Shown here piece after piece: positions 1 through 64,000 of a stretch of 64,000 nt of DNA (position 1 is its first letter; every line of letters starts with the position of its first letter). This stretch comes from Natronolimnohabitans sp. A-GB9 (GTDB taxonomy: Archaea > Halobacteriota > Halobacteria > Halobacteriales > Natrialbaceae), in assembly GCF_030848565.1 (NCBI RefSeq), contig NZ_JAVDDV010000002.1, positions 186,001-250,000 on the forward strand, given 5' to 3'. The position numbers and the translations under genes are program-made. A model generated the notes under the pieces. The model saw nothing but the letters and a program-made list of their open reading frames with translations, had not been told where the DNA came from and ran no database searches.

Positions 1-592
1 TCGTTTCGTTCAGCGCTTCCTCGAGCACTGCGGTTCGTTCCTCGAGTTCGGCCTGCTCTGCCTCGAGTTCGGCCCGTTCTTCCTCGAGTTCCTCGGCATC
101 GGCCTCGATAGCCTCACCGCGTTCCTCGAGTTCCTCGGCCTCGGCCTCGAGTTCGGCCTGTTCTTCCTCGAGCTCCTCGGCCTCGGCTTCGATCTCGTCG
201 ACCTCCGCTTCGGTGATCGCGGTGATCGCGACGATGTTCTCGACGCCCGTTATCGGATCGTCCTCGACGAGCGTGTCGGTTACCGACTCGTTCGCGTTGA
301 TTTCCTGTTGGAACTCGAGTGAACCGACAAGCGACTCCTGTGTGAGGACGTTATCGCCCCTGGCTATCAGTTGGACTGTTGTGGTGTTTTCGTCCTCCTC
401 GACGACGAAGCGATCGTCGACGTCCTCGAGTGCCTCGGCTTCCGGCGACTCGCTTTCGAACTGATCGAGCGACGAGTCGTCGTCGACCATCGGCATCCCG
501 GCACCGACAAGCGCCGTCGTCAACAGGAGTACAACGATGACGATCCGTGACCGTCCGGCAACGACGTCGGCGACGCGATTCGGGACGCTCAT
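1..592 (-). CDS. RND/MMPL-type exporter, N-terminal part (cut by window edge)
   Basis: The visible 197 residues start with MSVPNRVADVV, followed by one membrane segment (about residues 14-31) and an extracytoplasmic stretch. From about residue 125 there is a long coiled coil built of ELEEE/ELEAE heptads that runs off the window start. This arrangement matches haloarchaeal MMPL-like members of the RND exporter superfamily, which have a transmembrane helix, a large outer domain and further helices. The start is supported by GAGGAGGGG 6-14 bases upstream. The substrate cannot be told. The 3' part with the multi-helix bundle is outside the window, so the family call is moderate. Confidence 0.68.
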   Translation of the reverse strand, partial: MSVPNRVADVVAGRSRIVIVVLLLTTALVGAGMPMVDDDSSLDQFESESPEAEALEDVDDRFVVEEDENTTTVQLIARGDNVLTQESLVGSLEFQQEINANESVTDTLVEDDPITGVENIVAITAITEAEVDEIEAEAEELEEEQAELEAEAEELEERGEAIEADAEELEEERAELEAEQAELEERTAVLEEALNET

Positions 593-954
593 CGACTCCC
601 CTCCTCGAAAACCGGCGGCAGCTCTTGGGGGACCATTCTGTTGTTATGATCCTACAAACTGTATCCATATACCTGTTCGGATAGGCACACTGAATGTGTA
701 CTACTGACACGGTGCCACCCGCTGCCAACCGGTGTGACGGTCGCCTATCCCGGTGCGCTGGCACTGCCACAGGCAGGTCGTGGGGTCGGTGGCATTGCCC
801 GGTCTCCTGTCGTCACTGATTACCATTCGCCGATCCCAACCCTGGTGGGGCTCGCCCCCCGCGGGGCATCGGTACAGCAGCTCATATGGCGGACGGCAGT
901 CCTATTGTGTGCCGTCGGAACAATCAGAAAAGAAGCCTGTCGCGGTCAGTTCGA
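593..954. other. Intergenic region with exporter promoter
   Basis: This 362-base gap lies between the exporter start and the end of the metallohydrolase gene. On the minus strand it holds a TATA-like GTATATGG (plus coordinates about 665-672) and a Shine-Dalgarno GAGGAGGGG (598-606), implying a leadered exporter mRNA. A GC-rich hairpin GCCCC/GGGGC lies around 855-868. The short open frames here do not look coding. Confidence 0.45.
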
Positions 955-1689
955 CTACTCGACCGTGATCGTCTTGAGATCCTCGGCGAATCGGACGTCG
1001 CCGTCGTAGTGGGCACCGATCGACTCGAGCATCTCCTCGTGGTGACCGTCGGTATGGGGATAGAGGTGAGTTAAGTAGACCCGACCGATCTCACGGCCGG
1101 CCAGCGCTTTCCCGAGCGTCTCGGGGGTCGGATGGTTCGAGACGTCGACGTCGTCAGGGAACGAACAGTCGTGGGCCAGAATCGCCGACCCCTCCGCGAA
1201 GTTCGCCAGACCGGCGAAGGCCTCGCTGTCGCCACTGTAGGTAAACAGGTCGCCGAAGCGGTAGGCCAGACACGGCAGCGAGTGACGCGTCTCGTAGGCC
1301 GAAACGTCGAATCCAGCGACGGTGAATTCGCCGGGGACGACCTCCCGGACCTGCAGGTCCAGTTTCCCTTGCATGTACTCGTGGACCGAGAGGAGGTCGT
1401 CGAGCAAGGACTTCGTCCCCTGTGGCCCGACGACCTCGAGGTGGTCCTCGCCGGCGAGCCAGCGAGCTTTCATCAGCGGGAGCAGGTCTGCGATGTGGTC
1501 GAGGTGGTGGTGGGTCAACAGGACCGTCGAGACGTTCTCGTAGCCGACGCCGGACTGCTGGAGCCGGTGGAGGACGCCCGACCCGCAGTCGACCAGGAGC
1601 GTTCGGCCGTCGTCCTGGACGAGGATTCCCGTCTGGAACCGCTCGCCGGTCGGCATCGCGCTGCCGCTTCCGAGAAAGGTAACACGCAT
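955..1689 (-). CDS. MBL-fold metallohydrolase, RNase Z-like
   Basis: A 244-residue metallo-beta-lactamase-fold enzyme. The N-terminus MRVTFLGSGSAMP is typical of the RNase Z/ElaC branch. The zinc motif THHHLDH is at residues 59-65, and further ligands are offered by the later AHDCSF and YLTHLYPH stretches. Members process tRNA 3' ends or hydrolyse phosphodiesters. This protein is shorter than classical RNase Z (about 300 residues) and I see no clear exosite arm, so another phosphodiesterase role is equally possible. The start was taken at the MRVTF methionine because the 37 residues in frame before it do not resemble the fold. Confidence 0.83.
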   Translation of the reverse strand: MRVTFLGSGSAMPTGERFQTGILVQDDGRTLLVDCGSGVLHRLQQSGVGYENVSTVLLTHHHLDHIADLLPLMKARWLAGEDHLEVVGPQGTKSLLDDLLSVHEYMQGKLDLQVREVVPGEFTVAGFDVSAYETRHSLPCLAYRFGDLFTYSGDSEAFAGLANFAEGSAILAHDCSFPDDVDVSNHPTPETLGKALAGREIGRVYLTHLYPHTDGHHEEMLESIGAHYDGDVRFAEDLKTITVE

Positions 1690-1819
1690 ACTACTGACTG
1701 ACACAGGCCGCTCCGATAAGTGTAGTCTTCTCGCGGACGCCCGATGACGTTCGATCACCGGCGGAGTCAGTTCGAAGACTGCCCGCAGGACGGTTCGCAC
1801 TCGCCGAGTCGACTGCGGG

Positions 1820-2728
1820 CTACCCGTCTCGATCTGGTCTGGCCTGAGCGCGGACGGCTCGCTCGTTTGGGTTGTACAGAAATCGATCGTACGTCCCGCG
1901 GTACGATCCTAACAGGGGCTCACCGCTGGTCGTGTCGATCCCGAGCGTCCGTGGTCGACCCTCCGTCTCGTACTCGTCGGCGGTATCGTTCGGATCGTAG
2001 ACGGCGAACGTCACGGCGGTCTCGGTAGCCTCATAATCGTAGAGAAGAACGTAGTGTCCCTGGAGTACGTCCTCGCCGGTCAGCGTCACGCCTGCCGTCC
2101 CGTGCGTATCGAGTGCAACACGAAGCTCGCGGGCCTGTTCGCGGTAGTCGATCCATCTCGGATCGAGAAGCGGCCACCGCGCTGCCCACGAGTCGGCGTC
2201 GAGAAACTGGCTCCGGTGGAGTCGCTCGATATCGTTGCGTACGGGCGCCGTGTCTTCGTCCTCGAGTGGCTCGTTCACGTGGGTGATCTCGCTCACCGAC
2301 GCGTGATCGATGGGAACGGCGTCCGGCACTTCGGCGTACCACTGCGCCGCTCCTGCGATGCCGTAACAGTTCCCCTTGGTTCCAAACAGCTTCTCCGCGT
2401 TCGCATAGAGCGTGCTCACGAACGCCCCGCCGAGGAGTTCGGAAACGTCGGTCGTCGAGAGGGGTGGCCCCGTTCGCGCGATTTCGTTCTGGCCGGCGGT
2501 GAGAAACGTCCGAACGTCGCTCTCGGAGACGAACTCGGACGGATCGACGGCCGTCAATGGCGTGGCGTAGTTGTCGAACCCGAACCCATCGACGACCGGC
2601 TCGAAATCCGACCCCGGTCCCGTCCCCGACGGTGACGACCGCAGCTTCCGCGCCGCGACCGCACCGACGGCTACTCCGGCCGGAACTGCAAGCCCGCGGA
2701 GCAGATCGCGACGCGTACGTCGGGTCAT
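1820..2728 (-). CDS. Tat-exported protein with papain-like Cys-His-Asp pattern
   Basis: A 302-residue protein. It starts with a twin-arginine signal (TRRDLLRGL followed by a hydrophobic run to about residue 26), so export in folded form is expected. The mature part shows GNCYGIA (Cys121), GHYVLLYDY (His225) and AVYDPND (Asp245), in the order and spacing of a papain/C39-like cysteine peptidase or transglutaminase-fold domain. That function is my inference; I do not recognise a named family. The start at MTRRTRRD was chosen because the signal peptide begins there; the frame is open upstream. Confidence 0.6.
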   Translation of the reverse strand: MTRRTRRDLLRGLAVPAGVAVGAVAARKLRSSPSGTGPGSDFEPVVDGFGFDNYATPLTAVDPSEFVSESDVRTFLTAGQNEIARTGPPLSTTDVSELLGGAFVSTLYANAEKLFGTKGNCYGIAGAAQWYAEVPDAVPIDHASVSEITHVNEPLEDEDTAPVRNDIERLHRSQFLDADSWAARWPLLDPRWIDYREQARELRVALDTHGTAGVTLTGEDVLQGHYVLLYDYEATETAVTFAVYDPNDTADEYETEGRPRTLGIDTTSGEPLLGSYRGTYDRFLYNPNERAVRAQARPDRDG

Positions 2729-2899
2729 CTGCTGTGGAAGGTCGGGTCGTCCGGGCGAACGCTCGACACGCCGATTCGTACCACCGGAATTCAGTATAGA
2801 CGTCATCCCTGCGATCGCCGGCACCGCGGATCCGGCCTCGACAGTCCCGCTTACAGCGGATGTCGACCATTCGTGGTGACTCGGTCACGTACCTTCGAC

Positions 2900-2921
2900 T
2901 GATACTGCCGGACAGCACGAT
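2900..2921. repeat. Dispersed repeat, left-end copy
   Basis: The sequence TGATACTGCCGGACAGCACG matches the left end of the full element at 6910-7023. Here no clear right end follows. It lies between the Tat-exported protein gene (minus) and the small membrane protein gene (plus). Confidence 0.6.
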
Positions 2922-2998
2922 CCGACGATCGTTCCCGCGCTGTCGGAATTGGGAGGGGTTTTTCGGTTTCGGGGACCGAACGTCCTAGCAGAAGATCT

Positions 2999-3253
2999 GT
3001 GTCATACCTCGAGTACTACGACAAACTCCTGCTCGCAATCATCGGGAGTCTCATGCTCGGGATCGCAGTCGGCGTCGCGACGTCGATTGCGTTCACCACC
3101 GGTATCGCCGTCGGGGCAGCGCTCGCGACGGTGTTCGTCTACGAGGCGATGTTCCGCAACCCGCCGCTGCCGCCGTCGGCTTCGGGACGGGCCGTTGCCG
3201 CCGTCGGTTGGCACGCATTTCTCGCCGTCGTTCTCGTCGCTGCCGCGGTCTGA
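2999..3253 (+). CDS. Small membrane protein, haloarchaeal conserved type
   Basis: An 84-residue protein starting at GTG (MSYLEYYDKLL). Three hydrophobic segments are visible at about residues 10-30, 32-48 and 66-84, and the middle holds the short loop FRNPPLPP. G/C-rich third positions support coding. It has no recognisable enzymatic motif. The stop codon TGA is the first triplet of a TGATACGG repeat. A membrane location is clear; the role is unknown. Confidence 0.65.
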   Translation: MSYLEYYDKLLLAIIGSLMLGIAVGVATSIAFTTGIAVGAALATVFVYEAMFRNPPLPPSASGRAVAAVGWHAFLAVVLVAAAV

Positions 3254-3286
3254 TACGGCGACGCCGCAACTCCGCCGACGCGTTGC

Positions 3287-3396
3287 ATCTGCCGGACAGA
3301 ACTATTCACCGTCGGTCGCACTCCTGCGGCCGTTGCCGCCGGTGGCGGCCGCGAATTCGCGACCGACGGCTCACTGACTGCTGTCCGACAGTATCA
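3287..3396. repeat. Palindromic dispersed element (MITE-like)
   Basis: The left end ATCTGCCGGACAG (3287-3299) and right end CTGTCCGACAGTATCA (3381-3396) are inverted copies of each other. Inside are a perfect 11-bp inverted repeat, CCGTCGGTCGC (3309-3319) with GCGACCGACGG (3359-3369), and a nested GCGGCCG/CGGCCGC pair. It resembles the element at 6910-7023 in ends and inner sequence. It sits before the helicase gene. Confidence 0.75.
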
Positions 3397-3449
3397 CTTT
3401 CGCTCCGGTGGCCAAACCCTCTTATCTGCCGGCCACCGAGACGACGACG

Positions 3450-6203
3450 ATGAACGGGACCGACGGCCTCGAGTTGCCGGTCGACGACGACGCCCTCCCC
3501 TTCGATCCCGACGCCGTCACGGTCGAAGACGGCGACGTCTTCGAACTGCTCGAGCCCGCGGTCCAGGAGTGGTGGCTCGAGGCGTTTGGCGAGTACGTCC
3601 CCGAGAACGGGGGCTTTTTTACGCCGCCACAGCGGGGTGCGATCCCGAACGTCTACGACGGCGAGAACACGCTGATCTGTGCGCCGACTGGCAGTGGGAA
3701 GACACAAGCGAGCTTCTGTGCGATCATCAACGAACTCTACAGACGTGACCGGGAGGCAGAAGACGGCCTCGAGAACGCCGTCTACTGTCTCTACGTCTCC
3801 CCACTCAAATCCCTCGCCAACGACATCCACCGCAACCTCGAGGTGCCACTCGAGGGAATCGAATCGATCGTCGACACACGAGACGGTGAGCCGGCGATGG
3901 GTGAGATCCGCCACGCGATCCGTCACGGCGACACCGACGACAGCGAGCGCCAGCGGATGCTCGAGGAGACGCCCCACATCCTCAACACGACGCCCGAAAC
4001 CCTCGCGATCTTGCTGAACTCGCCGAAGTTCCGCGAGAAGCTCCGGACCGTCGAGTACGTCATCGTCGACGAGATCCACTCGCTGGCCGCTGGAAAACGG
4101 GGGACCCACCTGTCGGTGAGCCTCGAGCGCCTCGAGGCGATGGTCGACCACGACATCACCAGAATCGGCTGTTCGGCGACGGTCGAGCCGCTCGAGGAGG
4201 TCGCCGAGTTCCTCGTCGGCCGTAAGGAACCCGGTGGTTCGTCACGGGGGTACGACGTCGTCGACGCCCGCTTCGCCCGCGAGTTCGATATCGAACTCGA
4301 GTGTCCGACCGACGACCTGATCAACACATCTCGGGACGTCGTGCAAGATCGGTTCTATCGGATGCTCCACGACCACATTCAGGACCACACCAACACGATC
4401 GTGTTCACCAACACGCGTTCGGGTGCCGAGCGGGTTTTGCACAACCTCCGGGAACGGTTCGACGCCTACGACGAGGATAACTCGGGCTGTCACCACGGCA
4501 GCCTCTCGAAGGAGGTCAGACAGGATATCGAGCAGCGACTCAAAGCGGGACGCCTCGACGTCGTGACTTCCTCGACGAGCCTCGAGCTGGGGATCGACAT
4601 GCCCCACGTCGACCTCGTCGTGCAGGTTGGCTCGCCGAAGTCCGTCGCTGCCTTGCTCCAGCGCGTCGGGCGAGCGGGCCACCGCGTCGGCCAGACGGTC
4701 ACGGGCCGAGTCGTCGCCCTCGATCGGGACGAGCTGCTCGAGTGTGCCGTGATGCTGAAGAAAGCCGAGGAGGGGTTCGTCGACTCGGTCTCGATCCCGG
4801 AAAACGCCCAGGACGTCGCCGCCCAGCACGTCTACGGGATGGCCATCGCCGAGATCCGCCCGGAGTCGGACGTGACGGGGATCCTCCGGCGAGCCTACCC
4901 CTACCGGAACTACTCCGACGAGAAGTGGGAGTCGCTCTGTCGGTATCTCACCGCCGAGTACGCGGGCCTCGAGGAGAAAAACGTCTACGCGAAGATCTGG
5001 CGCGACGAGAACGATCCGCCCGACGGCGAGCACCACCACGAGGCGTTTCCCGTCGGCGAGCCCCTGATCGGCAAACGCGGCCGGCTGGCGCGGGTGATCT
5101 ACATGACCAACATCGGGACGATCCCCGACTCCTTTAGTTGCGACGTCTACACGCGCGCCGGCGACGAGTGGGTCGGACAACTCGACGAGGACTACCTCGA
5201 TACCGTAGAGAAAGGTGACGTCTTCGTGCTGGGCGGCGATCACTTCGAGTATCGCTACCGTCGCGGCTCGAAGGTGTACGTCGACCGGACGAGCGCACGG
5301 CCTACGGTTCCCTCCTGGTACTCCGAGCGCCTGCCGCTGTCGTACGACCTGGGCCGTGAGATCCTCCGGTTCCAGGGCGAACTGCTCGAGCGCTACGACG
5401 CGGGTGGCCCGCCGCGGGTCCGTGCGTGGCTCAGAGAGTTCCCGTTAGACGACGACAGCGTGCGGGCGATCGCGCGGCTGTTCGAACACCAGCTCCGGTA
5501 TGCGGGCCCCGAGAGCGTCAGCACCGACGCGCGGCTGGCGATCGAGGTCGTCCGCGACCACGAGGAGTACGAACGCCACTACTACGTCCACTCGGCGTAC
5601 GGCCGGAAGCTAAACGACGGGTTCTCCAGGCTGCTCGCCTATCGCTGCGCCCAGGCGGCGACCGCCAACGTCCGCGTCGCCGTCGCGGACAACGGCTTCG
5701 TGCTCTCGATGCCGCTGAATCGGAAGGTCGACCTCGAGGGGATCGTCGACGGCCTCTCCGCCGACGCCGTTCGCGAGGATCTCCGGGCGGCCATCTCTGG
5801 GACGGACCTCCTCCAGCGGTACTTCCGGATCAACGCGACTCGGTCGTTGATGATCCTCAAACGCTACAAGGGCTACGAGAAATCGGCCAGCGAACAGCAG
5901 GTCTCGAGTGAGATGCTACTCGGGTTCGCAGAGGAGTTAGACGAGTTCGCGGTCATCGAGGAGACCTACCGCGAGATTCTCGAGGACAAACTCAACGTCG
6001 CCGAACTCGAAGCGATCGTCGACGCGATCGACACCGGAGCGATCACGGTCGAGCGCCACCTCCTCGATTCGCCGACGCCACGAGCCTTCGGTCTGGCGAC
6101 GCTGTCGGCCAGCGACGTCGTCCTCGCGGAAGACGAAAGTGAAGCCCTCCAGGCGTTTCACGAGCACGTCCTCGAGGAGATCGGCGACGATCCCCCAAAC
6201 TGA
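3450..6203 (+). CDS. ATP-dependent Lhr-type helicase (DEAD/DEAH box)
   Basis: A 917-residue superfamily 2 helicase. Walker A APTGSGKT is at residues 78-85, motif II VDEIHSL near 206, GCSATV shortly after, and motif VI QRVGRAGHRVG near 403. After the two RecA domains come about 500 residues of the winged-helix and Lhr-core type. Archaeal Lhr proteins unwind branched DNA and RNA:DNA hybrids and are tied to repair. Length and motif spacing fit. An upstream GTG at 3408 would add 14 residues; the ATG at 3450 (MNGTDG) is preferred because the extra residues do not resemble the domain. Confidence 0.9.
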   Translation: MNGTDGLELPVDDDALPFDPDAVTVEDGDVFELLEPAVQEWWLEAFGEYVPENGGFFTPPQRGAIPNVYDGENTLICAPTGSGKTQASFCAIINELYRRDREAEDGLENAVYCLYVSPLKSLANDIHRNLEVPLEGIESIVDTRDGEPAMGEIRHAIRHGDTDDSERQRMLEETPHILNTTPETLAILLNSPKFREKLRTVEYVIVDEIHSLAAGKRGTHLSVSLERLEAMVDHDITRIGCSATVEPLEEVAEFLVGRKEPGGSSRGYDVVDARFAREFDIELECPTDDLINTSRDVVQDRFYRMLHDHIQDHTNTIVFTNTRSGAERVLHNLRERFDAYDEDNSGCHHGSLSKEVRQDIEQRLKAGRLDVVTSSTSLELGIDMPHVDLVVQVGSPKSVAALLQRVGRAGHRVGQTVTGRVVALDRDELLECAVMLKKAEEGFVDSVSIPENAQDVAAQHVYGMAIAEIRPESDVTGILRRAYPYRNYSDEKWESLCRYLTAEYAGLEEKNVYAKIWRDENDPPDGEHHHEAFPVGEPLIGKRGRLARVIYMTNIGTIPDSFSCDVYTRAGDEWVGQLDEDYLDTVEKGDVFVLGGDHFEYRYRRGSKVYVDRTSARPTVPSWYSERLPLSYDLGREILRFQGELLERYDAGGPPRVRAWLREFPLDDDSVRAIARLFEHQLRYAGPESVSTDARLAIEVVRDHEEYERHYYVHSAYGRKLNDGFSRLLAYRCAQAATANVRVAVADNGFVLSMPLNRKVDLEGIVDGLSADAVREDLRAAISGTDLLQRYFRINATRSLMILKRYKGYEKSASEQQVSSEMLLGFAEELDEFAVIEETYREILEDKLNVAELEAIVDAIDTGAITVERHLLDSPTPRAFGLATLSASDVVLAEDESEALQAFHEHVLEEIGDDPPN

Positions 6204-6387
6204 CTTGATAGTAGACGCGAAACTGGGAGTATGATACTGGTACGGACGCTCGAACGGGAGTGGAGCGACCGCTGGCAGTCCGGCACCGACCGCTCGACAC
6301 ACCGACGGCGGTCCGCCGACCGATCCGAACGCGGCCGTTCGAACGCCCGCGGAGCGCGACCGACGCCCTTCCAGACCGACCGGAACG

Positions 6388-6912
6388 ATGACTGACGACG
6401 AGCGACCGAACTGGGACTTCAAGGACCGCGATATCGCCATCCTGTGTGAACTCTCGAGGGATCCACAGCTCTCCTCCAGGGAGTTGACGGACGTCCTCGA
6501 ATCGGAGTACGGGATCGACGTCTCACACGTCACCGTCAGTGAGTCGATCCGCCGGATGCGCGACGAGGGCGTCTTCCGGGAAGCGATCATCCCCAACGAG
6601 GAGTACTACACGTTCGCGCTGTTCGAGTTCAAGTTCAACACCGAACACTTCGACGAGGGGTGGCGAGACGCGATGGAGTCGATCCGAGACGACAAGCACA
6701 CCCTGTTTTTCTTCCTCGCAGACGGGGAGTACCAGTGGAAAACCGTCATGATGTTCCCCGATCTCGAGGCGATCTCGAGGTGGATCCACGACTGCTACAA
6801 GAACCACGGCGACGTCATCGAGAACATCCGTAACTCGTCGGTCCACAAGGTGCTCAAGTTCCAGACGGACCCACAGATTTACGAGGATCTCGGTGAGGAA
6901 CACGGCGAGTGA
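6388..6912 (+). CDS. Lrp/AsnC-like winged helix-turn-helix regulator
   Basis: A 174-residue protein. Residues about 10-65 form a winged helix of the Lrp/AsnC kind (FKDRDIAILCELSRD, LSSRELTDVL, VTVSESIRRMRDEG). The C-terminal part is longer and less typical than the usual ligand-binding RAM domain, with aromatic-rich strands around HTLFFFLADGEYQW. DNA binding is likely; the effector and targets are unknown. Its stop TGA opens a 114-bp palindromic repeat element, and it converges on the amine oxidase gene. Confidence 0.75.
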   Translation: MTDDERPNWDFKDRDIAILCELSRDPQLSSRELTDVLESEYGIDVSHVTVSESIRRMRDEGVFREAIIPNEEYYTFALFEFKFNTEHFDEGWRDAMESIRDDKHTLFFFLADGEYQWKTVMMFPDLEAISRWIHDCYKNHGDVIENIRNSSVHKVLKFQTDPQIYEDLGEEHGE

Positions 6913-7023
6913 TACTGCCGGACAGCACGATTCACCGATCGGTCGCGCGACTGCGGCCGTCCCAACGGGTGACGGCCGCAGTCGCGCGACCGACGTTTCA
7001 TTGACTACTGTCCGGTAGTATGA
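6910..7023. repeat. Full dispersed palindromic element with 22-bp perfect arms
   Basis: The ends are TGATACTGCCGGACAGCAC (6910-6928) and the inverted CTACTGTCCGGTAGTATGA (to 7023). In the centre, 6940-6961 and 6971-6992 are a perfect 22-bp inverted repeat with a 9-base loop. The first TGA is the stop codon of the Lrp-like gene. It contains no open frame. It may act as a bidirectional terminator between the convergent genes, or be a non-autonomous mobile element. Confidence 0.85.
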
Positions 7024-7079
7024 GAATTACCCCCAAGGCGAGACCGGACGTATCGGCAGTCGTCGATCCGAACTCGACG

Positions 7080-8441
7080 TCACGGAAGCCGATCGCGAAC
7101 CGCGCTCGCGGCTCGCTCGCCGGAGCGGATCGCCCCCTCCATGTATCCACGCCACTCGAGTGCTGTCTCCGAACCAGCCCAATGAATCGGGCCGACGGGG
7201 TCAGAGAGAGCCTGGCTGCCGTTAGTCAGGGCACCCGGCGCCATCGCAGCGTTGTAACCGCCCGCCGACCACGGCGTTTTGGTCCATCGCTTGTCGACGT
7301 ACTCGAGCGGGTCGCCGGCGCGTGGGCCAAAGTACTGGGATAGCTCCTCGAGGATGCGTTGACGGCGATCGTCGAGGCTCCGATCGCTCCACTCGAGGGC
7401 AGGGGCGCCGGCGACGAATCCGACGAGGATGCCACACGATTCGTCCGGCGGGGTCGCGTCGGCGACCTCCTCGATCACACCGTCGTCGGCGAGTACTGAC
7501 CCGGAGTAGCCATCGGCCCGCCAGAACGGCTCGTCGTACACCGCGAACCACTTGAGTACCGACCCCATCGGCGTTCGTTGCGTGAGCCACTCTCGACGCG
7601 CCGGGAGCGCCGGTTCGTAGTCGATCCTGCCGGCCAGCGTCGGCGAAACCGTAACGATGGCATACGAGCCGGTGGCGGTTCCGTCCTCGGTACTGACGGT
7701 CACGTCGTCGCCGCTCCAGTCGATCGCCGTCACCGGTTCGGCCAGCCGAACTCGACCGTCGAGGTCGTCGGCCAGGCGCCGTGAGAGCTGTTGGGTGCCG
7801 CCGCGAAGCCGGGACGCCTCCGTCTCGCGGTCCCCGTCCACGAGACCCTCGAGTCCGCCCCCAGCGTTGACAGCCGCGAGGAAATACAGCAGTGAAATCT
7901 CGGCCGGTTCGACGGTGAATTCGGCGCGGACGAACGCCTCGAACGCTCGTCGTGCGGTGTCCGTATCGAGTGTCTCCCGAAGCCAGGACTCGAGCGTCGT
8001 CGCGTCCCAGACATCGGCGTTTGGGGCGTCGGCGGGAGATTCGAGTGGCACCCGTCGGCGGAGCGTTTCGATTCGGTCGACCGCTGCTACCAGATCCGTC
8101 TCCGCCTCGTCGGGAAGGGCACGGAACGGCGACTCGTCCTCGAAAACCGTCCCCGAAACCGCGAGCTGGGCCGTTCCCGAATCGTACTGCGAGACCAACT
8201 CGAGATCGAACTCCTCGACGAGTTCGAGTACCCGGTCGTGTTCGGCACCGACCCATTGAGCGCCGAGGTCGATCCGTTCTCCGTTCGAAAGCGTGTGCTC
8301 GGCCGTCCGTCCACCGACGCGATCGCGTGCCTCGAGGACGGTCACGTCGTAGCCCGCCGTTTCGAGCGCTCGAGCCGCCGTCAGGCCTGCCAGTCCAGCG
8401 CCGACGACGACGGTGTCTATTGTCGTGTGGGTCGTAGTCAT
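7080..8441 (-). CDS. FAD-dependent amine oxidase-family oxidoreductase
   Basis: A 453-residue flavoprotein. The Rossmann dinucleotide motif VVGAGLAGLTAARAL is at residues 12-26, and the second FAD contact VLEARDRVGGR at 35-45. The C-terminal FAD motif is near the end (IHWAGSETALEWRGYMEGAI). This is the layout of monoamine and polyamine oxidases and related flavin amine oxidases. The substrate cannot be assigned. The covalent-FAD cysteine of mammalian MAO is not seen, so FAD is likely bound non-covalently. It is monocistronic and its 3' end faces the palindromic element. Confidence 0.88.
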   Translation of the reverse strand: MTTTHTTIDTVVVGAGLAGLTAARALETAGYDVTVLEARDRVGGRTAEHTLSNGERIDLGAQWVGAEHDRVLELVEEFDLELVSQYDSGTAQLAVSGTVFEDESPFRALPDEAETDLVAAVDRIETLRRRVPLESPADAPNADVWDATTLESWLRETLDTDTARRAFEAFVRAEFTVEPAEISLLYFLAAVNAGGGLEGLVDGDRETEASRLRGGTQQLSRRLADDLDGRVRLAEPVTAIDWSGDDVTVSTEDGTATGSYAIVTVSPTLAGRIDYEPALPARREWLTQRTPMGSVLKWFAVYDEPFWRADGYSGSVLADDGVIEEVADATPPDESCGILVGFVAGAPALEWSDRSLDDRRQRILEELSQYFGPRAGDPLEYVDKRWTKTPWSAGGYNAAMAPGALTNGSQALSDPVGPIHWAGSETALEWRGYMEGAIRSGERAASAVRDRLP

Positions 8442-8772
8442 CGTCTCACCACCCGATCAGCAAAGGGGTTCGGCGTGACGCTTCGCTTCCGGCGCCGATG
8501 AAGGCTTTGGTTCCGATTCAGAATCGCACATCTCAGCACGCACAGGGACCTTAACCTTCGAGTCGTAAAGTCATGGGATAGAATGATTCCAGAGTTCTGA
8601 CTACATCACGCAGAGTTTCGCACGTTCTCCCAAACCCTTTTCAGCGACTCTGACTAACTGGTTAGTTAGATGCAGTCCGGAGTGACGACGGGGCCACGAA
8701 CCCCGAGGCCGACCGACCGACGGCGTATCGCGGATCGAACGACAGCCCTGACCCGCTGGAGGCAGTGAACAC
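8442..8772. other. Divergent intergenic region
   Basis: This 331-base gap separates the divergent amine oxidase and MFS genes and must carry both promoters. The clearest structure is the palindrome at 8651-8668. An AT-richer stretch with TTAACC lies near 8551-8556. No coding frame with good codon bias was seen. Confidence 0.4.
8651..8668. promoter_or_regulatory. Palindromic operator candidate upstream of MFS exporter
   Basis: ACTAACTGGTTAGT (8653-8666) is a perfect 14-bp palindrome. It extends to TGACTAAC/GTTAGTTA with one mismatch, about 105 bases before the exporter start. TetR-family regulators commonly bind such sites, and drug exporters are common TetR targets. No regulator gene is adjacent, so the binder is unknown. 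Confidence 0.5.
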
Positions 8773-10113
8773 GTGGGTTCGGGAACGAATCTCATCCGAC
8801 GGTGGCAAGGCGCCACGAGCGGCGCAGACGGGAATCGAACGGTAGTAATCGCTGCGGTCATCGTGAGCACGTTTTTCGTCGGGTTCGGGGGCGGCGTCAT
8901 CTTCCCGATCCTGCCGAATCTGGGGGTCGTGCTCGGCATTTCGCCGTTTCTCGTCGGTCTGATCCTCAGCGCCAACCGGTTCTCCCGGTTGGTCGCGAAC
9001 GCGCCGGCAGGCGTCCTGGTCGACCGCGTCGGAACGCGGAAACCGTTCGTCGTCGGAATGGTCGTCCAGGGGGTCGCGACGTTTGGCTACGTCGTCGCCA
9101 TCGTCGCTGCCAGACCCGAGCTGTGGTTTCTCCCCGACGTCCCCGAAGCCTGGTTTCTCGGCTCGCGGGTCGTCTGGGGCGTCGGGAGCGCAGCCGTCTT
9201 CGCGACGGCGTATACGATCGCATCGGACGTCAGCGACGGGAGTTCCCGGGGCGCGAGCATGGGCCTCATCCGTGGCGGCGTACTCTTTGGCTTCCCGAGT
9301 GGCGTCGTCATCGGCGGGATCATCAGCGAGTTCGCGGGCACAGTGTCGGCGTTCGTCGTCGCGACGGTGTTCGCCGCCCTCGCGAGCGTGATCGCCTACG
9401 CGACGATTCCGGAGACTCACGTCGATGGCGACGAACACCGGTCGGTCTCGGTGTTGGACGTCGACACGAGCGTGCCCGCACTGACCGTCGGTCTGGTGAA
9501 CTTCGCGGTGTTGTTCGCCTACATCGGCGCACTGTTCGCGACGCTCGTGCTCTTTCTCGAGCACAACGATCTCGGCGTCTTCGGCTTCGACGCACAGGCG
9601 TCGTCGGGGATCTTCATGGCCCTGACTGTCGTCTCGGCAGGGATCTTCATGTTCCTCGGCGGCTACGTCAGCGACCGGACGGAGTCGCGGGTTCCGACCC
9701 TCCTCGTCTTCCTGGGAACGACGTTCGTCGGCTTCGTCTTGTTCGCGATGGCCGACTCGATCGCGACGCTTGCGATCGCCTGTCTCCTGGTCGGAGCCGG
9801 ACAGGGCGGGACGAGCGGTCCGTTGATGGCCTTGCTCGCCGACCTCACGCCCGACGAGCGCGTCGGCCGGGCCGTCGGCACGAACAACGTTCTCGGCGAT
9901 ATCGGCGGCGGCCTCGGACCGATCGTCTCGCTGCCGCTCGTCGAACTGGTTGGCTTTCAGCCCATCTACGTCGCGTGTGCCGTCCTCCCCGTCGTCGCCG
10001 GTGGCATTCTCCTCGCCGGAATCCACCGGGAAACCGGCCAGTTCCTCCCGAACGTGTCCGTCCTCGAGGACTCGAGCGCCGCCTCGAGCCAACTCTCGGA
10101 CCACGCCGACTGA
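8773..10113 (+). CDS. MFS transporter, exporter type
   Basis: A 446-residue major facilitator protein with about 12 hydrophobic helices. The conserved loop between helices 2 and 3 reads NAPAGVLVDRVGTRKP, a motif A variant. An N-terminal tail of about 20 polar residues precedes helix 1. The GTG start has a purine-rich CTGGAGG about 15 bases before it; a slightly different start is possible. The family exports drugs and metabolites or takes up solutes; the operator-like palindrome upstream favours inducible export. Substrate unknown. Confidence 0.85.
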   Translation: MGSGTNLIRRWQGATSGADGNRTVVIAAVIVSTFFVGFGGGVIFPILPNLGVVLGISPFLVGLILSANRFSRLVANAPAGVLVDRVGTRKPFVVGMVVQGVATFGYVVAIVAARPELWFLPDVPEAWFLGSRVVWGVGSAAVFATAYTIASDVSDGSSRGASMGLIRGGVLFGFPSGVVIGGIISEFAGTVSAFVVATVFAALASVIAYATIPETHVDGDEHRSVSVLDVDTSVPALTVGLVNFAVLFAYIGALFATLVLFLEHNDLGVFGFDAQASSGIFMALTVVSAGIFMFLGGYVSDRTESRVPTLLVFLGTTFVGFVLFAMADSIATLAIACLLVGAGQGGTSGPLMALLADLTPDERVGRAVGTNNVLGDIGGGLGPIVSLPLVELVGFQPIYVACAVLPVVAGGILLAGIHRETGQFLPNVSVLEDSSAASSQLSDHAD

Positions 10114-10213
10114 TCGACGCGGTCTCGGGTCGAGCGAACACGTCTTCAAACGCGACGTGCGTCGTCTCCGGTTTCCATACACCCAAAAGGACACGCGTCG
10201 TCTATGAGAGACG

Positions 10214-11218
10214 ATGACTGACAGAGACGTCCACCTCCCGGTCGCCGCACAGCCGACCGTCGACTCGATCGTCGACTACACACGACGGGCCGAAGACGGT
10301 GGCTACGACTGTGCCTGGCTCCCCGAGACCTGGGGGCGAGACGGCGTCACCGTCCTTGCGACGATGGCCGAACGAACCGACTCGATCGATCTCGGCTCGA
10401 GTATCTTCAACACCTACTCACGCTCGCCGGCACTGCTAGGCCAGACGGCAGCGACGCTCCAGGAGGCCTCCGAGGGCCGGTTCCGTCTCGGTCTCGGTCC
10501 CAGCGGACCCGTCGTCGTCGAGAACTGGCACGGGATGGAGTACGGCAACCCGCTCAAACGAACCCGCGAGACCGTCGAGATCGTTCGCCAGGTGCTCGCC
10601 GGCGAGACCGTCGACTACGACGGCGACGACTTCGAGCTCTCGGGCTTTCGCCTGCGCTGTGACCTGCCAGAGCCCGCTCCGCCGATCGAGGTCACGGGAA
10701 TGGGGCCGAAAGCCGTCGAACTCGCCGGCCGCTTCGCCGACGGCTGGCACGGGATCATGCTCACGCCCGACGGAATCGAGGCCCGTATCGACGACCTCGA
10801 GCGCGGCGCCGAACTCGGCGACCGCGACCCCGACGACGTGGGGGTCACCGCCGGCGTCACCTGCTGTGCGCTCGACGATCCGGGCCGCGCTCGCGAACTC
10901 GCACGCCAGCACGTCGCCTTCTACATCGGCGGGATGGGTACCTTCTATCGCGACGCGCTGGTCCGTCAGGGGTACGACGTCGCCGCGGAGATCCACGACG
11001 CCTGGCAGGACGGCGACCGAGAACGGGCCCTCGGCCTCCTCGAGGACGATCTGCTCGAGGATCTCTGTGCCGTCGGCGACCCCGAAACCGCCCGGGAGCG
11101 ACTCGAGCGCTACGAAGCCGTCGACGGCATCGACGCCGTCGCGGTCAGTTTCCCACGCGGTGCCGACGAGGACGAGATCCGCCAGACGATGGAGGCGATG
11201 GCGCCGGAGACGAACTGA
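10214..11218 (+). CDS. LLM-class F420-dependent oxidoreductase
   Basis: A 334-residue luciferase-like TIM-barrel protein. Features include GGYDCAWLPETWGRDG near residue 28, RFRLGLGPSGPVVVENW near 95, and PIEVTGMGPKAVELAG near 155. The last two are flavin/F420 contacts of the methylene-H4MPT reductase-like branch. Haloarchaea make coenzyme F420 and have several such paralogues, including one equivalog that starts like this protein. The substrate is unknown; it need not be a folate enzyme. It lies 100 bases after the MFS gene and may be co-transcribed. Confidence 0.85.
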   Translation: MTDRDVHLPVAAQPTVDSIVDYTRRAEDGGYDCAWLPETWGRDGVTVLATMAERTDSIDLGSSIFNTYSRSPALLGQTAATLQEASEGRFRLGLGPSGPVVVENWHGMEYGNPLKRTRETVEIVRQVLAGETVDYDGDDFELSGFRLRCDLPEPAPPIEVTGMGPKAVELAGRFADGWHGIMLTPDGIEARIDDLERGAELGDRDPDDVGVTAGVTCCALDDPGRARELARQHVAFYIGGMGTFYRDALVRQGYDVAAEIHDAWQDGDRERALGLLEDDLLEDLCAVGDPETARERLERYEAVDGIDAVAVSFPRGADEDEIRQTMEAMAPETN

Positions 11219-11380
11219 GACGGATCGCTGTCGGTCGGTCCGGAGCCCTGCGATCGCAGACGCGTCGTCGGATCGCCGAGACTCGGGACAGTGGCCCGAC
11301 TGCGGAAGTCGCCGCCGATCGTTATTCCGACCTATTTCCGACAGAATCAAAACATCCGAGCGCGTCTCCACTCGAGAACG

Positions 11381-11797
11381 ATGGGATCCGAGACAGCAGA
11401 CGCCGCCGGCACCGCGACAGCACGGCCGCAGTCGATTTCCTCGAATGTGCTTGCGGCCGGGACACACGTGCTGGCGTTACCGACGTGGATCGTCGGGCCG
11501 CTGCTCGTAATCTGGCTGTCACGAAGCGAGTACGTCACCGAACATGCACGACACGCTATCAACTGGCAACTCACCGTCGGTGTCGGCTACTATCTGGCCG
11601 GGGTACTCGCCGTCGCAACCGCCGCGGGCGGAGACTCGCTGTTCGTTCTCTGGGCGTCGGTCCTCGCGGTGATCGTTCTGGGCGGCAACCTCCTGTTCTG
11701 TGGCGTCGCTGCGGTTCGGGCAGCACGTGGCTGCCAGTGGGAGTATCCCGTCGCGATTCGGCTGATGACGTCGGCGGACGTCTCGCGAACGTTTTAG
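11381..11797 (+). CDS. DUF4870-type small membrane protein
   Basis: A 138-residue protein with a polar N-terminus and three to four hydrophobic segments. The signature of DUF4870 (Tic20-like) proteins is present: a first helix ending GPLLVIWLSRS, then HARHAINWQLTV, then two helices. Its function is uncharacterised. The ATG at 11381 was chosen because the frame upstream is polar and lacks the family pattern; AACGATG has no strong Shine-Dalgarno. Confidence 0.78.
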   Translation: MGSETADAAGTATARPQSISSNVLAAGTHVLALPTWIVGPLLVIWLSRSEYVTEHARHAINWQLTVGVGYYLAGVLAVATAAGGDSLFVLWASVLAVIVLGGNLLFCGVAAVRAARGCQWEYPVAIRLMTSADVSRTF

Positions 11798-11842
11798 GGT
11801 GGGTGTACGATCCCAACCGAACTACGCTCGGTACTATTCGTC

Positions 11843-11856
11843 CGATAAATTAAAGC
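11843..11856 (+). promoter_or_regulatory. TATA-type promoter of PAP2 gene
   Basis: CGATAAATTAAAGC lies 28-41 bases before the ATG at 11884 in an otherwise GC-rich stretch. This is the spacing expected for a leaderless or very short-leader haloarchaeal transcript. Confidence 0.5.
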
Positions 11857-11883
11857 AAGCAAGAATTCTTGGATAGGTTATCT

Positions 11884-12834
11884 ATGGTCCCCGGTCGATG
11901 GCACCCGCTGTTCGACCCAGCACTCCTCGAGGCGATCATCGAGGCGACACCCGAGTGGCTCGGCGCGTTACTCGTTCCGATCACGTACATCGGCAGCGTC
12001 TTCGTCGTCGTTCCGGCAGTTGTCGTCGCCTACTGGTGGGACCCCGACCGAATGGGTGCCTGGCTCCCCGCGTTTCTCGCCTACTACGGGCTGATGGCGA
12101 GTATCAAGTCGCTAAACTCGGCAACCCGGCCAGACGTCGATCCGGCCGTCGGTCCAGAGCTGTTTCCGGCGATCTACGCGACCTGGTACGAGCACGCGAC
12201 GGCGATCTCGTCGACGAGTTTTCCAAGCGGGAACGCGATGGTGCCGGCGCTGATCGTCGGGCTGATGATCGTCGATCTGCGCGTCAGTACGCTCCGTCGC
12301 CGGGCGGTAGTCGGTGGCTTCGTCATCGCTCTCGTCGGCTACACACGGCTCGGACTCGGCGTCCACTACCCGATCGACGTCATCGGCGGGATCACACTCG
12401 GGCTGGCACTACTCGGCGTGATCGTCTACTGTCGACGCCGACTCGAGGACGGCGTCACGGCTGTCTTCGTCCTCGCGTTGGTCGTCACGTTCGTCAGCGT
12501 CTGGCTCCGCAGCAACGGTTTTGGCGTCCCGACGTGGGCCGGAATTCAGGGCTCGAACCGCGTTCTCGCCTTCGGCGGCGCCGTCGGCGGCCTGCTCGCC
12601 TGGCGGCTCGGTCGCACGACCGACTGGGCCTACACACGCGACACGCTAGGTAGCGTCGGCTCGTTCGCAACGCTGCTGGCCGTCGTCACAGCGACGTACA
12701 TAGTCCATACGACCGTCACGCATCCCCTCGTGACGATGCTGTGGGCAGCCGTCGCCTTCGGAGCGGTCGTTGCCGTCCCACACATCGTCCCGACTCGCAC
12801 GGAGCTGTCGGCGACGCTGGGCGTGTCGGCGTGA
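11884..12834 (+). CDS. PAP2-family membrane phosphatase with PSGN variant
   Basis: A 316-residue integral membrane protein with about eight helices. The three phosphatase blocks are KSLNSATRP, FPSGNAM and TRLGLGVHYPID, matching KX6RP, PSGH and SRX5HX3D. In the second block the usual histidine is asparagine (codon AAC), and in the third Ser is Thr. Members dephosphorylate lipid phosphates such as phosphatidic acid or polyprenyl pyrophosphate. The second-block His acts as general acid, so activity may be altered. The start follows the TATA spacing; a TTG five codons upstream is less likely. Confidence 0.83.
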   Translation: MVPGRWHPLFDPALLEAIIEATPEWLGALLVPITYIGSVFVVVPAVVVAYWWDPDRMGAWLPAFLAYYGLMASIKSLNSATRPDVDPAVGPELFPAIYATWYEHATAISSTSFPSGNAMVPALIVGLMIVDLRVSTLRRRAVVGGFVIALVGYTRLGLGVHYPIDVIGGITLGLALLGVIVYCRRRLEDGVTAVFVLALVVTFVSVWLRSNGFGVPTWAGIQGSNRVLAFGGAVGGLLAWRLGRTTDWAYTRDTLGSVGSFATLLAVVTATYIVHTTVTHPLVTMLWAAVAFGAVVAVPHIVPTRTELSATLGVSA

Positions 12835-12918
12835 GAACGTGGCGTAGCGTGTATCGTAGTCCGATACGGACCGCTGTCGGTATCAAAACAGGTGACTGTC
12901 TGGTCCAAGCGTCACGGC

Positions 12919-13263
12919 TCACCGACCCGCACCGACGAACGTCGCGGGGACGACAACGAGCGCGAGCGGGTCGACGCCCGACCTAACGGGCGGAACCGCG
13001 TGTGCCATAGCGAAGACGACTGCGGCCTCGTCGACGATTCCGGCCCCGTCGCCGACGACCCCGGCAGCAGCGAGGCCAAGCGTCACCAGGAAACCGACCA
13101 GCCATGCGACGGCCCCGCGGACGAGCCCCCAGACAGCGCCGATTATACCGACTGCCCTCTCGAACGGCCGGAAACGCCTTGTGGATCGTTCGTCCCGGTT
13201 CGTCTCGGTTCGTCTCGCGCTCGTCTCGAGTACGCCGAGATCGAGACGCATTCGAAATCGCAT
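12919..13263 (-). CDS. Small membrane protein, uncharacterised
   Basis: A 114-residue protein on the minus strand, divergent from the AIR synthase gene. After a charged N-terminus (about 45 residues, rich in Arg) come hydrophobic stretches at about 48-72 and 80-114. Codons in this frame end almost always in G or C across the hydrophobic part, which is not expected of a shadow frame. A second ATG at 13251 is an alternative start. No family recognised. The same frame stays open far upstream opposite the AIR synthase gene, but that part is a shadow. Confidence 0.55.
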   Translation of the reverse strand: MRFRMRLDLGVLETSARRTETNRDERSTRRFRPFERAVGIIGAVWGLVRGAVAWLVGFLVTLGLAAAGVVGDGAGIVDEAAVVFAMAHAVPPVRSGVDPLALVVVPATFVGAGR

Positions 13264-13320
13264 CCGTACCGACGAGTCGACCCCGACAGCTACAAACCGC
13301 AGATCCACCCAGTTCGTGGT

Positions 13321-14307
13321 ATGCCCGGGAAGGTGAGTCCCGACGAGTTGCTCGCACACGTCTTCGAGCGGACGGGAACGGCCGCCGAGGACGAAACGGT
13401 CCTGCAGGGGCCGGCCGACGGCGAAGACGCCGCCGCTATTTCCCTGCCGTCCGACGAGGAGACGCTGGTCGTCAGCTCGGATCCGATCTCGCTGGCGGCC
13501 GAGGGAGTCGGCTCGCTCGCCGTTCCCATCGCCTGTAACGACGTCGCTGCGTCCGGCGCCGATCCGCGCTGGCTGACGACCGTCATCATGTTGCCCGACG
13601 AGACGTCCCCACTCGAGGAGATCACCCGAGACCTCGACGCCGCAGCACAGGACGTCGGCGCTTCGATCGTCGGCGGCCACTCGGAGTACGTCGACCAACT
13701 CGAGCGGCCGTTGCTCTCGCTGACCGCGATGGGAACGACCGAGGCGTTCGTCCCGACCGGTGGTGCCACCCCCGGCGACAGCGTTCTCCTCACGAAGGCC
13801 GCTGGACTCGAGGGAACGTCGATCCTGGCGGCCGACTTCGGCGACGAACTCGGCATCGAGGACGACGTCCGCGAGCGCGCCGAATCGTTCGTCGAAGAAC
13901 TCAGCATCGTCCCCGACGCTCGCGCGATCCGGGCGGACGCAACCGCGATGCACGATCCGACCGAGGGTGGCGTCGCGGCCGGCTTGCTCGAGATCGCCCG
14001 CGCCTCGGACGTCCGGCTCGAGGTCTCTCGAGACGCGATCCCGATCCGAGAGGAGACCGAACAGCTGTGTGCGGCGGCCAAGGTCGATCCGCTGCGGATC
14101 TTCGGCTCCGGCGCGTTGCTGGCGACGGTTCCGGCGGACGCAGTCGAGGATTGCCTCGCAGCGCTCGAGGAAGCTGGCCTCGAGGGTGCCGAGATCGGCA
14201 CCGTTCACGAGGGAGACGGCGGGCTCGTGATCGACGACGAGCCGATCACCGACCCCGTCGAAGACGACCTCTATCCGCTGTGGGAGCAGGCCGACAGCGC
14301 CGACTGA
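13321..14307 (+). CDS. AIR synthase-related protein (HypE/PurM/ThiL superfamily)
   Basis: A 328-residue protein of the AIR synthase superfamily. The N-terminal ATP-binding half has GPADGEDAAAI, VVSSDPIS and VPIACNDVAASGADPRW. The C-terminal half has MHDPTEGGVAAGLLEIA and a glycine-rich FGSGALLATVP. This is closest to the HypE-like group found in archaea without hydrogenases, whose substrate is unknown. HypE's C-terminal acceptor cysteine is absent here, so a carbamoyl-dehydration role is unlikely. The ATG (MPGKVSPDELL) was chosen over the long open frame upstream, which has no similarity. The stop TGA begins a TGATACGG repeat. Confidence 0.82.
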   Translation: MPGKVSPDELLAHVFERTGTAAEDETVLQGPADGEDAAAISLPSDEETLVVSSDPISLAAEGVGSLAVPIACNDVAASGADPRWLTTVIMLPDETSPLEEITRDLDAAAQDVGASIVGGHSEYVDQLERPLLSLTAMGTTEAFVPTGGATPGDSVLLTKAAGLEGTSILAADFGDELGIEDDVRERAESFVEELSIVPDARAIRADATAMHDPTEGGVAAGLLEIARASDVRLEVSRDAIPIREETEQLCAAAKVDPLRIFGSGALLATVPADAVEDCLAALEEAGLEGAEIGTVHEGDGGLVIDDEPITDPVEDDLYPLWEQADSAD

Positions 14308-14479
14308 TACGGTTCCCTGTCGTCACGTCCCGCCGATCGCCAGCATGGGGTCGGGGATCCGCAGGACAGCGTGTTGGACCGACGTACTGGCTCACCTACA
14401 GACGGGTCGTATCGGTGGCAACACGAAGGCCCGAATTCGCCTGCGTGGGGCTTATTGACGCGGGAACGTTTCACCTGCC

Positions 14480-14674
14480 ATGGCGACGATCGCCTACGAG
14501 GGACCGGACGGGACTGCCGAGGAAACCGTCGACGCCGGTAACATCACGGATTCGGGGAAAGTCCAGGGACTCCGGATCCAACTCGAGGACGGTTACGTCC
14601 ACCTGCCTTACACCCGGGTGTACTGGATTCGGATGAGCGAAGACGAAGGGAAGGCCGACTACTCGTCGGCGTAG
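14480..14674 (+). CDS. Small haloarchaeal protein of unknown function
   Basis: A 64-residue acidic protein (MATIAYEGPDGTAEET...). Predicted beta strands alternate with short loops (GLRIQLEDGYVHLPYTRVYWI), suggesting a small beta-barrel or SH3-like fold. Codon bias is good. It has no cysteines and no signal. The role is unknown; it is a soluble, conserved-looking haloarchaeal type of protein. Confidence 0.62.
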   Translation: MATIAYEGPDGTAEETVDAGNITDSGKVQGLRIQLEDGYVHLPYTRVYWIRMSEDEGKADYSSA

Positions 14675-14811
14675 CGTCGGGAACGTTGCCCGTCGCCTCG
14701 CAGCCACCCGCGTGGCCACAGGTGCCACTGGACCGACGTTTAGATAGATCGTATCGGCCAGGGCACTCGTGGAAGTACAGTCGATCGAACCGAGAGTCGC
14801 TCAGCAACGAG

Positions 14812-14867
14812 GTGTCACTACGAGAGTGCCACCACGAAAGTGCCACTACGAGAGTACCATCACGAAA
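14812..14867. repeat. 14-bp tandem repeat, four copies
   Basis: Four contiguous copies of consensus GTGYCACYACGARA: 14812-14825, 14826-14839, 14840-14853 and 14854-14867. They alternate between GAGA and GAAA endings, as if a 28-bp unit had been duplicated. There are no spacers, so this is not CRISPR. It could be a multi-site protein-binding region. Confidence 0.8.
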
Positions 14868-14964
14868 GGGCTACAGTACTATCGTGGCACCGACGAGTAT
14901 CCACTCCCTCCCCAGCCGATTCGCTCACTCGCCGTGCTCGTTCGCTCATCCCTCGCGTGGGTTC

Positions 14965-14997
14965 GTGTCGCGGCTCACGGATCGTTCGCCGCGACAC
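14965..14997. repeat. Perfect 10-bp stem-loop
   Basis: GTGTCGCGGC (14965-14974) pairs exactly with GCCGCGACAC (14988-14997) across a 13-base loop. No T-run follows on the plus strand, so it is not a classical terminator. It lies between the two repeat clusters. Confidence 0.65.
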
Positions 14998-15016
14998 GGC
15001 ACGCGCCATCGCACTC

Positions 15017-15080
15017 GAGTTCCGTGCTACCGCAGGCGGGTCCCGTGCTACCGAAAGACGCGAGTTCCGTGCTGCCGCAG
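15017..15080. repeat. Three-copy direct repeat CCGTGCTRCCG
   Basis: The cores CCGTGCTACCG (15022-15032), CCGTGCTACCG (15043-15053) and CCGTGCTGCCG (15067-15077) are 21 and 24 bases apart, about two helical turns. The first and third copies share a longer 19-base unit beginning GAGTTCCGTGCT. They lie 90-150 bases before the aglM promoter. Confidence 0.7.
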
Positions 15081-15165
15081 GTCGTGAGATCGGTCACCTC
15101 GAGTAGATCGACCGGACCGACCAGCGCGGGGACGATCGACGACCGATTCGTGACCGCGACGAATC

Positions 15166-15177
15166 CAAAAATATCTA
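15166..15177 (+). promoter_or_regulatory. TATA-type promoter of aglM
   Basis: CCAAAAATATCT lies 26-37 bases before the aglM ATG and is the only AT-rich stretch nearby. A purine-rich GGGGAGA also lies just before the ATG, so a short leader with Shine-Dalgarno is possible. Confidence 0.5.
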
Positions 15178-15202
15178 ACAGTACGCGACTTTCGGGGAGA
15201 GT

Positions 15203-16492
15203 ATGCACGTCTCTATCGTCGGCAGCGGCTACGTCGGGACGACGATCGCCGCCTGCCTTGCGGACCTCGGTCACGAGGTTACGAACGTCGAGATCGACGA
15301 CGAGATCGTCGCGACGATCAACGCCGGCGAGGCTCCGATCCACGAGTCGGGCCTCGAGGAGCGAATCGCCGAACACGGCGGGTCGACGCTGCGGGCGACG
15401 ACCGACTACGACGACGTCCGCGAGACCGACCTCACGTTCCTCTGTCTCCCGACGCCCCAGGCCGAGGACGGCAGTCTCGATCTGGCACCGATGCAGGCCG
15501 GCGCCGAGTCGCTGGGTCGGGCACTCGCCGACAAGGACGACGACCATCTCGTCGTCGTCAAAAGCACCGTCCTCCCCGGAACCACCGAGGAGGTCGTCGG
15601 CCCGATCCTCGAGGACGAGTCCGGCAAACGGATCGGCGACGACCTCGAACTCGCGATGAACCCCGAGTTCCTCCGAATGGGAACGGCGGTCGAAGACTTC
15701 CTCGAGCCCGACAAAGTCGTCATCGGAGCGACCAGTGAGGGAGCGGCCGCGACGCTGCGGGAACTGTACGACCCGATCGTCACGCGCGAGGAGACGTCCC
15801 TCGTCGAGACCGATATCCGCGAGGCCGAACTCATCAAGTACGCCAACAACGCCTTCCTCGCCTCGAAGGTCTCGCTGGTCAACGAACTCGGCAACATCGC
15901 AAAGACCTACGGCGCCGACGCCTACGAGGTACTCGAGGCGGTCGGCCTCGACGACCGCATCTGCGAGCGGTTCATGCGCTCGGGGCTTGGCTGGGGCGGC
16001 TCCTGTTTCCCGAAAGACGTCGACGCCTTGCGTGCCGGCGCACGCGAACAGGGGTACGATCCCGCACTGCTCGACGCCGTCGTCGCGGTCAACGACGGCC
16101 AGCCCCGCCGGCTGGTCGGGCTACTCGCCGACCACGTCGATCTCGAGGGTGCACGGATCGCGGTGCTTGGCCTGTCGTTCAAGCCCGGGACCGACGACAT
16201 CCGGAAATCACGTGCACTCGACGTGATCGAGTCCCTCCAGGACCGGGGCGCGTCGGTCGTCGCCTACGACCCGGTTGCGATCGAGAACGTCCGGCCCGAC
16301 TACCCCGACGTGACGTACGCCGACTCGGCGACGGCGGCACTCGAGGACGCCGACGGCGCAGTCGTCGCGACCGACTGGCCCGAGTTCGACGACCTCGAGT
16401 TCGAGGGAATGGCAAGTCGGATCGTCGTCGACGGCCGACGGATCGATATCGACGCAGACGCCCTCGAGGTCTACGAAGGGCTGACCTGGTAA
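15203..16492 (+). CDS. aglM: UDP-glucose 6-dehydrogenase, AglM
   Basis: A 429-residue nucleotide-sugar dehydrogenase that oxidises UDP-glucose to UDP-glucuronate with two NAD+. The N-terminal Rossmann motif is VGSGYVGTTIAACLA at residues 6-20. Downstream are STVLPGTTEEVV, the substrate-binding NPEFLRMGTAVEDF, and the catalytic cysteine in WGGSCFPKDVDAL. In Haloferax, AglM supplies glucuronate for the S-layer glycan. The next gene, aglJ, adds a sugar of the same glycan, which supports the assignment. Length is normal. Confidence 0.93.
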   Translation: MHVSIVGSGYVGTTIAACLADLGHEVTNVEIDDEIVATINAGEAPIHESGLEERIAEHGGSTLRATTDYDDVRETDLTFLCLPTPQAEDGSLDLAPMQAGAESLGRALADKDDDHLVVVKSTVLPGTTEEVVGPILEDESGKRIGDDLELAMNPEFLRMGTAVEDFLEPDKVVIGATSEGAAATLRELYDPIVTREETSLVETDIREAELIKYANNAFLASKVSLVNELGNIAKTYGADAYEVLEAVGLDDRICERFMRSGLGWGGSCFPKDVDALRAGAREQGYDPALLDAVVAVNDGQPRRLVGLLADHVDLEGARIAVLGLSFKPGTDDIRKSRALDVIESLQDRGASVVAYDPVAIENVRPDYPDVTYADSATAALEDADGAVVATDWPEFDDLEFEGMASRIVVDGRRIDIDADALEVYEGLTW

Positions 16493-16508
16493 CTGGAGTC
16501 GGTCCGAT

Positions 16509-16588
16509 ATACTGCCGGACAACACGATGCACACACCGATCACACTCGAGACGCGGTCGGGAGTGTATTGACTGTTGTCCGGTAGTAT
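16509..16588. repeat. Dispersed palindromic element between aglM and aglJ
   Basis: The left end ATACTGCCGGACAACACGAT and inverted right end GACTGTTGTCCGGTAGTAT enclose about 40 bases with internal ACACTC/GAGTGT pairing. The ends match the elements at 6910-7023 and 33328-33435, but the inner part is like the latter rather than the former. Confidence 0.75.
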
Positions 16589-16648
16589 AGTAACCGCTGC
16601 ACGTGTCGATCAGTAGTCTTTTGCAGTCACAGTGGGGACTACCTGCCG

Positions 16649-17704
16649 ATGGACAATGACGCGGTTCGTTCGGACGAGCGCATCTCGACGGGCGACGGAG
16701 CGGTCATCTCGATGAGCCCGGAGACGCGCGATATCTCCGCCGATGAGGTCTGTGTCCTCATTCCAACGCTCGACGAGGCGGCGACGATCGGTGACGTCAT
16801 CGACGGCTTCTACGAGGAGGGATACACGAACGTCTTCATCGTCGACGGCGACTCCGACGACGCGACTCGAGAGATCGCCCGCGACCGCGGCGCACACGTC
16901 CTCGTCCAGTCCGGCGACGGTAAGGGCCAGGCCGTCCGCGAGGCACTGGAGTACATCGACGTCCCCTACGTGTTGATGGTCGACGGCGACGGCACTTACG
17001 ATCCGGCCGACGCGGATCGCATGCTCGAGCCCCTCTCACGGGGATACGAGCACGTAATCGGCAACCGCTTTGCGGATATGGACGACGACGCGATGAAGGC
17101 GTTGAACGGCTTTGGAAACCGGATGATAAACAGGTCGTTCCGGTTCATCCACGGCGCCGACTACGATGACATTCTCTCCGGCTATCGGGCCTTCACCGTC
17201 GACTCGTTCGAACGGCTCTCGCTCGACTCGGAGGGGTTTACGATCGAGACGGAGCTAGCCGTCGAGTGTGTCAAACACGGGATCGACACGACCGTCGTGC
17301 CGATCAGTTACAGCGCCCGGCCGGAGGAGTCGGAGACGAACCTTCATCCGCTCAAAGACGGCGGAACGATCATCCTCGCGCTGTACTCACTGGCCAAGAC
17401 GAACAATCCGCTGTTTTACTTCGGCAGCTTCGGCGTGGCCGGGATCCTCTCCGGTGGCGTCGTCGCCTCGTATGTCCTCTGGCAGTGGGTACAACACGGC
17501 CAGGGCCACGAGATCCTGGCGATGGTGTCTGCGGCCGCGATCCTGCTCGGCGTCCAGTTGCTCATGTTCGGCGTCCTCTCGGATATGCTCCTGTCGCTGC
17601 ATCGCGAACAGCGGCGCCGTCTCGAGCAGATCACACGCGAGAACCGGGATCGGGATCGGGATCGGGATCGAGACCGAGACCGAGACCGAGACCGAGACGA
17701 TTAG
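16649..17704 (+). CDS. aglJ: S-layer glycoprotein N-glycosyltransferase AglJ
   Basis: A 351-residue dolichyl-phosphate sugar transferase of the GT2 family. The GT-A domain (about residues 30-250) has VLIPTLDEAATIGDVI and the metal-binding region MVDGDGTYDPAD. It is followed by FGNRMINRSFR and DDILSGYRAFT, typical of AglJ, then two C-terminal membrane segments (about 258-280 and 290-313). AglJ adds the first sugar of the haloarchaeal N-glycan to dolichol phosphate. A 22nd-codon ATG (16712) is an alternative start nearer the family's N-terminus. The C-terminus is an unusual Arg-Asp repeat. Confidence 0.9.
   Translation: MDNDAVRSDERISTGDGAVISMSPETRDISADEVCVLIPTLDEAATIGDVIDGFYEEGYTNVFIVDGDSDDATREIARDRGAHVLVQSGDGKGQAVREALEYIDVPYVLMVDGDGTYDPADADRMLEPLSRGYEHVIGNRFADMDDDAMKALNGFGNRMINRSFRFIHGADYDDILSGYRAFTVDSFERLSLDSEGFTIETELAVECVKHGIDTTVVPISYSARPEESETNLHPLKDGGTIILALYSLAKTNNPLFYFGSFGVAGILSGGVVASYVLWQWVQHGQGHEILAMVSAAAILLGVQLLMFGVLSDMLLSLHREQRRRLEQITRENRDRDRDRDRDRDRDRDRDD
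17645..17698. repeat. 6-bp tandem repeat encoding an Arg-Asp tail
   Basis: Four CGGGAT units followed by five CGAGAC units, nine in all, run in frame and end two codons before the aglJ stop. They encode alternating Arg-Asp. The switch between two synonymous units suggests two separate expansion steps. Confidence 0.85.
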
Positions 17705-17777
17705 CTATACGGCTGCCGGTCGATTTCGTGGCATCTGTGACCTGTCTTCCGATCGCTGAGTCGCGGAGTCGACCGTC

Positions 17778-18107
17778 TCAAAACGGTAGCATCGAGCGAA
17801 CCTGCTGGAAGACGCCGCCGGAGTGTTTCTGTCGATACTCCTCGAACGGTTCGTGGAGGGCGTTCAGGAGTTCCTGGCGCGAGTGAAACTCCTCGGTGTC
17901 GACCTCCGCGAGCATCTCACCCAGGGAGACGTCGTTGCCATGGACGTCGTATGGGATCTGCTCGTGGCCGAGTTCGGCCGCGATGTCGTCTTTCGTCGCC
18001 GGAAACGTCAGATCAGCGCTCTTGAGACGCGCGTCGACGGCGGCGATGCCGAATTCGATACTCTCGGGTTCGTCGTCGTCTCCGCCCGATGGTGGCCGGA
18101 CTCCCAT
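17778..18107 (-). CDS. Small acidic haloarchaeal protein, DUF5789-like
   Basis: A 109-residue protein starting MGVRPPSGG. The central block DLTFPATKDDIAAELG and following VSLGEMLAEV resemble the DUF5789 family of small haloarchaeal proteins, whose function is unknown. No signal peptide or membrane segment. It is divergent from the ribbon-helix-helix gene at 18251 and may share control with it. The start was chosen at the conserved N-terminus rather than 34 codons upstream, where the frame is hydrophobic and overlaps the promoter region. Confidence 0.62.
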   Translation of the reverse strand: MGVRPPSGGDDDEPESIEFGIAAVDARLKSADLTFPATKDDIAAELGHEQIPYDVHGNDVSLGEMLAEVDTEEFHSRQELLNALHEPFEEYRQKHSGGVFQQVRSMLPF

Positions 18108-18250
18108 ACGGTTCCGTAGGAAGTCCGATAGCAAAACCGCTACGAAGACTGTCGGGGAACTGACGCGGACGAAATTCCAGAGAGCGACTGCTAATCGTAC
18201 CGAAACCACGCTGCCGATACGCCTTTGGCGTCGGCGACGGAGTATCGCGT

Positions 18251-18460
18251 ATGACCGAATACACGACGGTCTCGATCCCGAAGGATCTGGCCGATCGCGT
18301 CGAGGAGACTATCGAGGGAACTAGCTTCCAGTCCACGAGCGACCTGACCCGATTCCTCCTTCGCAGTATCGTCATCCAACACCAGAAAGAAGGCGAACTC
18401 ACCGAAGCCGAGTTCGAGGAGATCACCGAACAGCTCCGCGGGCTGGGCTATCTCGAGTGA
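18251..18460 (+). CDS. Ribbon-helix-helix (CopG-like) DNA-binding protein
   Basis: A 69-residue protein. The N-terminal strand TTVSIPKDLADRVEE is the base-contacting beta ribbon of CopG/Arc-type regulators. It is followed by two helices (TSDLTRFLLRSIVIQHQ) and a short acidic C-terminal helix. Such proteins act as dimers or tetramers. Its target is unknown, but its own promoter and the divergent DUF5789-like gene are obvious candidates. The stop TGA begins another TGATACG repeat. Confidence 0.75.
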   Translation: MTEYTTVSIPKDLADRVEETIEGTSFQSTSDLTRFLLRSIVIQHQKEGELTEAEFEEITEQLRGLGYLE

Positions 18461-18556
18461 TACGCCAGTCGCAGTAGCACTGCTTCTCATACTGTCGGAC
18501 GACGGTCGAAATCAGCCGGTCCGAACCGCTAGACCGACGCCAGCGCCAGTCACGTG

Positions 18557-19552
18557 TCACTCGAGCGGTTCGGCCGCTTCCTGCTCGAGCAGCGGTGTCG
18601 CGTTCTGCTCGGGGAGCGTGACGATGTCGTCGGTCGAGAGGTCGTATTCGCGATCGTCGACGCCGAGGATCGAGCCGACGTCGCGCGTAATTCTGACGGT
18701 GACGCGGTCGACGTCGTCGGTGTCGTTCTCGGCGGCCGATTCACTATTCGGTTCGGCCGCGGCTGTCTCTGGCACTGACGTGTCCGGCTCCGGGGGCGTC
18801 GGCGCAACGCTCTCGTCGGCGCCGATCTCCGGCCCGCTCCCGCCCATGACGTCGGCCGGCGTCACGCCGCTTTCATCGTGCCGGTCGTGGTCGGCGCCCG
18901 CCCCGTCGCCAGCAGCCGCCGGATCGACGTCCGCCGGCGGCTCCTGTGGCGGCACCGGCGGATCGTCTTCCGGTTCGGACCCATCGTCAAGCTGATCGCT
19001 TCGTGGATCGTCAGCTCGCGGACCCGTCTCGTGAACTGGCGGACTCGAGTCCGACGTCTCGGGACCGGCGACGTCATCGGGCGTGCCAAGACCAGATTCG
19101 GGGTCGGGTCCGGGCTCTGCCATCGATTCCGTACCGGCGTCGGCCGCCGGCTGGGACTCGGGCTCGGCACCCTCGAGGACGTCGAGCACGCGCGATTTGT
19201 TCGTGTCGATCCGGTCGACGAGGTCCTCGAAGAGGTCGGCCTCTTCGGCGGTCAGTCCTTCGTCGTCGGCCGCCATCCCGGCCGCAGCGAGGCTGGCCTG
19301 CTTGACGAGTTTGCCCATGCGCCGCTCGTAGATCGCTTCGACGACGTCCTTGGCCGTCTCGATCTCGTCGGTCAGACGACTCACTTCGGGCGAGGAGAAG
19401 GGGTCCTCGGCCCGTTCGGCGGCGCGGTCGCGTTCGTCCTCGAGGTCAGCGATGTAGTCGCCGACCTCCTGGTAGAACGAAGGGCGCAGGTTCTGGAGAC
19501 TGTCCTTCTGGCGCTCCTTGCTCTGGACCGAACGCAACTCGTCTAAATTCAT
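18557..19552 (-). CDS. Replication factor GINS (Gins51-type) with acidic linker
   Basis: A 331-residue GINS subunit, part of the CMG-like replicative helicase. The N-terminal helical A domain spans about residues 1-140 (MNLDELRSVQSKERQKDSLQNL at the start). A Pro/Asp/Glu-rich low-complexity linker runs from about 140 to 275, and the small beta B domain is at about 277-331 (VTVRITRDVGSILGVDDREY). The A-then-B order marks the Gins51 type. Its start overlaps the primase stop by four bases (ATGA), so the two are translationally coupled, an archaeal pairing that fits joint work at the fork. Confidence 0.87.
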   Translation of the reverse strand: MNLDELRSVQSKERQKDSLQNLRPSFYQEVGDYIADLEDERDRAAERAEDPFSSPEVSRLTDEIETAKDVVEAIYERRMGKLVKQASLAAAGMAADDEGLTAEEADLFEDLVDRIDTNKSRVLDVLEGAEPESQPAADAGTESMAEPGPDPESGLGTPDDVAGPETSDSSPPVHETGPRADDPRSDQLDDGSEPEDDPPVPPQEPPADVDPAAAGDGAGADHDRHDESGVTPADVMGGSGPEIGADESVAPTPPEPDTSVPETAAAEPNSESAAENDTDDVDRVTVRITRDVGSILGVDDREYDLSTDDIVTLPEQNATPLLEQEAAEPLE

Positions 19553-20724
19553 TCTTTTTCCTTCTCGGCTCTACCGCGTGCCATCAAGAAGACGGCAACG
19601 TACTCCGGTAGTGACTGGTCGCCTTCCGGGACCGTAAAGCTATCTCCTCCCAGTTCCACCTCGCCTGGCTCGGTGACGTCGACGGTGATCTCGTGACCGC
19701 GGAACGTGTCGGGGACGGCGTCGACCAGTGGATCGAAGTCGTCGATCTCGTCTCGCTCGAGACGGACCGTCTTCAGGCCGCTGCCGCCGTGGAGGCTCCC
19801 AGGAAGCCTGATGAGCCGGTTCGTGTCGGTCGTGACCGGCTCGTCGATCGGCGCGTTGTCTCGCTCGACGGCCCGCGAGGCGAACCGCTCGGCCAGCTGT
19901 GAGACCGCCGTGTGGACGGTGACGTTGCCCGCCGCGAGCTCCTCGCGGTTGTTCCGGGCCGCGTTCAGCGTGGCCGTCGCCTTCCCCTCACCGATGCCGT
20001 CGAACGACTGCAATCGCTCGAGTGCTGCGTCCTCTTCCATCTCGAGGAGTTCGTCGACGAAATCCATCAGGTGGGCGTGGGTACGGGCACCCCAGCCGCC
20101 TTCGATCTCGAGTGTGTGGCGCTCGGTCGGTGTCTTGCGGCCGAGACCGGCGACGGTCTCACTTCGGATCAGTTCGTCGTACTCGAGCCCGATGCCGCGG
20201 ACGTAGTCGACGATCTCCCGTCGGTGCTCTCGCTCTAACTGCAGGACGGTTTCATCGCGAACGTGAACGTGGTAGCCACGACCCCCCGAGAAGACGATCT
20301 CGAGGTCCTCGAAACCGAAGTCGGTCTCGAGGAAGTCGAGCAGTCGAACGAGGGCATCCTTACACGTCGCGAGCATCTCGGCATACGAGTCCTCACCGAG
20401 GGTGACGCCGGGCAGGTGGTCGGCGTCGAGGTCGAAGACGAGATCAGCCGCCTGCCAGTCTTTCGCACTCATCGAACTCGCGCCGGGATCGCGAAACCGA
20501 CCCGCCGAGAAGTAGACGTGGCGTGGCCGCTTGCGGACGAGAAACTCCGAAAGGTCGCCGAGTTCGAGCAGCGACCGGTGGCGGACCATCGTCGTGTCGG
20601 GCCCCTCGGTCCACGGAATAAACCCCCACTCGCGTTCGTTGGCCGACGGCGGCGGCGTGATCTCCGTCCGCCGGTAGTGATCGCGAAATCGCCCCCGAAG
20701 GTAGGCCCTCGTTCGCTCCTCCAT
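19549..20724 (-). CDS. priS: DNA primase small (catalytic) subunit PriS
   Basis: A 391-residue archaeo-eukaryotic primase. The catalytic acidic motif VFDLDADH is at about 96-103. The nucleotide-binding SGGRGYHVHV lies near 147-156, and RLIRLPGSLHGGSGL is further on. It makes RNA/DNA primers with PriL, whose gene is not in this window. The gene overlaps GINS by four bases and follows a GNAT acetyltransferase. A TATA-like ATTATACG on the minus strand about 30-38 bases upstream suggests its own promoter. Confidence 0.94.
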   Translation of the reverse strand: MEERTRAYLRGRFRDHYRRTEITPPPSANEREWGFIPWTEGPDTTMVRHRSLLELGDLSEFLVRKRPRHVYFSAGRFRDPGASSMSAKDWQAADLVFDLDADHLPGVTLGEDSYAEMLATCKDALVRLLDFLETDFGFEDLEIVFSGGRGYHVHVRDETVLQLEREHRREIVDYVRGIGLEYDELIRSETVAGLGRKTPTERHTLEIEGGWGARTHAHLMDFVDELLEMEEDAALERLQSFDGIGEGKATATLNAARNNREELAAGNVTVHTAVSQLAERFASRAVERDNAPIDEPVTTDTNRLIRLPGSLHGGSGLKTVRLERDEIDDFDPLVDAVPDTFRGHEITVDVTEPGEVELGGDSFTVPEGDQSLPEYVAVFLMARGRAEKEKE

Positions 20725-20826
20725 ACGACTCGAGTAGTCGTGGATGGGAGCGTATAATCCTGCCGAATGGTCGACTCCGCGCGGACCGTTCTCGAGGGAC
20801 GCTGGGGATCGACAGTCGGGGCGTCG

Positions 20827-21303
20827 TCAGCGCCGCATCAGTTCCGAGATCTTGTCGGTGATACCGACGTCGGAACCGAGTTTCAGGTAGTAGGCGTCGC
20901 CGCCGTCCTCGTAGTAGTTGTCGATGCGGCGTTTGATCTCGAACCCGAGGTGTTCGTAGAACTGGAGGGCGTTTTCGTTGCTCGTCCGGGCGTGACACGT
21001 GATCGTGTCGTGGTCCTCCGCGACGCATGCGATGAGCTTTTTCCCGATGCCCTCGCCTCGGAAATCCGGGGAGACCGCGAGAAAGAGGATGTAGCCGTCG
21101 CGCCGGACGGCCGCGAATCCGACGAGTTTGCCGTCCTGGAGGTAACAGTGGACTTTCGAGCGACGATACGCGTCGGTAAAGAAGTCATACCGCTGTTTGA
21201 GCACGCCTTCCTGACGGTTGATCTCCTCTTTGAGTTGCCAGGCTTCGTCGACGTAGTCGTCGCTCCCCGGCGCGACGACCCGACTGTCGATGTTGACGCT
21301 CAC
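20827..21303 (-). CDS. GNAT-family N-acetyltransferase
   Basis: A 158-residue acetyl-CoA-dependent acetyltransferase. The CoA-binding motif is LAVSPDFRGEGIGKKLI at about residues 76-92, followed by CHARTSNENALQFYEHLGFE, typical of the RimI/NAA10 branch. It could acetylate protein N-termini or small molecules. A GTG start at 21303 (MSVNIDSRVV) was chosen because a TATA-like TTATATT lies about 25 bases upstream, which fits a leaderless mRNA. The frame is open further upstream. Confidence 0.83.
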   Translation of the reverse strand: MSVNIDSRVVAPGSDDYVDEAWQLKEEINRQEGVLKQRYDFFTDAYRRSKVHCYLQDGKLVGFAAVRRDGYILFLAVSPDFRGEGIGKKLIACVAEDHDTITCHARTSNENALQFYEHLGFEIKRRIDNYYEDGGDAYYLKLGSDVGITDKISELMRR

Positions 21304-21510
21304 TAGCCTACTGTAGCAGCGTCGCCAATATAATTCCACCGGCAGTCGTCCGTACGTCACGTTCGATAGACAAATCGAGCGATTCGGGAGGACGGCACAC
21401 AGTCGATCGTTGTCGGTCGATCGTTACGGAGGCGCAGACAGGAACGCGCTCCGCTCGACCGCATGGAACCGACGGACATACGATGGCGGCGATCGAACGA
21501 CTGAGTAGCA

Positions 21511-21975
21511 ATGTCAGGATCGCAGGGCGGGCGGTTCGAACTGCAGAAACACACGGCCGATGTCGCGGTCGAAGCGACTGGCAACAGCCTCGAGGCGGTC
21601 TTCGCGGCGGTCGCCGACGGCCTCGCGGCCGCGTCGTGTGAGGAGATTCCCGACACGGGCGATCGCTTCTCGCTTTCGGTAGCCGCCGAGAGCCGCGAAG
21701 CCCTGTTGTTCGATTACCTCGACGAGTTGATCTACCTGCGTGACGTCCGGGCGGAACTACCGGTCGACCACCGCGTCGAGGCGATCGACGGGCCGACCGA
21801 CGACGGCGATGGCGACAGCGGCGACGACGGCACGTGGTCGCTCGAGGCAAGCGCCCGCGGTGTCCCACTGGCCGAAATCGACGCCCGCGAGGTCAAAGCC
21901 GTCACGTACTCCGAGATGCGACTCGAGCGAGTCGAAGGCGAGGGCTGGGAGTCGTACGTCGTCTTCGACGTCTGA
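21511..21975 (+). CDS. Archease, RtcB ligase cofactor
   Basis: A 154-residue archease. The N-terminal metal-site sequence KHTADVAVEA is present, followed by LFDYLDELIYLRDV and the C-terminal REVKAVTYSEMRL. An acidic loop of about 15 residues (DDGDGDSGDDG) sits mid-protein, a typical haloarchaeal insertion. Archease speeds guanylylation and multiple turnover of RtcB, and the rtcB gene begins 135 bases downstream on the same strand. That context and the motifs make the call secure. The stop TGA begins a TGATACGGACTGC repeat. Confidence 0.92.
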   Translation: MSGSQGGRFELQKHTADVAVEATGNSLEAVFAAVADGLAAASCEEIPDTGDRFSLSVAAESREALLFDYLDELIYLRDVRAELPVDHRVEAIDGPTDDGDGDSGDDGTWSLEASARGVPLAEIDAREVKAVTYSEMRLERVEGEGWESYVVFDV

Positions 21976-22110
21976 TACGGACTGCGGTACCGACCTCCCG
22001 CCAGTCGTCGATTCCGAGGACCGCCAACGACCGTCGAATACGTCTCGCCGAAGACCGATATTCGAGAGTAGAGACGAACATCTTTGACCGTCGGGAGTGG
22101 AGGGCTACGT

Positions 22111-25008
22111 ATGAGCAATCCCACGTTCGAGGCCGACGGCATCACGCTCGAGAAGGTGCGTGAGCACGTCTGGGAGATCCCACAGGAAGGTGACATGCGA
22201 ACGCCCGCGCGGGTGCTGGCGAGCGAACCGCTCCTCGAAGAGATCTCGGACGACAAGACCCTCGAGCAGCTCACGAACACGACGCATCTGCCCGGCATCA
22301 CGAAACACGCGATCTGTATGCCCGACGGCCACCAGGGGTATGGCTTCCCGGTCGGTGGGGTCGGTGCCCTAGACGCCGAAGACGGCTGTATTTCGCCGGG
22401 AGCGGTCGGCTACGACATTAACTGCCTCACGGGCGATACGGACGTCCTCCTCGAGTACGGCCGTCGGCTTCCGATCGAAGACCTCGAAAAGCGGTTCGAA
22501 GAGGAAAACGCGATGGTCGCCGGAGAGGAGTTCACGCCATCGACGATCCGACTGTTCACCGAACGAGACGACGCGACGGTGTACGAAGTGGAGACGGAAA
22601 CCGGTGATCGGATCACTGCAACGGCAGATCACCCGTTCCGAACGCCAGACGGAATGCGCCCGCTCGAGGAGCTCTCTGAAGGCGACGAAGTCCATCTCCA
22701 GCCGTTCCGCGGTGTTCCAGACGAGGAGCCGGAGGAGTTCACGGTCCTCAGCGAGGACGACGTCGCAAACGAGAACCCACAGCTCGTCCGCGCACTCGAG
22801 GATCGTGATCTCCTCCCGTTGAAATCGACCGATGACGCGTTCAATCGGTTCCTCAAACTCGTCGGATTCCACACTGGCGACGGTGCGATCGGAAGCGGCG
22901 GACAAACGTGGTTCTACGGTGAGCCGACGGATCTCGAATCCATTCAGGACGACATCGATGCGATCGGATTCACCCCGTCGAAAATCTACGAGCGAGATCG
23001 GGCCCACGAAATCGACGGCAAGACCTTCGAGACGACGGAGTACAGCGTCCGAGCGAACTCGAAAGCGTTCCAGAAAGTCCTCCTCGAACTCGGTGCACCG
23101 GACGGACGCAAGATAGAATCCGACTTCACGACGCCGTGGTACTTCGATCGGCTGACGAACTGGCAGAAGGCCCTGTACGTCTCGGCCTATTTTGGGGCCG
23201 AAATGAGCGCGCCCGCAGCGCAACACGATAAGAACCTGTACTGTCCAAAAGTATCCCAGACCCGTGTCGCAGCTGTCGCTGACGACGGGGAGGAGTTCAT
23301 GGCGGATATCGCCTCCTTCCTCGGCGACCTCGATATCGAGACAAATCAGATCGAACGGTTCGAGACGGACTCGAGTGCCGATCGAGAAACGATCAGGCTC
23401 CGTTTCGGAGTTAAAAATGATTCGGAGAACCTGATTCGGTTCTTTTCGACCGTCGGATACCGATACAACCACGAAAAGCGCCGAAAAGCTGCCAAAGCGA
23501 TCCAGTATCTCAAGACGAAGGAAGCGGTTATCGACCGCCGTGCGACGATCGCTCGCGAGGCGAAAGCGATGGCTGATGGCGGAACACCAGCGCAGGATAT
23601 CAAGTCGGAGTTCGACGTCAACGAGCGATTCGTCGAACGGAGTATCTGGGATGGTCGAAGCGGACGTCCGCGACCACCCGCCGAATTCCCCGGATTCGAG
23701 GACTACTGCGAAACGACGACGGTCGGTGACGATTACACGGTTGCCGCCCGAATCCGGTCTATCGAACCCATCGACGAAGCGCACAGGGTGTACGATATCG
23801 GCGTTACCCACGACGCACACAATTTCGTCGCTGACGGATTCGTCGTCTCTAACTGCGGCGTCCGGATGATGCGGACGAACCTGACTTACGACGACCTCCA
23901 GGGCCGCGAGGAGGAACTCGTCGACGCGCTGTTTGCCAACGTTCCGTCGGGGCTTGGCGGTGGCGGCATCGTCGAGGCCGGCGTCGACACCGTCGACGAG
24001 ATCTTAGGGCGGGGCGTCGACTGGGCACTCGAGAACGGCCACGCCGTCGAGGAGGATCTGCTTCACTGCGAGGACGAAGGGATGCGCGAAGAGGCCGACC
24101 CCGAGAAGATCACTCAGAAGGCCAAAGACCGCGGAAAGAACCAGATCGGCTCGCTGGGATCGGGCAACCACTTCCTCGAGGTCCAGCGCGTGACCGACGT
24201 CTTCCACGACGAGGTCGGCGAGGCCTACGGACTGGAGGAAGACCAGATCGTCGTCCTGATCCACTGTGGCTCCCGCGGACTGGGCCATCAGACCTGTAAC
24301 GACTACCTTCGGAAGATCGAACAACAGCATCAGGGGCTGTTGAACCAGTTGCCCGACAAGGAACTCGCGGCCGCGCCCGCCGGCTCGCAACTGGCCGAGG
24401 ACTACTACGCGGCGATGAACGCCGCGATCAACTTCGCGTGGGTCAACCGTCAGCTGATCATGCACCGCACGCGGCAGGTCTTCGAGCGCGTCTTCGATCG
24501 CTCCTGGGAGACGATGGAGATGGACCTGCTGTACGACGTGGCCCACAACATCGCGAAAAAGGAGACACATACTGTAGACGGCGAGGAACGCGAACTCTAC
24601 GTCCACCGCAAAGGCGCGACGCGGGCGTTCCCTGCCGGCCACCCGGAGGTGCCGAAGGCCTACCGCGACGTCGGGCAACCCGTCATCATCCCCGGCAGCA
24701 TGGGCGCCGGCAACTTCGTCCTCCGGGGCGGCGAGAACTCGATGGATCTGACGTTCGGCTCGACCGCCCACGGCGCAGGCCGGCTGATGAGCCGTACGCA
24801 GGCCAAAAGCGAGTACTGGGGCGGCGACGTCCAGCAACAACTCGAGGACCAAGAACAGATCTACGTCAAGGCCCAATCGGGTGCAACTGTCGCCGAGGAG
24901 GCCCCCGGCGTCTACAAAGACGTCGACGAGGTCGTCCGCGTCTCCGACGAACTCGGCATCGGCGACAAGGTCGCACGGACGTTCCCCGTCTGTAACATCA
25001 AGGGCTGA
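22111..25008 (+). CDS. rtcB: RNA-splicing ligase RtcB precursor containing an intein
   Basis: A 965-residue precursor. Exteins total 488 residues, normal for RtcB, which joins tRNA exon halves through a GMP-histidine intermediate. The N-extein (residues 1-104) ends AVGYDIN, and the C-extein resumes CGVRMMRTNL, whose Cys is a metal ligand. Later landmarks are GNHFLEVQ, HCGSRGLGHQ, PGSMGAGNFVLRG and TAHGAGR with the guanylylated His. Activity requires removal of the intein (residues 105-581). The ATG at 22111 gives the family N-terminus; an in-frame start nine codons upstream is less likely. The stop TGA begins a TGATACGGACTGCTGTC repeat. Confidence 0.94.
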   Translation: MSNPTFEADGITLEKVREHVWEIPQEGDMRTPARVLASEPLLEEISDDKTLEQLTNTTHLPGITKHAICMPDGHQGYGFPVGGVGALDAEDGCISPGAVGYDINCLTGDTDVLLEYGRRLPIEDLEKRFEEENAMVAGEEFTPSTIRLFTERDDATVYEVETETGDRITATADHPFRTPDGMRPLEELSEGDEVHLQPFRGVPDEEPEEFTVLSEDDVANENPQLVRALEDRDLLPLKSTDDAFNRFLKLVGFHTGDGAIGSGGQTWFYGEPTDLESIQDDIDAIGFTPSKIYERDRAHEIDGKTFETTEYSVRANSKAFQKVLLELGAPDGRKIESDFTTPWYFDRLTNWQKALYVSAYFGAEMSAPAAQHDKNLYCPKVSQTRVAAVADDGEEFMADIASFLGDLDIETNQIERFETDSSADRETIRLRFGVKNDSENLIRFFSTVGYRYNHEKRRKAAKAIQYLKTKEAVIDRRATIAREAKAMADGGTPAQDIKSEFDVNERFVERSIWDGRSGRPRPPAEFPGFEDYCETTTVGDDYTVAARIRSIEPIDEAHRVYDIGVTHDAHNFVADGFVVSNCGVRMMRTNLTYDDLQGREEELVDALFANVPSGLGGGGIVEAGVDTVDEILGRGVDWALENGHAVEEDLLHCEDEGMREEADPEKITQKAKDRGKNQIGSLGSGNHFLEVQRVTDVFHDEVGEAYGLEEDQIVVLIHCGSRGLGHQTCNDYLRKIEQQHQGLLNQLPDKELAAAPAGSQLAEDYYAAMNAAINFAWVNRQLIMHRTRQVFERVFDRSWETMEMDLLYDVAHNIAKKETHTVDGEERELYVHRKGATRAFPAGHPEVPKAYRDVGQPVIIPGSMGAGNFVLRGGENSMDLTFGSTAHGAGRLMSRTQAKSEYWGGDVQQQLEDQEQIYVKAQSGATVAEEAPGVYKDVDEVVRVSDELGIGDKVARTFPVCNIKG
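22423..23853 (+). other. Intein within RtcB with LAGLIDADG homing endonuclease domain
   Basis: A 477-residue in-frame insertion. Block A begins with Cys1 (CLTGDTDVLLEYG). Block B carries TADHPF, and blocks F-G read RVYDIGVTHDAHNFVADG and end VVSN, with Cys as the +1 residue. The penultimate residue is Ser instead of the usual His. Two endonuclease motifs are visible: LVGFHTGDG (Asp153) and LYVSAYFGAE (Glu260), 107 residues apart, as in dodecapeptide homing endonucleases. The insertion splits the conserved GYDIN-CGVR active-site motif. The codons are somewhat less G/C-ending than the exteins. Confidence 0.93.
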
Positions 25009-25031
25009 TACGGACTGCTGTCCGACAGTAT
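25006..25031. repeat. Dispersed repeat, short copy at rtcB stop
   Basis: TGATACGGACTGCTGTCCGA followed by CAGTAT. The TGA is the rtcB stop codon, and CTGTCCGACAG is an 11-base palindrome with an odd centre. It is the compact form of the family. Confidence 0.7.
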
Positions 25032-25114
25032 GGTACGACGGTGCCGTCTGATCGACGCCGGTCCCTGCCCTCGAGTCGAAACGAGTGTGACGGGCCGTCG
25101 TCGAGTCGTCCCGT

Positions 25115-25327
25115 TCACTGCAGCCGAAACGGGTTCTCGTCGTCCGCCCCGTCGTCCTCGTCGCTCTCGTAGGGCTTTCGCGCCGTGATCGTCACCGTCG
25201 CCTCGGGATCGTCCTCGTCGGCCCAGGGGCTGTCGTAGGCCGAAATCTCGAGATCCGTGACGTCCCATCCCTCTGCCTCGATGAGTTCGACGAGTCGCCG
25301 CTGGTCCTCGAGCATATCCTCGTCCAT
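25115..25327 (-). CDS. Small acidic haloarchaeal protein
   Basis: A 70-residue protein starting MDEDMLEDQRRLVELIEAEGWDV. A helix is followed by strands (VTDLEISAYDS, ATVTITARKPY) and an acidic tail. It is convergent with rtcB. No cysteines, signal or membrane segment. An upstream in-frame methionine at 25381 would add a less acidic extension; the inner start looks better. Function unknown. Confidence 0.58.
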   Translation of the reverse strand: MDEDMLEDQRRLVELIEAEGWDVTDLEISAYDSPWADEDDPEATVTITARKPYESDEDDGADDENPFRLQ

Positions 25328-25453
25328 ACGCCACCATTCGAGCGTACCCCGGGTAGTTCTTCCGACGACGACGAACGTCACAGCGAGCGGACACAGCGTG
25401 TTCGAACGGGCAAGGGGTAACCGAAATAGGTTACGAGATTCGAAATAACCCCG

Positions 25454-25463
25454 CGTACTTAAG
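25454..25463 (+). promoter_or_regulatory. TATA-type promoter of moaA
   Basis: CGTACTTAAG lies 25-34 bases before the moaA ATG, the spacing of a leaderless haloarchaeal transcript. AGGGGTG also occurs 6-12 bases before the ATG. Confidence 0.5.
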
Positions 25464-25487
25464 CGGTTTCATCTGCAATAGGGGTGT

Positions 25488-26480
25488 ATGCTCACCGACG
25501 AGTTCGGGCGGGAGGTAACCGGGGTCAGGGTATCCCTCACCGATCGGTGTAACTTCGACTGTGTCTACTGTCACAACGAAGGGCTGGGTGACACTCGCGG
25601 ACCGATGGATCCACAGGACGACGAGATGTCGACCGACGACGTCGTGCGCTTTCTCGAGGTCGCCGCCGAGTTCGACGTCGACGCGGTCAAGTTCACCGGC
25701 GGCGAGCCGATGCTTCGCCAGGACCTAGAGGAGATCATCGAGCGCACACCGGAGCAGATGGAAGTCTCGCTGACGACCAACGGCACGTTCCTCCCAGGAC
25801 GGGCCGAAGACCTCGTCGAGGCTGGACTCGAACGAGTCAACGTCTCCCAGGACGCGCTCGATCCGGAGGACTTCGCGGCCGTCACGCAAAGTGGCGCCTA
25901 CGAGAAGGTCTTAGAGGGCGTCGACGCGGCGCTGGAAGCCGGCCTCGATCCGGTCAAACTCAACATGGTCGTCTTCGAACACACCGCGGGCTACGTGCCG
26001 GAGATGGTCGACCACGTCGCCGAAAACGAGGGGCTACAACTGCAGTTGATCGAGTACATGCCGGAGCTGACCGGCAAACCCGAGTGGAACATCGACATCG
26101 GCCGCGTCCACGACTGGCTCGCCGAGCAGGCCGACGAGATCGAGCACCGCGAGATGCACGACCGCAAGCGATACTGGGTCAGCAGCGACGAGGGCGACGG
26201 GAGGGGAATGGTCGAGATCGTCGACCCGGTCGAGAACGCAACCTTTTGTGCGAACTGCCATCGTGTCCGGGTGACCCACGAAGGTTATCTGAAGGGTTGT
26301 CTCAACCGCAACGACGACCTGCGGTCGATGGGCGAGATGTCCAAACCCGAGATCCGCGAGGCGTTTCGCGAAACCGTCGCGAACCGGGTTCCCTACTACG
26401 GCGAGTACATGGTCAAAAACGACGACGGCGAGTGGGAACTCAACGACGACTACCTCGAGGTCGAGACGGCAGCGGACTGA
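25488..26480 (+). CDS. moaA: GTP 3',8-cyclase MoaA
   Basis: A 330-residue radical SAM enzyme that starts molybdenum cofactor synthesis by converting GTP to 3',8-cyclo-dihydro-GTP. The SAM cluster motif CNFDCVYC has Cys21, Cys25 and Cys28. [10 protein letters not shown] and SLTTNGTFL follow. The second 4Fe-4S cluster ligands are CANCHRVRV and GCL in the C-terminal half. The bacterial C-terminal GG tail is absent, as often in archaeal MoaA. No other moa gene is nearby. Confidence 0.92.
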
Positions 26481-26556
26481 CGGTCGTGGCGCGGCTATCC
26501 GTGAGGTCTCGAGTGTGTCGACTGCATCGTGGGTGATACAACCGTTCTCGGTTACG

Positions 26557-26564
26557 TTTATATC
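26557..26564 (+). promoter_or_regulatory. Isolated TATA box with no obvious gene
   Basis: TTTATATC stands in a GC-rich region about 190 bases before tRNA-Ser. A separate tRNA promoter candidate lies downstream at 26658. What this box drives is not evident; a distal promoter for the tRNA-ribosomal operon or a small RNA is possible. Confidence 0.35.
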
Positions 26565-26657
26565 AATGAGTGTCGGGCTCGCGCGACAATCAAAGACGTC
26601 TGATCGTTCCGATAACGGGAATGTTACTCGGTCCCGGGGCCGGGGGCTTTCGTTGCG

Positions 26658-26665
26658 CTTAAGTA
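26658..26665 (+). promoter_or_regulatory. TATA-type promoter before tRNA-Ser
   Basis: CTTAAGTA lies 80-87 bases before the mature tRNA 5' end and resembles haloarchaeal stable-RNA promoters. A leader of about 50 bases would be removed by processing. Confidence 0.45.
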
Positions 26666-26744
26666 CCAGTCGCCGGTAGGTCCGGGTGCGATACGTGTAG
26701 GGGAGCAGTCCCCGAGTCCGAGAGGGCGATGATAGAGACACGGT

Positions 26745-26827
26745 GTCGTGGTAGCCAAGCGGCCCAAGGCGCATGGTTGCTAACCATGTGGCGTCAAGCC
26801 TCCGGGGTTCGAATCCCCGCCACGACG
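26745..26827 (+). tRNA. tRNA-Ser (GCT)
   Basis: The acceptor stem GTCGTGG (26745-26751) pairs with CCACGAC (26820-26826), with discriminator G. The anticodon stem CATGG/CCATG encloses the loop TTGCTAA with anticodon GCT (26779-26781). The T arm is GGGGTTCGAATCCCC. A long variable arm (GTGGCGTCAAGCCTCC region) marks the class II tRNA expected for serine. CCA is not encoded. It reads AGC/AGU and lies 98 bases before rps13. Confidence 0.95.
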
Positions 26828-26924
26828 TCGGATACACTGACGATTCCTCGTCAGTAGTACTTCCCTGACGCATTTCGCGTCAGTCGTTTGCATCGCGCGC
26901 ACACCAGATACAGATACACGACAC

Positions 26925-27443
26925 ATGAGCGAGGAAGCACCTCAAGAACAACAGGACGACGAAGACCTCCAGTACTTCGTCCGTATCGGGCAAACCGACC
27001 TCGATGGGACGAAGTCCGTCGAGCGCTCGCTGTCGGAGCTCAACGGGGTCGGTCGACGGACCGCCCGACTCATCGCCGACAAAGCGGGCGTCGACCGGAC
27101 GGCGACGTTCGGTCGACTCGACGACGACGTCATCGACGAGGTCGTCGAAGTCGTAGAGAACTACGCCGACGAAGTTCCGGACTGGCTCAACAACCGCCAG
27201 GAAGACTTCTACACCGGCGAAACGACCCACGAGATCGGCAACGATCTCGAGTTGACCCGCCAGCACGACATCAACCGGATGAAGATGATCGACTCCTACA
27301 AGGGTGTCCGCCACAAGCGCGGCCAGAAGGTTCGCGGTCAGCGGACCAAGTCCACCGGCCGTACCGAAGGCACCATCGGAGTCAACGTCGAAGAGATCCG
27401 CGAAGAAGAAGCCGAAGGCGGCGACGAAGGGGAGGGTGAATAA
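26925..27443 (+). CDS. rps13: 30S ribosomal protein S13 (uS13)
   Basis: A 172-residue protein of the small subunit head. It has the helix-two-turn-helix [16 protein letters not shown] and the basic rRNA-binding tail [16 protein letters not shown]. The acidic N-terminal and C-terminal extensions are typical of halophiles. It opens the rps13-rps4-rps11-rpoD cluster, with a one-base-pair-scale gap to rps4. Confidence 0.95.
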
Positions 27444-27445
27444 CG

Positions 27446-27967
27446 ATGCCACTCGGAACCGACACCAAACAGTACGAGACGCCGAACCACCCCTACCAGG
27501 GTGAACGCATCGCTACCGAGCACTCCCTGATCGACCGCTACGGTCTCAAGAACAAAGAAGAGCTCTGGCGGGCCCAGTCTCAGCTTCGCTCCTACCGGCG
27601 CGAGGCTCGAGAGCTGCTCGGCCAGGCACAGGACGACGAGACCGTCATCAACCGCTCCGAGGAGTTCCTCGGTCGGCTCAAGCGTGTCGGCATCTTAGAC
27701 GAGAGCGACGAGCTCGGCGACATCCTGTCGCTCGAGATCGAGGACGTCTTAGAGCGCCGTCTCCAGACGGTCGTCTACCGGAAGGGGCTGGCGAACACGA
27801 CCGAGCAGGCCCGACAGTTCATCACGCACGGGCACGTCACAGTCGACGGCCAGCGCCACCGCGTCCCGTCGTACGTCGTCGACGTCGACGAGGAGGCCCT
27901 CGTCGAGTTCGACGAGAACAGCCCGCTCGCGGACGAACTCCATCCCGAACGCGCGGAGGGTCAGTAA
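27446..27967 (+). CDS. rps4: 30S ribosomal protein S4 (uS4)
   Basis: A 173-residue primary 16S rRNA-binding protein. The N-terminal part has [17 protein letters not shown] and the S4 RNA-binding domain is at about residues 105-165 ([30 protein letters not shown]). It starts two bases after the rps13 stop, and rps11 starts three bases after its own stop, so the cluster is tightly packed. Confidence 0.95.
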
Positions 27968-27970
27968 ACC

Positions 27971-28360
27971 ATGAGTCAGGACGACGAAAAGTGGGGCATC
28001 GCCCACGTGCACGCATCGTTCAACAACACCATCATGACCGTGACCGACCTCACGGGCGCGGAGACGATCGCCAAGTCCAGCGGTGGGACGGCGGTCAAGC
28101 AAAACCGCGACGAGGCGTCGCCGTATGCGGCCATGCAGATGGCCGAGTCGATCGCCGAGGAGGTCAAGGCTGCGGGCATCACCGGACTCCACGTTCGAGT
28201 CCGTGGCCCTGGCGGCAACCTCCAGAAGTCCCCCGGCCCGGGTGCACAGGCGACGATTCGCGCACTCGCCCGATCCGGTATCGAGATCGGTCGCATCGAG
28301 GACGTCACGCCGATCCCACACGACGGATCGCGCGCACCGAAGGGTAAGGGCGGCTACTAG
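27971..28360 (+). CDS. rps11: 30S ribosomal protein S11 (uS11)
   Basis: A 129-residue platform protein. Recognisable stretches are [19 protein letters not shown] near the start, [19 protein letters not shown] in the middle and the basic C-terminus [13 protein letters not shown], the universally conserved end of uS11. Gene order with rps4 and rpoD is the usual archaeal one. Confidence 0.96.
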
Positions 28361-28364
28361 ATCC

Positions 28365-29114
28365 ATGACGGAATCGTACGACGTCGAGTTCGTCGAACGC
28401 GGGGACCAGGAGGCACGGTTCCTCGTCCGGGGTGTGACACCCGGGTTCGCCAACGGCATCCGCCGGGCGATGATCGCCGACGTGCCGACGATGGCGATCG
28501 ACACCGTCCGGTTCGTCGAGAACTCGTCGGTCATGTTCGACGAGCAACTCGCCCTGCGGCTCGGGCTCGTCCCGCTGACGACGCCCCCCGTCGGCGAGTT
28601 CAGCGAGGACGACACCGTCACGCTCTCGATCGACGTCGAAGGGCCAGCAACCGCCTACTCCGGCGATCTCGTCTCGAGCGACGAACTCGTCGAACCTGCG
28701 ACGGACGACGTTCCGATCATCGAACTCAAAGACGGCCAGCGACTCGAGGCCGAGGCCGACGCTTCCATCGACCGCGGGAAAAATCACGCGAAACATCAGG
28801 GTGGCGTGGCCGTCGGCTACCGTCACCTCCAGCGTGTCGAGGTCGTCGACGACCTTCCCGAGTTCGAGGAGCAGGAGTCACGGATCGTCCGTGGCGTCAT
28901 CGAAGACAATGGCGAGCTCGTCCCGACGAGCGAGTTCGATCACGACCTCTCGAACCGATATCCGGGCAAGGAGGTCGAGATCGAGGACGTGCCCAACGCG
29001 TTCGTCTTCCACGTCGAGACGGACGGTTCCTTTACCGTCGAAGAACTTGTCACGCGAGCCGCCGACACGATCGAATCGCGTGCAACCGAACTCGAAGACG
29101 CAGTACAGCTATAG
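28365..29114 (+). CDS. rpoD: DNA-directed RNA polymerase subunit D (Rpo3)
   Basis: A 249-residue alpha-like assembly subunit of RNA polymerase, partner of subunit L, N and P. Dimerisation motifs [20 protein letters not shown] and the middle domain are clear. The protein has no cysteine at all, so the Fe-S cluster domain seen in many archaeal D subunits is absent, as described for haloarchaea. The ATG at 28365 lies four bases after the rps11 stop; the longer open frame upstream overlaps rps11 in another phase. Confidence 0.94.
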
Positions 29115-29180
29115 AACCTAATTTATGAACCGACGCCCCCGTACCCGAAGCGAGACCGCGTTCACCGGCGCCGTAAGCAA

Positions 29181-29199
29181 CGAGACCGGTCCGGTCTCG
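29181..29199. promoter_or_regulatory. Short hairpin upstream of tRNA-Leu
   Basis: CGAGACCG (29181-29188) pairs with CGGTCTCG (29192-29199) over a 3-base loop. It lies between rpoD and tRNA-Leu and may mark the boundary between two transcripts or a processing site. Confidence 0.4.
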
Positions 29200-29251
29200 C
29201 ATACTGGAATCGAAAGGGGTTTGAAGGGGCGGCGGCTACACGGAAGTGCGA

Positions 29252-29336
29252 GCAGGGATAGCCAAGTCAGGCCAACGGCGCAGCGTTCAGGGCGCTGTCT
29301 CGTAGGAGTCCGCAGGTTCAAATCCTGCTCCCTGCA
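29252..29336 (+). tRNA. tRNA-Leu (CAG)
   Basis: The acceptor GCAGGGA (29252-29258) pairs with TCCCTGC (29329-29335), with discriminator A. The anticodon stem CAGCG/CGCTG encloses TTCAGGG with anticodon CAG (29288-29290). There is a long variable arm as expected for leucine, and the T arm is GCAGGTTCAAATCCTGC. CCA is not encoded. Placement before rpl18e matches the arrangement known from Haloarcula. Confidence 0.95.
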
Positions 29337-29488
29337 TCCACTTCTCACTCGTCGAACGTCGACCACCGAAGAACCGACCGTCTACGGAAGACGATCGGCT
29401 CGACTCGCGTGGCGATCCGTTCGACGTATCGATTCCACTTCGACGGGACATATCCTCGTCCCGTCGTCTACCGTATTTGGAGGACACA

Positions 29489-29842
29489 ATGAGTAGCAAA
29501 ACCAATCCGAGGCTCAACGATCTCATCGCCGAGCTGAAGTCGACGTCCCGCGAAACGGACGCCGACGTCTGGCGCGACGTCGCGGATCGACTCGAGAAGC
29601 CCCGGCGCACCCACGCTGAGGTGAACCTAGGCCGTATCGAGCGATACGCACGCGAAGAAGAGACTGTCGTCGTTCCCGGCAAAGTGCTGGGCTCTGGCGC
29701 ACTACAGAAATCGGTTACCGTCGCGGCCGTCGACTTCAGTTCCTCGGCCGAGACGAAGATCGAACAGGTCGGCGAATCAGTACCGCTCGAGCAGGCGCTC
29801 GAAGAAAACCCTGAGGGATCCGACGTACGGGTGATCCGATGA
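29489..29842 (+). CDS. rpl18e: 50S ribosomal protein L18e (eL18)
   Basis: A 117-residue large-subunit protein ([17 protein letters not shown]) with the L15/L18e-fold stretch [14 protein letters not shown]. The start is set by a strong Shine-Dalgarno TTGGAGGA 5-12 bases upstream; a TTG four codons earlier is part of that site. It heads the rpl18e-rpl13-rps9-rpoN-rpoK-eno-rps2 cluster, and its stop overlaps the rpl13 start by four bases. Confidence 0.93.
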
Positions 29843-30288
29843 GTATCGCAGAATTCGACGCGGACGTCGTCGTCGACGCCCGTGACTGTATCCTCGGTCG
29901 CGTCGCCAGCGAAGTCGCACAGCGATCGCTCGACGGCGAACGTGTCGCCGTCGTCAACGCCGAAGACGCCGTCATCACCGGCGACAAAGAAGACGTCTTC
30001 GGCACCTACCGAAAGCGACTCCAGCTGGGTTCCGACAGCGGCCCCTACTACCCGAAGCGACCCGATACGATCTTCAAGCGCTCCATCCGGGGCATGCTTC
30101 CGCACAAGAAGCCCCGTGGCCGTGAGGCGTTCGACAACGTCCGCGTCTACGTCGGCAACCCCTACGAGGGAGACGACGACCGCGAGGCCGAAGTGCTCGA
30201 GGGAACGTCGCTGGATCGACTTTCGAACATTCGCTTCGTCCACCTGGGCGAAGTCTCCGAACAACTCGGTGCTAACGTCACATGGTAA
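29839..30288 (+). CDS. rpl13: 50S ribosomal protein L13 (uL13)
   Basis: A 149-residue protein with [21 protein letters not shown] near the N-terminus and [16 protein letters not shown] in the middle, both hallmarks of archaeal L13. It overlaps rpl18e by four bases and rps9 by seven bases, so translation of the three is probably coupled. Confidence 0.95.
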
Positions 30289-30680
30289 CGAACACGAGCG
30301 GAAAGAAGAAGACCGCCGTCGCCCGCGCAACCGTTCGCGAGGGCGAGGGTCGCGTCCGCATCAACTCCAAGCCAGTCGAACTGGTCGAACCGGAGATGTC
30401 CCGGCTCAAGATGCTCGAGCCGTTCCGCATCGCCGGTGAGGATCTGCGCAGTGAGATGGACATCGACGTCCGCGTCGAAGGTGGCGGTATCAGCGGACAG
30501 GCCGACGCCGTCCGTACCGCGATCGCACGCGGGATCGTCCAACACACCAACGACGCCGAACTCCGCGACGCGTACATGGAGTTCGACCGTTCGCTGCTGG
30601 TCAACGACGTTCGCCAGTCCGAACCGAAGAAGTGGGGCGGCCCAGGCGCTCGGGCACGCTACCAGAAGTCCTACCGCTAA
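30282..30680 (+). CDS. rps9: 30S ribosomal protein S9 (uS9)
   Basis: A 132-residue protein. [20 protein letters not shown] near the start and the C-terminal [19 protein letters not shown](Y)R, which reaches the P-site tRNA, are diagnostic. Its start lies inside the end of rpl13. Confidence 0.95.
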
Positions 30681-30692
30681 GGTGATCAACTC

Positions 30693-30887
30693 ATGATGGT
30701 ACCGGTCCGGTGTTTCACCTGTGGCAGCGTCGTCGGCGAACACTGGGAGGAGTTCGACGAACGAGCCAACGAGGGCGACGAAGACCCCCAGGAAGTGCTC
30801 GACGAGCTCGGCGTCGACCGCTACTGCTGTCGACGCATGCTCGTGAGTCACAAAGACCTCGTCGACGTCGTCTCACCATACCAGTAA
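30693..30887 (+). CDS. rpoN: DNA-directed RNA polymerase subunit N (Rpo10)
   Basis: A 64-residue zinc-binding subunit. The metal site is RCFTCG (Cys7, Cys10) with the RYCCRRM pair, the standard CX2C-CC pattern of the archaeal N and eukaryotic RPB10 subunits. It helps assemble the D-L platform; D is encoded 2 kb upstream. Two ATGs lie in tandem at the start, so the protein may begin one residue later. Confidence 0.95.
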
Positions 30888-30888
30888 C

Positions 30889-31068
30889 ATGCAACAGCAA
30901 CGTCACAACCGCTACGAGAAAGCGCGCATCCTCGGCGCTCGAGCGCTGCAGGTCTCCTACGGCGCGCCGGTGTTGGTCGAGACCGACCAGTCGGAACCGA
31001 TCCTCATCGCTGCCGAGGAGTACGACGCCGGAGTGTTGCCGTTTACAGTCAAGCGAGGGGACGAATGA
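30889..31068 (+). CDS. rpoK: DNA-directed RNA polymerase subunit K (Rpo6)
   Basis: A 59-residue subunit ([20 protein letters not shown]...). The core signature [19 protein letters not shown] of the omega/RPB6 family is intact, followed by [18 protein letters not shown]. It starts one base after the rpoN stop and overlaps the enolase start by four bases. Its small size makes it easy to miss. Confidence 0.95.
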
Positions 31069-32270
31069 CGCTGATTACCGACATCCGACTCCGACGCATC
31101 CTCGATTCGCGCGGGAATCCGACGGTCGAGGCCGACGTCGTCACCGAAAGTGGCGGATTCGGCCGTGCCGCGGCGCCAAGTGGCGCCAGCACGGGCGAGT
31201 ACGAGGCCGTCGAACGACCGCCAAGCGAAGCGATCGCCGCGGCTCGGGAACACGCTGTCCCGCGACTCGTCGGTGAGGCATACGCCGGCAACCAGCGGGA
31301 AGTCGATTCCATCCTGCGTGCCGCGGACGGAACCGACGACTTCTCCGAGATCGGCGCCAACAGCGCGGTCGCCATCTCGATGGCTGCCGCAAAAGCCGGC
31401 GCCGACGTACTCGGCGCACCGCTGTTCCAGCATCTCGGTGGCGCGTTCCGCGGGAACAACTTCCCGATCCCGCTCGGTAACGTCGTCGGCGGTGGCGAAC
31501 ACGCCGCCGACGCGACCGACATCCAGGAGTTCCTCGTCGCGCCCGTCGGCGCGCCGAGCGTCGAAGACGCCGTCTTCGCCAACGCTGCTGCCCACGCCGC
31601 CGTCGCGGACCTCCTCGAGGAACGCGACGTCCCGTGTGGCAAAGGCGACGAGGGTGCATGGGCGCCGTCGATCGACGACAGCGAGGCCTTCGAGATCGTC
31701 GACGAGGCGGTCTCGATGGTCGAAGACGAGGTCGGCTTCGATATCAAGTTCGGCCTCGACGTCGCCGGTGCAGAACTGTACGACAACGATTCGGAGCGCT
31801 ACGAGTACAGCGGCGAAAGCCGAGACACGGACGAACAGATCGAATACATCGCCGGGCTAGTCGAGGAGTACGACCTCGTCTACGTCGAGGATCCCCTCGA
31901 CGAGGACGACTACGACGCTTTCGCCGACCTCACCGACGAAGTCGGCGATCAGACGCTGATCTGTGGAGACGACCTGTTCGTCACGAACACCGGTCGACTC
32001 CGCGAGGGAATCGATCGCGGCGCGGCAAACAGTATCCTGATCAAGCCCAACCAGATCGGAACGCTGACCGACGCCTTCGACGCGATCGAACTCGCGACCG
32101 AGAACGGCTACGACTCGGTCATCTCCCATCGATCGGGCGAGACCGAGGACGCGACGATCGCACACCTCGCCGTGGCGACGGACGCCCCTTACATCAAGAC
32201 GGGTGCCGTCGGCGGCGAGCGAACCGCCAAGCTCAACGAGCTCATCAGAATCGCAGACGACGCGACATGA
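31065..32270 (+). CDS. eno: Enolase
   Basis: A 401-residue phosphopyruvate hydratase of glycolysis and gluconeogenesis. N-terminal [11 protein letters not shown] and the loop GAPSGAST-like [13 protein letters not shown] are present. Metal ligands are in [20 protein letters not shown] and [11 protein letters not shown], and the catalytic Lys is in [18 protein letters not shown] near 340 is the phosphate-binding signature. It overlaps rpoK and rps2 by four bases each. Confidence 0.96.
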
Positions 32271-33073
32271 CAGACGACAACGCATCCCAGGAAGGGCTCG
32301 ACGCCGCCAAAGAGGAGATCGACGAGGAGCCGGCCGAAGGAGCCGGTCCCGCCGCCGATCCCGAGGAGGACGTCGAGCCAGCCGACGAACAGTCCGTAGA
32401 CGCCGAGGCCACGGAGGCCGAGGCCGACGCAGAACCAGAACCCGAGGAAGACGAGGGTCCAACGCTCGACGACGACGTTATGAGCGACGAGGAGGCCGAC
32501 CTCCTCATCCCCGTCGAGGACTACCTCGGCGCCGGTGTCCACATCGGGACCCAGCAGAAGACCAACGACATGGAGCGGTTCATCCACCGCGTCCGAACCG
32601 ACGGTCTCTACGTACTGGACGTCTCGAAGACCGACGGCCGCATCCGCACGGCCGCGGACTTCCTCGCCAACTACGACCCCGAACAGATCCTGGTCACCTC
32701 GAGTCGCCAGTACGGCCGCTTCCCGGCCGAGAAGTTCGCCGAAGCGGTCGGCGCTCGCGCCCGTACCGGCCGATTCATCCCGGGCACACTGACCAACCCC
32801 AAGTACGACGGCTACATCGAACCTGACGTCGTCGTCGTCACGGACCCGATCGGCGACGCCCAGGCCGTCAAGGAGGCCATCACGGTCGGTATCCCGGTCA
32901 TCGCGATGTGTGACTCGAACAACCAGGTCAGCAACGTCGACCTGGTCGTCCCGACCAACAACAAGGGTCGCAAGGCCCTCTCGGTCGTCTACTGGCTGCT
33001 CGCCAACGAAGTCCTCGACCGCCGCGGCGCCGAGCCGTCCTACTCGCTCGAGGACTTCGAGAGCGGCGTCTAA
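32267..33073 (+). CDS. rps2: 30S ribosomal protein S2 (uS2) with acidic N-terminal extension
   Basis: A 268-residue protein. The S2 domain begins near residue 80 ([21 protein letters not shown]) and includes [18 protein letters not shown] and VVVTDPIGD. The preceding 70 residues are almost entirely Asp, Glu, Ala and Pro, a halophile-type extension longer than in many relatives. An internal ATG near the domain (MSDEEADLL) is an alternative start, but the ATGA overlap with eno supports the long form. Confidence 0.93.
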
Positions 33074-33207
33074 TCCGTTCGAATCGCAACTGTTCGTTTT
33101 CTTATCGACCGGACCAGGAGAGATAGCGACTGCAATGTTTTTCGGTCCACTCGTCTCTCGAGATAGCGAACAAAGGAGTTAGGTGGACCTCGGTGCAACG
33201 AAACCGT

Positions 33208-33330
33208 ATGATCGATTCGCTGTTCGAGTTCGAAAAAGAGGAGATTCCGCTGCCAGTGGCGCTCGCGACAGCGGCCCTAATCGCGATTTTCGCAGTCGGG
33301 ATCCCGTATCGACTGGTCGTCGGCTTCTGA
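33208..33330 (+). CDS. Possible 40-residue membrane protein
   Basis: MIDSLFEFEKEEIPLPVAL begins a 40-residue frame. The N-terminus is acidic and there is one transmembrane segment (about residues 15-38). Codons mostly end in G or C. The stop TGA opens the full repeat element at 33328, as with annotated genes elsewhere in the window. It has no recognised family and is short, so confidence is moderate. Confidence 0.5.
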   Translation: MIDSLFEFEKEEIPLPVALATAALIAIFAVGIPYRLVVGF

Positions 33331-33435
33331 TACTGTCTGACAACACACTGTACACACTGATCGCACGCGAGACCTCGTCGGGGACGACAGGCCTCGAGAC
33401 GCGATCGGGAGTATTGACTGTTCTCCGGTAGTATG
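33328..33435. repeat. Full dispersed palindromic element
   Basis: The left end TGATACTGTCTGACAACAC and inverted right end GACTGTTCTCCGGTAGTATG enclose about 70 bases containing GATCGCACGCGAGAC and, inverted, CTCGAGACGCGATC. The centre resembles the element at 16509-16588. The initial TGA serves as stop codon of the small ORF. Confidence 0.75.
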
Positions 33436-33517
33436 AGCCACAGGAAATTACAGGTACATTGGAACTGACGGACAGGGACTTGGACTCTCGTTTTCTCCTC
33501 GTCCGTCGTCGCTCGAG

Positions 33518-33525
33518 TTTAAATA
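33518..33525 (+). promoter_or_regulatory. TATA box of the pilin-like operon
   Basis: TTTAAATA is an exact archaeal TATA consensus. It ends 27 bases before the ATG at 33553, so transcription should begin at or just before that codon. This decides the start of the first gene. Confidence 0.65.
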
Positions 33526-33552
33526 CGAAGGCCGGGCCAGGTGGGACAGACC

Positions 33553-34257
33553 ATGGACTGGGACGTCATTACCGGCAGGTGGACCGTGTCGCTGGATCGC
33601 CAGCGGACTGGCGCCAGAACCACCGTCGTCGAAGTGGGCCGTCGAGAGGTCTCACCACTGGATTCGGACCGAACGACTACACTAGCGAAACGGGGCTCGG
33701 ACCGTCCTGCCCGAACGACTGCGCCTGTCGATCGGATCGGACAGTTCGAGAACCGTTCGAGGCGAGCACAGACGGAACCGATCGCGGCGCTGGTCGCTGT
33801 CGTAGCGGTCGTCGTCGCGATCGGGCTCTACACCGCGGCTCTCGCTGGATTACTTCCGGGCACGAGCGATCGCACTGTCGAAGAGACGACGATCGATCGC
33901 GTCTGGGCGGACCTGGAAGACGACGAACGCGGCGTGTTCCCCGTCGCCGAATACGAGTCCAACGGCGACGAGGCAATGCGAGATGCCATTTCCCTCGAGT
34001 CGTTACCCGACGGCAAGAACAGCTACGTCGAGATCCGGGCGTACGAGAGCGGAGAGCCGACCGTCTTCGCTGCGACACACTTCGATTCGGACGGCGATAG
34101 CGTCCGTGACCGCCAGATCGACTCGACGCACGCCGATTTCGGACCGCCGCGCGGAACCGGTGGGCCGGACGAGCGTGGCGTCGCCACCAGACCGATTTCG
34201 GTCGCAGTCACGGACGCCGACGTTCGTGGCGGAACGCTCTACGTGGAGGTCTGGTGA
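33553..34257 (+). CDS. Secreted protein with pilin-like N-terminus (DUF7285-like)
   Basis: A 234-residue protein. Residues about 68-95 read RRAQTEPIAALVAVVAVVVA, an Arg-rich stretch followed by a hydrophobic helix as in archaeal type III (pilin) signal peptides. The rest is an acidic outer domain. The long polar N-terminus (about 65 residues) is unusual, and the true start might be internal. The ATG at 33553 fits leaderless transcription from the TATA box. From memory it resembles uncharacterised haloarchaeal DUF7285 proteins linked to type IV pilus-like loci; this is unverified. It overlaps the next gene by four bases. Confidence 0.62.
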   Translation: MDWDVITGRWTVSLDRQRTGARTTVVEVGRREVSPLDSDRTTTLAKRGSDRPARTTAPVDRIGQFENRSRRAQTEPIAALVAVVAVVVAIGLYTAALAGLLPGTSDRTVEETTIDRVWADLEDDERGVFPVAEYESNGDEAMRDAISLESLPDGKNSYVEIRAYESGEPTVFAATHFDSDGDSVRDRQIDSTHADFGPPRGTGGPDERGVATRPISVAVTDADVRGGTLYVEVW

Positions 34258-35429
34258 CCGTGGCGGGACCCGACGCCGAACGCGGTATCAGCACCGTCGT
34301 CGACGTCTCGATGGCGTTGCTGTTGATCACCGCGAGCGTGATGCTCGTCGGCTACTACCTCGCCAGCACGGCCGACGAAACGCCGACAGCCGCCGGGCAG
34401 GAAGAGGTGACTGGAGCGGCGTACTCGGACGACGTCGACGAGCTATCGGCGACCCGTACGGCCGAAGTACTCGGCGAATCGACGATCTCGGTGACCTACA
34501 GTCTCGAGGCAATCCGTGACGAAGACGAATTCACCGAACCGGTCGTTACCAACGAACACACGTACACGCGAACCGATCACGGAACTCCGCTCGGACTGTT
34601 GGCCGACGCCGCGGTGACGAACCACCGGATCGGTGGCGAGTCAGTACTCGCCTACGGCGAGGAGTACGAAGCGGCCGTCGACTGGGCGATTCGAGACGCG
34701 TTGCTCGGCGCCGAGCGGAACTTCTACATCGTCGCAGAGTGGGAACCGTACGACGGCGCGGCGATCAACGGCACGGCGACGGCCGGCGAACGACCGCCAG
34801 CCGACGCTGACGTCTCCAGTACCACGACGACGGTCTCGAGTGGGCTTTCGCCGATCGACGAGGACCGACTCGAGGACGACTGGCGAAACGCCGACGACCG
34901 GTTGGACGAGTGGATCGACGATACGGACGCGATCGCAGACGTCGACGACCCCTCGGACGTACCGGGACTCACAGGATCGGACGCTACGTCTTATGTGGCG
35001 GCCGGGACCGTCATCGGCGAGGAGATCGTGACCGGGTTCTTCCCGCCCGAATCGACACAGTACGCCCTCGAGGACCAAGGGATCGCCCGCGAGCACACGG
35101 TCTATCACTACACGTCGATGGTCGACGCTATCGGCGACTTCTCGTTTCGGAGCGCGGACACCCATCCACCGTTGGCCCGGTCCGACGCGAGTGCCGAGAC
35201 AGCGAACCGTAACGTCCTCGTGGGACAGGAGGGCGGCTACGACATCACCGACGCGGACGCCCTCGCCGCCTGGATCGGGGCGGATATTCCCCGTGCGTTC
35301 GCCGACGAGTTCGAAGCGATCGGCGAACAGTACGACGGCGACGAACGCGACGAACAGCAACTCGAGACGGTCGTCGAGGCGCTGTCGAACGACGACGTGA
35401 CGATCACTATCCAGACCTGGGACGAATGA
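34254..35429 (+). CDS. Secreted protein with pilin-like N-terminus (DUF7284-like)
   Basis: A 391-residue protein starting at GTG. The N-terminus DAERGISTVVDVSMALLLITA followed by a hydrophobic run to about residue 38 resembles a type III prepilin signal cleaved near ERG/IST. The remaining 350 residues are acidic and extracytoplasmic, with DDTDAIADVDDPSDV-type loops. It overlaps its neighbours by four bases at each end (GTGA and ATGA). Function unknown; likely part of a cell-surface assembly with the flanking genes. Confidence 0.65.
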   Translation: MTVAGPDAERGISTVVDVSMALLLITASVMLVGYYLASTADETPTAAGQEEVTGAAYSDDVDELSATRTAEVLGESTISVTYSLEAIRDEDEFTEPVVTNEHTYTRTDHGTPLGLLADAAVTNHRIGGESVLAYGEEYEAAVDWAIRDALLGAERNFYIVAEWEPYDGAAINGTATAGERPPADADVSSTTTTVSSGLSPIDEDRLEDDWRNADDRLDEWIDDTDAIADVDDPSDVPGLTGSDATSYVAAGTVIGEEIVTGFFPPESTQYALEDQGIAREHTVYHYTSMVDAIGDFSFRSADTHPPLARSDASAETANRNVLVGQEGGYDITDADALAAWIGADIPRAFADEFEAIGEQYDGDERDEQQLETVVEALSNDDVTITIQTWDE

Positions 35430-38416
35430 GACGTACACGCCCTCGAACGATTTCGATCGCGAGCGACGACCGAGCGCGAGTTCCCTTCGCGGTGATCGGC
35501 GTCTTACTGCTCGTCAGCAGCGTCACGATCGTCGCGATACTCGAGACGAGAGACGAACCGAAGATCGACGTCGATACCGAGCTGGCAATCGACCGCGGCG
35601 AAGCGTACGCGACGAGCGAGATCCGTCACGCGGCCGTCCGGGCGACCGACACCGTCGTCCAGTCACCGGTGACGACCGTCGACGGCGATCTAGACGGTGT
35701 TCTCGACGACGACACCGCGTTCGAAGACCAGACGCGGCTGACGATCTTCGCCGAAGCCACAGCAACGCTCGACGGTCGCGAACAGGACGTCGGACAGGGC
35801 CGAACTGTTGAGGTGTCGTTACCAGCTGTCGACGACTGGACCGACGAAGACGACCTTGAGTCGGCACTCGAGTCCGTCTCTCTCGAGGAAGACGACGGCG
35901 TCATGGACGTGACGATCGAGGACGTCGCGTTCACCGTCCGCGACGCTGACGGCACTCTCGAGGCGGAGACGTCACGCGATATCACCGTCTCGGTGGGGAC
36001 GACCATGTTCGAACTCCACGATCGCGTCGAGGCGTACGAGGAGTATCTGAACACGGGCATGCTCGACGGCGTCGAGGCCCGCGACGGATACGGCTACGAC
36101 CTCGCGAAGCGGCTGTGGCCGCTCGTCTGGGGGAAAGCCTACTACGATCGGCTGCTCAGCGATGCCGACGATCGTGCCTTCGAGAACGTCACGCCGAACG
36201 ATCACACCGAAGTGATGGCCAACGACGCACGGTTTGGAGCCCAGCAGGCGGTCTTCGGAACACAGGACGACTACGGAAACCGCGTGATGGCCGGTCCACT
36301 CCTGTGTATGGCCCACGACCTCTCGGAGTCGGCCCTCGAGTTGGAGTACGATTTCGACGAGCTCGCCGCCCAGATCCATCCGGACGACGACGTCGACGAT
36401 GTCGATACGCTCTGTGAAGCGGGAGTCGTCTCTCCCGACGGTGAGTTGCCCGAGATGCCGACCGTCGAGGAGATCGTCGCCGAAATGCTCGAGCACGTCG
36501 ACAAGAACGGTACGATCCAGGGCCATCCGTTCGCCGATATGGCGATGTACGAGATGGAAGCCGGTCTCGGACAAAGTGATCTCGAGGCCGAGATGCGGGA
36601 GACGTTAAACGAGACGGATCGGTTTACCGAGGCGTATCTCGAGGATTACTATGATGATTCTGGAAATGAACGAACCGATGATGATACAATTGATGATCCT
36701 GATGACGTAATATCTGATCTGCAAGATCAGCTAAACGAGATAGAAAATGATGCGATCTTCAACTATGATCGAACCCAAGACAGCATCAATAATATCTATA
36801 TGATAAATGGAAATCTTGGAACCGTTAGCGACTCTCCGTCGATGGACGGTTTCGGACACCCTCTTCCTAGACTTCCGGACAAATACGATACCAGCAACCA
36901 CACAGAAGTCGATCGTACATATCTGACAACGGATACTGCCGTCAATGCCAGCATTGACAAGACGACTCAAGACGGTAGAGATTCGAGTCTCGAGCGATCA
37001 CTCGTCGAGGTTGATATCGAGGTTGAAATGCGGTACGCGACGTTTAGAGTGTGGAACGATACGACGACCAATGCTTCGGTTGACGTCCGAGAGTACGAGA
37101 GTCGATACACTGATTTCACGGCCTCGTTCGAACTTGACGGAGAATTCGCTCCAGATCTAGAAATCGATCCACACCGCGTCGAAAACGTACTCGAGCACGG
37201 TGGGTCTCACGATCCGTACCTTGGAAGCCCGACAAACTGGGAAGGCGCTGCCGACGAGGTGACAGAAGCGTTCTTCGGGCAGGATTTCGACAGTGACTCG
37301 GAGTTCGAACGGTGGCTGAGCGGAAGAGTCAACGATATCGAATCGACGAGTGATTTCAAAGAAGCGATCAACTATGACAGGGATTTCGACGAAGACATCC
37401 AACTCTCGCCACGGAATGAGGAAATTTTACATTCCCATATCGTCTGGGACGATATTCTCGAAGTACACAACGAGACGGTAACCGAAATCGAACCAGTCGA
37501 GACCGACGTTATGGAGATGCTGACGGCGGATGAAAGTCCAATGCGAGAGATCAGTGAAAATGTCAGAGAAGTAGAACGGGAGCTCGTAGATGATACTGGT
37601 GAGTTCGAAAACGCACCCGAACTCGCCAAAATGGAGGCCAGAAAGGTATACTTCGAGAATATTCACAAATACGTAGATGAGTTCGCCAGCGAACATGAGC
37701 GGATGACGACAGGGGGCAGTAATTTAATTGATGACCTGCTCGGCGACCTTCTGGATTCGGCCAATGCTATCATCAACGGGCCGATGAACCTGCTCGACGA
37801 AATGCTCGGCTCTGGTGAGGAGATACTTCAGAACGAGAAAGATACCGAAATCGATACTCCGGAGGTATTGAACGATGTTCACGTCAACGTCGATGGCTCG
37901 CCGACCTATCACTCGTCGCAGATGGCAGTCAACCGGACCGAAGTACCAGCAGTACGGGCAGAAGGTGATGGTCCACTCGAAATCAACGATAAAATAAGCT
38001 TCGCACCGATGGGTGTCAGTTACGAAAACGAAGTCGGTCTTCCTGGTTTCCCAGTGATTCCTTGGCCACCGCTGTTCTACCTACAGGTCGATGCCTGGGA
38101 GATTGAACTCGAGGGGGAGTATGTTCGCTTCGAAGCAGAAGCAACCAGCGGTGACCCGTCGACAGCGGGATCAACGACGTATGTCCGGGAGGATAAACAA
38201 GTTACACTCGGGACACCCGGTGGCAGTGAACTCGAGTTAGGTTCCACGGAACCGATCAGCTATGAAAACAACCAGACTATTCTCGTCGTAGTTCCAGCAC
38301 CACAGTTTCTCCCACAGGGTGCTCCTGGCGTAGGCGACACACAATTTGCTACCGACGTCCCTGGTGAACAGCGTTCACCACTTTGGGACGATGTTGGACC
38401 AATTCTCAGTAAGTAA
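35426..38416 (+). CDS. Large surface protein with pilin-like N-terminus (DUF7286-like), AT-rich C-terminal part
   Basis: A 996-residue protein. Residues about 14-42 (SDDRARVPFAVIGVLLLVS and on) form a charged-then-hydrophobic signal or anchor like those of the two preceding genes. The rest is a very acidic ectodomain with predicted coiled segments around 650-800. Base composition changes sharply near 36640 (codon about 405): upstream is GC-rich, downstream has many A/T-ending codons such as GAT, AAT and GAA. This suggests a recombined or diversifying C-terminal part. Function unknown; a surface-exposed structural role is inferred. Confidence 0.68.
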   Translation: MRRTRPRTISIASDDRARVPFAVIGVLLLVSSVTIVAILETRDEPKIDVDTELAIDRGEAYATSEIRHAAVRATDTVVQSPVTTVDGDLDGVLDDDTAFEDQTRLTIFAEATATLDGREQDVGQGRTVEVSLPAVDDWTDEDDLESALESVSLEEDDGVMDVTIEDVAFTVRDADGTLEAETSRDITVSVGTTMFELHDRVEAYEEYLNTGMLDGVEARDGYGYDLAKRLWPLVWGKAYYDRLLSDADDRAFENVTPNDHTEVMANDARFGAQQAVFGTQDDYGNRVMAGPLLCMAHDLSESALELEYDFDELAAQIHPDDDVDDVDTLCEAGVVSPDGELPEMPTVEEIVAEMLEHVDKNGTIQGHPFADMAMYEMEAGLGQSDLEAEMRETLNETDRFTEAYLEDYYDDSGNERTDDDTIDDPDDVISDLQDQLNEIENDAIFNYDRTQDSINNIYMINGNLGTVSDSPSMDGFGHPLPRLPDKYDTSNHTEVDRTYLTTDTAVNASIDKTTQDGRDSSLERSLVEVDIEVEMRYATFRVWNDTTTNASVDVREYESRYTDFTASFELDGEFAPDLEIDPHRVENVLEHGGSHDPYLGSPTNWEGAADEVTEAFFGQDFDSDSEFERWLSGRVNDIESTSDFKEAINYDRDFDEDIQLSPRNEEILHSHIVWDDILEVHNETVTEIEPVETDVMEMLTADESPMREISENVREVERELVDDTGEFENAPELAKMEARKVYFENIHKYVDEFASEHERMTTGGSNLIDDLLGDLLDSANAIINGPMNLLDEMLGSGEEILQNEKDTEIDTPEVLNDVHVNVDGSPTYHSSQMAVNRTEVPAVRAEGDGPLEINDKISFAPMGVSYENEVGLPGFPVIPWPPLFYLQVDAWEIELEGEYVRFEAEATSGDPSTAGSTTYVREDKQVTLGTPGGSELELGSTEPISYENNQTILVVVPAPQFLPQGAPGVGDTQFATDVPGEQRSPLWDDVGPILSK

Positions 38417-38488
38417 GGGGGAAATAAAATACAGAGAGTCTGCCATAGAACCGCTCACGAATAAATGGATGTGATTATAGAATTTTAT

Positions 38489-39691
38489 TTAGGAACCCTC
38501 TATTGCATAGAGCTTATCGTCTAGAGCAGGAACATATATTGTTTCACCGGAAATCACAGGAGAAGATGTGAAATATCCATTAAATTCCATTTCCCAATGC
38601 AAATCACCTGTATTGCAATCTAATGCAATAACACCCAACGAATTAGCGAGGTATACGACATCGTCTGCAATGACGACCTCTGACTCAGGAAGAGGTTTTT
38701 CAATCTCCCATTTGATTTCACCCGATTCAGCCTTTACAGCTATTACTCGTTGATTATCGCCAAGGTATACTATTCCATCAGCAACTGCTGGACTTGTCTC
38801 AACCCCAGTAGTCGTTTCGACTGTCCACACTTCTTCACCAGATTTCGCATCATATGCGTGGAGTTGTTCGTCACCACCTGAGACGAAGACCATTCCATTG
38901 AATACTGTCGGATTACCAATATGTAATACGTTCTCTCCTTTAACAGTCCACTCGTGATCACCGGTTTCGACATTTAATGCATACAATTCGACACCCATCG
39001 CGTGATACAGTATCCCGTCATGGTACGCAGGAACGTCGGTCGTACCGATCAAATCCCGTGAATTTCGAGGGTACCGGCGGACACTCGTGTAGTCGCCGCT
39101 GTCGAGATCAACGTTCCATACATGGTTATCGGAGATAACGAACACGCCATTTGGAGTCGGGATTGGTTCGTTGTTAAGATTGAGACTGCTGTCGAGTTCG
39201 ATCTCATCAGACTCCCAGCGGTCCCCGCCCTCCATATCGTATCCATATACGCTGTGACTAGCACGTGGTCCATAGATCATACCATCGTGAGCCATCAACG
39301 GGCCGTGTCCGTCTTCTTTCCAGAGGAGTTCCTCGGATTCTCGGTCGAATGCGAGAACTACGCCATCTCGGCTCGTTGCGTAGAGACGGTCGTCGGCGAG
39401 TATGACAGGATATGAACTGCCACCACCAATATCGTGTACCTTACGAGCGGTTAACTCATCTCCGCTAGGACCCGTTGCGTTCGGTTGATAACCTGTATTC
39501 TGCAGATCGACACCGTACATCGGCCAATCAGTACTCGAGGAGGCGTCCGCTGGATCCCCGCTGACATCGTTCTCGTTACCGTCGTTTTCGTCCGTATCAC
39601 TATCGAAACAGCCCGCGAGTGCAGTCGTACCTGCAACACCCGCACACGTACCGAGCCACTGTCGGCGTGTCCGAGTCTGGTTACCGCTCAT
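38489..39691 (-). CDS. PQQ-like beta-propeller lipoprotein
   Basis: A 400-residue exported protein. The N-terminus has TRRQWLGTCAGVAGTTALAGC, a Tat signal with lipobox, then an acidic linker. From about residue 50 there are seven or so WD-like PQQ repeats (GVVLAFDRESEELLWK, YALNVETGDHEWTVK, HAYDAKSGEEVWTVE, IALDCNTGDLHWEM). Such proteins may act as scaffolds or bind PQQ; no catalytic residues are evident. Codon use is AT-richer than neighbouring genes, suggesting transfer. It converges on the large surface protein gene and starts behind an AT-rich promoter. Confidence 0.85.
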   Translation of the reverse strand: MSGNQTRTRRQWLGTCAGVAGTTALAGCFDSDTDENDGNENDVSGDPADASSSTDWPMYGVDLQNTGYQPNATGPSGDELTARKVHDIGGGSSYPVILADDRLYATSRDGVVLAFDRESEELLWKEDGHGPLMAHDGMIYGPRASHSVYGYDMEGGDRWESDEIELDSSLNLNNEPIPTPNGVFVISDNHVWNVDLDSGDYTSVRRYPRNSRDLIGTTDVPAYHDGILYHAMGVELYALNVETGDHEWTVKGENVLHIGNPTVFNGMVFVSGGDEQLHAYDAKSGEEVWTVETTTGVETSPAVADGIVYLGDNQRVIAVKAESGEIKWEIEKPLPESEVVIADDVVYLANSLGVIALDCNTGDLHWEMEFNGYFTSSPVISGETIYVPALDDKLYAIEGS

Positions 39692-39699
39692 AGATTCTA

Positions 39700-39735
39700 A
39701 ATAATTTCTTTCTAACAATAATATTTTGGGATAGG
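39700..39735 (-). promoter_or_regulatory. AT-rich promoter of propeller lipoprotein gene
   Basis: On the minus strand, AAAATATTATTG and AAATTATTTAG lie within 45 bases upstream of the ATG. Either could be the TATA box. Confidence 0.4.
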
Positions 39736-39821
39736 AATTACCAGTCGATGGTATTCGATATCCGGGGGAGATACTCGAGTCCACTGCCACCCTCGAGCAA
39801 CGAAATCGACTCGTCCAGAAA

Positions 39822-40742
39822 CTACGAGACCGTAGCAACCAGTTCGGAGACGCGCTCGACCGCCGACGAAGCGTCGGTCCCGAAGACGAACGTGGTCGGT
39901 TCGATGCCGAAGGCACCGCGGTGGTAGGCCACCGGGGGAACGCCACCGTACTCCTCGAATCGCGAGCGGAGGTGTGCGCCGCGGTCTTCGTAGTCGGCAT
40001 CGAACTCGAGTGGTTCGAGCCCCAGCTCCCTGGCGGCCTCGAGAAGTGAGTCGGTCGTAGCGATGTTGAGAGCCCCACGAACGTCGGAATCGACGTCGGT
40101 AGCGGCGAGGACGGCAGTGGCGACGTGTTTGGAGGCGCCGAACTCGGGGTTGGCGGGGATCTCGAGCCGGCCGTTCATCTCGTAGATACGGCCGGGAATC
40201 GCAGCGACGTCGGTCTCGTCGCTCGGGTCAGGAAGGCACATGCCGATGTTGGTGCCGACGTTCGGGACGTAGTCGCTCATTCCGGGGAGCGTCGCGAGCG
40301 TCCGGGCGGCCGTTCGGACGTTCGCGAGGACGTCCCGTTCGGCCCGAACATCGGGGTCGAGCCCGCGAACGCAGAGGTCACAGCCGAGGCCCCGAAGCGC
40401 GGGCATCTCCTCCTCGTGGAGCTCACAGATCGGGCCGCGGTCCTCGAGGCTCCGGATCAGCGAAAGGAGTTCGGCCAGCGCGTCGTAGCCATCCATCTCG
40501 CCGCCGGCGAGGCCGTCGGCGATACGGTCGACCGCAGCGACGGTCTCGGGATGGTCGCGAAAGCGATCGTCGCCGCCGCTCTCGCCGCTGACGTACTTGC
40601 TGACGGCGGCCTGGGTTACGCCGAGGTTGGCCGCGATCTCCTGTTGGGTCATGCCGCGGTCGGCGAGGCGAGTCGCCAGCATCGCTCGAATCGTCGGGAG
40701 AAAGCGATCGACGACGAGTTCGCTCGGGAGGACGAGGGACAT
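39822..40742 (-). CDS. HTH plus ThiN-domain regulator (ThiR-like)
   Basis: A 306-residue protein. The N-terminal helix-turn-helix MTQQEIAANLGVTQAAVSKY is at 31-50. A cysteine-rich middle segment (ICELH, GCDLCVRG) is followed by a ThiN-type domain (about 125-306; VGTNIGMCLPDP, GRIYEMNGRLEIPANPEFG, ASKHVATAVLAA). In archaea such fusions (ThiR) sense thiamine phosphate and repress thiamine genes. It has its own TATA-like CTTAAATT 25-32 bases upstream (40767-40774), supporting the ATG at 40742. It follows a PhnCDE-like transporter on the same strand. Confidence 0.82.
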   Translation of the reverse strand: MSLVLPSELVVDRFLPTIRAMLATRLADRGMTQQEIAANLGVTQAAVSKYVSGESGGDDRFRDHPETVAAVDRIADGLAGGEMDGYDALAELLSLIRSLEDRGPICELHEEEMPALRGLGCDLCVRGLDPDVRAERDVLANVRTAARTLATLPGMSDYVPNVGTNIGMCLPDPSDETDVAAIPGRIYEMNGRLEIPANPEFGASKHVATAVLAATDVDSDVRGALNIATTDSLLEAARELGLEPLEFDADYEDRGAHLRSRFEEYGGVPPVAYHRGAFGIEPTTFVFGTDASSAVERVSELVATVS

Positions 40743-40801
40743 ACGACCGGGTTGCGCCGACACCGGCTTAAATTCGACTACTGTGACCGGTCGGCATCGA
40801 A

Positions 40802-41728
40802 TTACGGCCGATCAGCCTGGCGCTCCGCATCGAGCAGATCCCGAAGCCGGTTTGCGACGAACTCGACGCTGACGACGAGAGCGAGGATCGCGACGATCGC
40901 CGCCATGACCCGCGTGTAGTTTCTGGCGTTGAACGCCATGAAAAGGGGGTAGCCGATGCCCCCAGCGCCGACGATACCGAGTACCGAGCTCTTGCGGGCG
41001 TTGATCTCGAGGTAAAACAGCGTCCAGGCGACGTAGGCTGTCGTCACCTGCGGAATACGGGCGGCCGCGGTCGTCGCGAGGAGCCCGGCCCCGCTCGAGG
41101 CGACGGCTTCGACCGGCGCGCGGTCGATCTCTTCCATCTCGTCGGCGAACAGGCGGCCGAGATCACCGATCGTCCCCATCGCGATCGCGAGCGCACCGGC
41201 GACCGGTCCGAGACCGGCCAGCACGACGAACAACAGTGCGTACACCATGCTCGGAACGGCACGGACGCCGCCGAGAAGGAGCCGGACGGGAGTGTGGACG
41301 AGCCGCGGTGTAACGTTGCTCGCACCGAGGACGCCCAGACAGATCGCGATCGGGAGACCGATGGCCGTCCCGACGGTCGCGATGGCCAGCGTCTCGAGGG
41401 TCGCCGTGGCGAGTGACGGGCCGTCGGCCTGGAGTTGCGCCCAGAGCTGGGCGGGCGCTAGCATCTCCTCGAGGAGGACGTCTCGGAGATTTCCGCGATG
41501 GGCATAGAGATAGGCGAGGTCGAGTCCGATCCAGCGGGCGGTCGCGGTGACGACGGCGAGTACGCCGACGACGACACTGATCCGGACCGCGAGTCGACGG
41601 CGCAGTCGGGTCTGTACGTGGTCGAACTCCTCGTCGACGGCGTCCGAAGTCGTCGCTTGGCTTTCGTCGCTCGAGGGATCGCCTCGAGCCGATTCGTCGT
41701 GACCGTCGAGTTCGGGGCGGTCAGTCAC
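40802..41728 (-). CDS. PhnE-like ABC transporter permease
   Basis: A 308-residue permease starting at GTG. After an acidic N-terminal tail of about 40 residues come five to six membrane helices. The coupling EAA-like region is VEAVASSGAGLLATTAAARIPQV, followed by GIVGAGGIGYPLF, both typical of the phosphonate (PhnE) branch. The start overlaps the ATPase stop by eight bases, so the subunits are coupled. The solute is uncertain: phosphonate, phosphite, phosphate esters or a vitamin precursor. Confidence 0.82.
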   Translation of the reverse strand: MTDRPELDGHDESARGDPSSDESQATTSDAVDEEFDHVQTRLRRRLAVRISVVVGVLAVVTATARWIGLDLAYLYAHRGNLRDVLLEEMLAPAQLWAQLQADGPSLATATLETLAIATVGTAIGLPIAICLGVLGASNVTPRLVHTPVRLLLGGVRAVPSMVYALLFVVLAGLGPVAGALAIAMGTIGDLGRLFADEMEEIDRAPVEAVASSGAGLLATTAAARIPQVTTAYVAWTLFYLEINARKSSVLGIVGAGGIGYPLFMAFNARNYTRVMAAIVAILALVVSVEFVANRLRDLLDAERQADRP

Positions 41729-42422
41729 GGTACACCTCCGCAATGCGGTCGGGGTCGACGTCGGTCGCGGGCGCGTCGAGCGTCAGCCGCCCGTCGGTAA
41801 GGCCGAGATACCGATCGGCGACAGCGTCGGCCAGCCGAGGCTGGTGGAGGCTGACGAGACCGATCAGATCGTCGCGACGGACGACCGATGCGAGGCGATC
41901 GAGGACGTCGCGTGCGGTCGCGGGATCGAGCGAGGCGACCGGTTCGTCCGCGAGGAGGACGCGGGGCTCCTGGTGAAGCGCGCGAGCGATGCCGACCCGC
42001 TGGCGTTCCCCACCGGAGAGGTCGCCGACGCGTCGGGTTGCATAGCCGTCTAAGTCGACCGCGTGGAGGCGTTCAATCGCGGATCGCTTTTCGGCCGGTG
42101 TGTGCCAGCCGAGCAGCTCTCGCCAGACCGGCTCGCGGGCCAGCCCCCCGTCGAGGACGTTCTCGAGAGCGGATTTACCGTCGAGCAACGCACCCGCCTG
42201 GAAGACGAGCGCAGCGTCGGTCGGTCCGATCGCATCGCCGCCGAGACGGATCCGTCCTGAATCCGGCTCTTCGAGGCCGTTCACACAGCGCAACAGGGTC
42301 GTCTTCCCGGCGCCGGAGCGACCGACCAAAACCGCGAGCGAACCAGGCTCGAGGTCGAACGAGATGTCGGCGAGTGCCGTCTCGTCGCCGTATCGTTTCT
42401 CGAGATCACTGACGGAGAGCAT
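41721..42422 (-). CDS. PhnC-like ABC transporter ATPase
   Basis: A 233-residue ATPase. Walker A is GRSGAGKTT (35-43), the signature LSGGERQRVGIARAL is near 134-148, and Walker B VLLADEPVASLDP follows. The short length matches PhnC-type importers. It lies between the binding protein (15-base gap) and permease (overlap). Confidence 0.87.
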   Translation of the reverse strand: MLSVSDLEKRYGDETALADISFDLEPGSLAVLVGRSGAGKTTLLRCVNGLEEPDSGRIRLGGDAIGPTDAALVFQAGALLDGKSALENVLDGGLAREPVWRELLGWHTPAEKRSAIERLHAVDLDGYATRRVGDLSGGERQRVGIARALHQEPRVLLADEPVASLDPATARDVLDRLASVVRRDDLIGLVSLHQPRLADAVADRYLGLTDGRLTLDAPATDVDPDRIAEVYRD

Positions 42423-42437
42423 CGGACTGACAGTGGG

Positions 42438-43367
42438 TTACTCGTCGCCTTCGCCTTCGTCTTCCGCCTCGTCGAGCGTCTCGATGTCGACACCCATCTC
42501 GTCGGCGATGTCCCTGACGTGGTCGTACAGGTCGGGATCGAACGCGCCGTACTCGTCGACGCGGTGGTCCTCGAGGGATTCTTCGGGCGTGTCGATCAAT
42601 CGCTCTGTGAGAGCCTCGCGGACGTCTTCGGGCGTGTCCGGTTTCGCGACGATCACATCGAATGGGATCGGATCACTCTCGGCGATCGTGACGATCTCGT
42701 CGTCGTCGGGGTGTTGGAAGTCGCCGTACGCGGCGGCGTCGACGTGGCCCTCCTCGAGAACCCGAAGCGCGGAGTCGTGGCTTCCGGCCCACTGAACGTC
42801 GAAGTCCTCGGGTTCGGTCTCGAGGTCGCCGGCGTGAAATCCCGCCTGTGAGAGCCGGTAACGGGGGAACATCCCGCCGCTTGCGGACATCGGGTCGACC
42901 ATCGCGATCGTCTTGCCCTCGAGGTCGTCGATCGACTCGATCTCCGTCTCCGCTCGCGTCGCGATGTAGGTGTGATAGGAGTCCGAGCCGTGCGACCAGT
43001 TGATCGCCAGCGGATGGACGTCGTCTTCCTGTGCGAGAACGAAGATAAACGGCGAGAGATTGGCCAGCTCGGTGTGGCCGTTGACGACGCTCTCGACGAC
43101 GCCGCTGTAGTCGGTCGTCGGCGTGCCCTCGACGGCCTCGAGTTCGTCGAAGCCGTTCTCGAGCCACTCGAACGTCCCCGCATACTGTTCGGTCAACTCT
43201 TCTGTGTCCTGAAACGGCGGCAGTCCGAACTCGATCTCGCCGTCGGCCCACGCGGCGACGGGGTACTCGTCCTCGTCGATGTCTGTTCCACCGAAGTCAC
43301 CGATACAGCCGGCCATCGTGGCCGTGACCGATCCCGCGATCGCACCGAGATACGTTCTCCGATTCAT
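42438..43367 (-). CDS. PhnD-like substrate-binding lipoprotein
   Basis: A 309-residue binding protein. The N-terminus MNRRTYLGAIAGSVTATMAGC is a lipobox signal anchoring it to the outer face of the membrane. The mature part follows the PhnD pattern: IEFGLPPFQDTEEL, GHTELANLSPFIFVLAQ, LEGKTIAMVDPMSASGGMFPRY and HVDAAAYGDF. It captures an anion-containing solute for the adjacent ATPase and permease. The start was chosen at the signal peptide, with CAGGGAG just upstream. Confidence 0.84.
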   Translation of the reverse strand: MNRRTYLGAIAGSVTATMAGCIGDFGGTDIDEDEYPVAAWADGEIEFGLPPFQDTEELTEQYAGTFEWLENGFDELEAVEGTPTTDYSGVVESVVNGHTELANLSPFIFVLAQEDDVHPLAINWSHGSDSYHTYIATRAETEIESIDDLEGKTIAMVDPMSASGGMFPRYRLSQAGFHAGDLETEPEDFDVQWAGSHDSALRVLEEGHVDAAAYGDFQHPDDDEIVTIAESDPIPFDVIVAKPDTPEDVREALTERLIDTPEESLEDHRVDEYGAFDPDLYDHVRDIADEMGVDIETLDEAEDEGEGDE

Positions 43368-43470
43368 AGACTCCCTGTGAACCACCCAAAGATAACACCC
43401 ACGAATATCAGTGACGACGATCAGCGAGATATCACGTATGTTCGGTGGCAATCGGCGCCCTCGAGAAGAT

Positions 43471-43480
43471 AGCTATTAAC
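43471..43480 (+). promoter_or_regulatory. TATA-type promoter of mevalonate kinase
   Basis: TAGCTATTAA lies 24-33 bases before the mvk ATG in a GC-rich context, consistent with a leaderless transcript. Confidence 0.45.
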
Positions 43481-43503
43481 CGTCGTCGTGCCAACGGCCG
43501 AGC

Positions 43504-44490
43504 ATGGCAGTCTCGAGCGCTCCCGGCAAGGTGTATCTGTTCGGGGAGCACGCGGTGGTCTACGGCGAGCCCGCAGTCCCGTGTGCCATCGAGTTACGGG
43601 CGCGGGTCGGCGTCGAGCAACGGACGGACAGCAAACTACGGGTCCACGCCGAGGATCTCAGTCTCGACGGCTTCACGGTCGAGTACGCCGGCGGCGCGAA
43701 CGATCGACCCGACGTCGACGCCTCGGAGTCGCTGCTCAACGCAGCGATGGGCTACATCGACAGCGCGATCAGGCAGGTCCGTGACGTCACCGGCGAGGAC
43801 GAGGTCGGCTTCGACGTGACTATCGAGAGCGACATCCCGCTGGGTGCCGGCCTGGGGTCGTCCGCCGCGGTCGCCGTCGCCGCCATCGACGCCGGAACGC
43901 GCGAGCTCGGTACGACGCTCGAGGCCGGCGAACTGGCCGAACGCGCCTATCAAACCGAACACGAAGTCCAGGACGGTCAGGCCTCTCGAGCCGACACCTT
44001 CTGTTCGGCGACCGGCGGTGCCGTCCGCGTCGAAGGAGATGACTGTCGGTCCCTCGAAGCGCCCGACCTCCCGATCGTGATCGGCTTCGACGGCGGTGCC
44101 GGCGACACCGGAGAGCTCGTCGCCGGCGTTCGCGACCTGCGTGGCGAGTACGGCTTCGCTGCCGACACGATCGACGCGATCGGGGATATCGTTCGCAACG
44201 GCGAGGCGGCGCTCGTCGACGGCGACGTCGAGGAGTTGGGCCGACTGATGGACTTCAACCACGGCCTGCTCTCGGCGCTTGGCGTCTCCTCTCGCTCGCT
44301 GGACTCGATGGTCTGGGCGGCCCGCGACGCCGGCGCCTACGGCGCGAAGCTGACGGGTGCTGGCGGCGGCGGCTGTATCGTCGCGCTCGATCCGACCGAC
44401 GAGACCGAGACCGCACTGTCGTACACGCCGGGTTGTGAGGACGCGTTCCGTGCCGAACTCGCCGACACGGGGGTGGATCGAATCGAATGA
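43504..44490 (+). CDS. mvk: Mevalonate kinase
   Basis: A 328-residue GHMP kinase that phosphorylates mevalonate. The N-terminal APGKVYLFGEHAVVYGEPA, the ATP loop PLGAGLGSSAAVAVA near 117, and the C-terminal KLTGAGGGGCIVAL near 282 are all intact. It feeds the archaeal lipid isoprenoid route. Its stop overlaps the isopentenyl phosphate kinase gene by four bases, a functional pairing of two pathway steps. Confidence 0.93.
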   Translation: MAVSSAPGKVYLFGEHAVVYGEPAVPCAIELRARVGVEQRTDSKLRVHAEDLSLDGFTVEYAGGANDRPDVDASESLLNAAMGYIDSAIRQVRDVTGEDEVGFDVTIESDIPLGAGLGSSAAVAVAAIDAGTRELGTTLEAGELAERAYQTEHEVQDGQASRADTFCSATGGAVRVEGDDCRSLEAPDLPIVIGFDGGAGDTGELVAGVRDLRGEYGFAADTIDAIGDIVRNGEAALVDGDVEELGRLMDFNHGLLSALGVSSRSLDSMVWAARDAGAYGAKLTGAGGGGCIVALDPTDETETALSYTPGCEDAFRAELADTGVDRIE

Positions 44491-45230
44491 TCGTCCTGAA
44501 ACTCGGCGGCAGCGTCATCACCGACAAGGAGCGGCCGGAGACTCTCGACGGTGAGGCTCTCGAGCGGGCGGCCGATGCGATCGAAGCAGCACTCGCGGAC
44601 GGCGTCGACGACCTCGTCGTCGTCCACGGCGGCGGCAGCTTCGGTCACCACAACGCGAGCGAACACGGGATCACCACGACCGAAGGCACGCACGAGGCTG
44701 GCGCCGCACTCGACGTCCACGGCGCGATGAAGACGCTAAACCAGTTCGTCCTGAGTCGGCTCCTCGAGCGAGACGTCGACGCGGTGCCGGTACATCCCTT
44801 CTCGACGGCCCATCGAGACGACGACGGGGATCTCGTCTTGCCGACCGGGCAGGTCGACACGCTGCTCGAGGGCGGGTTCGTGCCCGTGCTCCATGGGGAT
44901 ATGATCTCACACGCTGGAGCGGGTGCGACCGTCGTCAGCGGAGACGAACTCGTCGCCGAACTGGCTCGGTCGCTGGACGCCAAACGGATCGGACTCTGTT
45001 CGACGGTGCCGGGCGTGTTAGATGCCGACGACGCAGTCGTCGATCGGATCACGGCCTACGAGGATGTCGCGGACGTCCTCGGCGCCAGCGACGCGACCGA
45101 CGTCACCGGCGGAATGGCCGCGAAGGTACGGGCACTGCTCGAACTCGAGGCCGAGGCGTCGATCTTCGGACTCGACGACCTCGAGTCGTTCCTCGAGGGC
45201 GAGAGTCCGGGGACGACGATCGATCGATAG
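44487..45230 (+). CDS. Isopentenyl phosphate kinase
   Basis: A 247-residue amino acid kinase-fold enzyme. KLGGSVITDKERPETLD is at the start, VVHGGGSFGHHNASEHG near 49 carries the catalytic His of IPK, and TDVTGGMAAKV is in the C-terminal part. It converts isopentenyl phosphate to the diphosphate in the archaeal mevalonate pathway. Translational coupling to mvk (ATGA) supports it. Confidence 0.91.
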   Translation: MIVLKLGGSVITDKERPETLDGEALERAADAIEAALADGVDDLVVVHGGGSFGHHNASEHGITTTEGTHEAGAALDVHGAMKTLNQFVLSRLLERDVDAVPVHPFSTAHRDDDGDLVLPTGQVDTLLEGGFVPVLHGDMISHAGAGATVVSGDELVAELARSLDAKRIGLCSTVPGVLDADDAVVDRITAYEDVADVLGASDATDVTGGMAAKVRALLELEAEASIFGLDDLESFLEGESPGTTIDR

Positions 45231-45368
45231 CACCGGCCACGACGACAGTTGCCGGCGGTATTCGTCCCCGAGTCAGCGTTCACGTAGTCGTGAGTAACCC
45301 GGATATGCAGGCAGAACGACCATCCGTGTCTCACTGGTTACCACAGTCATCACGGGAGTGATCAACTG

Positions 45369-45398
45369 CCACGTGGCGTCGACACCACGTGACGTCGA
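45369..45398. promoter_or_regulatory. 16-bp-spaced direct repeat with CACGTG palindromes
   Basis: CCACGTGGCGTCGA (45369-45382) and CCACGTGACGTCGA (45385-45398) differ at one base. Each contains the palindrome CACGTG. They end 45 bases before the PAPS reductase-family gene and could bind a regulator. Confidence 0.5.
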
Positions 45399-45443
45399 TC
45401 ACTGTGTCAGTTCGTTCGGACACGTTCCCGACCGAGAGCAACT

Positions 45444-46154
45444 ATGTCAGTAGAAATCGATATCGAGTCCGCCACGCTCGACGAAAAGATCGACAAGTCA
45501 CTCGACGTACTGGAGGAAACGTGGGACCGATTCGACGATCCCGTCTTTACCTGTAGTTTTGGAAAGGACTCGAACGTCGTTCTCGACCTCCTCGATCGGT
45601 CCACTGCCGACCTCGAGGCGCAGGCCGGACTCTCCTTTCTCGACCACGGCAACCACTTCGAAGCGACCTGGGGGATGAAAGACACCCTCGAGGACCGCTA
45701 CGGGCTCTCGTTCGAGACGTACGAACCCGAATCGAGTTACGAGGAACTCGTCGAGGAACACGGGCCACGCGTGAATCAGCGAAAGCCGGATCTGTGCTGT
45801 ACGACGCTCAAGTCGACGCCGATGGAGCGGATGATCGACGGCCACGACGGCTGGATCACGGGCTACCGGATCGACGAGGGCCTCGACGACGACGGTGACG
45901 GCGAGACGAGCTACGAGTGGCGGAAGAACCTCGACTTCTTCGAGCAGAAAGACGAGGTCGTCCGGATCAACCCGATCGTCCACTGGACCACCGAGGACGT
46001 CTGGGAGTACCACGACCGCCGTGACATCCCCTACAACGATCTCTACGACGAGGGCTTCGAGTGTCTCGGCTGCAAGCAGTGTACGCTCGACGGCGACGCG
46101 CTGTTCGCCTACGACAGCATCCGTCGTGTCGGCGACGAAACGGCAGACGACTGA
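45444..46154 (+). CDS. PAPS reductase-family protein (CysH-like)
   Basis: A 236-residue adenine nucleotide alpha hydrolase-fold protein. The PP-loop reads CSFGKDSNVVLDLL, with SFG instead of SGG. PDLCCTTLKSTPMERMI and ECLGCKQCTLDG provide two cysteine pairs placed as in Fe-S-containing APS/PAPS reductases. VRINPIVHWTTEDVWEYHDRRDIPYNDLYD is a strong family signature. It may reduce activated sulfate or modify nucleic acids (DndC-like relatives share the fold). It is followed after 17 bases by an unknown gene. Confidence 0.83.
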   Translation: MSVEIDIESATLDEKIDKSLDVLEETWDRFDDPVFTCSFGKDSNVVLDLLDRSTADLEAQAGLSFLDHGNHFEATWGMKDTLEDRYGLSFETYEPESSYEELVEEHGPRVNQRKPDLCCTTLKSTPMERMIDGHDGWITGYRIDEGLDDDGDGETSYEWRKNLDFFEQKDEVVRINPIVHWTTEDVWEYHDRRDIPYNDLYDEGFECLGCKQCTLDGDALFAYDSIRRVGDETADD

Positions 46155-46171
46155 CCACCCGATTCAAGACG

Positions 46172-46555
46172 ATGACGACGGTCGATACACAACCCCCAAA
46201 CGAGATCGCCGAACAGCTCCTCGAGAAACAGACGGGCGACGAACTCGTCCTCTACGTCGACGACGGGACGGAACTGTCCGCGTCGGTCGTCAGACCGCTT
46301 CACCTCCCGAGTTCGGTCCAGGACGGTGTCGACGGTTCCAGCCTCCGGTACGCCGTCGAGGCCGACGAGCGAGCGGCCGAGGAACTCGGCCTCTCCGGAC
46401 GGGAAGGCGTCATCGCTGCCGAAGAGGTCGAGTCCGGCTCCTGGAACCGGTCTCGAGTCCAGTTCCACGAGGTCGTCTCCGGCGACGATGGAGACGACCG
46501 CGACGAGTTCGGTGACCTAGAGCGGTCTCTCGAGATCGTCGCCGTCGACGACTGA
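46172..46555 (+). CDS. Uncharacterised acidic protein after PAPS reductase gene
   Basis: A 127-residue acidic protein starting MTTVDTQPPNEIAEQLLEKQ. Mixed alpha/beta prediction, with no cysteines, signal or membrane helices. It starts 17 bases after the CysH-like stop and is probably co-transcribed. Function unknown. The ATG at 46172 was chosen because the frame upstream overlaps the previous gene. Its stop TGA begins a TGATACTGTCGGACAG repeat. Confidence 0.6.
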   Translation: MTTVDTQPPNEIAEQLLEKQTGDELVLYVDDGTELSASVVRPLHLPSSVQDGVDGSSLRYAVEADERAAEELGLSGREGVIAAEEVESGSWNRSRVQFHEVVSGDDGDDRDEFGDLERSLEIVAVDD

Positions 46556-46576
46556 TACTGTCGGACAGCACGATTC
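46553..46576. repeat. Dispersed repeat, left-end copy
   Basis: TGATACTGTCGGACAGCACG plus ATTC, sharing its first TGA with the preceding gene's stop codon. CTGTCGGACAG is palindromic. No right end follows. Confidence 0.65.
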
Positions 46577-46628
46577 GAGGTTCGACGACCGGCTCGACGT
46601 CACCGGCTCGGCCCTCGCCTCGAGGTCG

Positions 46629-46643
46629 AAAAAAGGCCCGCGA
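46629..46643 (-). terminator. Terminator candidate after tctA
   Basis: On the minus strand a GC-rich GCGGGCC is followed by six T (plus 46629-46634) directly after the tctA stop, as in archaeal T-run terminators. Confidence 0.5.
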
Positions 46644-48143
46644 TCAGTTCTTGAGCACGGTGATGACCAGCGAGAGCGCGGTGAGGACCAACAGCCCGAT
46701 CGCGATGGGACTGTTGAAGAGGAATGCCGTGGCGCTCTCGCCGGTCAGCAGCCAGCCGGTGACGAAGCCAGACTCGGCGATATCACCGAGGATGACGCCC
46801 AGGACGATACTGACCAGCGGATAGTCGTACGCGACGAACAGGATCCCGACGATACCGAACAGCAAGACGATATAGAGGTCGACGGTGGCGTTGCGCACCG
46901 CGAAGGCACCGACGATGGCGAGTACCGTCACCGCCGGGATGATGTATCGGACCGGGATATAGGCGAGTTTCCCGAAGTACTGTGACCCCGAGACACCGTA
47001 CAACAGGATGAGGACGTTACCGATGAACAGCGAGAGGATCATCGCGTAGACGATATCGCCCGAGGAGTCGAACAGGCCGGGCCCGGGATTCAGCCCGTGG
47101 AGCGCGATCGCACCTAACAGCGCCGCCGTCGCACCGCTGCCGGGGATTCCGAGGGTAAGCGTCGGAATCAGTGCACCGCCTTGTGTCGCGTTGTTACTCG
47201 AGTCCGCGGCGATCACGCCTTCGATGGTGCCGTTGCCGAAGCGAGACGCCAGTTCGTCGCTGGCCCAGCGTTTGGCCTCGTTGTAGGAGACGAAGTTCGC
47301 GACGTCTGCGCCGGCGCCGGGCAACGAGCCGACGAAGGCGCCGATGAACATCCCCCTGATCGTCTCGATCGGACGCGAGACGACCGCGCGGACGCCGTTG
47401 TACACCTCCGAGAGACTACCGCCGGTGCGGTCGTTGTCCTCGGTAACGACGGTGCCACGATAGCCGAGCCGGAACACCTCGGTGAGGACGAACAGCCCGA
47501 TCAGGACGACGATGAAGTCGACACCGTCGAGCAGCGCCGTCTGGTCGAACGTCGCCCGCGACTGGGAGAGCTGTGGGTCGTTCCCGATCGTGCCGATCAA
47601 CAGCCCGAACGCACCTGCAAGCAGCGCCTTCGAGAGCGACGACCCCTTCGCGGCGGGGATGATCGTCAACGCGAACACTGCGAGCAGGAACATCTCCGGC
47701 GGTCCGAAGTTGAGGGCGAACGACGAGATCGGCGGCGCGAAGACGAGAAGCACGGCGGCTGCAAACAGGCCGGCGATCCCCGAGACGATCGCAGAGACCG
47801 CAAGCGTATAGACGGCCCGTCCCTGTTTCGTGAGTTCGTACCCGTCCCAACAGGTCACGACCGAGCCCGGTGCGCCCGGCGTGTTGATGAGGATCGCCGG
47901 AATCGAACCGCCGTACACCGCGCCACCGTAGGCCGAGACCAGGAAGATCAGTGCCGAGGTCGGCTCGAACGCGATCGTCACTGGGGTAAAGAGGACGATC
48001 GTCATCGTCGCCGAGAACCCGGGTATCGCCCCGAACACGACGCCGATCGCGGTCCCGAGGACGATCGCGAGGAGGATGTACGGGTCGGTAAGGATGCCGA
48101 GGCCGGCTTCGATCGATGCCGGCGTGAAGACGACGTCGATCAT
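46644..48143 (-). CDS. tctA: Tripartite tricarboxylate transporter permease, TctA
   Basis: A 499-residue protein with about 11-12 membrane helices. The duplicated family motif shows as IGVVFGAIPGFSATM near residue 38 and FVGSLPGAGADVANFVSYNEAKRWA in the second half. AVYGGSIPAILINTPGAPGS is the TctA signature. It imports organic anions with TctB and the binding protein TctC, driven by an ion gradient. The substrate is unknown. The start overlaps the tctB stop by four bases; the in-frame ATG six codons upstream is less likely. Confidence 0.9.
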   Translation of the reverse strand: MIDVVFTPASIEAGLGILTDPYILLAIVLGTAIGVVFGAIPGFSATMTIVLFTPVTIAFEPTSALIFLVSAYGGAVYGGSIPAILINTPGAPGSVVTCWDGYELTKQGRAVYTLAVSAIVSGIAGLFAAAVLLVFAPPISSFALNFGPPEMFLLAVFALTIIPAAKGSSLSKALLAGAFGLLIGTIGNDPQLSQSRATFDQTALLDGVDFIVVLIGLFVLTEVFRLGYRGTVVTEDNDRTGGSLSEVYNGVRAVVSRPIETIRGMFIGAFVGSLPGAGADVANFVSYNEAKRWASDELASRFGNGTIEGVIAADSSNNATQGGALIPTLTLGIPGSGATAALLGAIALHGLNPGPGLFDSSGDIVYAMILSLFIGNVLILLYGVSGSQYFGKLAYIPVRYIIPAVTVLAIVGAFAVRNATVDLYIVLLFGIVGILFVAYDYPLVSIVLGVILGDIAESGFVTGWLLTGESATAFLFNSPIAIGLLVLTALSLVITVLKN

Positions 48144-48694
48144 AACGGAACCCTCAGCCACTGGACGAACACGATCCAGACGACGAACGCGACCCCGACC
48201 GAGTAGAGCGCAATCCTGGTCGGATCGCGCTCACCGAAGAGATACAGCGTGATCGCGAGAAAGGCGATAGTCGCTACGAGAAAGCCGATCACGTCGAGCA
48301 CGGCGATGTAGACGACCGTCAGACCGATCAACAACGCCGCGTTCCGGACCGTAAACGCCGGGTCGTCCGTTCCCGTCTCGGGAGTGGCTCCCTCGGAGGC
48401 TAACTCGGCCGACTCGGTCGGTGGCTCGTCGGGTGGACGCTCGGATCGCTCGAGACCGGTGTCGCCGTCGATCGAAATCGCCTGTCCGAGGATCGTCACG
48501 ACGGCGAGACCGACTGTGGCGTACAGAAGTGGGCCCGCATACAGCATCGAAAGGTCCGGCAGCGCGTACGTGTCCCAGTAGTAGTACAGGCAAAACGCCA
48601 GTACGATCCCCGGAAACAACAGTTCACCTGTATCGATACTGATGGTTCGCGAACCGGCCGAAACGGTGACGACCGGTGGTGTAGGTCGTGTCAT
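48140..48694 (-). CDS. tctB: Tripartite tricarboxylate transporter small subunit, TctB
   Basis: A 184-residue protein with four membrane segments (about 25-45, 52-70, 118-150 and 160-180) split by an acidic loop of about 45 residues. The two-plus-two helix pattern and position between tctC and tctA identify it as TctB, since sequence conservation is low in this family. It starts four bases after tctC ends. Confidence 0.83.
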   Translation of the reverse strand: MTRPTPPVVTVSAGSRTISIDTGELLFPGIVLAFCLYYYWDTYALPDLSMLYAGPLLYATVGLAVVTILGQAISIDGDTGLERSERPPDEPPTESAELASEGATPETGTDDPAFTVRNAALLIGLTVVYIAVLDVIGFLVATIAFLAITLYLFGERDPTRIALYSVGVAFVVWIVFVQWLRVPL

Positions 48695-48698
48695 ACGT

Positions 48699-49724
48699 CT
48701 ATTGGTCGTAGATGAAGTTCTCGATCACGTCGGCGTACGTTTCCATGAACTGAGCGTTCTCCTCGACCTCCTGTTCGGTCTCCTCAGGGCCGCGATAGTC
48801 GGCGATTTCGTCTAACCCACCCTGCTCTTCGATTCGTGTCTGAAACTCGTCGTCCTCGAAAACGGCGGCGTAGCTCTCGGCTAACTCCTCGAATCGGTCG
48901 GGGTAGCGATCGCGAAGACCGCCAGGTGCGACGATCAACTTCCACTGTCCGAGACCCTCCTCGACCAGCGGAATCTCGTCCAGACCGAGTTCGCCGAAGG
49001 CCGGCGCAGTCGGCCACAGCTCCTGTTGGTCGGGCGTGTGAGAGCCGAGTGCGGTCACGTCGTCGGCGTGGTCGGGATCGAACGCCCACGGCTGATTGAC
49101 CCCTGCGTCGATGTCGCCAGCGAGGACCGCCTGTCGAACGCCCGAGCCGCCCTCCATGTTGACGATCGAGAGATCGAGGTCGTACGTCTCGTCGACGAGC
49201 AACGCCGACAGCGCGGTGTTCCCGATCGCGGCAGTGATGCCGACGGTCGCCCCCTCCTCGCGAGCGTACTCGATGAACTCCTCGAGGTCGTCGTACGGTC
49301 GATCGGGGGGTGCAAACCACATCGTCGGATCCCAGTGGTGTGTCCCGATGTAATCGAAGTCCTCGGTGCGATAGGGCGCGTCCTGAAACAGCCACGTCGC
49401 CTGCATCTGTGGCAGGTTCCACATCGCGATCGTGGTACCGTCGGGCTCGGCGTTGTACACCTGCTCGCCGCCGACTTGCGTGGAACCGCCCGGATAGTTT
49501 TCGACGACGAAGTCGATCCCCTGGAGATCGGACCACGTCGGTGTCGTGACGCGGATCGCTCGATCGGTACCACCACCCTGTGCCCAGGGAACGATGACGG
49601 TTATGTGCTGTTCGTCGAACAGATCGACGACGCCGAGCACTTCGCCGCCGTAGATGCTGATTCCGGCGGCGCCGACCGCGCCGACCTTGAGAACGTCGCG
49701 TCGGCTAGTCGTCTCGTAACCCAT
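48699..49724 (-). CDS. tctC: Tripartite tricarboxylate transporter binding protein, TctC
   Basis: A 341-residue binding protein of the Bug/TctC family. The N-terminus TSRRDVLKVGAVGAAG is a Tat signal. The mature part has VIVPWAQGGGTDRAIR, VVENYPGGSTQVGGEQVY, GITAAIGNTALSALL and a C-terminal lobe with LIVAPGGLRDRYPDRFEEL. It delivers a carboxylate to TctAB at the cell surface. It is the first gene of the tctCBA operon on the minus strand. Confidence 0.88.
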   Translation of the reverse strand: MGYETTSRRDVLKVGAVGAAGISIYGGEVLGVVDLFDEQHITVIVPWAQGGGTDRAIRVTTPTWSDLQGIDFVVENYPGGSTQVGGEQVYNAEPDGTTIAMWNLPQMQATWLFQDAPYRTEDFDYIGTHHWDPTMWFAPPDRPYDDLEEFIEYAREEGATVGITAAIGNTALSALLVDETYDLDLSIVNMEGGSGVRQAVLAGDIDAGVNQPWAFDPDHADDVTALGSHTPDQQELWPTAPAFGELGLDEIPLVEEGLGQWKLIVAPGGLRDRYPDRFEELAESYAAVFEDDEFQTRIEEQGGLDEIADYRGPEETEQEVEENAQFMETYADVIENFIYDQ

Positions 49725-50306
49725 TGGTATTCGGTTCGAGGATCGTCGTTCGTACCGACTCGAAAGCGGCTGCGTTCCCGCGTTGCAGCAACCGATCGCC
49801 GGGTCGGCCGTGTGATTCGTCGGTTCGCCGGTCCCCCCTGATAATCAGTTCTGACATGAATTGGCTCGTTCCTCCGGTCGATGAACCGTTCTACGCGGCG
49901 AATCGACCACCGCAGCGGAGTATTATCCACGAAAGTACGTGTGAAACGACGTATTTCACTGAGGACGGATTCGGGGTTCCCTATTCTGCCTGCCATGTCA
50001 ACCCATTACATAAACCGTCTCCGATCGGCTCGAGAGCTGCCGATCCCGGCCGGCGGAAACAGACCCGGCGGATCGATACGCATACGGTCTCCTGTCGCCA
50101 CTGGTGGCGTCCCCAGCCTGCAGTGATGGGTACAACCGATAGCGGTCGGCTGTGTGTACGCATCACTCGACGCTGGGGACGGTACTAGGCACAGCAGTCC
50201 GTAGCAGCGGTTTCGATCGGAGGGTCGTGCGACTGGACAGCACAATCGAACCGACCGGAGACGAGAAACAGTCGAACGCGACGTCGACACGGGACTGGAC
50301 GGTGTC
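49725..50306. other. Intergenic region with long imperfect palindrome
   Basis: A 582-base gap between tctC and the DUF7139-like gene. It carries the tctC promoter, probably in the AT-richer part around 49920-49970 (TATTATCC, GTATTTCAC). It also holds the palindromic structure at 50109-50180. Open frames lack codon bias and look like chance. Confidence 0.5.
50109..50180. repeat. 72-bp imperfect palindrome
   Basis: Nested arms: GTCCCCAGC (50109-50117) with GCTGGGGAC (50172-50180), GTGATG (50123-50128) with CATCAC (50161-50166), and GTACA (50130-50134) with TGTAC (50155-50159). A transcript would fold into a long stem with small bulges. It could be a structured RNA, a terminator for the minus-strand gene at 50307, or a mobile element remnant. 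Confidence 0.6.
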
Positions 50307-51296
50307 CTATCGACTGTTCGGCGACCACTCCTCACAGGCGTCCATGTCGTCCATCGCCGTCTCGTGGCGAGCGCAGTAGGGGACCATCCCATCGTCGGAT
50401 CGGACGTACTCGAAGTGCTTGCAGTTGCCACAGTACCGGTCTGCTGGTTCCGACGGCTGGGACGTCGAGGCGTCGACGATTTCGGCGTCGTGTCCGTCAC
50501 CTTTCTCGAGCGACGAACTGAGATCCGAAGCGGCCGTCCCGCCGTCGCTGGTCGCTGCACCGGCCCGAACGCGACGGCGACTGCCGGTTTCGCTTTCGGT
50601 GCTGGCATTCGAGGGCGAACTCGACTGTCGTTTCGGTTCGTCGACGGCCGTGGTTTCGTCGTAAGAGAGCACCTCGCCGTCGGCGTTGGTCTGGGTCTCG
50701 ACCTCGCCGTCGGGTGTCCCACCGAGGAAGCCGATACCGCTCGATCCTGCCGACTCTTCGGACTCCGTGACCTCGACGACGGTCTGGTTCTGGCGGGTGA
50801 CGTTCATCTCGAGTGCGCCGCCGGGATCGTTTCGGGTCTTGAAGTTGACGACGGCGGTAAACAGGCTCCAGAGGGCGATGAAGAGTCCGAGCAGATAGGT
50901 GGCGGAGACCCGTAGCGTATGATCGGCACCGTAGCTTCGCCAGTCCTGCGGATAGGCTCCCCAGAAGAGGACGACTCCCAGCAGACACAGGCTCACGCCG
51001 ATCGCGGCGGCAGCGTGGACGCGACGACCTGCCGGCAACACGAGAAAGACTCCCGCCAGTGCGATCGGGACGCCCAGACCGGCAAGCACTCCGGCGAGGC
51101 GGATCGAGGCGAAGTGGGCGTCCATTCCGGGCGAAACCGTCGTCACGTACCCGCTGAAGAGGTCAGTCGTCGCCATGAGCACGGCCACGACCGCCAGGAT
51201 CGCACCCAGTAAGACGAGTGCCGTCCCCGCGTACAGTCGCCTGGGGCTCGCCACCTCCCGTGCGGTCCCGTCGTAGACCTCCGTCAGACTTGTCAT
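50307..51296 (-). CDS. Membrane protein with C-terminal zinc-ribbon-like motif (DUF7139-like)
   Basis: A 329-residue protein. Four membrane segments lie in the N-terminal 140 residues. A long Ser/Thr/Glu-rich linker follows (about 165-285), then a C-terminal cysteine motif YCGNCKHFEYVRSDDGMVPYC, ARHE and MDDMDACEEW. The cysteines and His suggest a metal-binding knuckle in the cytoplasm. It resembles haloarchaeal proteins I recall as DUF7139; function unknown. The ATG (MTSLTEVYDG) was preferred over the upstream one, which would overlap the divergent region. Confidence 0.72.
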   Translation of the reverse strand: MTSLTEVYDGTAREVASPRRLYAGTALVLLGAILAVVAVLMATTDLFSGYVTTVSPGMDAHFASIRLAGVLAGLGVPIALAGVFLVLPAGRRVHAAAAIGVSLCLLGVVLFWGAYPQDWRSYGADHTLRVSATYLLGLFIALWSLFTAVVNFKTRNDPGGALEMNVTRQNQTVVEVTESEESAGSSGIGFLGGTPDGEVETQTNADGEVLSYDETTAVDEPKRQSSSPSNASTESETGSRRRVRAGAATSDGGTAASDLSSSLEKGDGHDAEIVDASTSQPSEPADRYCGNCKHFEYVRSDDGMVPYCARHETAMDDMDACEEWSPNSR

Positions 51297-51436
51297 GAAC
51301 GATGGGTTTGACCTCACACCACAAAACGGTACGTCAGACACATCTCGGCACGAAGAAAGGTTCATCGACCGCGCGGGACTCGTGGCCGATCCCCGGAAGC
51401 GAAAGCTTGAATCGACGGGCTCGCAAACGTCCGCCC

Positions 51437-51721
51437 ATGAGCGACGAGGACGACGAGGAGCCAGCCGTCACGCTTGGCGACCGAACACCCGTCGAGGGCG
51501 CCCCCCTCGCCCGCATCAGCTCCCGGCTGACCTGGCCGAAGGAGAAAAGCGAGGTCGACCGCCTCGAAGGCGACAGTGTCATCCGGACGCCAGAGGGGCC
51601 GCGGGAGCTGTCGGCCGTCCTCGAGGCGGTCGACGAGACGTACTTCCAGCGCCGCCAGGAGTTTACCACCCACGTCCAGGACGTCATCGGCACCGGACCG
51701 ATTCCGACCGCAGACGAGTAA
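51437..51721 (+). CDS. Small DUF5789-like protein
   Basis: A 94-residue protein. The block TPVEGAPLARISSRLTWP with LEGDSVIRTPEGPRELSAVL resembles haloarchaeal DUF5789 proteins, which share the ELSAVL-type end of the strand-helix core. No cysteines. It ends six bases before the CPBP gene, so the two are likely co-transcribed. It is also a distant cousin of the gene at 17778. Confidence 0.65.
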   Translation: MSDEDDEEPAVTLGDRTPVEGAPLARISSRLTWPKEKSEVDRLEGDSVIRTPEGPRELSAVLEAVDETYFQRRQEFTTHVQDVIGTGPIPTADE

Positions 51722-51727
51722 CTACCC

Positions 51728-52426
51728 GTGGCGGCCGAGCGGGTCGACGGCGCCGGTCGCTGGCTTCGCGACCAGTTCGACCGCCTCTCGTGGTTCCAGA
51801 AGTCGCTGCTGACCGGCGCCATCTTGACGGTGCTCTGGACGCAGTTCGTCCCACCGGAACTCGATCGGCGGATCGCCGTCGACGCGATCCTGCTGATCGG
51901 CGGTCCGCTCGCGCTGGGACTGACTCACGGAAAACACATCGGGTGGAACATCAACCGCGTCGCCATCCGCAACGCGGTCTTGCTGTCGCTTTTCGTCTTA
52001 CCGTTCTATCTCGTCGGGTCGACGCTGCCGACGATCCGTGAGTATTATCCGATGTGGCAGACCTCCGCCGCGATAGGCGAGTTTCTCCCCCACGCGATCC
52101 AGCTGTTCGTCCTTGCGCTGGCTGCCGAGACCTACTATCGCGGGCTGCTCTGTGTCGGCGTCAAGGAGATCGGCTTCAAGGCGGTGCTCATCAGTCCCGT
52201 CGTTTACATGATCCATCACATGGGAAAGCCGCCGATCGAGTTCCTGCTGTCGGGACCGACGGACGTTCTCTTCGGTGCCGTCGACTACCAGTCGAACTCG
52301 ATCCTGCCGTCCGTGATCGCCCACGGCGCCGGGTTGGTCTTGCTCGACTGGCTCGTCCTCCACGAGCCGCTGTTCGATCCGACGGCCGCCCTCGAGTCCC
52401 TCGAGTGGCTCCCGGTTCCGCTGTGA
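51728..52426 (+). CDS. CPBP-family intramembrane protein, catalytic Glu altered
   Basis: A 232-residue membrane protein starting at GTG, with about six helices. Motif 1 of the CPBP (Rce1/Abi) family is AETYYRGLL, where the canonical form is EExxxR. The first Glu is Ala, so only the second Glu and the Arg remain. Motif 3 VYMIHHMGKP and motif 4 AHGAGLVLLDW provide His residues. Active members cleave prenylated proteins or bacteriocin-like peptides; loss of the first Glu may mean altered or absent proteolysis. The family assignment is fairly sure. Confidence 0.72.
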   Translation: MAAERVDGAGRWLRDQFDRLSWFQKSLLTGAILTVLWTQFVPPELDRRIAVDAILLIGGPLALGLTHGKHIGWNINRVAIRNAVLLSLFVLPFYLVGSTLPTIREYYPMWQTSAAIGEFLPHAIQLFVLALAAETYYRGLLCVGVKEIGFKAVLISPVVYMIHHMGKPPIEFLLSGPTDVLFGAVDYQSNSILPSVIAHGAGLVLLDWLVLHEPLFDPTAALESLEWLPVPL

Positions 52427-52505
52427 CCGCAGGCGGTGTACAGACACACGAAACGGGGCGAAAGCGGGGGTTCTCAGCTCGTACAAACTCGAAGCCGCTC
52501 CGACG

Positions 52506-53231
52506 TCATCGACGCGTCTTCACGACCGCAAACAGACTGACTGCCAGCGCGATGATCGCAGCAACGCCGCCGAAGCCGGGAAGTCCGTCGCTCGCCTCGT
52601 CGGCGTTTGCATCACCGTCCGCGGTCTCGGTTGAAGCCGTCAGTTCGAAGCCGCTCAGGTCTGTACCGCTTTCCCACGTGGCCTCGATTCCATCTGACGA
52701 CGTCGGCTCAGGGGTTGCGGATTCGATCGTCGCATCCTCGGGAACCGTAACGACGAGCGTGCGATCACTCTCGAAGCCGCTCGCGAACGGTTCAGTGAGG
52801 ACGAGGGTGTCCTCTTCGAGGGCTGCGAGCCCGTTCCAGGTCACCGACAGCGCGACGATCCCGCGATCGTCGTCCGTTCGGGCGTCGACGTCGTCACCGA
52901 CGACGCTCGTCTCCCGGTCGACGTCGCTCTCGAGGTCCGCGGCGACCGCATCGAGGCGATCAGCGAACCGATCGAGCAACTCGGCCCGGGCATCGTCGTC
53001 GTTCCGAAGACTCTCGAACGCGTCGCGCTCGTCGTCGTCGGTCAAGTCGTAGACCGAAACCAGCGTGACCGTCGCGTCACCGTCGGCCTCGAGTTCGACG
53101 TGGACGGCAGGCTCGTGAGCATCGATCCGGTCGCTCGTGGACGCGCTCGCACCGGATCCGGCGACCGGCATCGCGATCGTCCCCACGAACAGCACTGCGA
53201 CGACGCCGGCGACTACGGCTGTTCGCTGCAT
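52506..53231 (-). CDS. PGF-CTERM-anchored secreted protein with regulator-like ectodomain
   Basis: A 241-residue exported protein. The Sec signal is at 1-25 (VVAVLFVGTIAMPVAGSG). The outer domain spans about 40-200. The C-terminus GLPGFGGVAAIIALAVSLFA then KTRR is a PGF-CTERM tripartite sorting signal, processed by archaeosortase ArtA with lipid attachment. The outer domain shares a pattern with the membrane-bound regulator at 54149-55246 (DGxAT, DDxxRxAFxSLR, FADR, DRExS, WxGxAA). It lies two bases after the coiled-coil gene. Function unknown; a surface partner or decoy of the regulator is my inference. Confidence 0.77.
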   Translation of the reverse strand: MQRTAVVAGVVAVLFVGTIAMPVAGSGASASTSDRIDAHEPAVHVELEADGDATVTLVSVYDLTDDDERDAFESLRNDDDARAELLDRFADRLDAVAADLESDVDRETSVVGDDVDARTDDDRGIVALSVTWNGLAALEEDTLVLTEPFASGFESDRTLVVTVPEDATIESATPEPTSSDGIEATWESGTDLSGFELTASTETADGDANADEASDGLPGFGGVAAIIALAVSLFAVVKTRR

Positions 53232-53233
53232 CG

Positions 53234-53980
53234 TTACCGTCCGGAGCGCTGTTCGTCGTCGGGTTCGTCACTCCCACTCGAGTCGCTTGATGAGTTGGCA
53301 GTCTCGTCGTCTCCGGCACGCTGGTCGTCACCGTCGTCGGTCCGGTCCTGTCCTGGGGTCTCGATCGGTGCACCCGGCTCTCGGTCCGGCGCAGGCGACT
53401 GTCCGACCGCGTCACCGGCGATCGACGTGGCGATCTCCGCGATCTCCTGACCGCCGAGTTCGTTCGCACGGTCACGCAGGTCTTCGATCGCCTCGACGTC
53501 GATACCGCGTTCCTCGAGGAGGTCCGCGGGGAGCTCTTCGGCAGTCGCCTGAGCGGCTTCGGCGGTGCGTTCGGTCGTCGCCATCTCGGCCGCGATGGGC
53601 GCGACTGCAGCGCGGTACTGCCCGTCGCTGATTTCGCCGGCTTCACGCTGCTCCTCGAGGTCCGCGAGTCGCTGTTCGGTCTCGTTGAGACGCTCCTCGA
53701 CATCGGCGAGCTGTTCCTCGACGACGTCGGCTCGCTCGTCGTCGCTCTCGGCGTTTGCAAGCTTGATGCCGTACGTGCGGTCGGAGAGTTCGCCCTGCAC
53801 TTCCGCTTCGTGGACGCCCACGACGCCGGAGAGCTGTTCACCGGGTGTTACGGATTCGGCGTCGGTTTCGTCGGGCTGTTCCTGGTCGTATTCGCTCGCG
53901 AACACGCCGGCCGCGCCGAGCGGCAGCGCCGCGAGCGCGACCATCAGTGCGATCGCGATCGTGATCGTGGTTCGTCGATT
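53234..53980 (-). CDS. Secreted coiled-coil protein, uncharacterised
   Basis: A 248-residue exported protein. The signal is at 1-28 (NRRTTITIAIALMVALAALP). The next 60 residues are acidic, a coiled coil is at about 80-165 (VEEQLADVEERLNETEQRLADLEEQ), and a Pro/Asp/Ser-rich disordered C-terminus follows (SSSDSSGSDEPDDEQ). It has no membrane anchor at the C-terminus. It resembles haloarchaeal coiled-coil proteins of the DUF7096 sort, from memory only. The start follows a TATA box 31-39 bases upstream (minus, 54011-54019). Confidence 0.66.
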   Translation of the reverse strand, partial: NRRTTITIAIALMVALAALPLGAAGVFASEYDQEQPDETDAESVTPGEQLSGVVGVHEAEVQGELSDRTYGIKLANAESDDERADVVEEQLADVEERLNETEQRLADLEEQREAGEISDGQYRAAVAPIAAEMATTERTAEAAQATAEELPADLLEERGIDVEAIEDLRDRANELGGQEIAEIATSIAGDAVGQSPAPDREPGAPIETPGQDRTDDGDDQRAGDDETANSSSDSSGSDEPDDEQRSGR

Positions 53981-54010
53981 CATCACGGTTGCCCATCTAT
54001 CGGCAACGAT

Positions 54011-54019
54011 GATATACAC
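54011..54019 (-). promoter_or_regulatory. TATA box of coiled-coil protein gene
   Basis: GTGTATATC on the minus strand, 31-39 bases before the ATG at 53980. A palindrome lies just upstream at 54049-54062. Confidence 0.55.
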
Positions 54020-54037
54020 TCGAGATTATTGCTCCGA

Positions 54038-54075
54038 TTCAACGATCATCAACGGCCGTTGACGACGTTCAACGC
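54038..54075. promoter_or_regulatory. Operator candidate: 14-bp palindrome flanked by TTCAACG repeats
   Basis: TCAACGGCCGTTGA (54049-54062) is a perfect palindrome. It is flanked by TTCAACG copies at 54038-54044 and about 54068-54075 on the same strand. It lies 30-45 bases upstream of the TATA box, where archaeal activators usually bind. The upstream gene encodes a membrane-anchored winged-helix protein. Confidence 0.55.
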
Positions 54076-54148
54076 GATTTTCGAACCGTTTCCTTCTTGC
54101 GATTTCATCGTTTTAGTATCCCAACTGCTACGGGCAGCCCAGAACCTC

Positions 54149-55246
54149 TCACTTCGTCCGAGGAGTCTCGTGTTCCGCGTCCGAATCGTCTCCCTCCTCG
54201 GGCAGTGTCAGGACGTTCTCGCGGCCCAGCCGGAACGACTCGAGTTTGCCCTCGTCGCGGAGGCCGCTGACGACCTTGCTCGTCTTCGCGTCGGTCCACT
54301 CGAGTTCCTCGACGACGGTCTGCTGTTTCATTCGGCCGTCGTACTCCTCGAGTAATCGGAGTACTTGCTCTTCGTTGCTGAGGAGGTCGTCTCGCGGGTC
54401 TGGCCCGACTTCGGTCTCGGCTTCGGACGGGTCGTCGGGAGTATCGGGTTCGGCGTCGTGGCTCGCTCGACTGCCGTCGGTCACCGATCGTTCGGTCGGC
54501 CTCATGCGAGTTCGATACCACCACGCGGCCGCGCCACCGAGCACGAGGAGGCCAACGGCGCCGCCGCCGAGAGCGACGAGACCGAGACTGGTGTCCTCGC
54601 TCGCGACGACGACGCGTGGCTCACCGGAGACGAAATCCGTTTCGCTCCCGTGCCAGATGACGACCCGGTCGCGTCGGTCGTCAGGTTCGGGAGCCACGGT
54701 ACGCAGTTCGTGCTCCTCGCCCCAACCGATCGACAGTCGGGTCTCGTCGTCGAGATAGAGGCCCTCGATCGCGTCGCCGGCGTGGAGTTCGTCGTCATCG
54801 ACTGCCGCGAACCCGTGCCACTCGAAGGAGTATCTGACCGCGCCGTACTCCGGTCCGAGCGTCTGGCGCTCCGTCTCGACGCCGAACTCGGTGGCTGACA
54901 TCTCCCTGTCCGTCGCCTCGCTTGCAGTCGCTACGGTCGACTCGATCCGATCCGCAAACGAGTCCGTGTACGCGTCCGGATCCTCGTCGACATCGTCGCG
55001 GAGCGAGTCGAAGGCCTCCCTGCTCTCGTCGTCGTCGAGACGCATCCGGTACTCGACGGTCCACGTCGCGGTTCCGTCGGAACGAAGCGACGCCTCCAGT
55101 CGAGTTTCGTCGGCGTCGATATCCTCGGGAAGCCCCACAGTGTATAGCGATTCGTCCCGCGTCGAGTCAGCGGACGCGATCGGACTGGCCCCCACGACGA
55201 TCCCGGTGATAACCAGCACGACCAGGAAACCCACTCGCCGATTCAT
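54149..55246 (-). CDS. Membrane-anchored winged-helix regulator with secreted sensor domain
   Basis: A 365-residue one-component regulator. The signal is at 1-26, the outer domain about 30-220, and one membrane helix near 228-250 (LVALGGGAVGLLVLGGAAAWW). An acidic linker follows, and a cytoplasmic winged helix at about 290-350 (LLSNEEQVLRLLEEYDGRMKQ, EWTDAKTSKVVSGL). This layout sends an outside signal directly to DNA. Its outer domain matches that of the PGF-CTERM protein two genes downstream. It starts 25-35 bases after TTAAAATAAT-like TATA sequence (minus), consistent with leaderless mRNA. Confidence 0.8.
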   Translation of the reverse strand: MNRRVGFLVVLVITGIVVGASPIASADSTRDESLYTVGLPEDIDADETRLEASLRSDGTATWTVEYRMRLDDDESREAFDSLRDDVDEDPDAYTDSFADRIESTVATASEATDREMSATEFGVETERQTLGPEYGAVRYSFEWHGFAAVDDDELHAGDAIEGLYLDDETRLSIGWGEEHELRTVAPEPDDRRDRVVIWHGSETDFVSGEPRVVVASEDTSLGLVALGGGAVGLLVLGGAAAWWYRTRMRPTERSVTDGSRASHDAEPDTPDDPSEAETEVGPDPRDDLLSNEEQVLRLLEEYDGRMKQQTVVEELEWTDAKTSKVVSGLRDEGKLESFRLGRENVLTLPEEGDDSDAEHETPRTK

Positions 55247-55308
55247 AGCGGACACAGCTACCAGATCCGGTTAAAATAATCGAACCGCGGTGTTTCGTTT
55301 CGACCGAC

Positions 55309-55332
55309 TGATACTGTCGGTCAGCAGTATGA
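55309..55332. repeat. Mini copy of dispersed repeat with both ends
   Basis: TGATACTG, TCGGTCAG, CAGTATGA: ATACTG and CAGTAT are inverted over eight bases. Here it does not follow a plus-strand gene, but lies between two minus-strand genes. Confidence 0.55.
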
Positions 55333-55380
55333 AAAGAGCGGTCGGTGATCGTCGCTCGGGGACGGGAACGATACTAGTAG

Positions 55381-55647
55381 TCAGTTATCCGCTGGCGGCG
55401 CGTCGCCCGCGGGAGTACGGTCCTGAAGCGCGTCGCCGAGTGCAGAGATCACACCGGTAATGAAGTCATTGATCGCTTCCAGGAGGTCCGTGACGAAGTC
55501 CGGAACCGGCTCCGGAAGTTCGACCGGCGGTCCGTCTCCCTGCGCGTCCGACGGGGTTTCGGCCTGTGCAGCTGCACCGGCCGTCGCTCCGAGGAGGATC
55601 ACGACGGCGAACGCGATCGCGAGAGTGAGTGCGTGGCGTCTCATCAC
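55381..55647 (-). CDS. Small secreted acidic protein
   Basis: An 88-residue protein. The signal is at 1-28 (RRHALTLAIAFAVVILLGA), then a Pro/Asp-rich linker, an amphipathic helix (VTDLLEAINDFITGVISALGDAL) and a disordered tail. No anchor is visible. A TATA-like GGTTTATACTGG on the minus strand ends about 20-33 bases upstream, supporting a leaderless start at one of the two tandem ATGs. It heads the minus-strand surface-protein cluster. Function unknown. Confidence 0.6.
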   Translation of the reverse strand: MMRRHALTLAIAFAVVILLGATAGAAAQAETPSDAQGDGPPVELPEPVPDFVTDLLEAINDFITGVISALGDALQDRTPAGDAPPADN

Positions 55648-55841
55648 GATCGAAAGAAAGACACTCGCCAGTATAAACCGGTCAGTTCATTTCCTCGCTT
55701 TTCCGTGCTTTGACGCCGTTTGGGTCTCGTTTTCGGCGCTTTTCGCCGCTCGAGTATCCACTCTGAGCGTCTCTTTTCGTGTTCGTTCCACCTACGAGAC
55801 GTGGTGATGCATTAAGAGGGATGGTGACGAACGTTCCGTAT

Positions 55842-56306
55842 ATGAGTCTCCCCATCGATCCAGCGACGCTCGACCCCGAGGAGTACGGCGAGAAACAGGC
55901 ACTCCTCGAGATGGAACACGAGGAGGCGATCGAACACGTCCGAGGCGTCTGCGAGGAGTGTGGCTTCGGGATTCCCGTCGAGTTCTCGCCGTCGGAGCTG
56001 TTGAACGAGAAAGTAGACGCCGACCGTGATCCATACTACGTGTTGGGGGCCTGCAACCCCGAGATCGCCGATCAGGCGCTCGACGAGACGATGACGATCG
56101 GCGGTCTCTTCCCCTGTAACATGATCATCTGGGAGGAAGCGCCGGGACACCAGCGGGTCTACCACGTCTCGATCATGAAGATCGCCCGCCTGCTCGGGAT
56201 GGCGCCGGACAACGACGCGTGGGACGACATCATCGACACGACCGGTGACCTCACTGAAGAAGCCTTCGAGCGACTCGACGCGGCCGAAACCGAAGCTTCC
56301 GACTGA
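55842..56306 (+). CDS. DUF302-family protein
   Basis: A 154-residue protein. The DUF302 pattern is clear: EEAIEHVRGVCEECGFGIPVEF early, then YYVLGACNPEIADQALDE and GGLFPCNMIIWEEAPGHQRVYHVSIM. This fold is found alone or with heavy-metal or redox proteins; the biochemical role is unknown. Cys residues (CEEC, GACN, PCN) might bind metal. The ATG at 55842 was chosen because an AT-rich TGCATTAAG lies 26-34 bases upstream; ATG 55821 is the alternative. Confidence 0.85.
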   Translation: MSLPIDPATLDPEEYGEKQALLEMEHEEAIEHVRGVCEECGFGIPVEFSPSELLNEKVDADRDPYYVLGACNPEIADQALDETMTIGGLFPCNMIIWEEAPGHQRVYHVSIMKIARLLGMAPDNDAWDDIIDTTGDLTEEAFERLDAAETEASD

Positions 56307-56513
56307 GACGGATCGCTGTACCCGATCCTCGGAGATCGTACTCCTCGACGGGGCCGATCTGGGACGACAGCCCCACCACTACTGTTCTCTCTCGAGTCGC
56401 TCTCGAGTCGCTCTCGATCCGGGATATGACCCCCTACGCTCCGGCACCGATCTTTCGGTTGGTCTATCGGTTGGAAATACAACGTTTATGTACCGTTCGG
56501 ATCACCGTTGTGT

Positions 56514-57593
56514 ATGGACGTCCGAACCGCGTTTTTCGCCCTCCTGCTCGTCGTCCTCGGCGCGATCGCCGCGTTGCTGGTCGCCCCGCTGTTACAGTAC
56601 GTGATGGCCGCCGGCCTGCTCGCGTTCGTACTCTACCCGCTGCACGAACGCCTCACAGAGCGGATCGATCCCCGCCTCTCGGCGCTTGCACTCACTGGGT
56701 TCGCGATCGTCGTCGCCGTGATCCCGATCCTGTACTTCTCGCTTGTCGTCCTCCAGACCGTGTTCTCGTTTCTCGACGACTTCGACGAGCTCGCGGCCGT
56801 CGAGGAGCTCAGGGCCGCCGCACTCGAGTTGGGTATCGAAGCCGAAGTGATAGACGAACTCGAGTCCGAACTCGTCGCGGAGGTCAACGACTCCCTCGCT
56901 GGCTCCGTCGAACTCGTGTTACAGGAGCTGGTCGGGCTCCTGAATGCGAGCATTCGAATGAGCTTCGGGCTGCTCGTCCTCGTGTTTCTCCTCTACTATC
57001 TGCTGGTCGACGGTGACCAGTTCGTCGCCTGGGTCAGCGACGTCGCGCCGCTCGAAGCGGAGGTCCGTGAGGAACTGTTCGACGAGATCGAGGTCGTCAC
57101 CTGGGCCGTGATCCAGAGTCACGTCCTCGTGGCGCTGGTCGAGGGACTGCTGGGTGGACTGGGGTTTTACCTGCTCGGCGTCCCGAACGTAACCTTCTGG
57201 ACCGTCGTCATGATCGTCGTCTCGTTTCTGCCGGCGATCGGCGTCTGGCTGGTCTGGGGGCCCGCCGTCGTCTACCTCGCTGTTATGTCCGATCCGCTCT
57301 CCGCGGTCGTGATGTTGCTGTACGGCGTCGCCGTCCTCTCGATCGTCGACAACTACCTGCGGGCGATCTTCGTCGACCGCGGATCGGGGCTTCACCCGGC
57401 GGTCGTCCTCGTCGGTGTCATCGGCGGGATCTACCTGCTCGGCATCATGGGCCTGTTCCTCGGACCCGTCCTACTCGCGGTGTTCAAAGCCGGGCTGAAC
57501 GTCTTCAGCAAGACGAACCTGACCGTCGCGGAGTCGTCTCCAGAGCCCGAAGCGGTATCGGAGACACAGCCGGCCGAGGTCGAGCAGCCGTGA
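56514..57593 (+). CDS. AI-2E family membrane transporter
   Basis: A 359-residue protein with about eight membrane helices. Hallmarks are LLQYVMAAGLLAFVLYPLHERL near the start and the C-terminal AIFVDRGSGLHPAVVLVGVIGGIYLLGIMGLFLGP region. A soluble coiled part is around 75-140. The family (PerM/TqsA-like) exports varied solutes; some are Na+/H+ antiporters. The solute here is unknown. TTTATGT about 32 bases upstream is a TATA candidate, supporting the ATG at 56514. Confidence 0.86.
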   Translation: MDVRTAFFALLLVVLGAIAALLVAPLLQYVMAAGLLAFVLYPLHERLTERIDPRLSALALTGFAIVVAVIPILYFSLVVLQTVFSFLDDFDELAAVEELRAAALELGIEAEVIDELESELVAEVNDSLAGSVELVLQELVGLLNASIRMSFGLLVLVFLLYYLLVDGDQFVAWVSDVAPLEAEVREELFDEIEVVTWAVIQSHVLVALVEGLLGGLGFYLLGVPNVTFWTVVMIVVSFLPAIGVWLVWGPAVVYLAVMSDPLSAVVMLLYGVAVLSIVDNYLRAIFVDRGSGLHPAVVLVGVIGGIYLLGIMGLFLGPVLLAVFKAGLNVFSKTNLTVAESSPEPEAVSETQPAEVEQP

Positions 57594-57615
57594 TCGGCGG
57601 CGGCCAGCGGGTCCG

Positions 57616-57798
57616 TCACTCGTCCGGGTCGAACGTCCCGTCGTCGGCCTCGAGGTCCTCGAGGTAGCGTTCGGCGTCGTACTGGAGATACGCAGAGGCG
57701 ACGGCGATGACGGCGACGACGAACAGCGGCACACCGACGAGCAAGACGAGCATCGCTACTGCCGTGATAACGTCGGGGTTGACGAACGCGAATCCCAT
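57616..57798 (-). CDS. Small membrane protein (60 residues)
   Basis: MGFAFVNPDVITAVAMLV begins a 60-residue protein with one or two membrane helices at about 10-42, followed by an acidic tail (YDAERYLEDLEADDGTFDPDE). Codon bias is good in this frame. It converges on the AI-2E gene and lies downstream of nreA on the same strand with a 91-base gap. Function unknown. The longer open frame upstream overlaps the nreA end and was not used. Confidence 0.6.
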   Translation of the reverse strand: MGFAFVNPDVITAVAMLVLLVGVPLFVVAVIAVASAYLQYDAERYLEDLEADDGTFDPDE

Positions 57799-57889
57799 AC
57801 CCCCGTCAACGCGCTCGGAGCGTATAGGCAACAGGGTTTGGCGTTTCGTCCGACGGTATTCGCGCCAACGGCCAGGCGCTTCCGGCGGC

Positions 57890-59242
57890 CTACTCGGCGC
57901 CTGCGAACGAACTGAGATCCGTCTGCAACCCGGCGGCGAGTTCGGACTTTCGTTGGAGTCGGGCGTACGAAACCGGCAGTTGCTTCGAGAGTTCGGCGAC
58001 GGCCTCGTGGAACGTCTCGGCCTCGCCGTACTCGCCGGCGAGCGACTCACGGCCCTCGACGGCGCCGTCGGCACCGCCGGGTGCGCCCTCGAAGGCGTTC
58101 CGGATACTCTCGCGGACCTGCCAGACACCGACGGGCGCCCAGTAGTCGTCGCTGACCTCCCGGAGGACGAGACACTTCGCCTGTCGGCCGATCGACTCGA
58201 GGTGCTCTAAGACGGCCAGTCGGGCGGCGTAGTAGGCTCCGGCGGTCTCCTCGACGTAACTCGAGCGACCGTCGTATCCTTCGCTCGCGCTCTGGAGCCA
58301 GACGTCGTCTTCGGGGTTCGGGTTCCAGATGCTACCCGGCGCTTTCATCTCGACGAGTTCGAACTCCCAGGTCCCCGGCGCGAGGACGATCCAGTAGCGG
58401 TTACCCATGTACTCGTTGGCCCAGACCTGGACCTCGTCGATACTGGGTTCGTTGCGGATGCGCCCGCGCAGGAACTGACCGATCGTGTCGTCGACCGCGG
58501 TGATCGACCACCGTGTTGGGACGAGTCGGCGCTGGTCGGTCTCGCCGAGTGCGCCCGCCGAGAGGATCGAGTTGATGTCGTAGACGTCGAAGCCACGCCG
58601 GTAGAGGTAGGTCATCGCGCCCTGTGCCTGCCAGTCGTCGTCCGCTAAGGTCTTCTCGACGGGTTTGGGAACGTAGGGGTTCTCCCGTAGTTCGGCGTTG
58701 CGAGCGTTGGCTCGTGGGCCACGCGGCGTCGCGACGTCCGTCCCCGCGTCGAGACCCAGGTCGGGCGTCTCCTCGAGGCCGATCTCGAGATCGACGGGCC
58801 GATCCGCGATGGCGACCTCGCGTTGGACGCCAACGAAGCCGTCCCAGGTGTCGTGGACCGACGGCGTCAGCCGGCTCGCGATACTTGGCGAGTCGACGTT
58901 CGCGCGCTTGTTGGAGTTCAACAGCCCGGTACGACGCTGGAGGACGTCAGTGATACCGTACCCCTGCTGGTACCACTCCCCGTCGGTGGCGTACTCCTCG
59001 GCGGCGTCCTCGTCGCCCACCGGCGAGAGCACCCCCACGGGGATGTCCGGATAGTTCGAGCGCCCGACGAAGATCGAGGGGGCCGTCGAGCCCACGAGGG
59101 AGTCGCCGCTCGTGGCGTCGTCGAACCGCCGTTCGAACTCCGCTAGGTGGTCCGTGATCGCGTAGGACTTCTCCTTGGCGAGGCGCCGCCGTTCGGCCTC
59201 CTCGTCGGGCTCTAACTCCTCGATGTAGTCGTCGAGGCGCAT
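57890..59242 (-). CDS. nreA: DNA repair protein NreA
   Basis: A 450-residue protein of the archaeal Nre family, shown in Haloferax to act with PCNA in repair of mitomycin-type damage. The N-terminal half has APSIFVGRSNYPDIPVGVLSP, and the second has GYGITDVLQRRTGLLNSNKRA and WITA-like VPTRWSITAVDD. The C-terminus contains QTDLSSF, a PCNA-interacting motif (QxxLxxF) three to eleven residues from the end. Length and motif placement are typical. Confidence 0.9.
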   Translation of the reverse strand: MRLDDYIEELEPDEEAERRRLAKEKSYAITDHLAEFERRFDDATSGDSLVGSTAPSIFVGRSNYPDIPVGVLSPVGDEDAAEEYATDGEWYQQGYGITDVLQRRTGLLNSNKRANVDSPSIASRLTPSVHDTWDGFVGVQREVAIADRPVDLEIGLEETPDLGLDAGTDVATPRGPRANARNAELRENPYVPKPVEKTLADDDWQAQGAMTYLYRRGFDVYDINSILSAGALGETDQRRLVPTRWSITAVDDTIGQFLRGRIRNEPSIDEVQVWANEYMGNRYWIVLAPGTWEFELVEMKAPGSIWNPNPEDDVWLQSASEGYDGRSSYVEETAGAYYAARLAVLEHLESIGRQAKCLVLREVSDDYWAPVGVWQVRESIRNAFEGAPGGADGAVEGRESLAGEYGEAETFHEAVAELSKQLPVSYARLQRKSELAAGLQTDLSSFAGAE

Positions 59243-59482
59243 TCACTCCCAGTAGGCTCCCGGTCCGTTTGAATGTTGCACTCGGCGAGAGGAATGTCAG
59301 AGGCAGAGGTCCGGTCGGCACCGGGCCGGCGAACCTCGATCGCATCTTTCGGTCCGATCGTAATGTATCTAGCAGCGCGTTTTCTGCCGCTGAAAACACG
59401 ATGTCGCCGATCGCGATCGACACTTCGTCTCGAGAGCCCTCGAAAGACAACGGTTAAAAACGACGGGCGGGAAAGAAGGTGT

Positions 59483-59662
59483 ATGAGTACGACGGACGAT
59501 ACACAGAGACGCTCCTGTGTCTCCTGTGGGATCAACATCGCCGGCACCAACGCCGCTGCGTTCAACTGTCCCGAATGTGGCACCCAGGTCTACCGCTGTG
59601 CCAAGTGCCGCAAGCAGAGCAACCTCTATGAGTGTCCCGACTGCGGATTCACCGGACCATAA
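59483..59662 (+). CDS. Small zinc-finger protein, HVO_2753 type
   Basis: A 59-residue protein with four CxxC pairs: Cys12/15, Cys29/32, Cys39/42 and Cys51/54. They form two zinc fingers. It resembles the Haloferax HVO_2753 small protein, which affects swarming and biofilm formation. It lies ten bases before the EF-1 beta gene and is probably co-transcribed, the same order as in Haloferax. The ATG ([10 protein letters not shown]) was chosen over the longer open frame upstream, which has poor codon bias. Confidence 0.88.
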
Positions 59663-59671
59663 GGTGTTACC

Positions 59672-59938
59672 ATGGGAAAAGTAGCTGCCAAAGTCAAGGT
59701 CATGCCGGACAGCCCAGAAATCGACCTGGACGCGCTCCAGGAGCGCCTCGAGAGCACTCTGCCGGAGGGCGCAAAGATCAACGGCGTCGAGCGTGAGGAG
59801 GTCGCGTTCGGCCTCGTCGCACTCTACCCGACCGTGATCGTCCCTGACGGCGCGGGCGGAACGGAAGCCGTCGAGGAGAACTTCGCCGAGGTCGACGGCG
59901 TCGAGAGCGTCGGCGTCGAGAACGTCGGCCGTATCTAA
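59672..59938 (+). CDS. ef1b: Translation elongation factor 1-beta (aEF-1B)
   Basis: An 88-residue nucleotide exchange factor for EF-1 alpha. The ferredoxin-like fold is visible: [19 protein letters not shown], the basic/acidic middle, then [18 protein letters not shown] and a final [15 protein letters not shown]. Length is normal for archaea. AAGGTG lies about ten bases before the ATG. Confidence 0.93.
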
Positions 59939-59953
59939 CCGGCCGATCGTCGC

Positions 59954-59962
59954 CGTTTTTTC
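59954..59962 (+). terminator. T-run terminator after EF-1 beta
   Basis: Six T (59956-59961) after a GC-rich GTCGCCG stretch, about 18 bases after the stop codon. This is a typical archaeal intrinsic terminator. Confidence 0.5.
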
Positions 59963-59984
59963 GATTTCACTCGAGATACGGAGC

Positions 59985-60034
59985 CGATACGCTGTCGTCC
60001 GACAGTGCACACAGTAGTTCTGTCCGGCAGTATT
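59985..60034. repeat. Divergent copy of dispersed repeat
   Basis: GATACGCTGTCGTCCGACAG and GTTCTGTCCGGCAGTATTA flank 12 bases. The ends match the family's inverted ends but the copy is degenerate. It lies 30 bases before the MFS gene. Confidence 0.5.
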
Positions 60035-60063
60035 ACTTCGTCGCCTCGAGAACCGTCTCCGAT

Positions 60064-61380
60064 GTGAACGTCCTCTCGGATCCGACGAAACGACGATGGC
60101 TCGCATGGGCCGCGCTAGCGACCGTCTTCCTGCTGGTCAATCTCCATCGACTCTCGACGGCCGTCCTCTCGGAGCGGTTGACGGTCGACTTCGAGACGAC
60201 GGCAGCCCAACTCGGGACGCTGCACGCCTCGTTTTTCCTCATTTACGCCGCCATCCAGATCCCGACGGGCGTACTCGCAGATCGAGTCGGGCCGCGCTAC
60301 GTTGGCTCGATCGGCGGCGTCGTCCTGAGTCTGGGCGCGGTCGGGTTCGCAGTTAGTGACGGCTACCTGGCGGCGTTTGCCTCGCGGGCGCTCATCGGCC
60401 TTGGCAGCGGCGTCATCTTCGTCTCGATTCTGCGCTTTTGTGCCAACTGGTATCGCGCCGACGAGTTTGCGACGATGACGGGACTGACCGGTAGCATCGC
60501 CGGTCTCGGGGCGATCCTGGCGACGACCCCGCTTGCGGTCACGGTCGACCTGTTGGGCTGGCGGCCGACGATACTCGGACTGGGAGTCGTCGGAATCGTC
60601 GCTGCCGGTGGCGTCTTCGTCTTGGCCCGCCAGTCGCCGGCCGCTGCCGGCCTCGAGCCGATCGAGGGCGTCCCCGAACAGCCCGCGGTCACGCTCGCGG
60701 AACTGGGGGGCCACCTGCGAACGCTCGCGTGGGACCGCGACCAGTGGCTGCTCTCGGTCGTTTTCTTCGCCGGCAACGGTGCGATGTTGACACTCGTGGG
60801 GATGTGGGGCGTCCCGTATCTCGTCGTGGTCTACGACCTCGAGGTGACGACGGCGTCTTACTTCACGCTGCTTGCGTCGATCGGGGTCTTGCTCGGGCCG
60901 ACGACCATCGGCTGGTTCTCGGATCGAATCGGGAACCGACTACTGCCGATGACGGTCGGGATCGGGCTGTTCGCCGTCGCGCTCGCTGCAGTCCCCGTCT
61001 TCGGGCGGCCGCCGCTTTCCGTCGTCGCCGTCTCCTATCTCGCCTGCGGCTTTCTCTTTGGCGCCGCGATGCTCGCGCTGTCGGTCGTCAAAGAACGGTA
61101 TCCCGCCGGCGCGAGCGGAATCGCGACGGCGACCGTGAACACGGCGGGGTTCGTCGGCGGCACGGTCCTTCCGACGGCGATGGGCGTCGCACTCGACGCC
61201 TACCGAACGGGCGAGACCGTCGGCGGTACCGTCGCCTACACGCAGTTTGGCTACCGGATCGCGTTCGGGATCCTCGCAGCTACCGTCGCCGTCGGCTTCC
61301 TATGTGCGTGCTGGCTGCTCGTTCGAGAGCGCGACGACGAGACGACACCGAGTGTTCGCTCGAGCGAGGTCGAGCTGTAA
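60064..61380 (+). CDS. MFS transporter, anion symporter-like
   Basis: A 438-residue major facilitator protein with 12 helices. Helix 2-3 loop is PTGVLADRVGPRYVG (motif A), and helix 4 has GLGSGVIFVSILRFCANWYRADEFATMTG, which recalls the sialate/hexuronate/tricarballylate (NarK/ACS-like) groups. The second motif A copy is GWFSDRIGNRLLP. The substrate is unknown; organic acid uptake would fit the adjacent tripartite transporter. The start is GTG. Confidence 0.85.
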   Translation: MNVLSDPTKRRWLAWAALATVFLLVNLHRLSTAVLSERLTVDFETTAAQLGTLHASFFLIYAAIQIPTGVLADRVGPRYVGSIGGVVLSLGAVGFAVSDGYLAAFASRALIGLGSGVIFVSILRFCANWYRADEFATMTGLTGSIAGLGAILATTPLAVTVDLLGWRPTILGLGVVGIVAAGGVFVLARQSPAAAGLEPIEGVPEQPAVTLAELGGHLRTLAWDRDQWLLSVVFFAGNGAMLTLVGMWGVPYLVVVYDLEVTTASYFTLLASIGVLLGPTTIGWFSDRIGNRLLPMTVGIGLFAVALAAVPVFGRPPLSVVAVSYLACGFLFGAAMLALSVVKERYPAGASGIATATVNTAGFVGGTVLPTAMGVALDAYRTGETVGGTVAYTQFGYRIAFGILAATVAVGFLCACWLLVRERDDETTPSVRSSEVEL

Positions 61381-61413
61381 ACCGGGGACAGGGCCCTGGC
61401 TCGAACCCGCAGG

Positions 61414-62919
61414 TCACCCGTCTCGGTATCGCTCGAGTCGGCCCTGCAGGAACGGCCCGACGAGGATCAGACAGATCACGAGCACGAGCAGCGGCGAGAG
61501 CCAGCCGTATTCGAACGGATTGACGAAGATCATGTAGGATCCATCGGAGAGTTCGAGCGATCGGTAGAGGTTCTGTTCGGCGATGTCTCCGAGGACGACC
61601 CCCAGGACGAACGCGATCACCGAGTAGTTGTGCCGGACCATATAGAAACCGAGCACGCCGAAGACGATGATCGTCAGGACGTCGATCGGATTGGTATCGA
61701 GGGCGAAGGTCCCCAAAAAGGAGAGGACGATGACCATCGGGATGATGTAGTTCGTATCGATCTTCGTCAAGATCCCGAGTCGGGTCACCAGCGAGAGTCC
61801 GACGAGCAAGATGACGAGGTTTCCGAGCAACAGCGCGAGCAACATCGCATACGTCAACGCGAGTTCGCCGCTCGGGTCGAACATGCTCTGACCGGGCCGG
61901 AGGTCGTGCATGAGAAGCCCACCGATGAGGACCGCCGTCGAGGAGCTGCCGGGGATGCCAAAGGAGATCGCCGGCACGAGCGAGCCGGCGACGGTGCCGT
62001 TGTTCGACGCCTCCGAGGCGACGACGCCGGTCTCGTTTCCGTCGCCAAAGCTGTCGGGGTCGTCGGAGCTTCGGACCGCCTCCGAGTAGGCGATGAAGTT
62101 CGAGACGGTCGCGCCGGCGCCGGGAATCGAACCGATGACCATGCCGAGAAAGCCCGACTTGACCACCGTGATGGGACGTTTGAGTGTCGATACGATCCCC
62201 GCCGAGACGCCACCGCCGATCCGGACGCCGTCCTCGGCGATGCCGCCCTCCTGGCCGGCGAGTTTCATCATCTCGGCGATCGCAAACAGACCGATGAGTA
62301 CGGCGACGAAACTGACGCCGTCGTAGAGGAGCATCGAGTCCGTATACCGGTTGTCGAGGCTCATCGGCGCGGAGCCGACCGTCGTCACGAGCAGGCCGGC
62401 GACGCCGGCGAGCAGGCCCTTGACGATCGAGCCGCGGGCAACGACGGTGATCATCGCGAGCCCGAGAATCGCGACGAGGAACCGCTCGGGCGTTCCGACG
62501 GCGAGGACGACCTCGACCAAAAACGGCGAGAACAGCAACAACACGACGATCGTAAGCGCGCCGGCGATCGCCGATGCGGTCGCGGAGATCGACAGCGCCG
62601 TCGCTGCCCGTCCCTGTTTCGACATCGGATAGCCGTCGAACATCGTCGCTGCCGACGACGACACGCCCGGTGTGTTGATGAGGATCGCGGCGATCGAGCC
62701 GCCGTACATCGAACCGCTATAGACCCCGATCAACAGGATGATCGCGTTCGTCGGCTCCATCGGGAGCGTCAACGGCAGGATGATCGCCATCCCCAGCGGT
62801 GGGCCCAGTCCCGGAAGGGCACCGACGACGATCCCGAGTAAAACCCCCATGACGACCCACGCCATCGTCTCGAGCGTAAACAGCGTCTCGGCTGCAGCGA
62901 CGAACGTCTCGACGCTCAC
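61414..62919 (-). CDS. tctA: Second tripartite tricarboxylate transporter permease, TctA
   Basis: A 501-residue paralogue of the permease at 46644. The family motifs are LLGIVVGALPGLGPPLGMAI near 25, YGGSIAAILINTPGVSSSAA near 70, and GSIPGAGATVSNFIAYSEAVR in the second half. The GTG start overlaps the tctB stop by four bases. Similarity to the first copy is family-level, not a recent duplication, so the two systems probably have different substrates. Confidence 0.9.
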   Translation of the reverse strand: MSVETFVAAAETLFTLETMAWVVMGVLLGIVVGALPGLGPPLGMAIILPLTLPMEPTNAIILLIGVYSGSMYGGSIAAILINTPGVSSSAATMFDGYPMSKQGRAATALSISATASAIAGALTIVVLLLFSPFLVEVVLAVGTPERFLVAILGLAMITVVARGSIVKGLLAGVAGLLVTTVGSAPMSLDNRYTDSMLLYDGVSFVAVLIGLFAIAEMMKLAGQEGGIAEDGVRIGGGVSAGIVSTLKRPITVVKSGFLGMVIGSIPGAGATVSNFIAYSEAVRSSDDPDSFGDGNETGVVASEASNNGTVAGSLVPAISFGIPGSSSTAVLIGGLLMHDLRPGQSMFDPSGELALTYAMLLALLLGNLVILLVGLSLVTRLGILTKIDTNYIIPMVIVLSFLGTFALDTNPIDVLTIIVFGVLGFYMVRHNYSVIAFVLGVVLGDIAEQNLYRSLELSDGSYMIFVNPFEYGWLSPLLVLVICLILVGPFLQGRLERYRDG

Positions 62920-63596
62920 GCGGAACCACCCGTGAGAGCAGAGACGGCCACAAACGGGAGTTCAGGCAACACCGGGACGGGGAAGCGCCACTCCGTGTAC
63001 CACCCGACCGCGACCTCGGGCGTGACCAGGAGGAAAAAGACGTATGCGATCCCGAAACTCGAGGCGACGAGGGCGGTCGCCTTCGGCCAGGAGATGTCGG
63101 CCCAGAGTGCGTACAATGCGACGAAGATCGGCGTCGCGTACAACATCCCGATCGTGAACGTCAACACCATGTATACGACCGAGAGAACGCCAACGACTGC
63201 CGGCCCTCGCGGATCGTCGATGTCGTACGTGTAGGTGCCAGCGCTCTCTCGGTCGGAGTCAGCCTGCTCGTCATCGCTGGCGGCAACATCTTCCTCCACA
63301 TCGCCGGTCGAAACCATCTGTGTGGGGGAAGAGACGACCGAACGAATCGGTTCCGGAAGGTAGTTGCGCGCGAGCAAAAGCGCCGAGAGGACGACCGTCG
63401 CGCCGGCGGTCAGTCGCGGAAAGATGGCCGCCCCGGCAGAGAACTCCCGTGCGCCCCAGAACATGTACGCACCGGTGACGAAAAAGATCACCAGCAGGAC
63501 GTGCTCCATCGTCGGTCGTTCGCGAAGAACGATTTCGCCGACGTCTGCAAGTGCTGAGATCGCGTCCCGGAGTGTCCGTGATAATGTCGTTCCCAT
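62916..63596 (-). CDS. tctB: Second TctB small subunit
   Basis: A 226-residue protein with four membrane segments (about 30-50, 60-95, 140-175 and 180-205). Its N-terminus adds about 28 residues before helix 1, and an acidic loop (SDDEQADSDRES) lies between helix pairs. The pattern matches TctB but it is longer than the first copy. A later methionine (MEHVLLVIFF) is an alternative start. Confidence 0.8.
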   Translation of the reverse strand: MGTTLSRTLRDAISALADVGEIVLRERPTMEHVLLVIFFVTGAYMFWGAREFSAGAAIFPRLTAGATVVLSALLLARNYLPEPIRSVVSSPTQMVSTGDVEEDVAASDDEQADSDRESAGTYTYDIDDPRGPAVVGVLSVVYMVLTFTIGMLYATPIFVALYALWADISWPKATALVASSFGIAYVFFLLVTPEVAVGWYTEWRFPVPVLPELPFVAVSALTGGSA

Positions 63597-63629
63597 CGAG
63601 TGTAGAGATCCTTCGTCGACGGCGGAAAG

Positions 63630-64000
63630 CTACTCTTCGGCCGCTTCGACTCGTTGCTCGAACTCCTCGAAGTCGATGTTCTCCTCGAGATCGTCGAGTG
63701 CCTCCTCGAGGATCGTCTCGGTCTCGTCGAGATCGCCGTACTCGACGATGTTCCCGGTTTCTTCTTCCCACGCCGTGGTGTCGTCGTGCGTGGCCGCCAC
63801 CTCGATCGCATCGGCGATCTCGCGGCGGACCTCCACGGGTGTCCCCGGCGGCGCAACCTGCGTGAGTTCGAACTCGGCGATATACGAGAGGCTGTCGCCG
63901 TAGTTCGTGATCCGATCGATCTCCGGGAACGCCGGGATGTCGGTGTCCATCAGGCTTACGACTGCACTGACGTCGCCCGAGTTGACGGCCTCGATCGCCG
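63630..64000 (-). CDS. tctC: Second TctC binding protein, C-terminal part (cut by window edge)
   Basis: The frame is open to the window end. The visible 122 residues include the C-terminal lobe of a Bug/TctC protein: VNSGDVSAVVSL, FELTQVAPPGTPVEVRREIADAIEVAA and an acidic helical end. Gene order tctC-tctB-tctA matches the first cluster. The N-terminal signal and ligand site are beyond the window. Confidence 0.75.
   Translation of the reverse strand, partial: AIEAVNSGDVSAVVSLMDTDIPAFPEIDRITNYGDSLSYIAEFELTQVAPPGTPVEVRREIADAIEVAATHDDTTAWEEETGNIVEYGDLDETETILEEALDDLEENIDFEEFEQRVEAAEE

Follow-up and report, generated by a model that had tools for sequence, protein, structure and literature searches.

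The 64-kb window (the whole stretch of 64,000 nucleotides analysed here) contains a minus-strand cluster built around a membrane-anchored one-component regulator, here called SENS. Two further genes of the cluster encode the secreted protein COIL and a probably surface-anchored paralogue of the SENS ectodomain, and a gene for a short secreted protein, SMALL, lies upstream (Table 1). The start codon of the anchored paralogue is 2 bp past the COIL stop codon, and its gene is convergent with that of a CPBP-family intramembrane protease. The first-pass annotation had described a set of three genes, all of which were recovered in place; SMALL, a fourth secreted gene, and the promoter arrays ahead of COIL and SMALL also belong to the set. 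Elsewhere in the window, minus-strand genes at 46644-49724 resemble, by eye, a tripartite tricarboxylate transporter set (TctA, TctB, TctC-like).

Table 1. Features of the SENS locus, in positions of the window.
Feature	Positions	Strand	Description
SENS	54149..55246	-	365 aa; membrane-anchored one-component regulator
SENS ectodomain	~54599-55117	-	DUF7345
SENS membrane helix	54506-54586	-	
SENS winged helix	54200-54385	-	DUF7343
SENS recognition helix region		-	WTDAKTSKVVSGLRDEG; inside the DUF7343 winged helix
COIL	53234..53983	-	249 aa; secreted helical-bundle protein, between SENS and the anchored paralogue
Anchored ectodomain paralogue	52506..53231	-	241 aa; signal peptide, DUF7345, PGF-CTERM-like tail
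SMALL	55381..55644	-	87 aa; short secreted protein, upstream of SENS
COIL promoter array	54034..54093	-	six units at exact 10-bp spacing: GGAAACGGTT CGAAAATCGC GTTGAACGTC GTCAACGGCC GTTGATGATC GTTGAATCGG
COIL TATA-like box	54011..54017	-	GTATATC; ~16 bp past the array, 34 bp ahead of the start codon
SMALL promoter array	55695..55745	-	CGAAAAGCGC CGAAAACGAG(A) CCCAAACGGC GTCAAAGCAC GGAAAAGCGA
SMALL TATA-like box	55671..55677	-	TTTATAC; ~17 bp past the SMALL array
CPBP-family intramembrane protease	51728-52426	+	convergent with the anchored paralogue (PGF-CTERM) gene

SENS is a member of the DUF7345/DUF7343 proteins of haloarchaea, several of which occur per haloarchaeal genome; Haloferax volcanii has at least one DUF7345 protein. 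SENS starts with a signal peptide, and its residues 53-176 match PF24036 (DUF7345; 104.5 bits, gathering cut-off 27.5) and residues 288-349 PF24034 (DUF7343; 97.9 bits, gathering cut-off 27.6). The AlphaFold2 model comprises an N-terminal helix, a beta-alpha-alpha-beta ectodomain (pLDDT mostly >90), a helix at 221-247 and a winged helix at 291-347; together with the Pfam matches it bears out the topology read at first pass, in which an outer domain is joined through a membrane helix to a winged helix. A transmembrane-like segment was present in 67 of 68 SENS homologues, and homologues share invariant residues. Searching solved structures by sequence with SENS and the anchored paralogue gave no usable relative. 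The best Foldseek matches of SENS were Fenna-Matthews-Olson proteins (E 4e-6), followed by mycobacterial LppM; with TM scores of ~0.2-0.4 and a multi-domain query, these were taken as a hint of the fold only. CsmR of Haloferax was also set aside as a relative, the passages searched not describing it as transmembrane. A SENS paralogue with a recognition helix of the Q type defined below lies, without COIL, directly upstream of argGH in the same genome (L124, C56:218000-231000), and the SENS-COIL(-PGF) cluster itself is found ahead of argG in other families.

The outer domain that the first-pass annotation had attributed to two genes of the cluster was recovered in both by PF24036, each protein scoring above the cut-off, and by blastp (E=1e-13, 31% identity). 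The anchored paralogue reached 67.7 bits (cut-off 27.5) and showed no PF24034 winged-helix match in Pfam, and 21 of its 21 homologues matched PF24036. Its tail consists of LPGFG, a hydrophobic stretch and the basic end VVKTRR, and PGF was found in 29 of 37 ectodomain-only proteins. On the PGF-CTERM model TIGR04126 the window's protein scored 15.9 bits, under the cut-off of 24.5. The archaeosortase signal proposed at first pass is nevertheless very probably real, because 16 of the 21 family members matched TIGR04126 (E<=0.1, best 4e-8) and the genome carries two archaeosortase A (ArtA) genes over the cut-off. A separate surface-anchored copy of a sensor ectodomain would be an unusual design.

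The secreted protein noted between these two genes is COIL, which has a signal peptide and was modelled by AlphaFold2 as a three-helix bundle (core at about residues 44-190, pLDDT mostly >90) with an acidic tail of low confidence. Foldseek against the PDB returned no match to the COIL fold at E<=0.001. Single-sequence search revealed no COIL paralogue in the same genome, and a profile search revealed one weaker match. PF23379 (DUF7096) matched 18 of 34 COIL homologues (best 8e-7), the window's own COIL being absent from the matches, and none of the 34 had a Pfam match to CpxP/Spy (LTXXQ). A distant COIL paralogue was seen in another conserved locus (L117-L123, L131-L133), where it adjoins an ArsR-like winged-helix gene (c12, ~220 aa). 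Loci with an opposite-strand layout (L111-L114, L172, L174, L182, L187) encode a COIL of 450-700 aa; in those read, it carries additions judged by eye to be PepSY-like and Ig-like, and retains its anchored DUF7345 partner.

SMALL belongs to no Pfam family, and alignment of 19 homologues revealed the conserved core GPPxDLPxxVPDxVSxxxxxIxxFxxGxxxxLGxAxxD. Natrinema-type loci (L092, L098, L104-L108) contain one or two multi-helix membrane proteins of 116-124 aa (cluster c4) between SMALL and SENS.

In a comparison of 83 COIL loci from haloarchaeal families, a DUF7345 gene lay no more than two genes from COIL at 78, whereas the chance expectation of such adjacency, estimated from ~4 DUF7345 genes per genome, is <1%. 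SENS was present at 68 of these loci and an ectodomain-only gene at 38, with both at 28, the ectodomain-only form alone at 10 and neither at 5; since the loci were picked for containing COIL or its neighbours, these figures are fractions of COIL loci and not of genomes. The first-pass annotation had proposed conservation of the three-gene order as a check, and conservation across haloarchaea was borne out; the core of the system, however, is SENS and COIL, and the anchored paralogue is optional. Three arrangements were found, with SENS ahead of COIL in 54 loci, COIL ahead of SENS in 4 and the two on opposite strands in 10, and in most loci the gap between COIL and the anchored paralogue is a few bases. 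In the window's own family, COIL relatives adjoin SENS in 29 of 33 loci and ectodomain-only genes adjoin COIL in 14 of 14, and SENS was a neighbour of COIL in 20 of 20 loci from named genomes (Natronorubrum, Natrinema, Halobiforma, Halostagnicola, Natrarchaeobius, Halopiger, Haloterrigena and two MAGs). That several loci keep their chromosomal neighbours would suit the view that COIL and the anchored paralogue are structural surface proteins, adjacent to SENS through shared ancestry and chromosomal position alone; however, the association holds over the three arrangements and in different surroundings, and is backed by the promoter arrays, making this explanation very improbable. Because COIL accompanies DUF7345 in both of its forms, we predict that the ectodomain is its partner. 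Mirror-tree analysis did not separate ectodomain-COIL from winged-helix-COIL coevolution, both being confounded by species phylogeny.

The promoters of COIL and SMALL contain tandem 10-bp direct repeats immediately upstream of a TATA-like box. Plain 8-mer counts pointed to direct repeats upstream of COIL, and no enrichment of palindromic operators was found in the upstream regions. The self-match at lag 10 was 0.328 in COIL upstream regions, a value reached in 0 of 10,000 resamples, compared to 0.262 in control promoters. SENS promoters showed a slight excess only (0.280), and the small number of them that carry an array suggests that autoregulation is not strong. A first cross-family operator test placed only 10/35 and 19/34 promoters above the 99th percentile because operator types differ between families; it was replaced by type-specific models trained without the tested locus, in which 65 of 68 COIL promoters scored above the 99th percentile of controls and 59 of 68 above all 653 controls, a set from which small-gene and shared promoters were excluded. 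In the window, the COIL array was the best match to its type model (the K type, below) in the entire 64 kb, scoring 26.8, with 7.9 as the highest score anywhere outside the array. The regulon search of the 4.3-Mb genome used two patterns; outside the COIL promoter, where it matched in two registers, the strict one (<=2 mismatches) had a single further site, and its reverse had no match.

Across loci, array-to-TATA distances fall in 10-bp steps. A site just upstream of the TATA box is the usual position of an activator in archaeal promoters, and the array position accordingly suggests activation, making SENS a likely activator rather than a repressor. The opposite sign, in which array-bound SENS would repress and a surface signal would release it, inducing COIL and the small protein by derepression, has in its favour that repressors are common among winged-helix regulators of this size and that the sign of regulation is not readable from sequence. 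However, the arrays, up to 60 bp long, lie upstream of the TATA box in a fixed 10-bp register and do not cover the TATA box or start site, and we consider repression unlikely.

Comparison of the arrays with the SENS proteins encoded beside them revealed a correspondence between operator type and the residue that follows KTS in the recognition helix, which is K with GTTRAACGGC, Q with CTTAATCCGG and R with TGCAAAcsGC. Array type agreed with the helix variant at 63 of 68 loci in leave-one-out tests, and five-fold assignment was 93% correct compared to 25-50% with shuffled labels. In all seven genomes with two loci, the promoter scored best with the type of its own regulator in 14 of 14 cases in-sample and 13 of 14 with leave-one-out. 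The K versus Q contrast largely follows phylogeny, so that independent support comes mainly from the R-type paralogues. Two misfits were found: the small-gene operator of genome G232 scores as Q, whereas the SENS beside its COIL is of the K type, and the SMALL array of the window scores best with the R-type and not the K-type model.

That most of the K/Q contrast follows phylogeny is also what would be seen if another regulator bound the arrays and SENS acted elsewhere. Against such a regulator, array type tracks the local SENS recognition helix even between two loci of one genome, and arrays are missing (0/10) at COIL paralogues in loci free of SENS; we therefore regard it as improbable. We predict with considerable confidence, from operator and helix sequences, that SENS binds the promoter arrays of COIL(-PGF) and SMALL directly, and the match between recognition-helix residue and operator would offer a natural specificity code.

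A scan of 40 genomes with the Q pattern, which was built without any small-gene information, returned mostly COIL promoters and 12 places elsewhere, six ahead of an unlinked SMALL relative, three ahead of an orthologous putative lipoprotein of ~500 aa and three of unclear context. In a further set of unlinked SMALL promoters, 34 of 40 scored above the 99th control percentile and 22 of 40 above every control; in an earlier set, mostly linked to SENS, an array was present in 31 of 38 promoters, that of the window among them, compared to 15 of 684 controls. The predicted targets of SENS are thus secreted or surface proteins. In one genus (L199-L201), the gene of the ~500-aa putative lipoprotein that has the same operator is divergent from a 253-aa PCNA-looking gene.

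SMALL is secreted and has a strongly conserved core, adjoins SENS in the window's family and retains the array even when unlinked, all of which would suit an autoinducing loop in which SENS would recognise SMALL, or a fragment of it, as its ligand and hence induce its own signal. Such a loop would amount to self-reinforcing surface communication, with SENS as receptor-regulator for its own small protein and with COIL and the anchored DUF7345 protein as a surface-displayed capture or decoy system that tunes the response and sets its threshold. SMALL, however, was found in 114 of 243 genomes of the order, compared to 191 with COIL profile matches, many COIL genomes having no SMALL or too diverged a copy, and we think the loop doubtful, both as a circuit and as a means of communication.

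In sum, the conserved cluster and its operators indicate that SENS would control three secreted proteins made with it. The first-pass annotation had placed COIL and the anchored paralogue upstream of the sensor only, in a modulating role; on the evidence of the promoters, they are also predicted to be its targets. We propose that SENS monitors the outer surface via DUF7345, and that clustering or a change of state of its ectodomains would allow the cytoplasmic winged helices to align head-to-tail on three to six helically phased 10-bp repeats. Array-bound SENS, just upstream of the TATA box, would then activate COIL, the co-transcribed anchored paralogue and SMALL, after which COIL would bind the DUF7345 domains of SENS and of the anchored decoy, resetting the sensor. 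Ectodomain clustering is suggested as the switch by the combination of a membrane-tethered winged helix with three to six in-phase sites facing the same side of the DNA. Among the products are a decoy-like copy of the sensor ectodomain and a protein that probably binds this domain, so that the simplest circuit would be feedback on the surface sensor. For the predicted COIL-DUF7345 contact with negative feedback, we see the chances as evenly balanced, and for array binding, activation and some feedback role taken together as slightly better than even. Surface stress is a tentative choice of signal, which we hold at somewhat short of an even chance.

SENS might instead be freed by intramembrane proteolysis; the neighbouring CPBP protein would then be the protease, for which the anchored paralogue would compete as a substrate. 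The CPBP protein resembles the archaeomyxosortase MrtA (8e-21), and its gene is also found at the locus in a few relatives (L077, L079-L082). On the other hand, the protein falls under the MrtA cut-off (NF040590, 75 compared to 200 bits), is linked in six loci only, two of which (L080, L081) have no anchored paralogue, and is absent beside the remaining SENS-COIL loci of the family. With linkage confined to a few close relatives, the CPBP protease was rejected as a general partner, and release of SENS by proteolysis appears highly unlikely.

To our knowledge, few archaeal systems are known in which one protein carries a surface signal to DNA. The SENS system is widespread in haloarchaea and combines a small predicted target set with a simple, mutable operator of ten-base repeats, providing testable functions for two uncharacterized Pfam domains and two secreted families, and opening the way to direct tests, in a genetically tractable group, of the means by which archaea sense their own surface.

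The proposed system has features in common with three known ones. Like ToxR/ToxS of Vibrio, it pairs a membrane-anchored winged-helix regulator that has an extracytoplasmic sensor domain with a separately encoded extracytoplasmic partner. The ToxR operator is a tandem direct repeat with a 10-bp period, TNAAA-N5-TNAAA (PMC8517210), and a tandem direct-repeat operator of ~10-bp period is found here too. In contrast to ToxR, SENS has the opposite topology, with signal peptide and sensor first and the DNA-binding domain last, and it had no Pfam match to the OmpR-type Trans_reg_C domain. Unlike ToxS, the partner is modelled as a soluble helical bundle, the partner genes are predicted targets, and the host is an archaeon.

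For the feedback arm, the closest parallel is the envelope stress response of E. coli, in which CpxP binds and inhibits the sensor CpxA (PMC4160245); CpxP is a secreted accessory protein of all-helical structure, and its own promoter is a strongly induced target of the response (PMC4160245; PMC4817254). We think it probable that COIL and the anchored paralogue act back on the SENS ectodomain, in roughly the manner of CpxP on CpxA. CpxA, however, is a histidine kinase whose regulator is a separate protein, and COIL matched no known helical family, whether by sequence or by fold.

Among archaea, ArnR and ArnR1 of Sulfolobus acidocaldarius are likewise one-component regulators bound to the membrane; they form oligomers and control genes for surface structures (PMC6396743), and their HTH motif is in the N-terminal region (PMC13286277). 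The winged helix of SENS, in contrast, is C-terminal of its single membrane helix. We know of no secreted partner or ectodomain paralogue of ArnR or ArnR1.

SENS is outside both the ToxR and ArnR families, differing in the type or position of its winged helix, and COIL is outside the CpxP family, so that all three comparisons concern how the systems work. The literature search found no paper naming DUF7345 or DUF7343, in keeping with the earlier view of an undescribed system. New with respect to the literature searched are the secreted partners, the anchored ectodomain form and the operator of the DUF7345-DUF7343 proteins.
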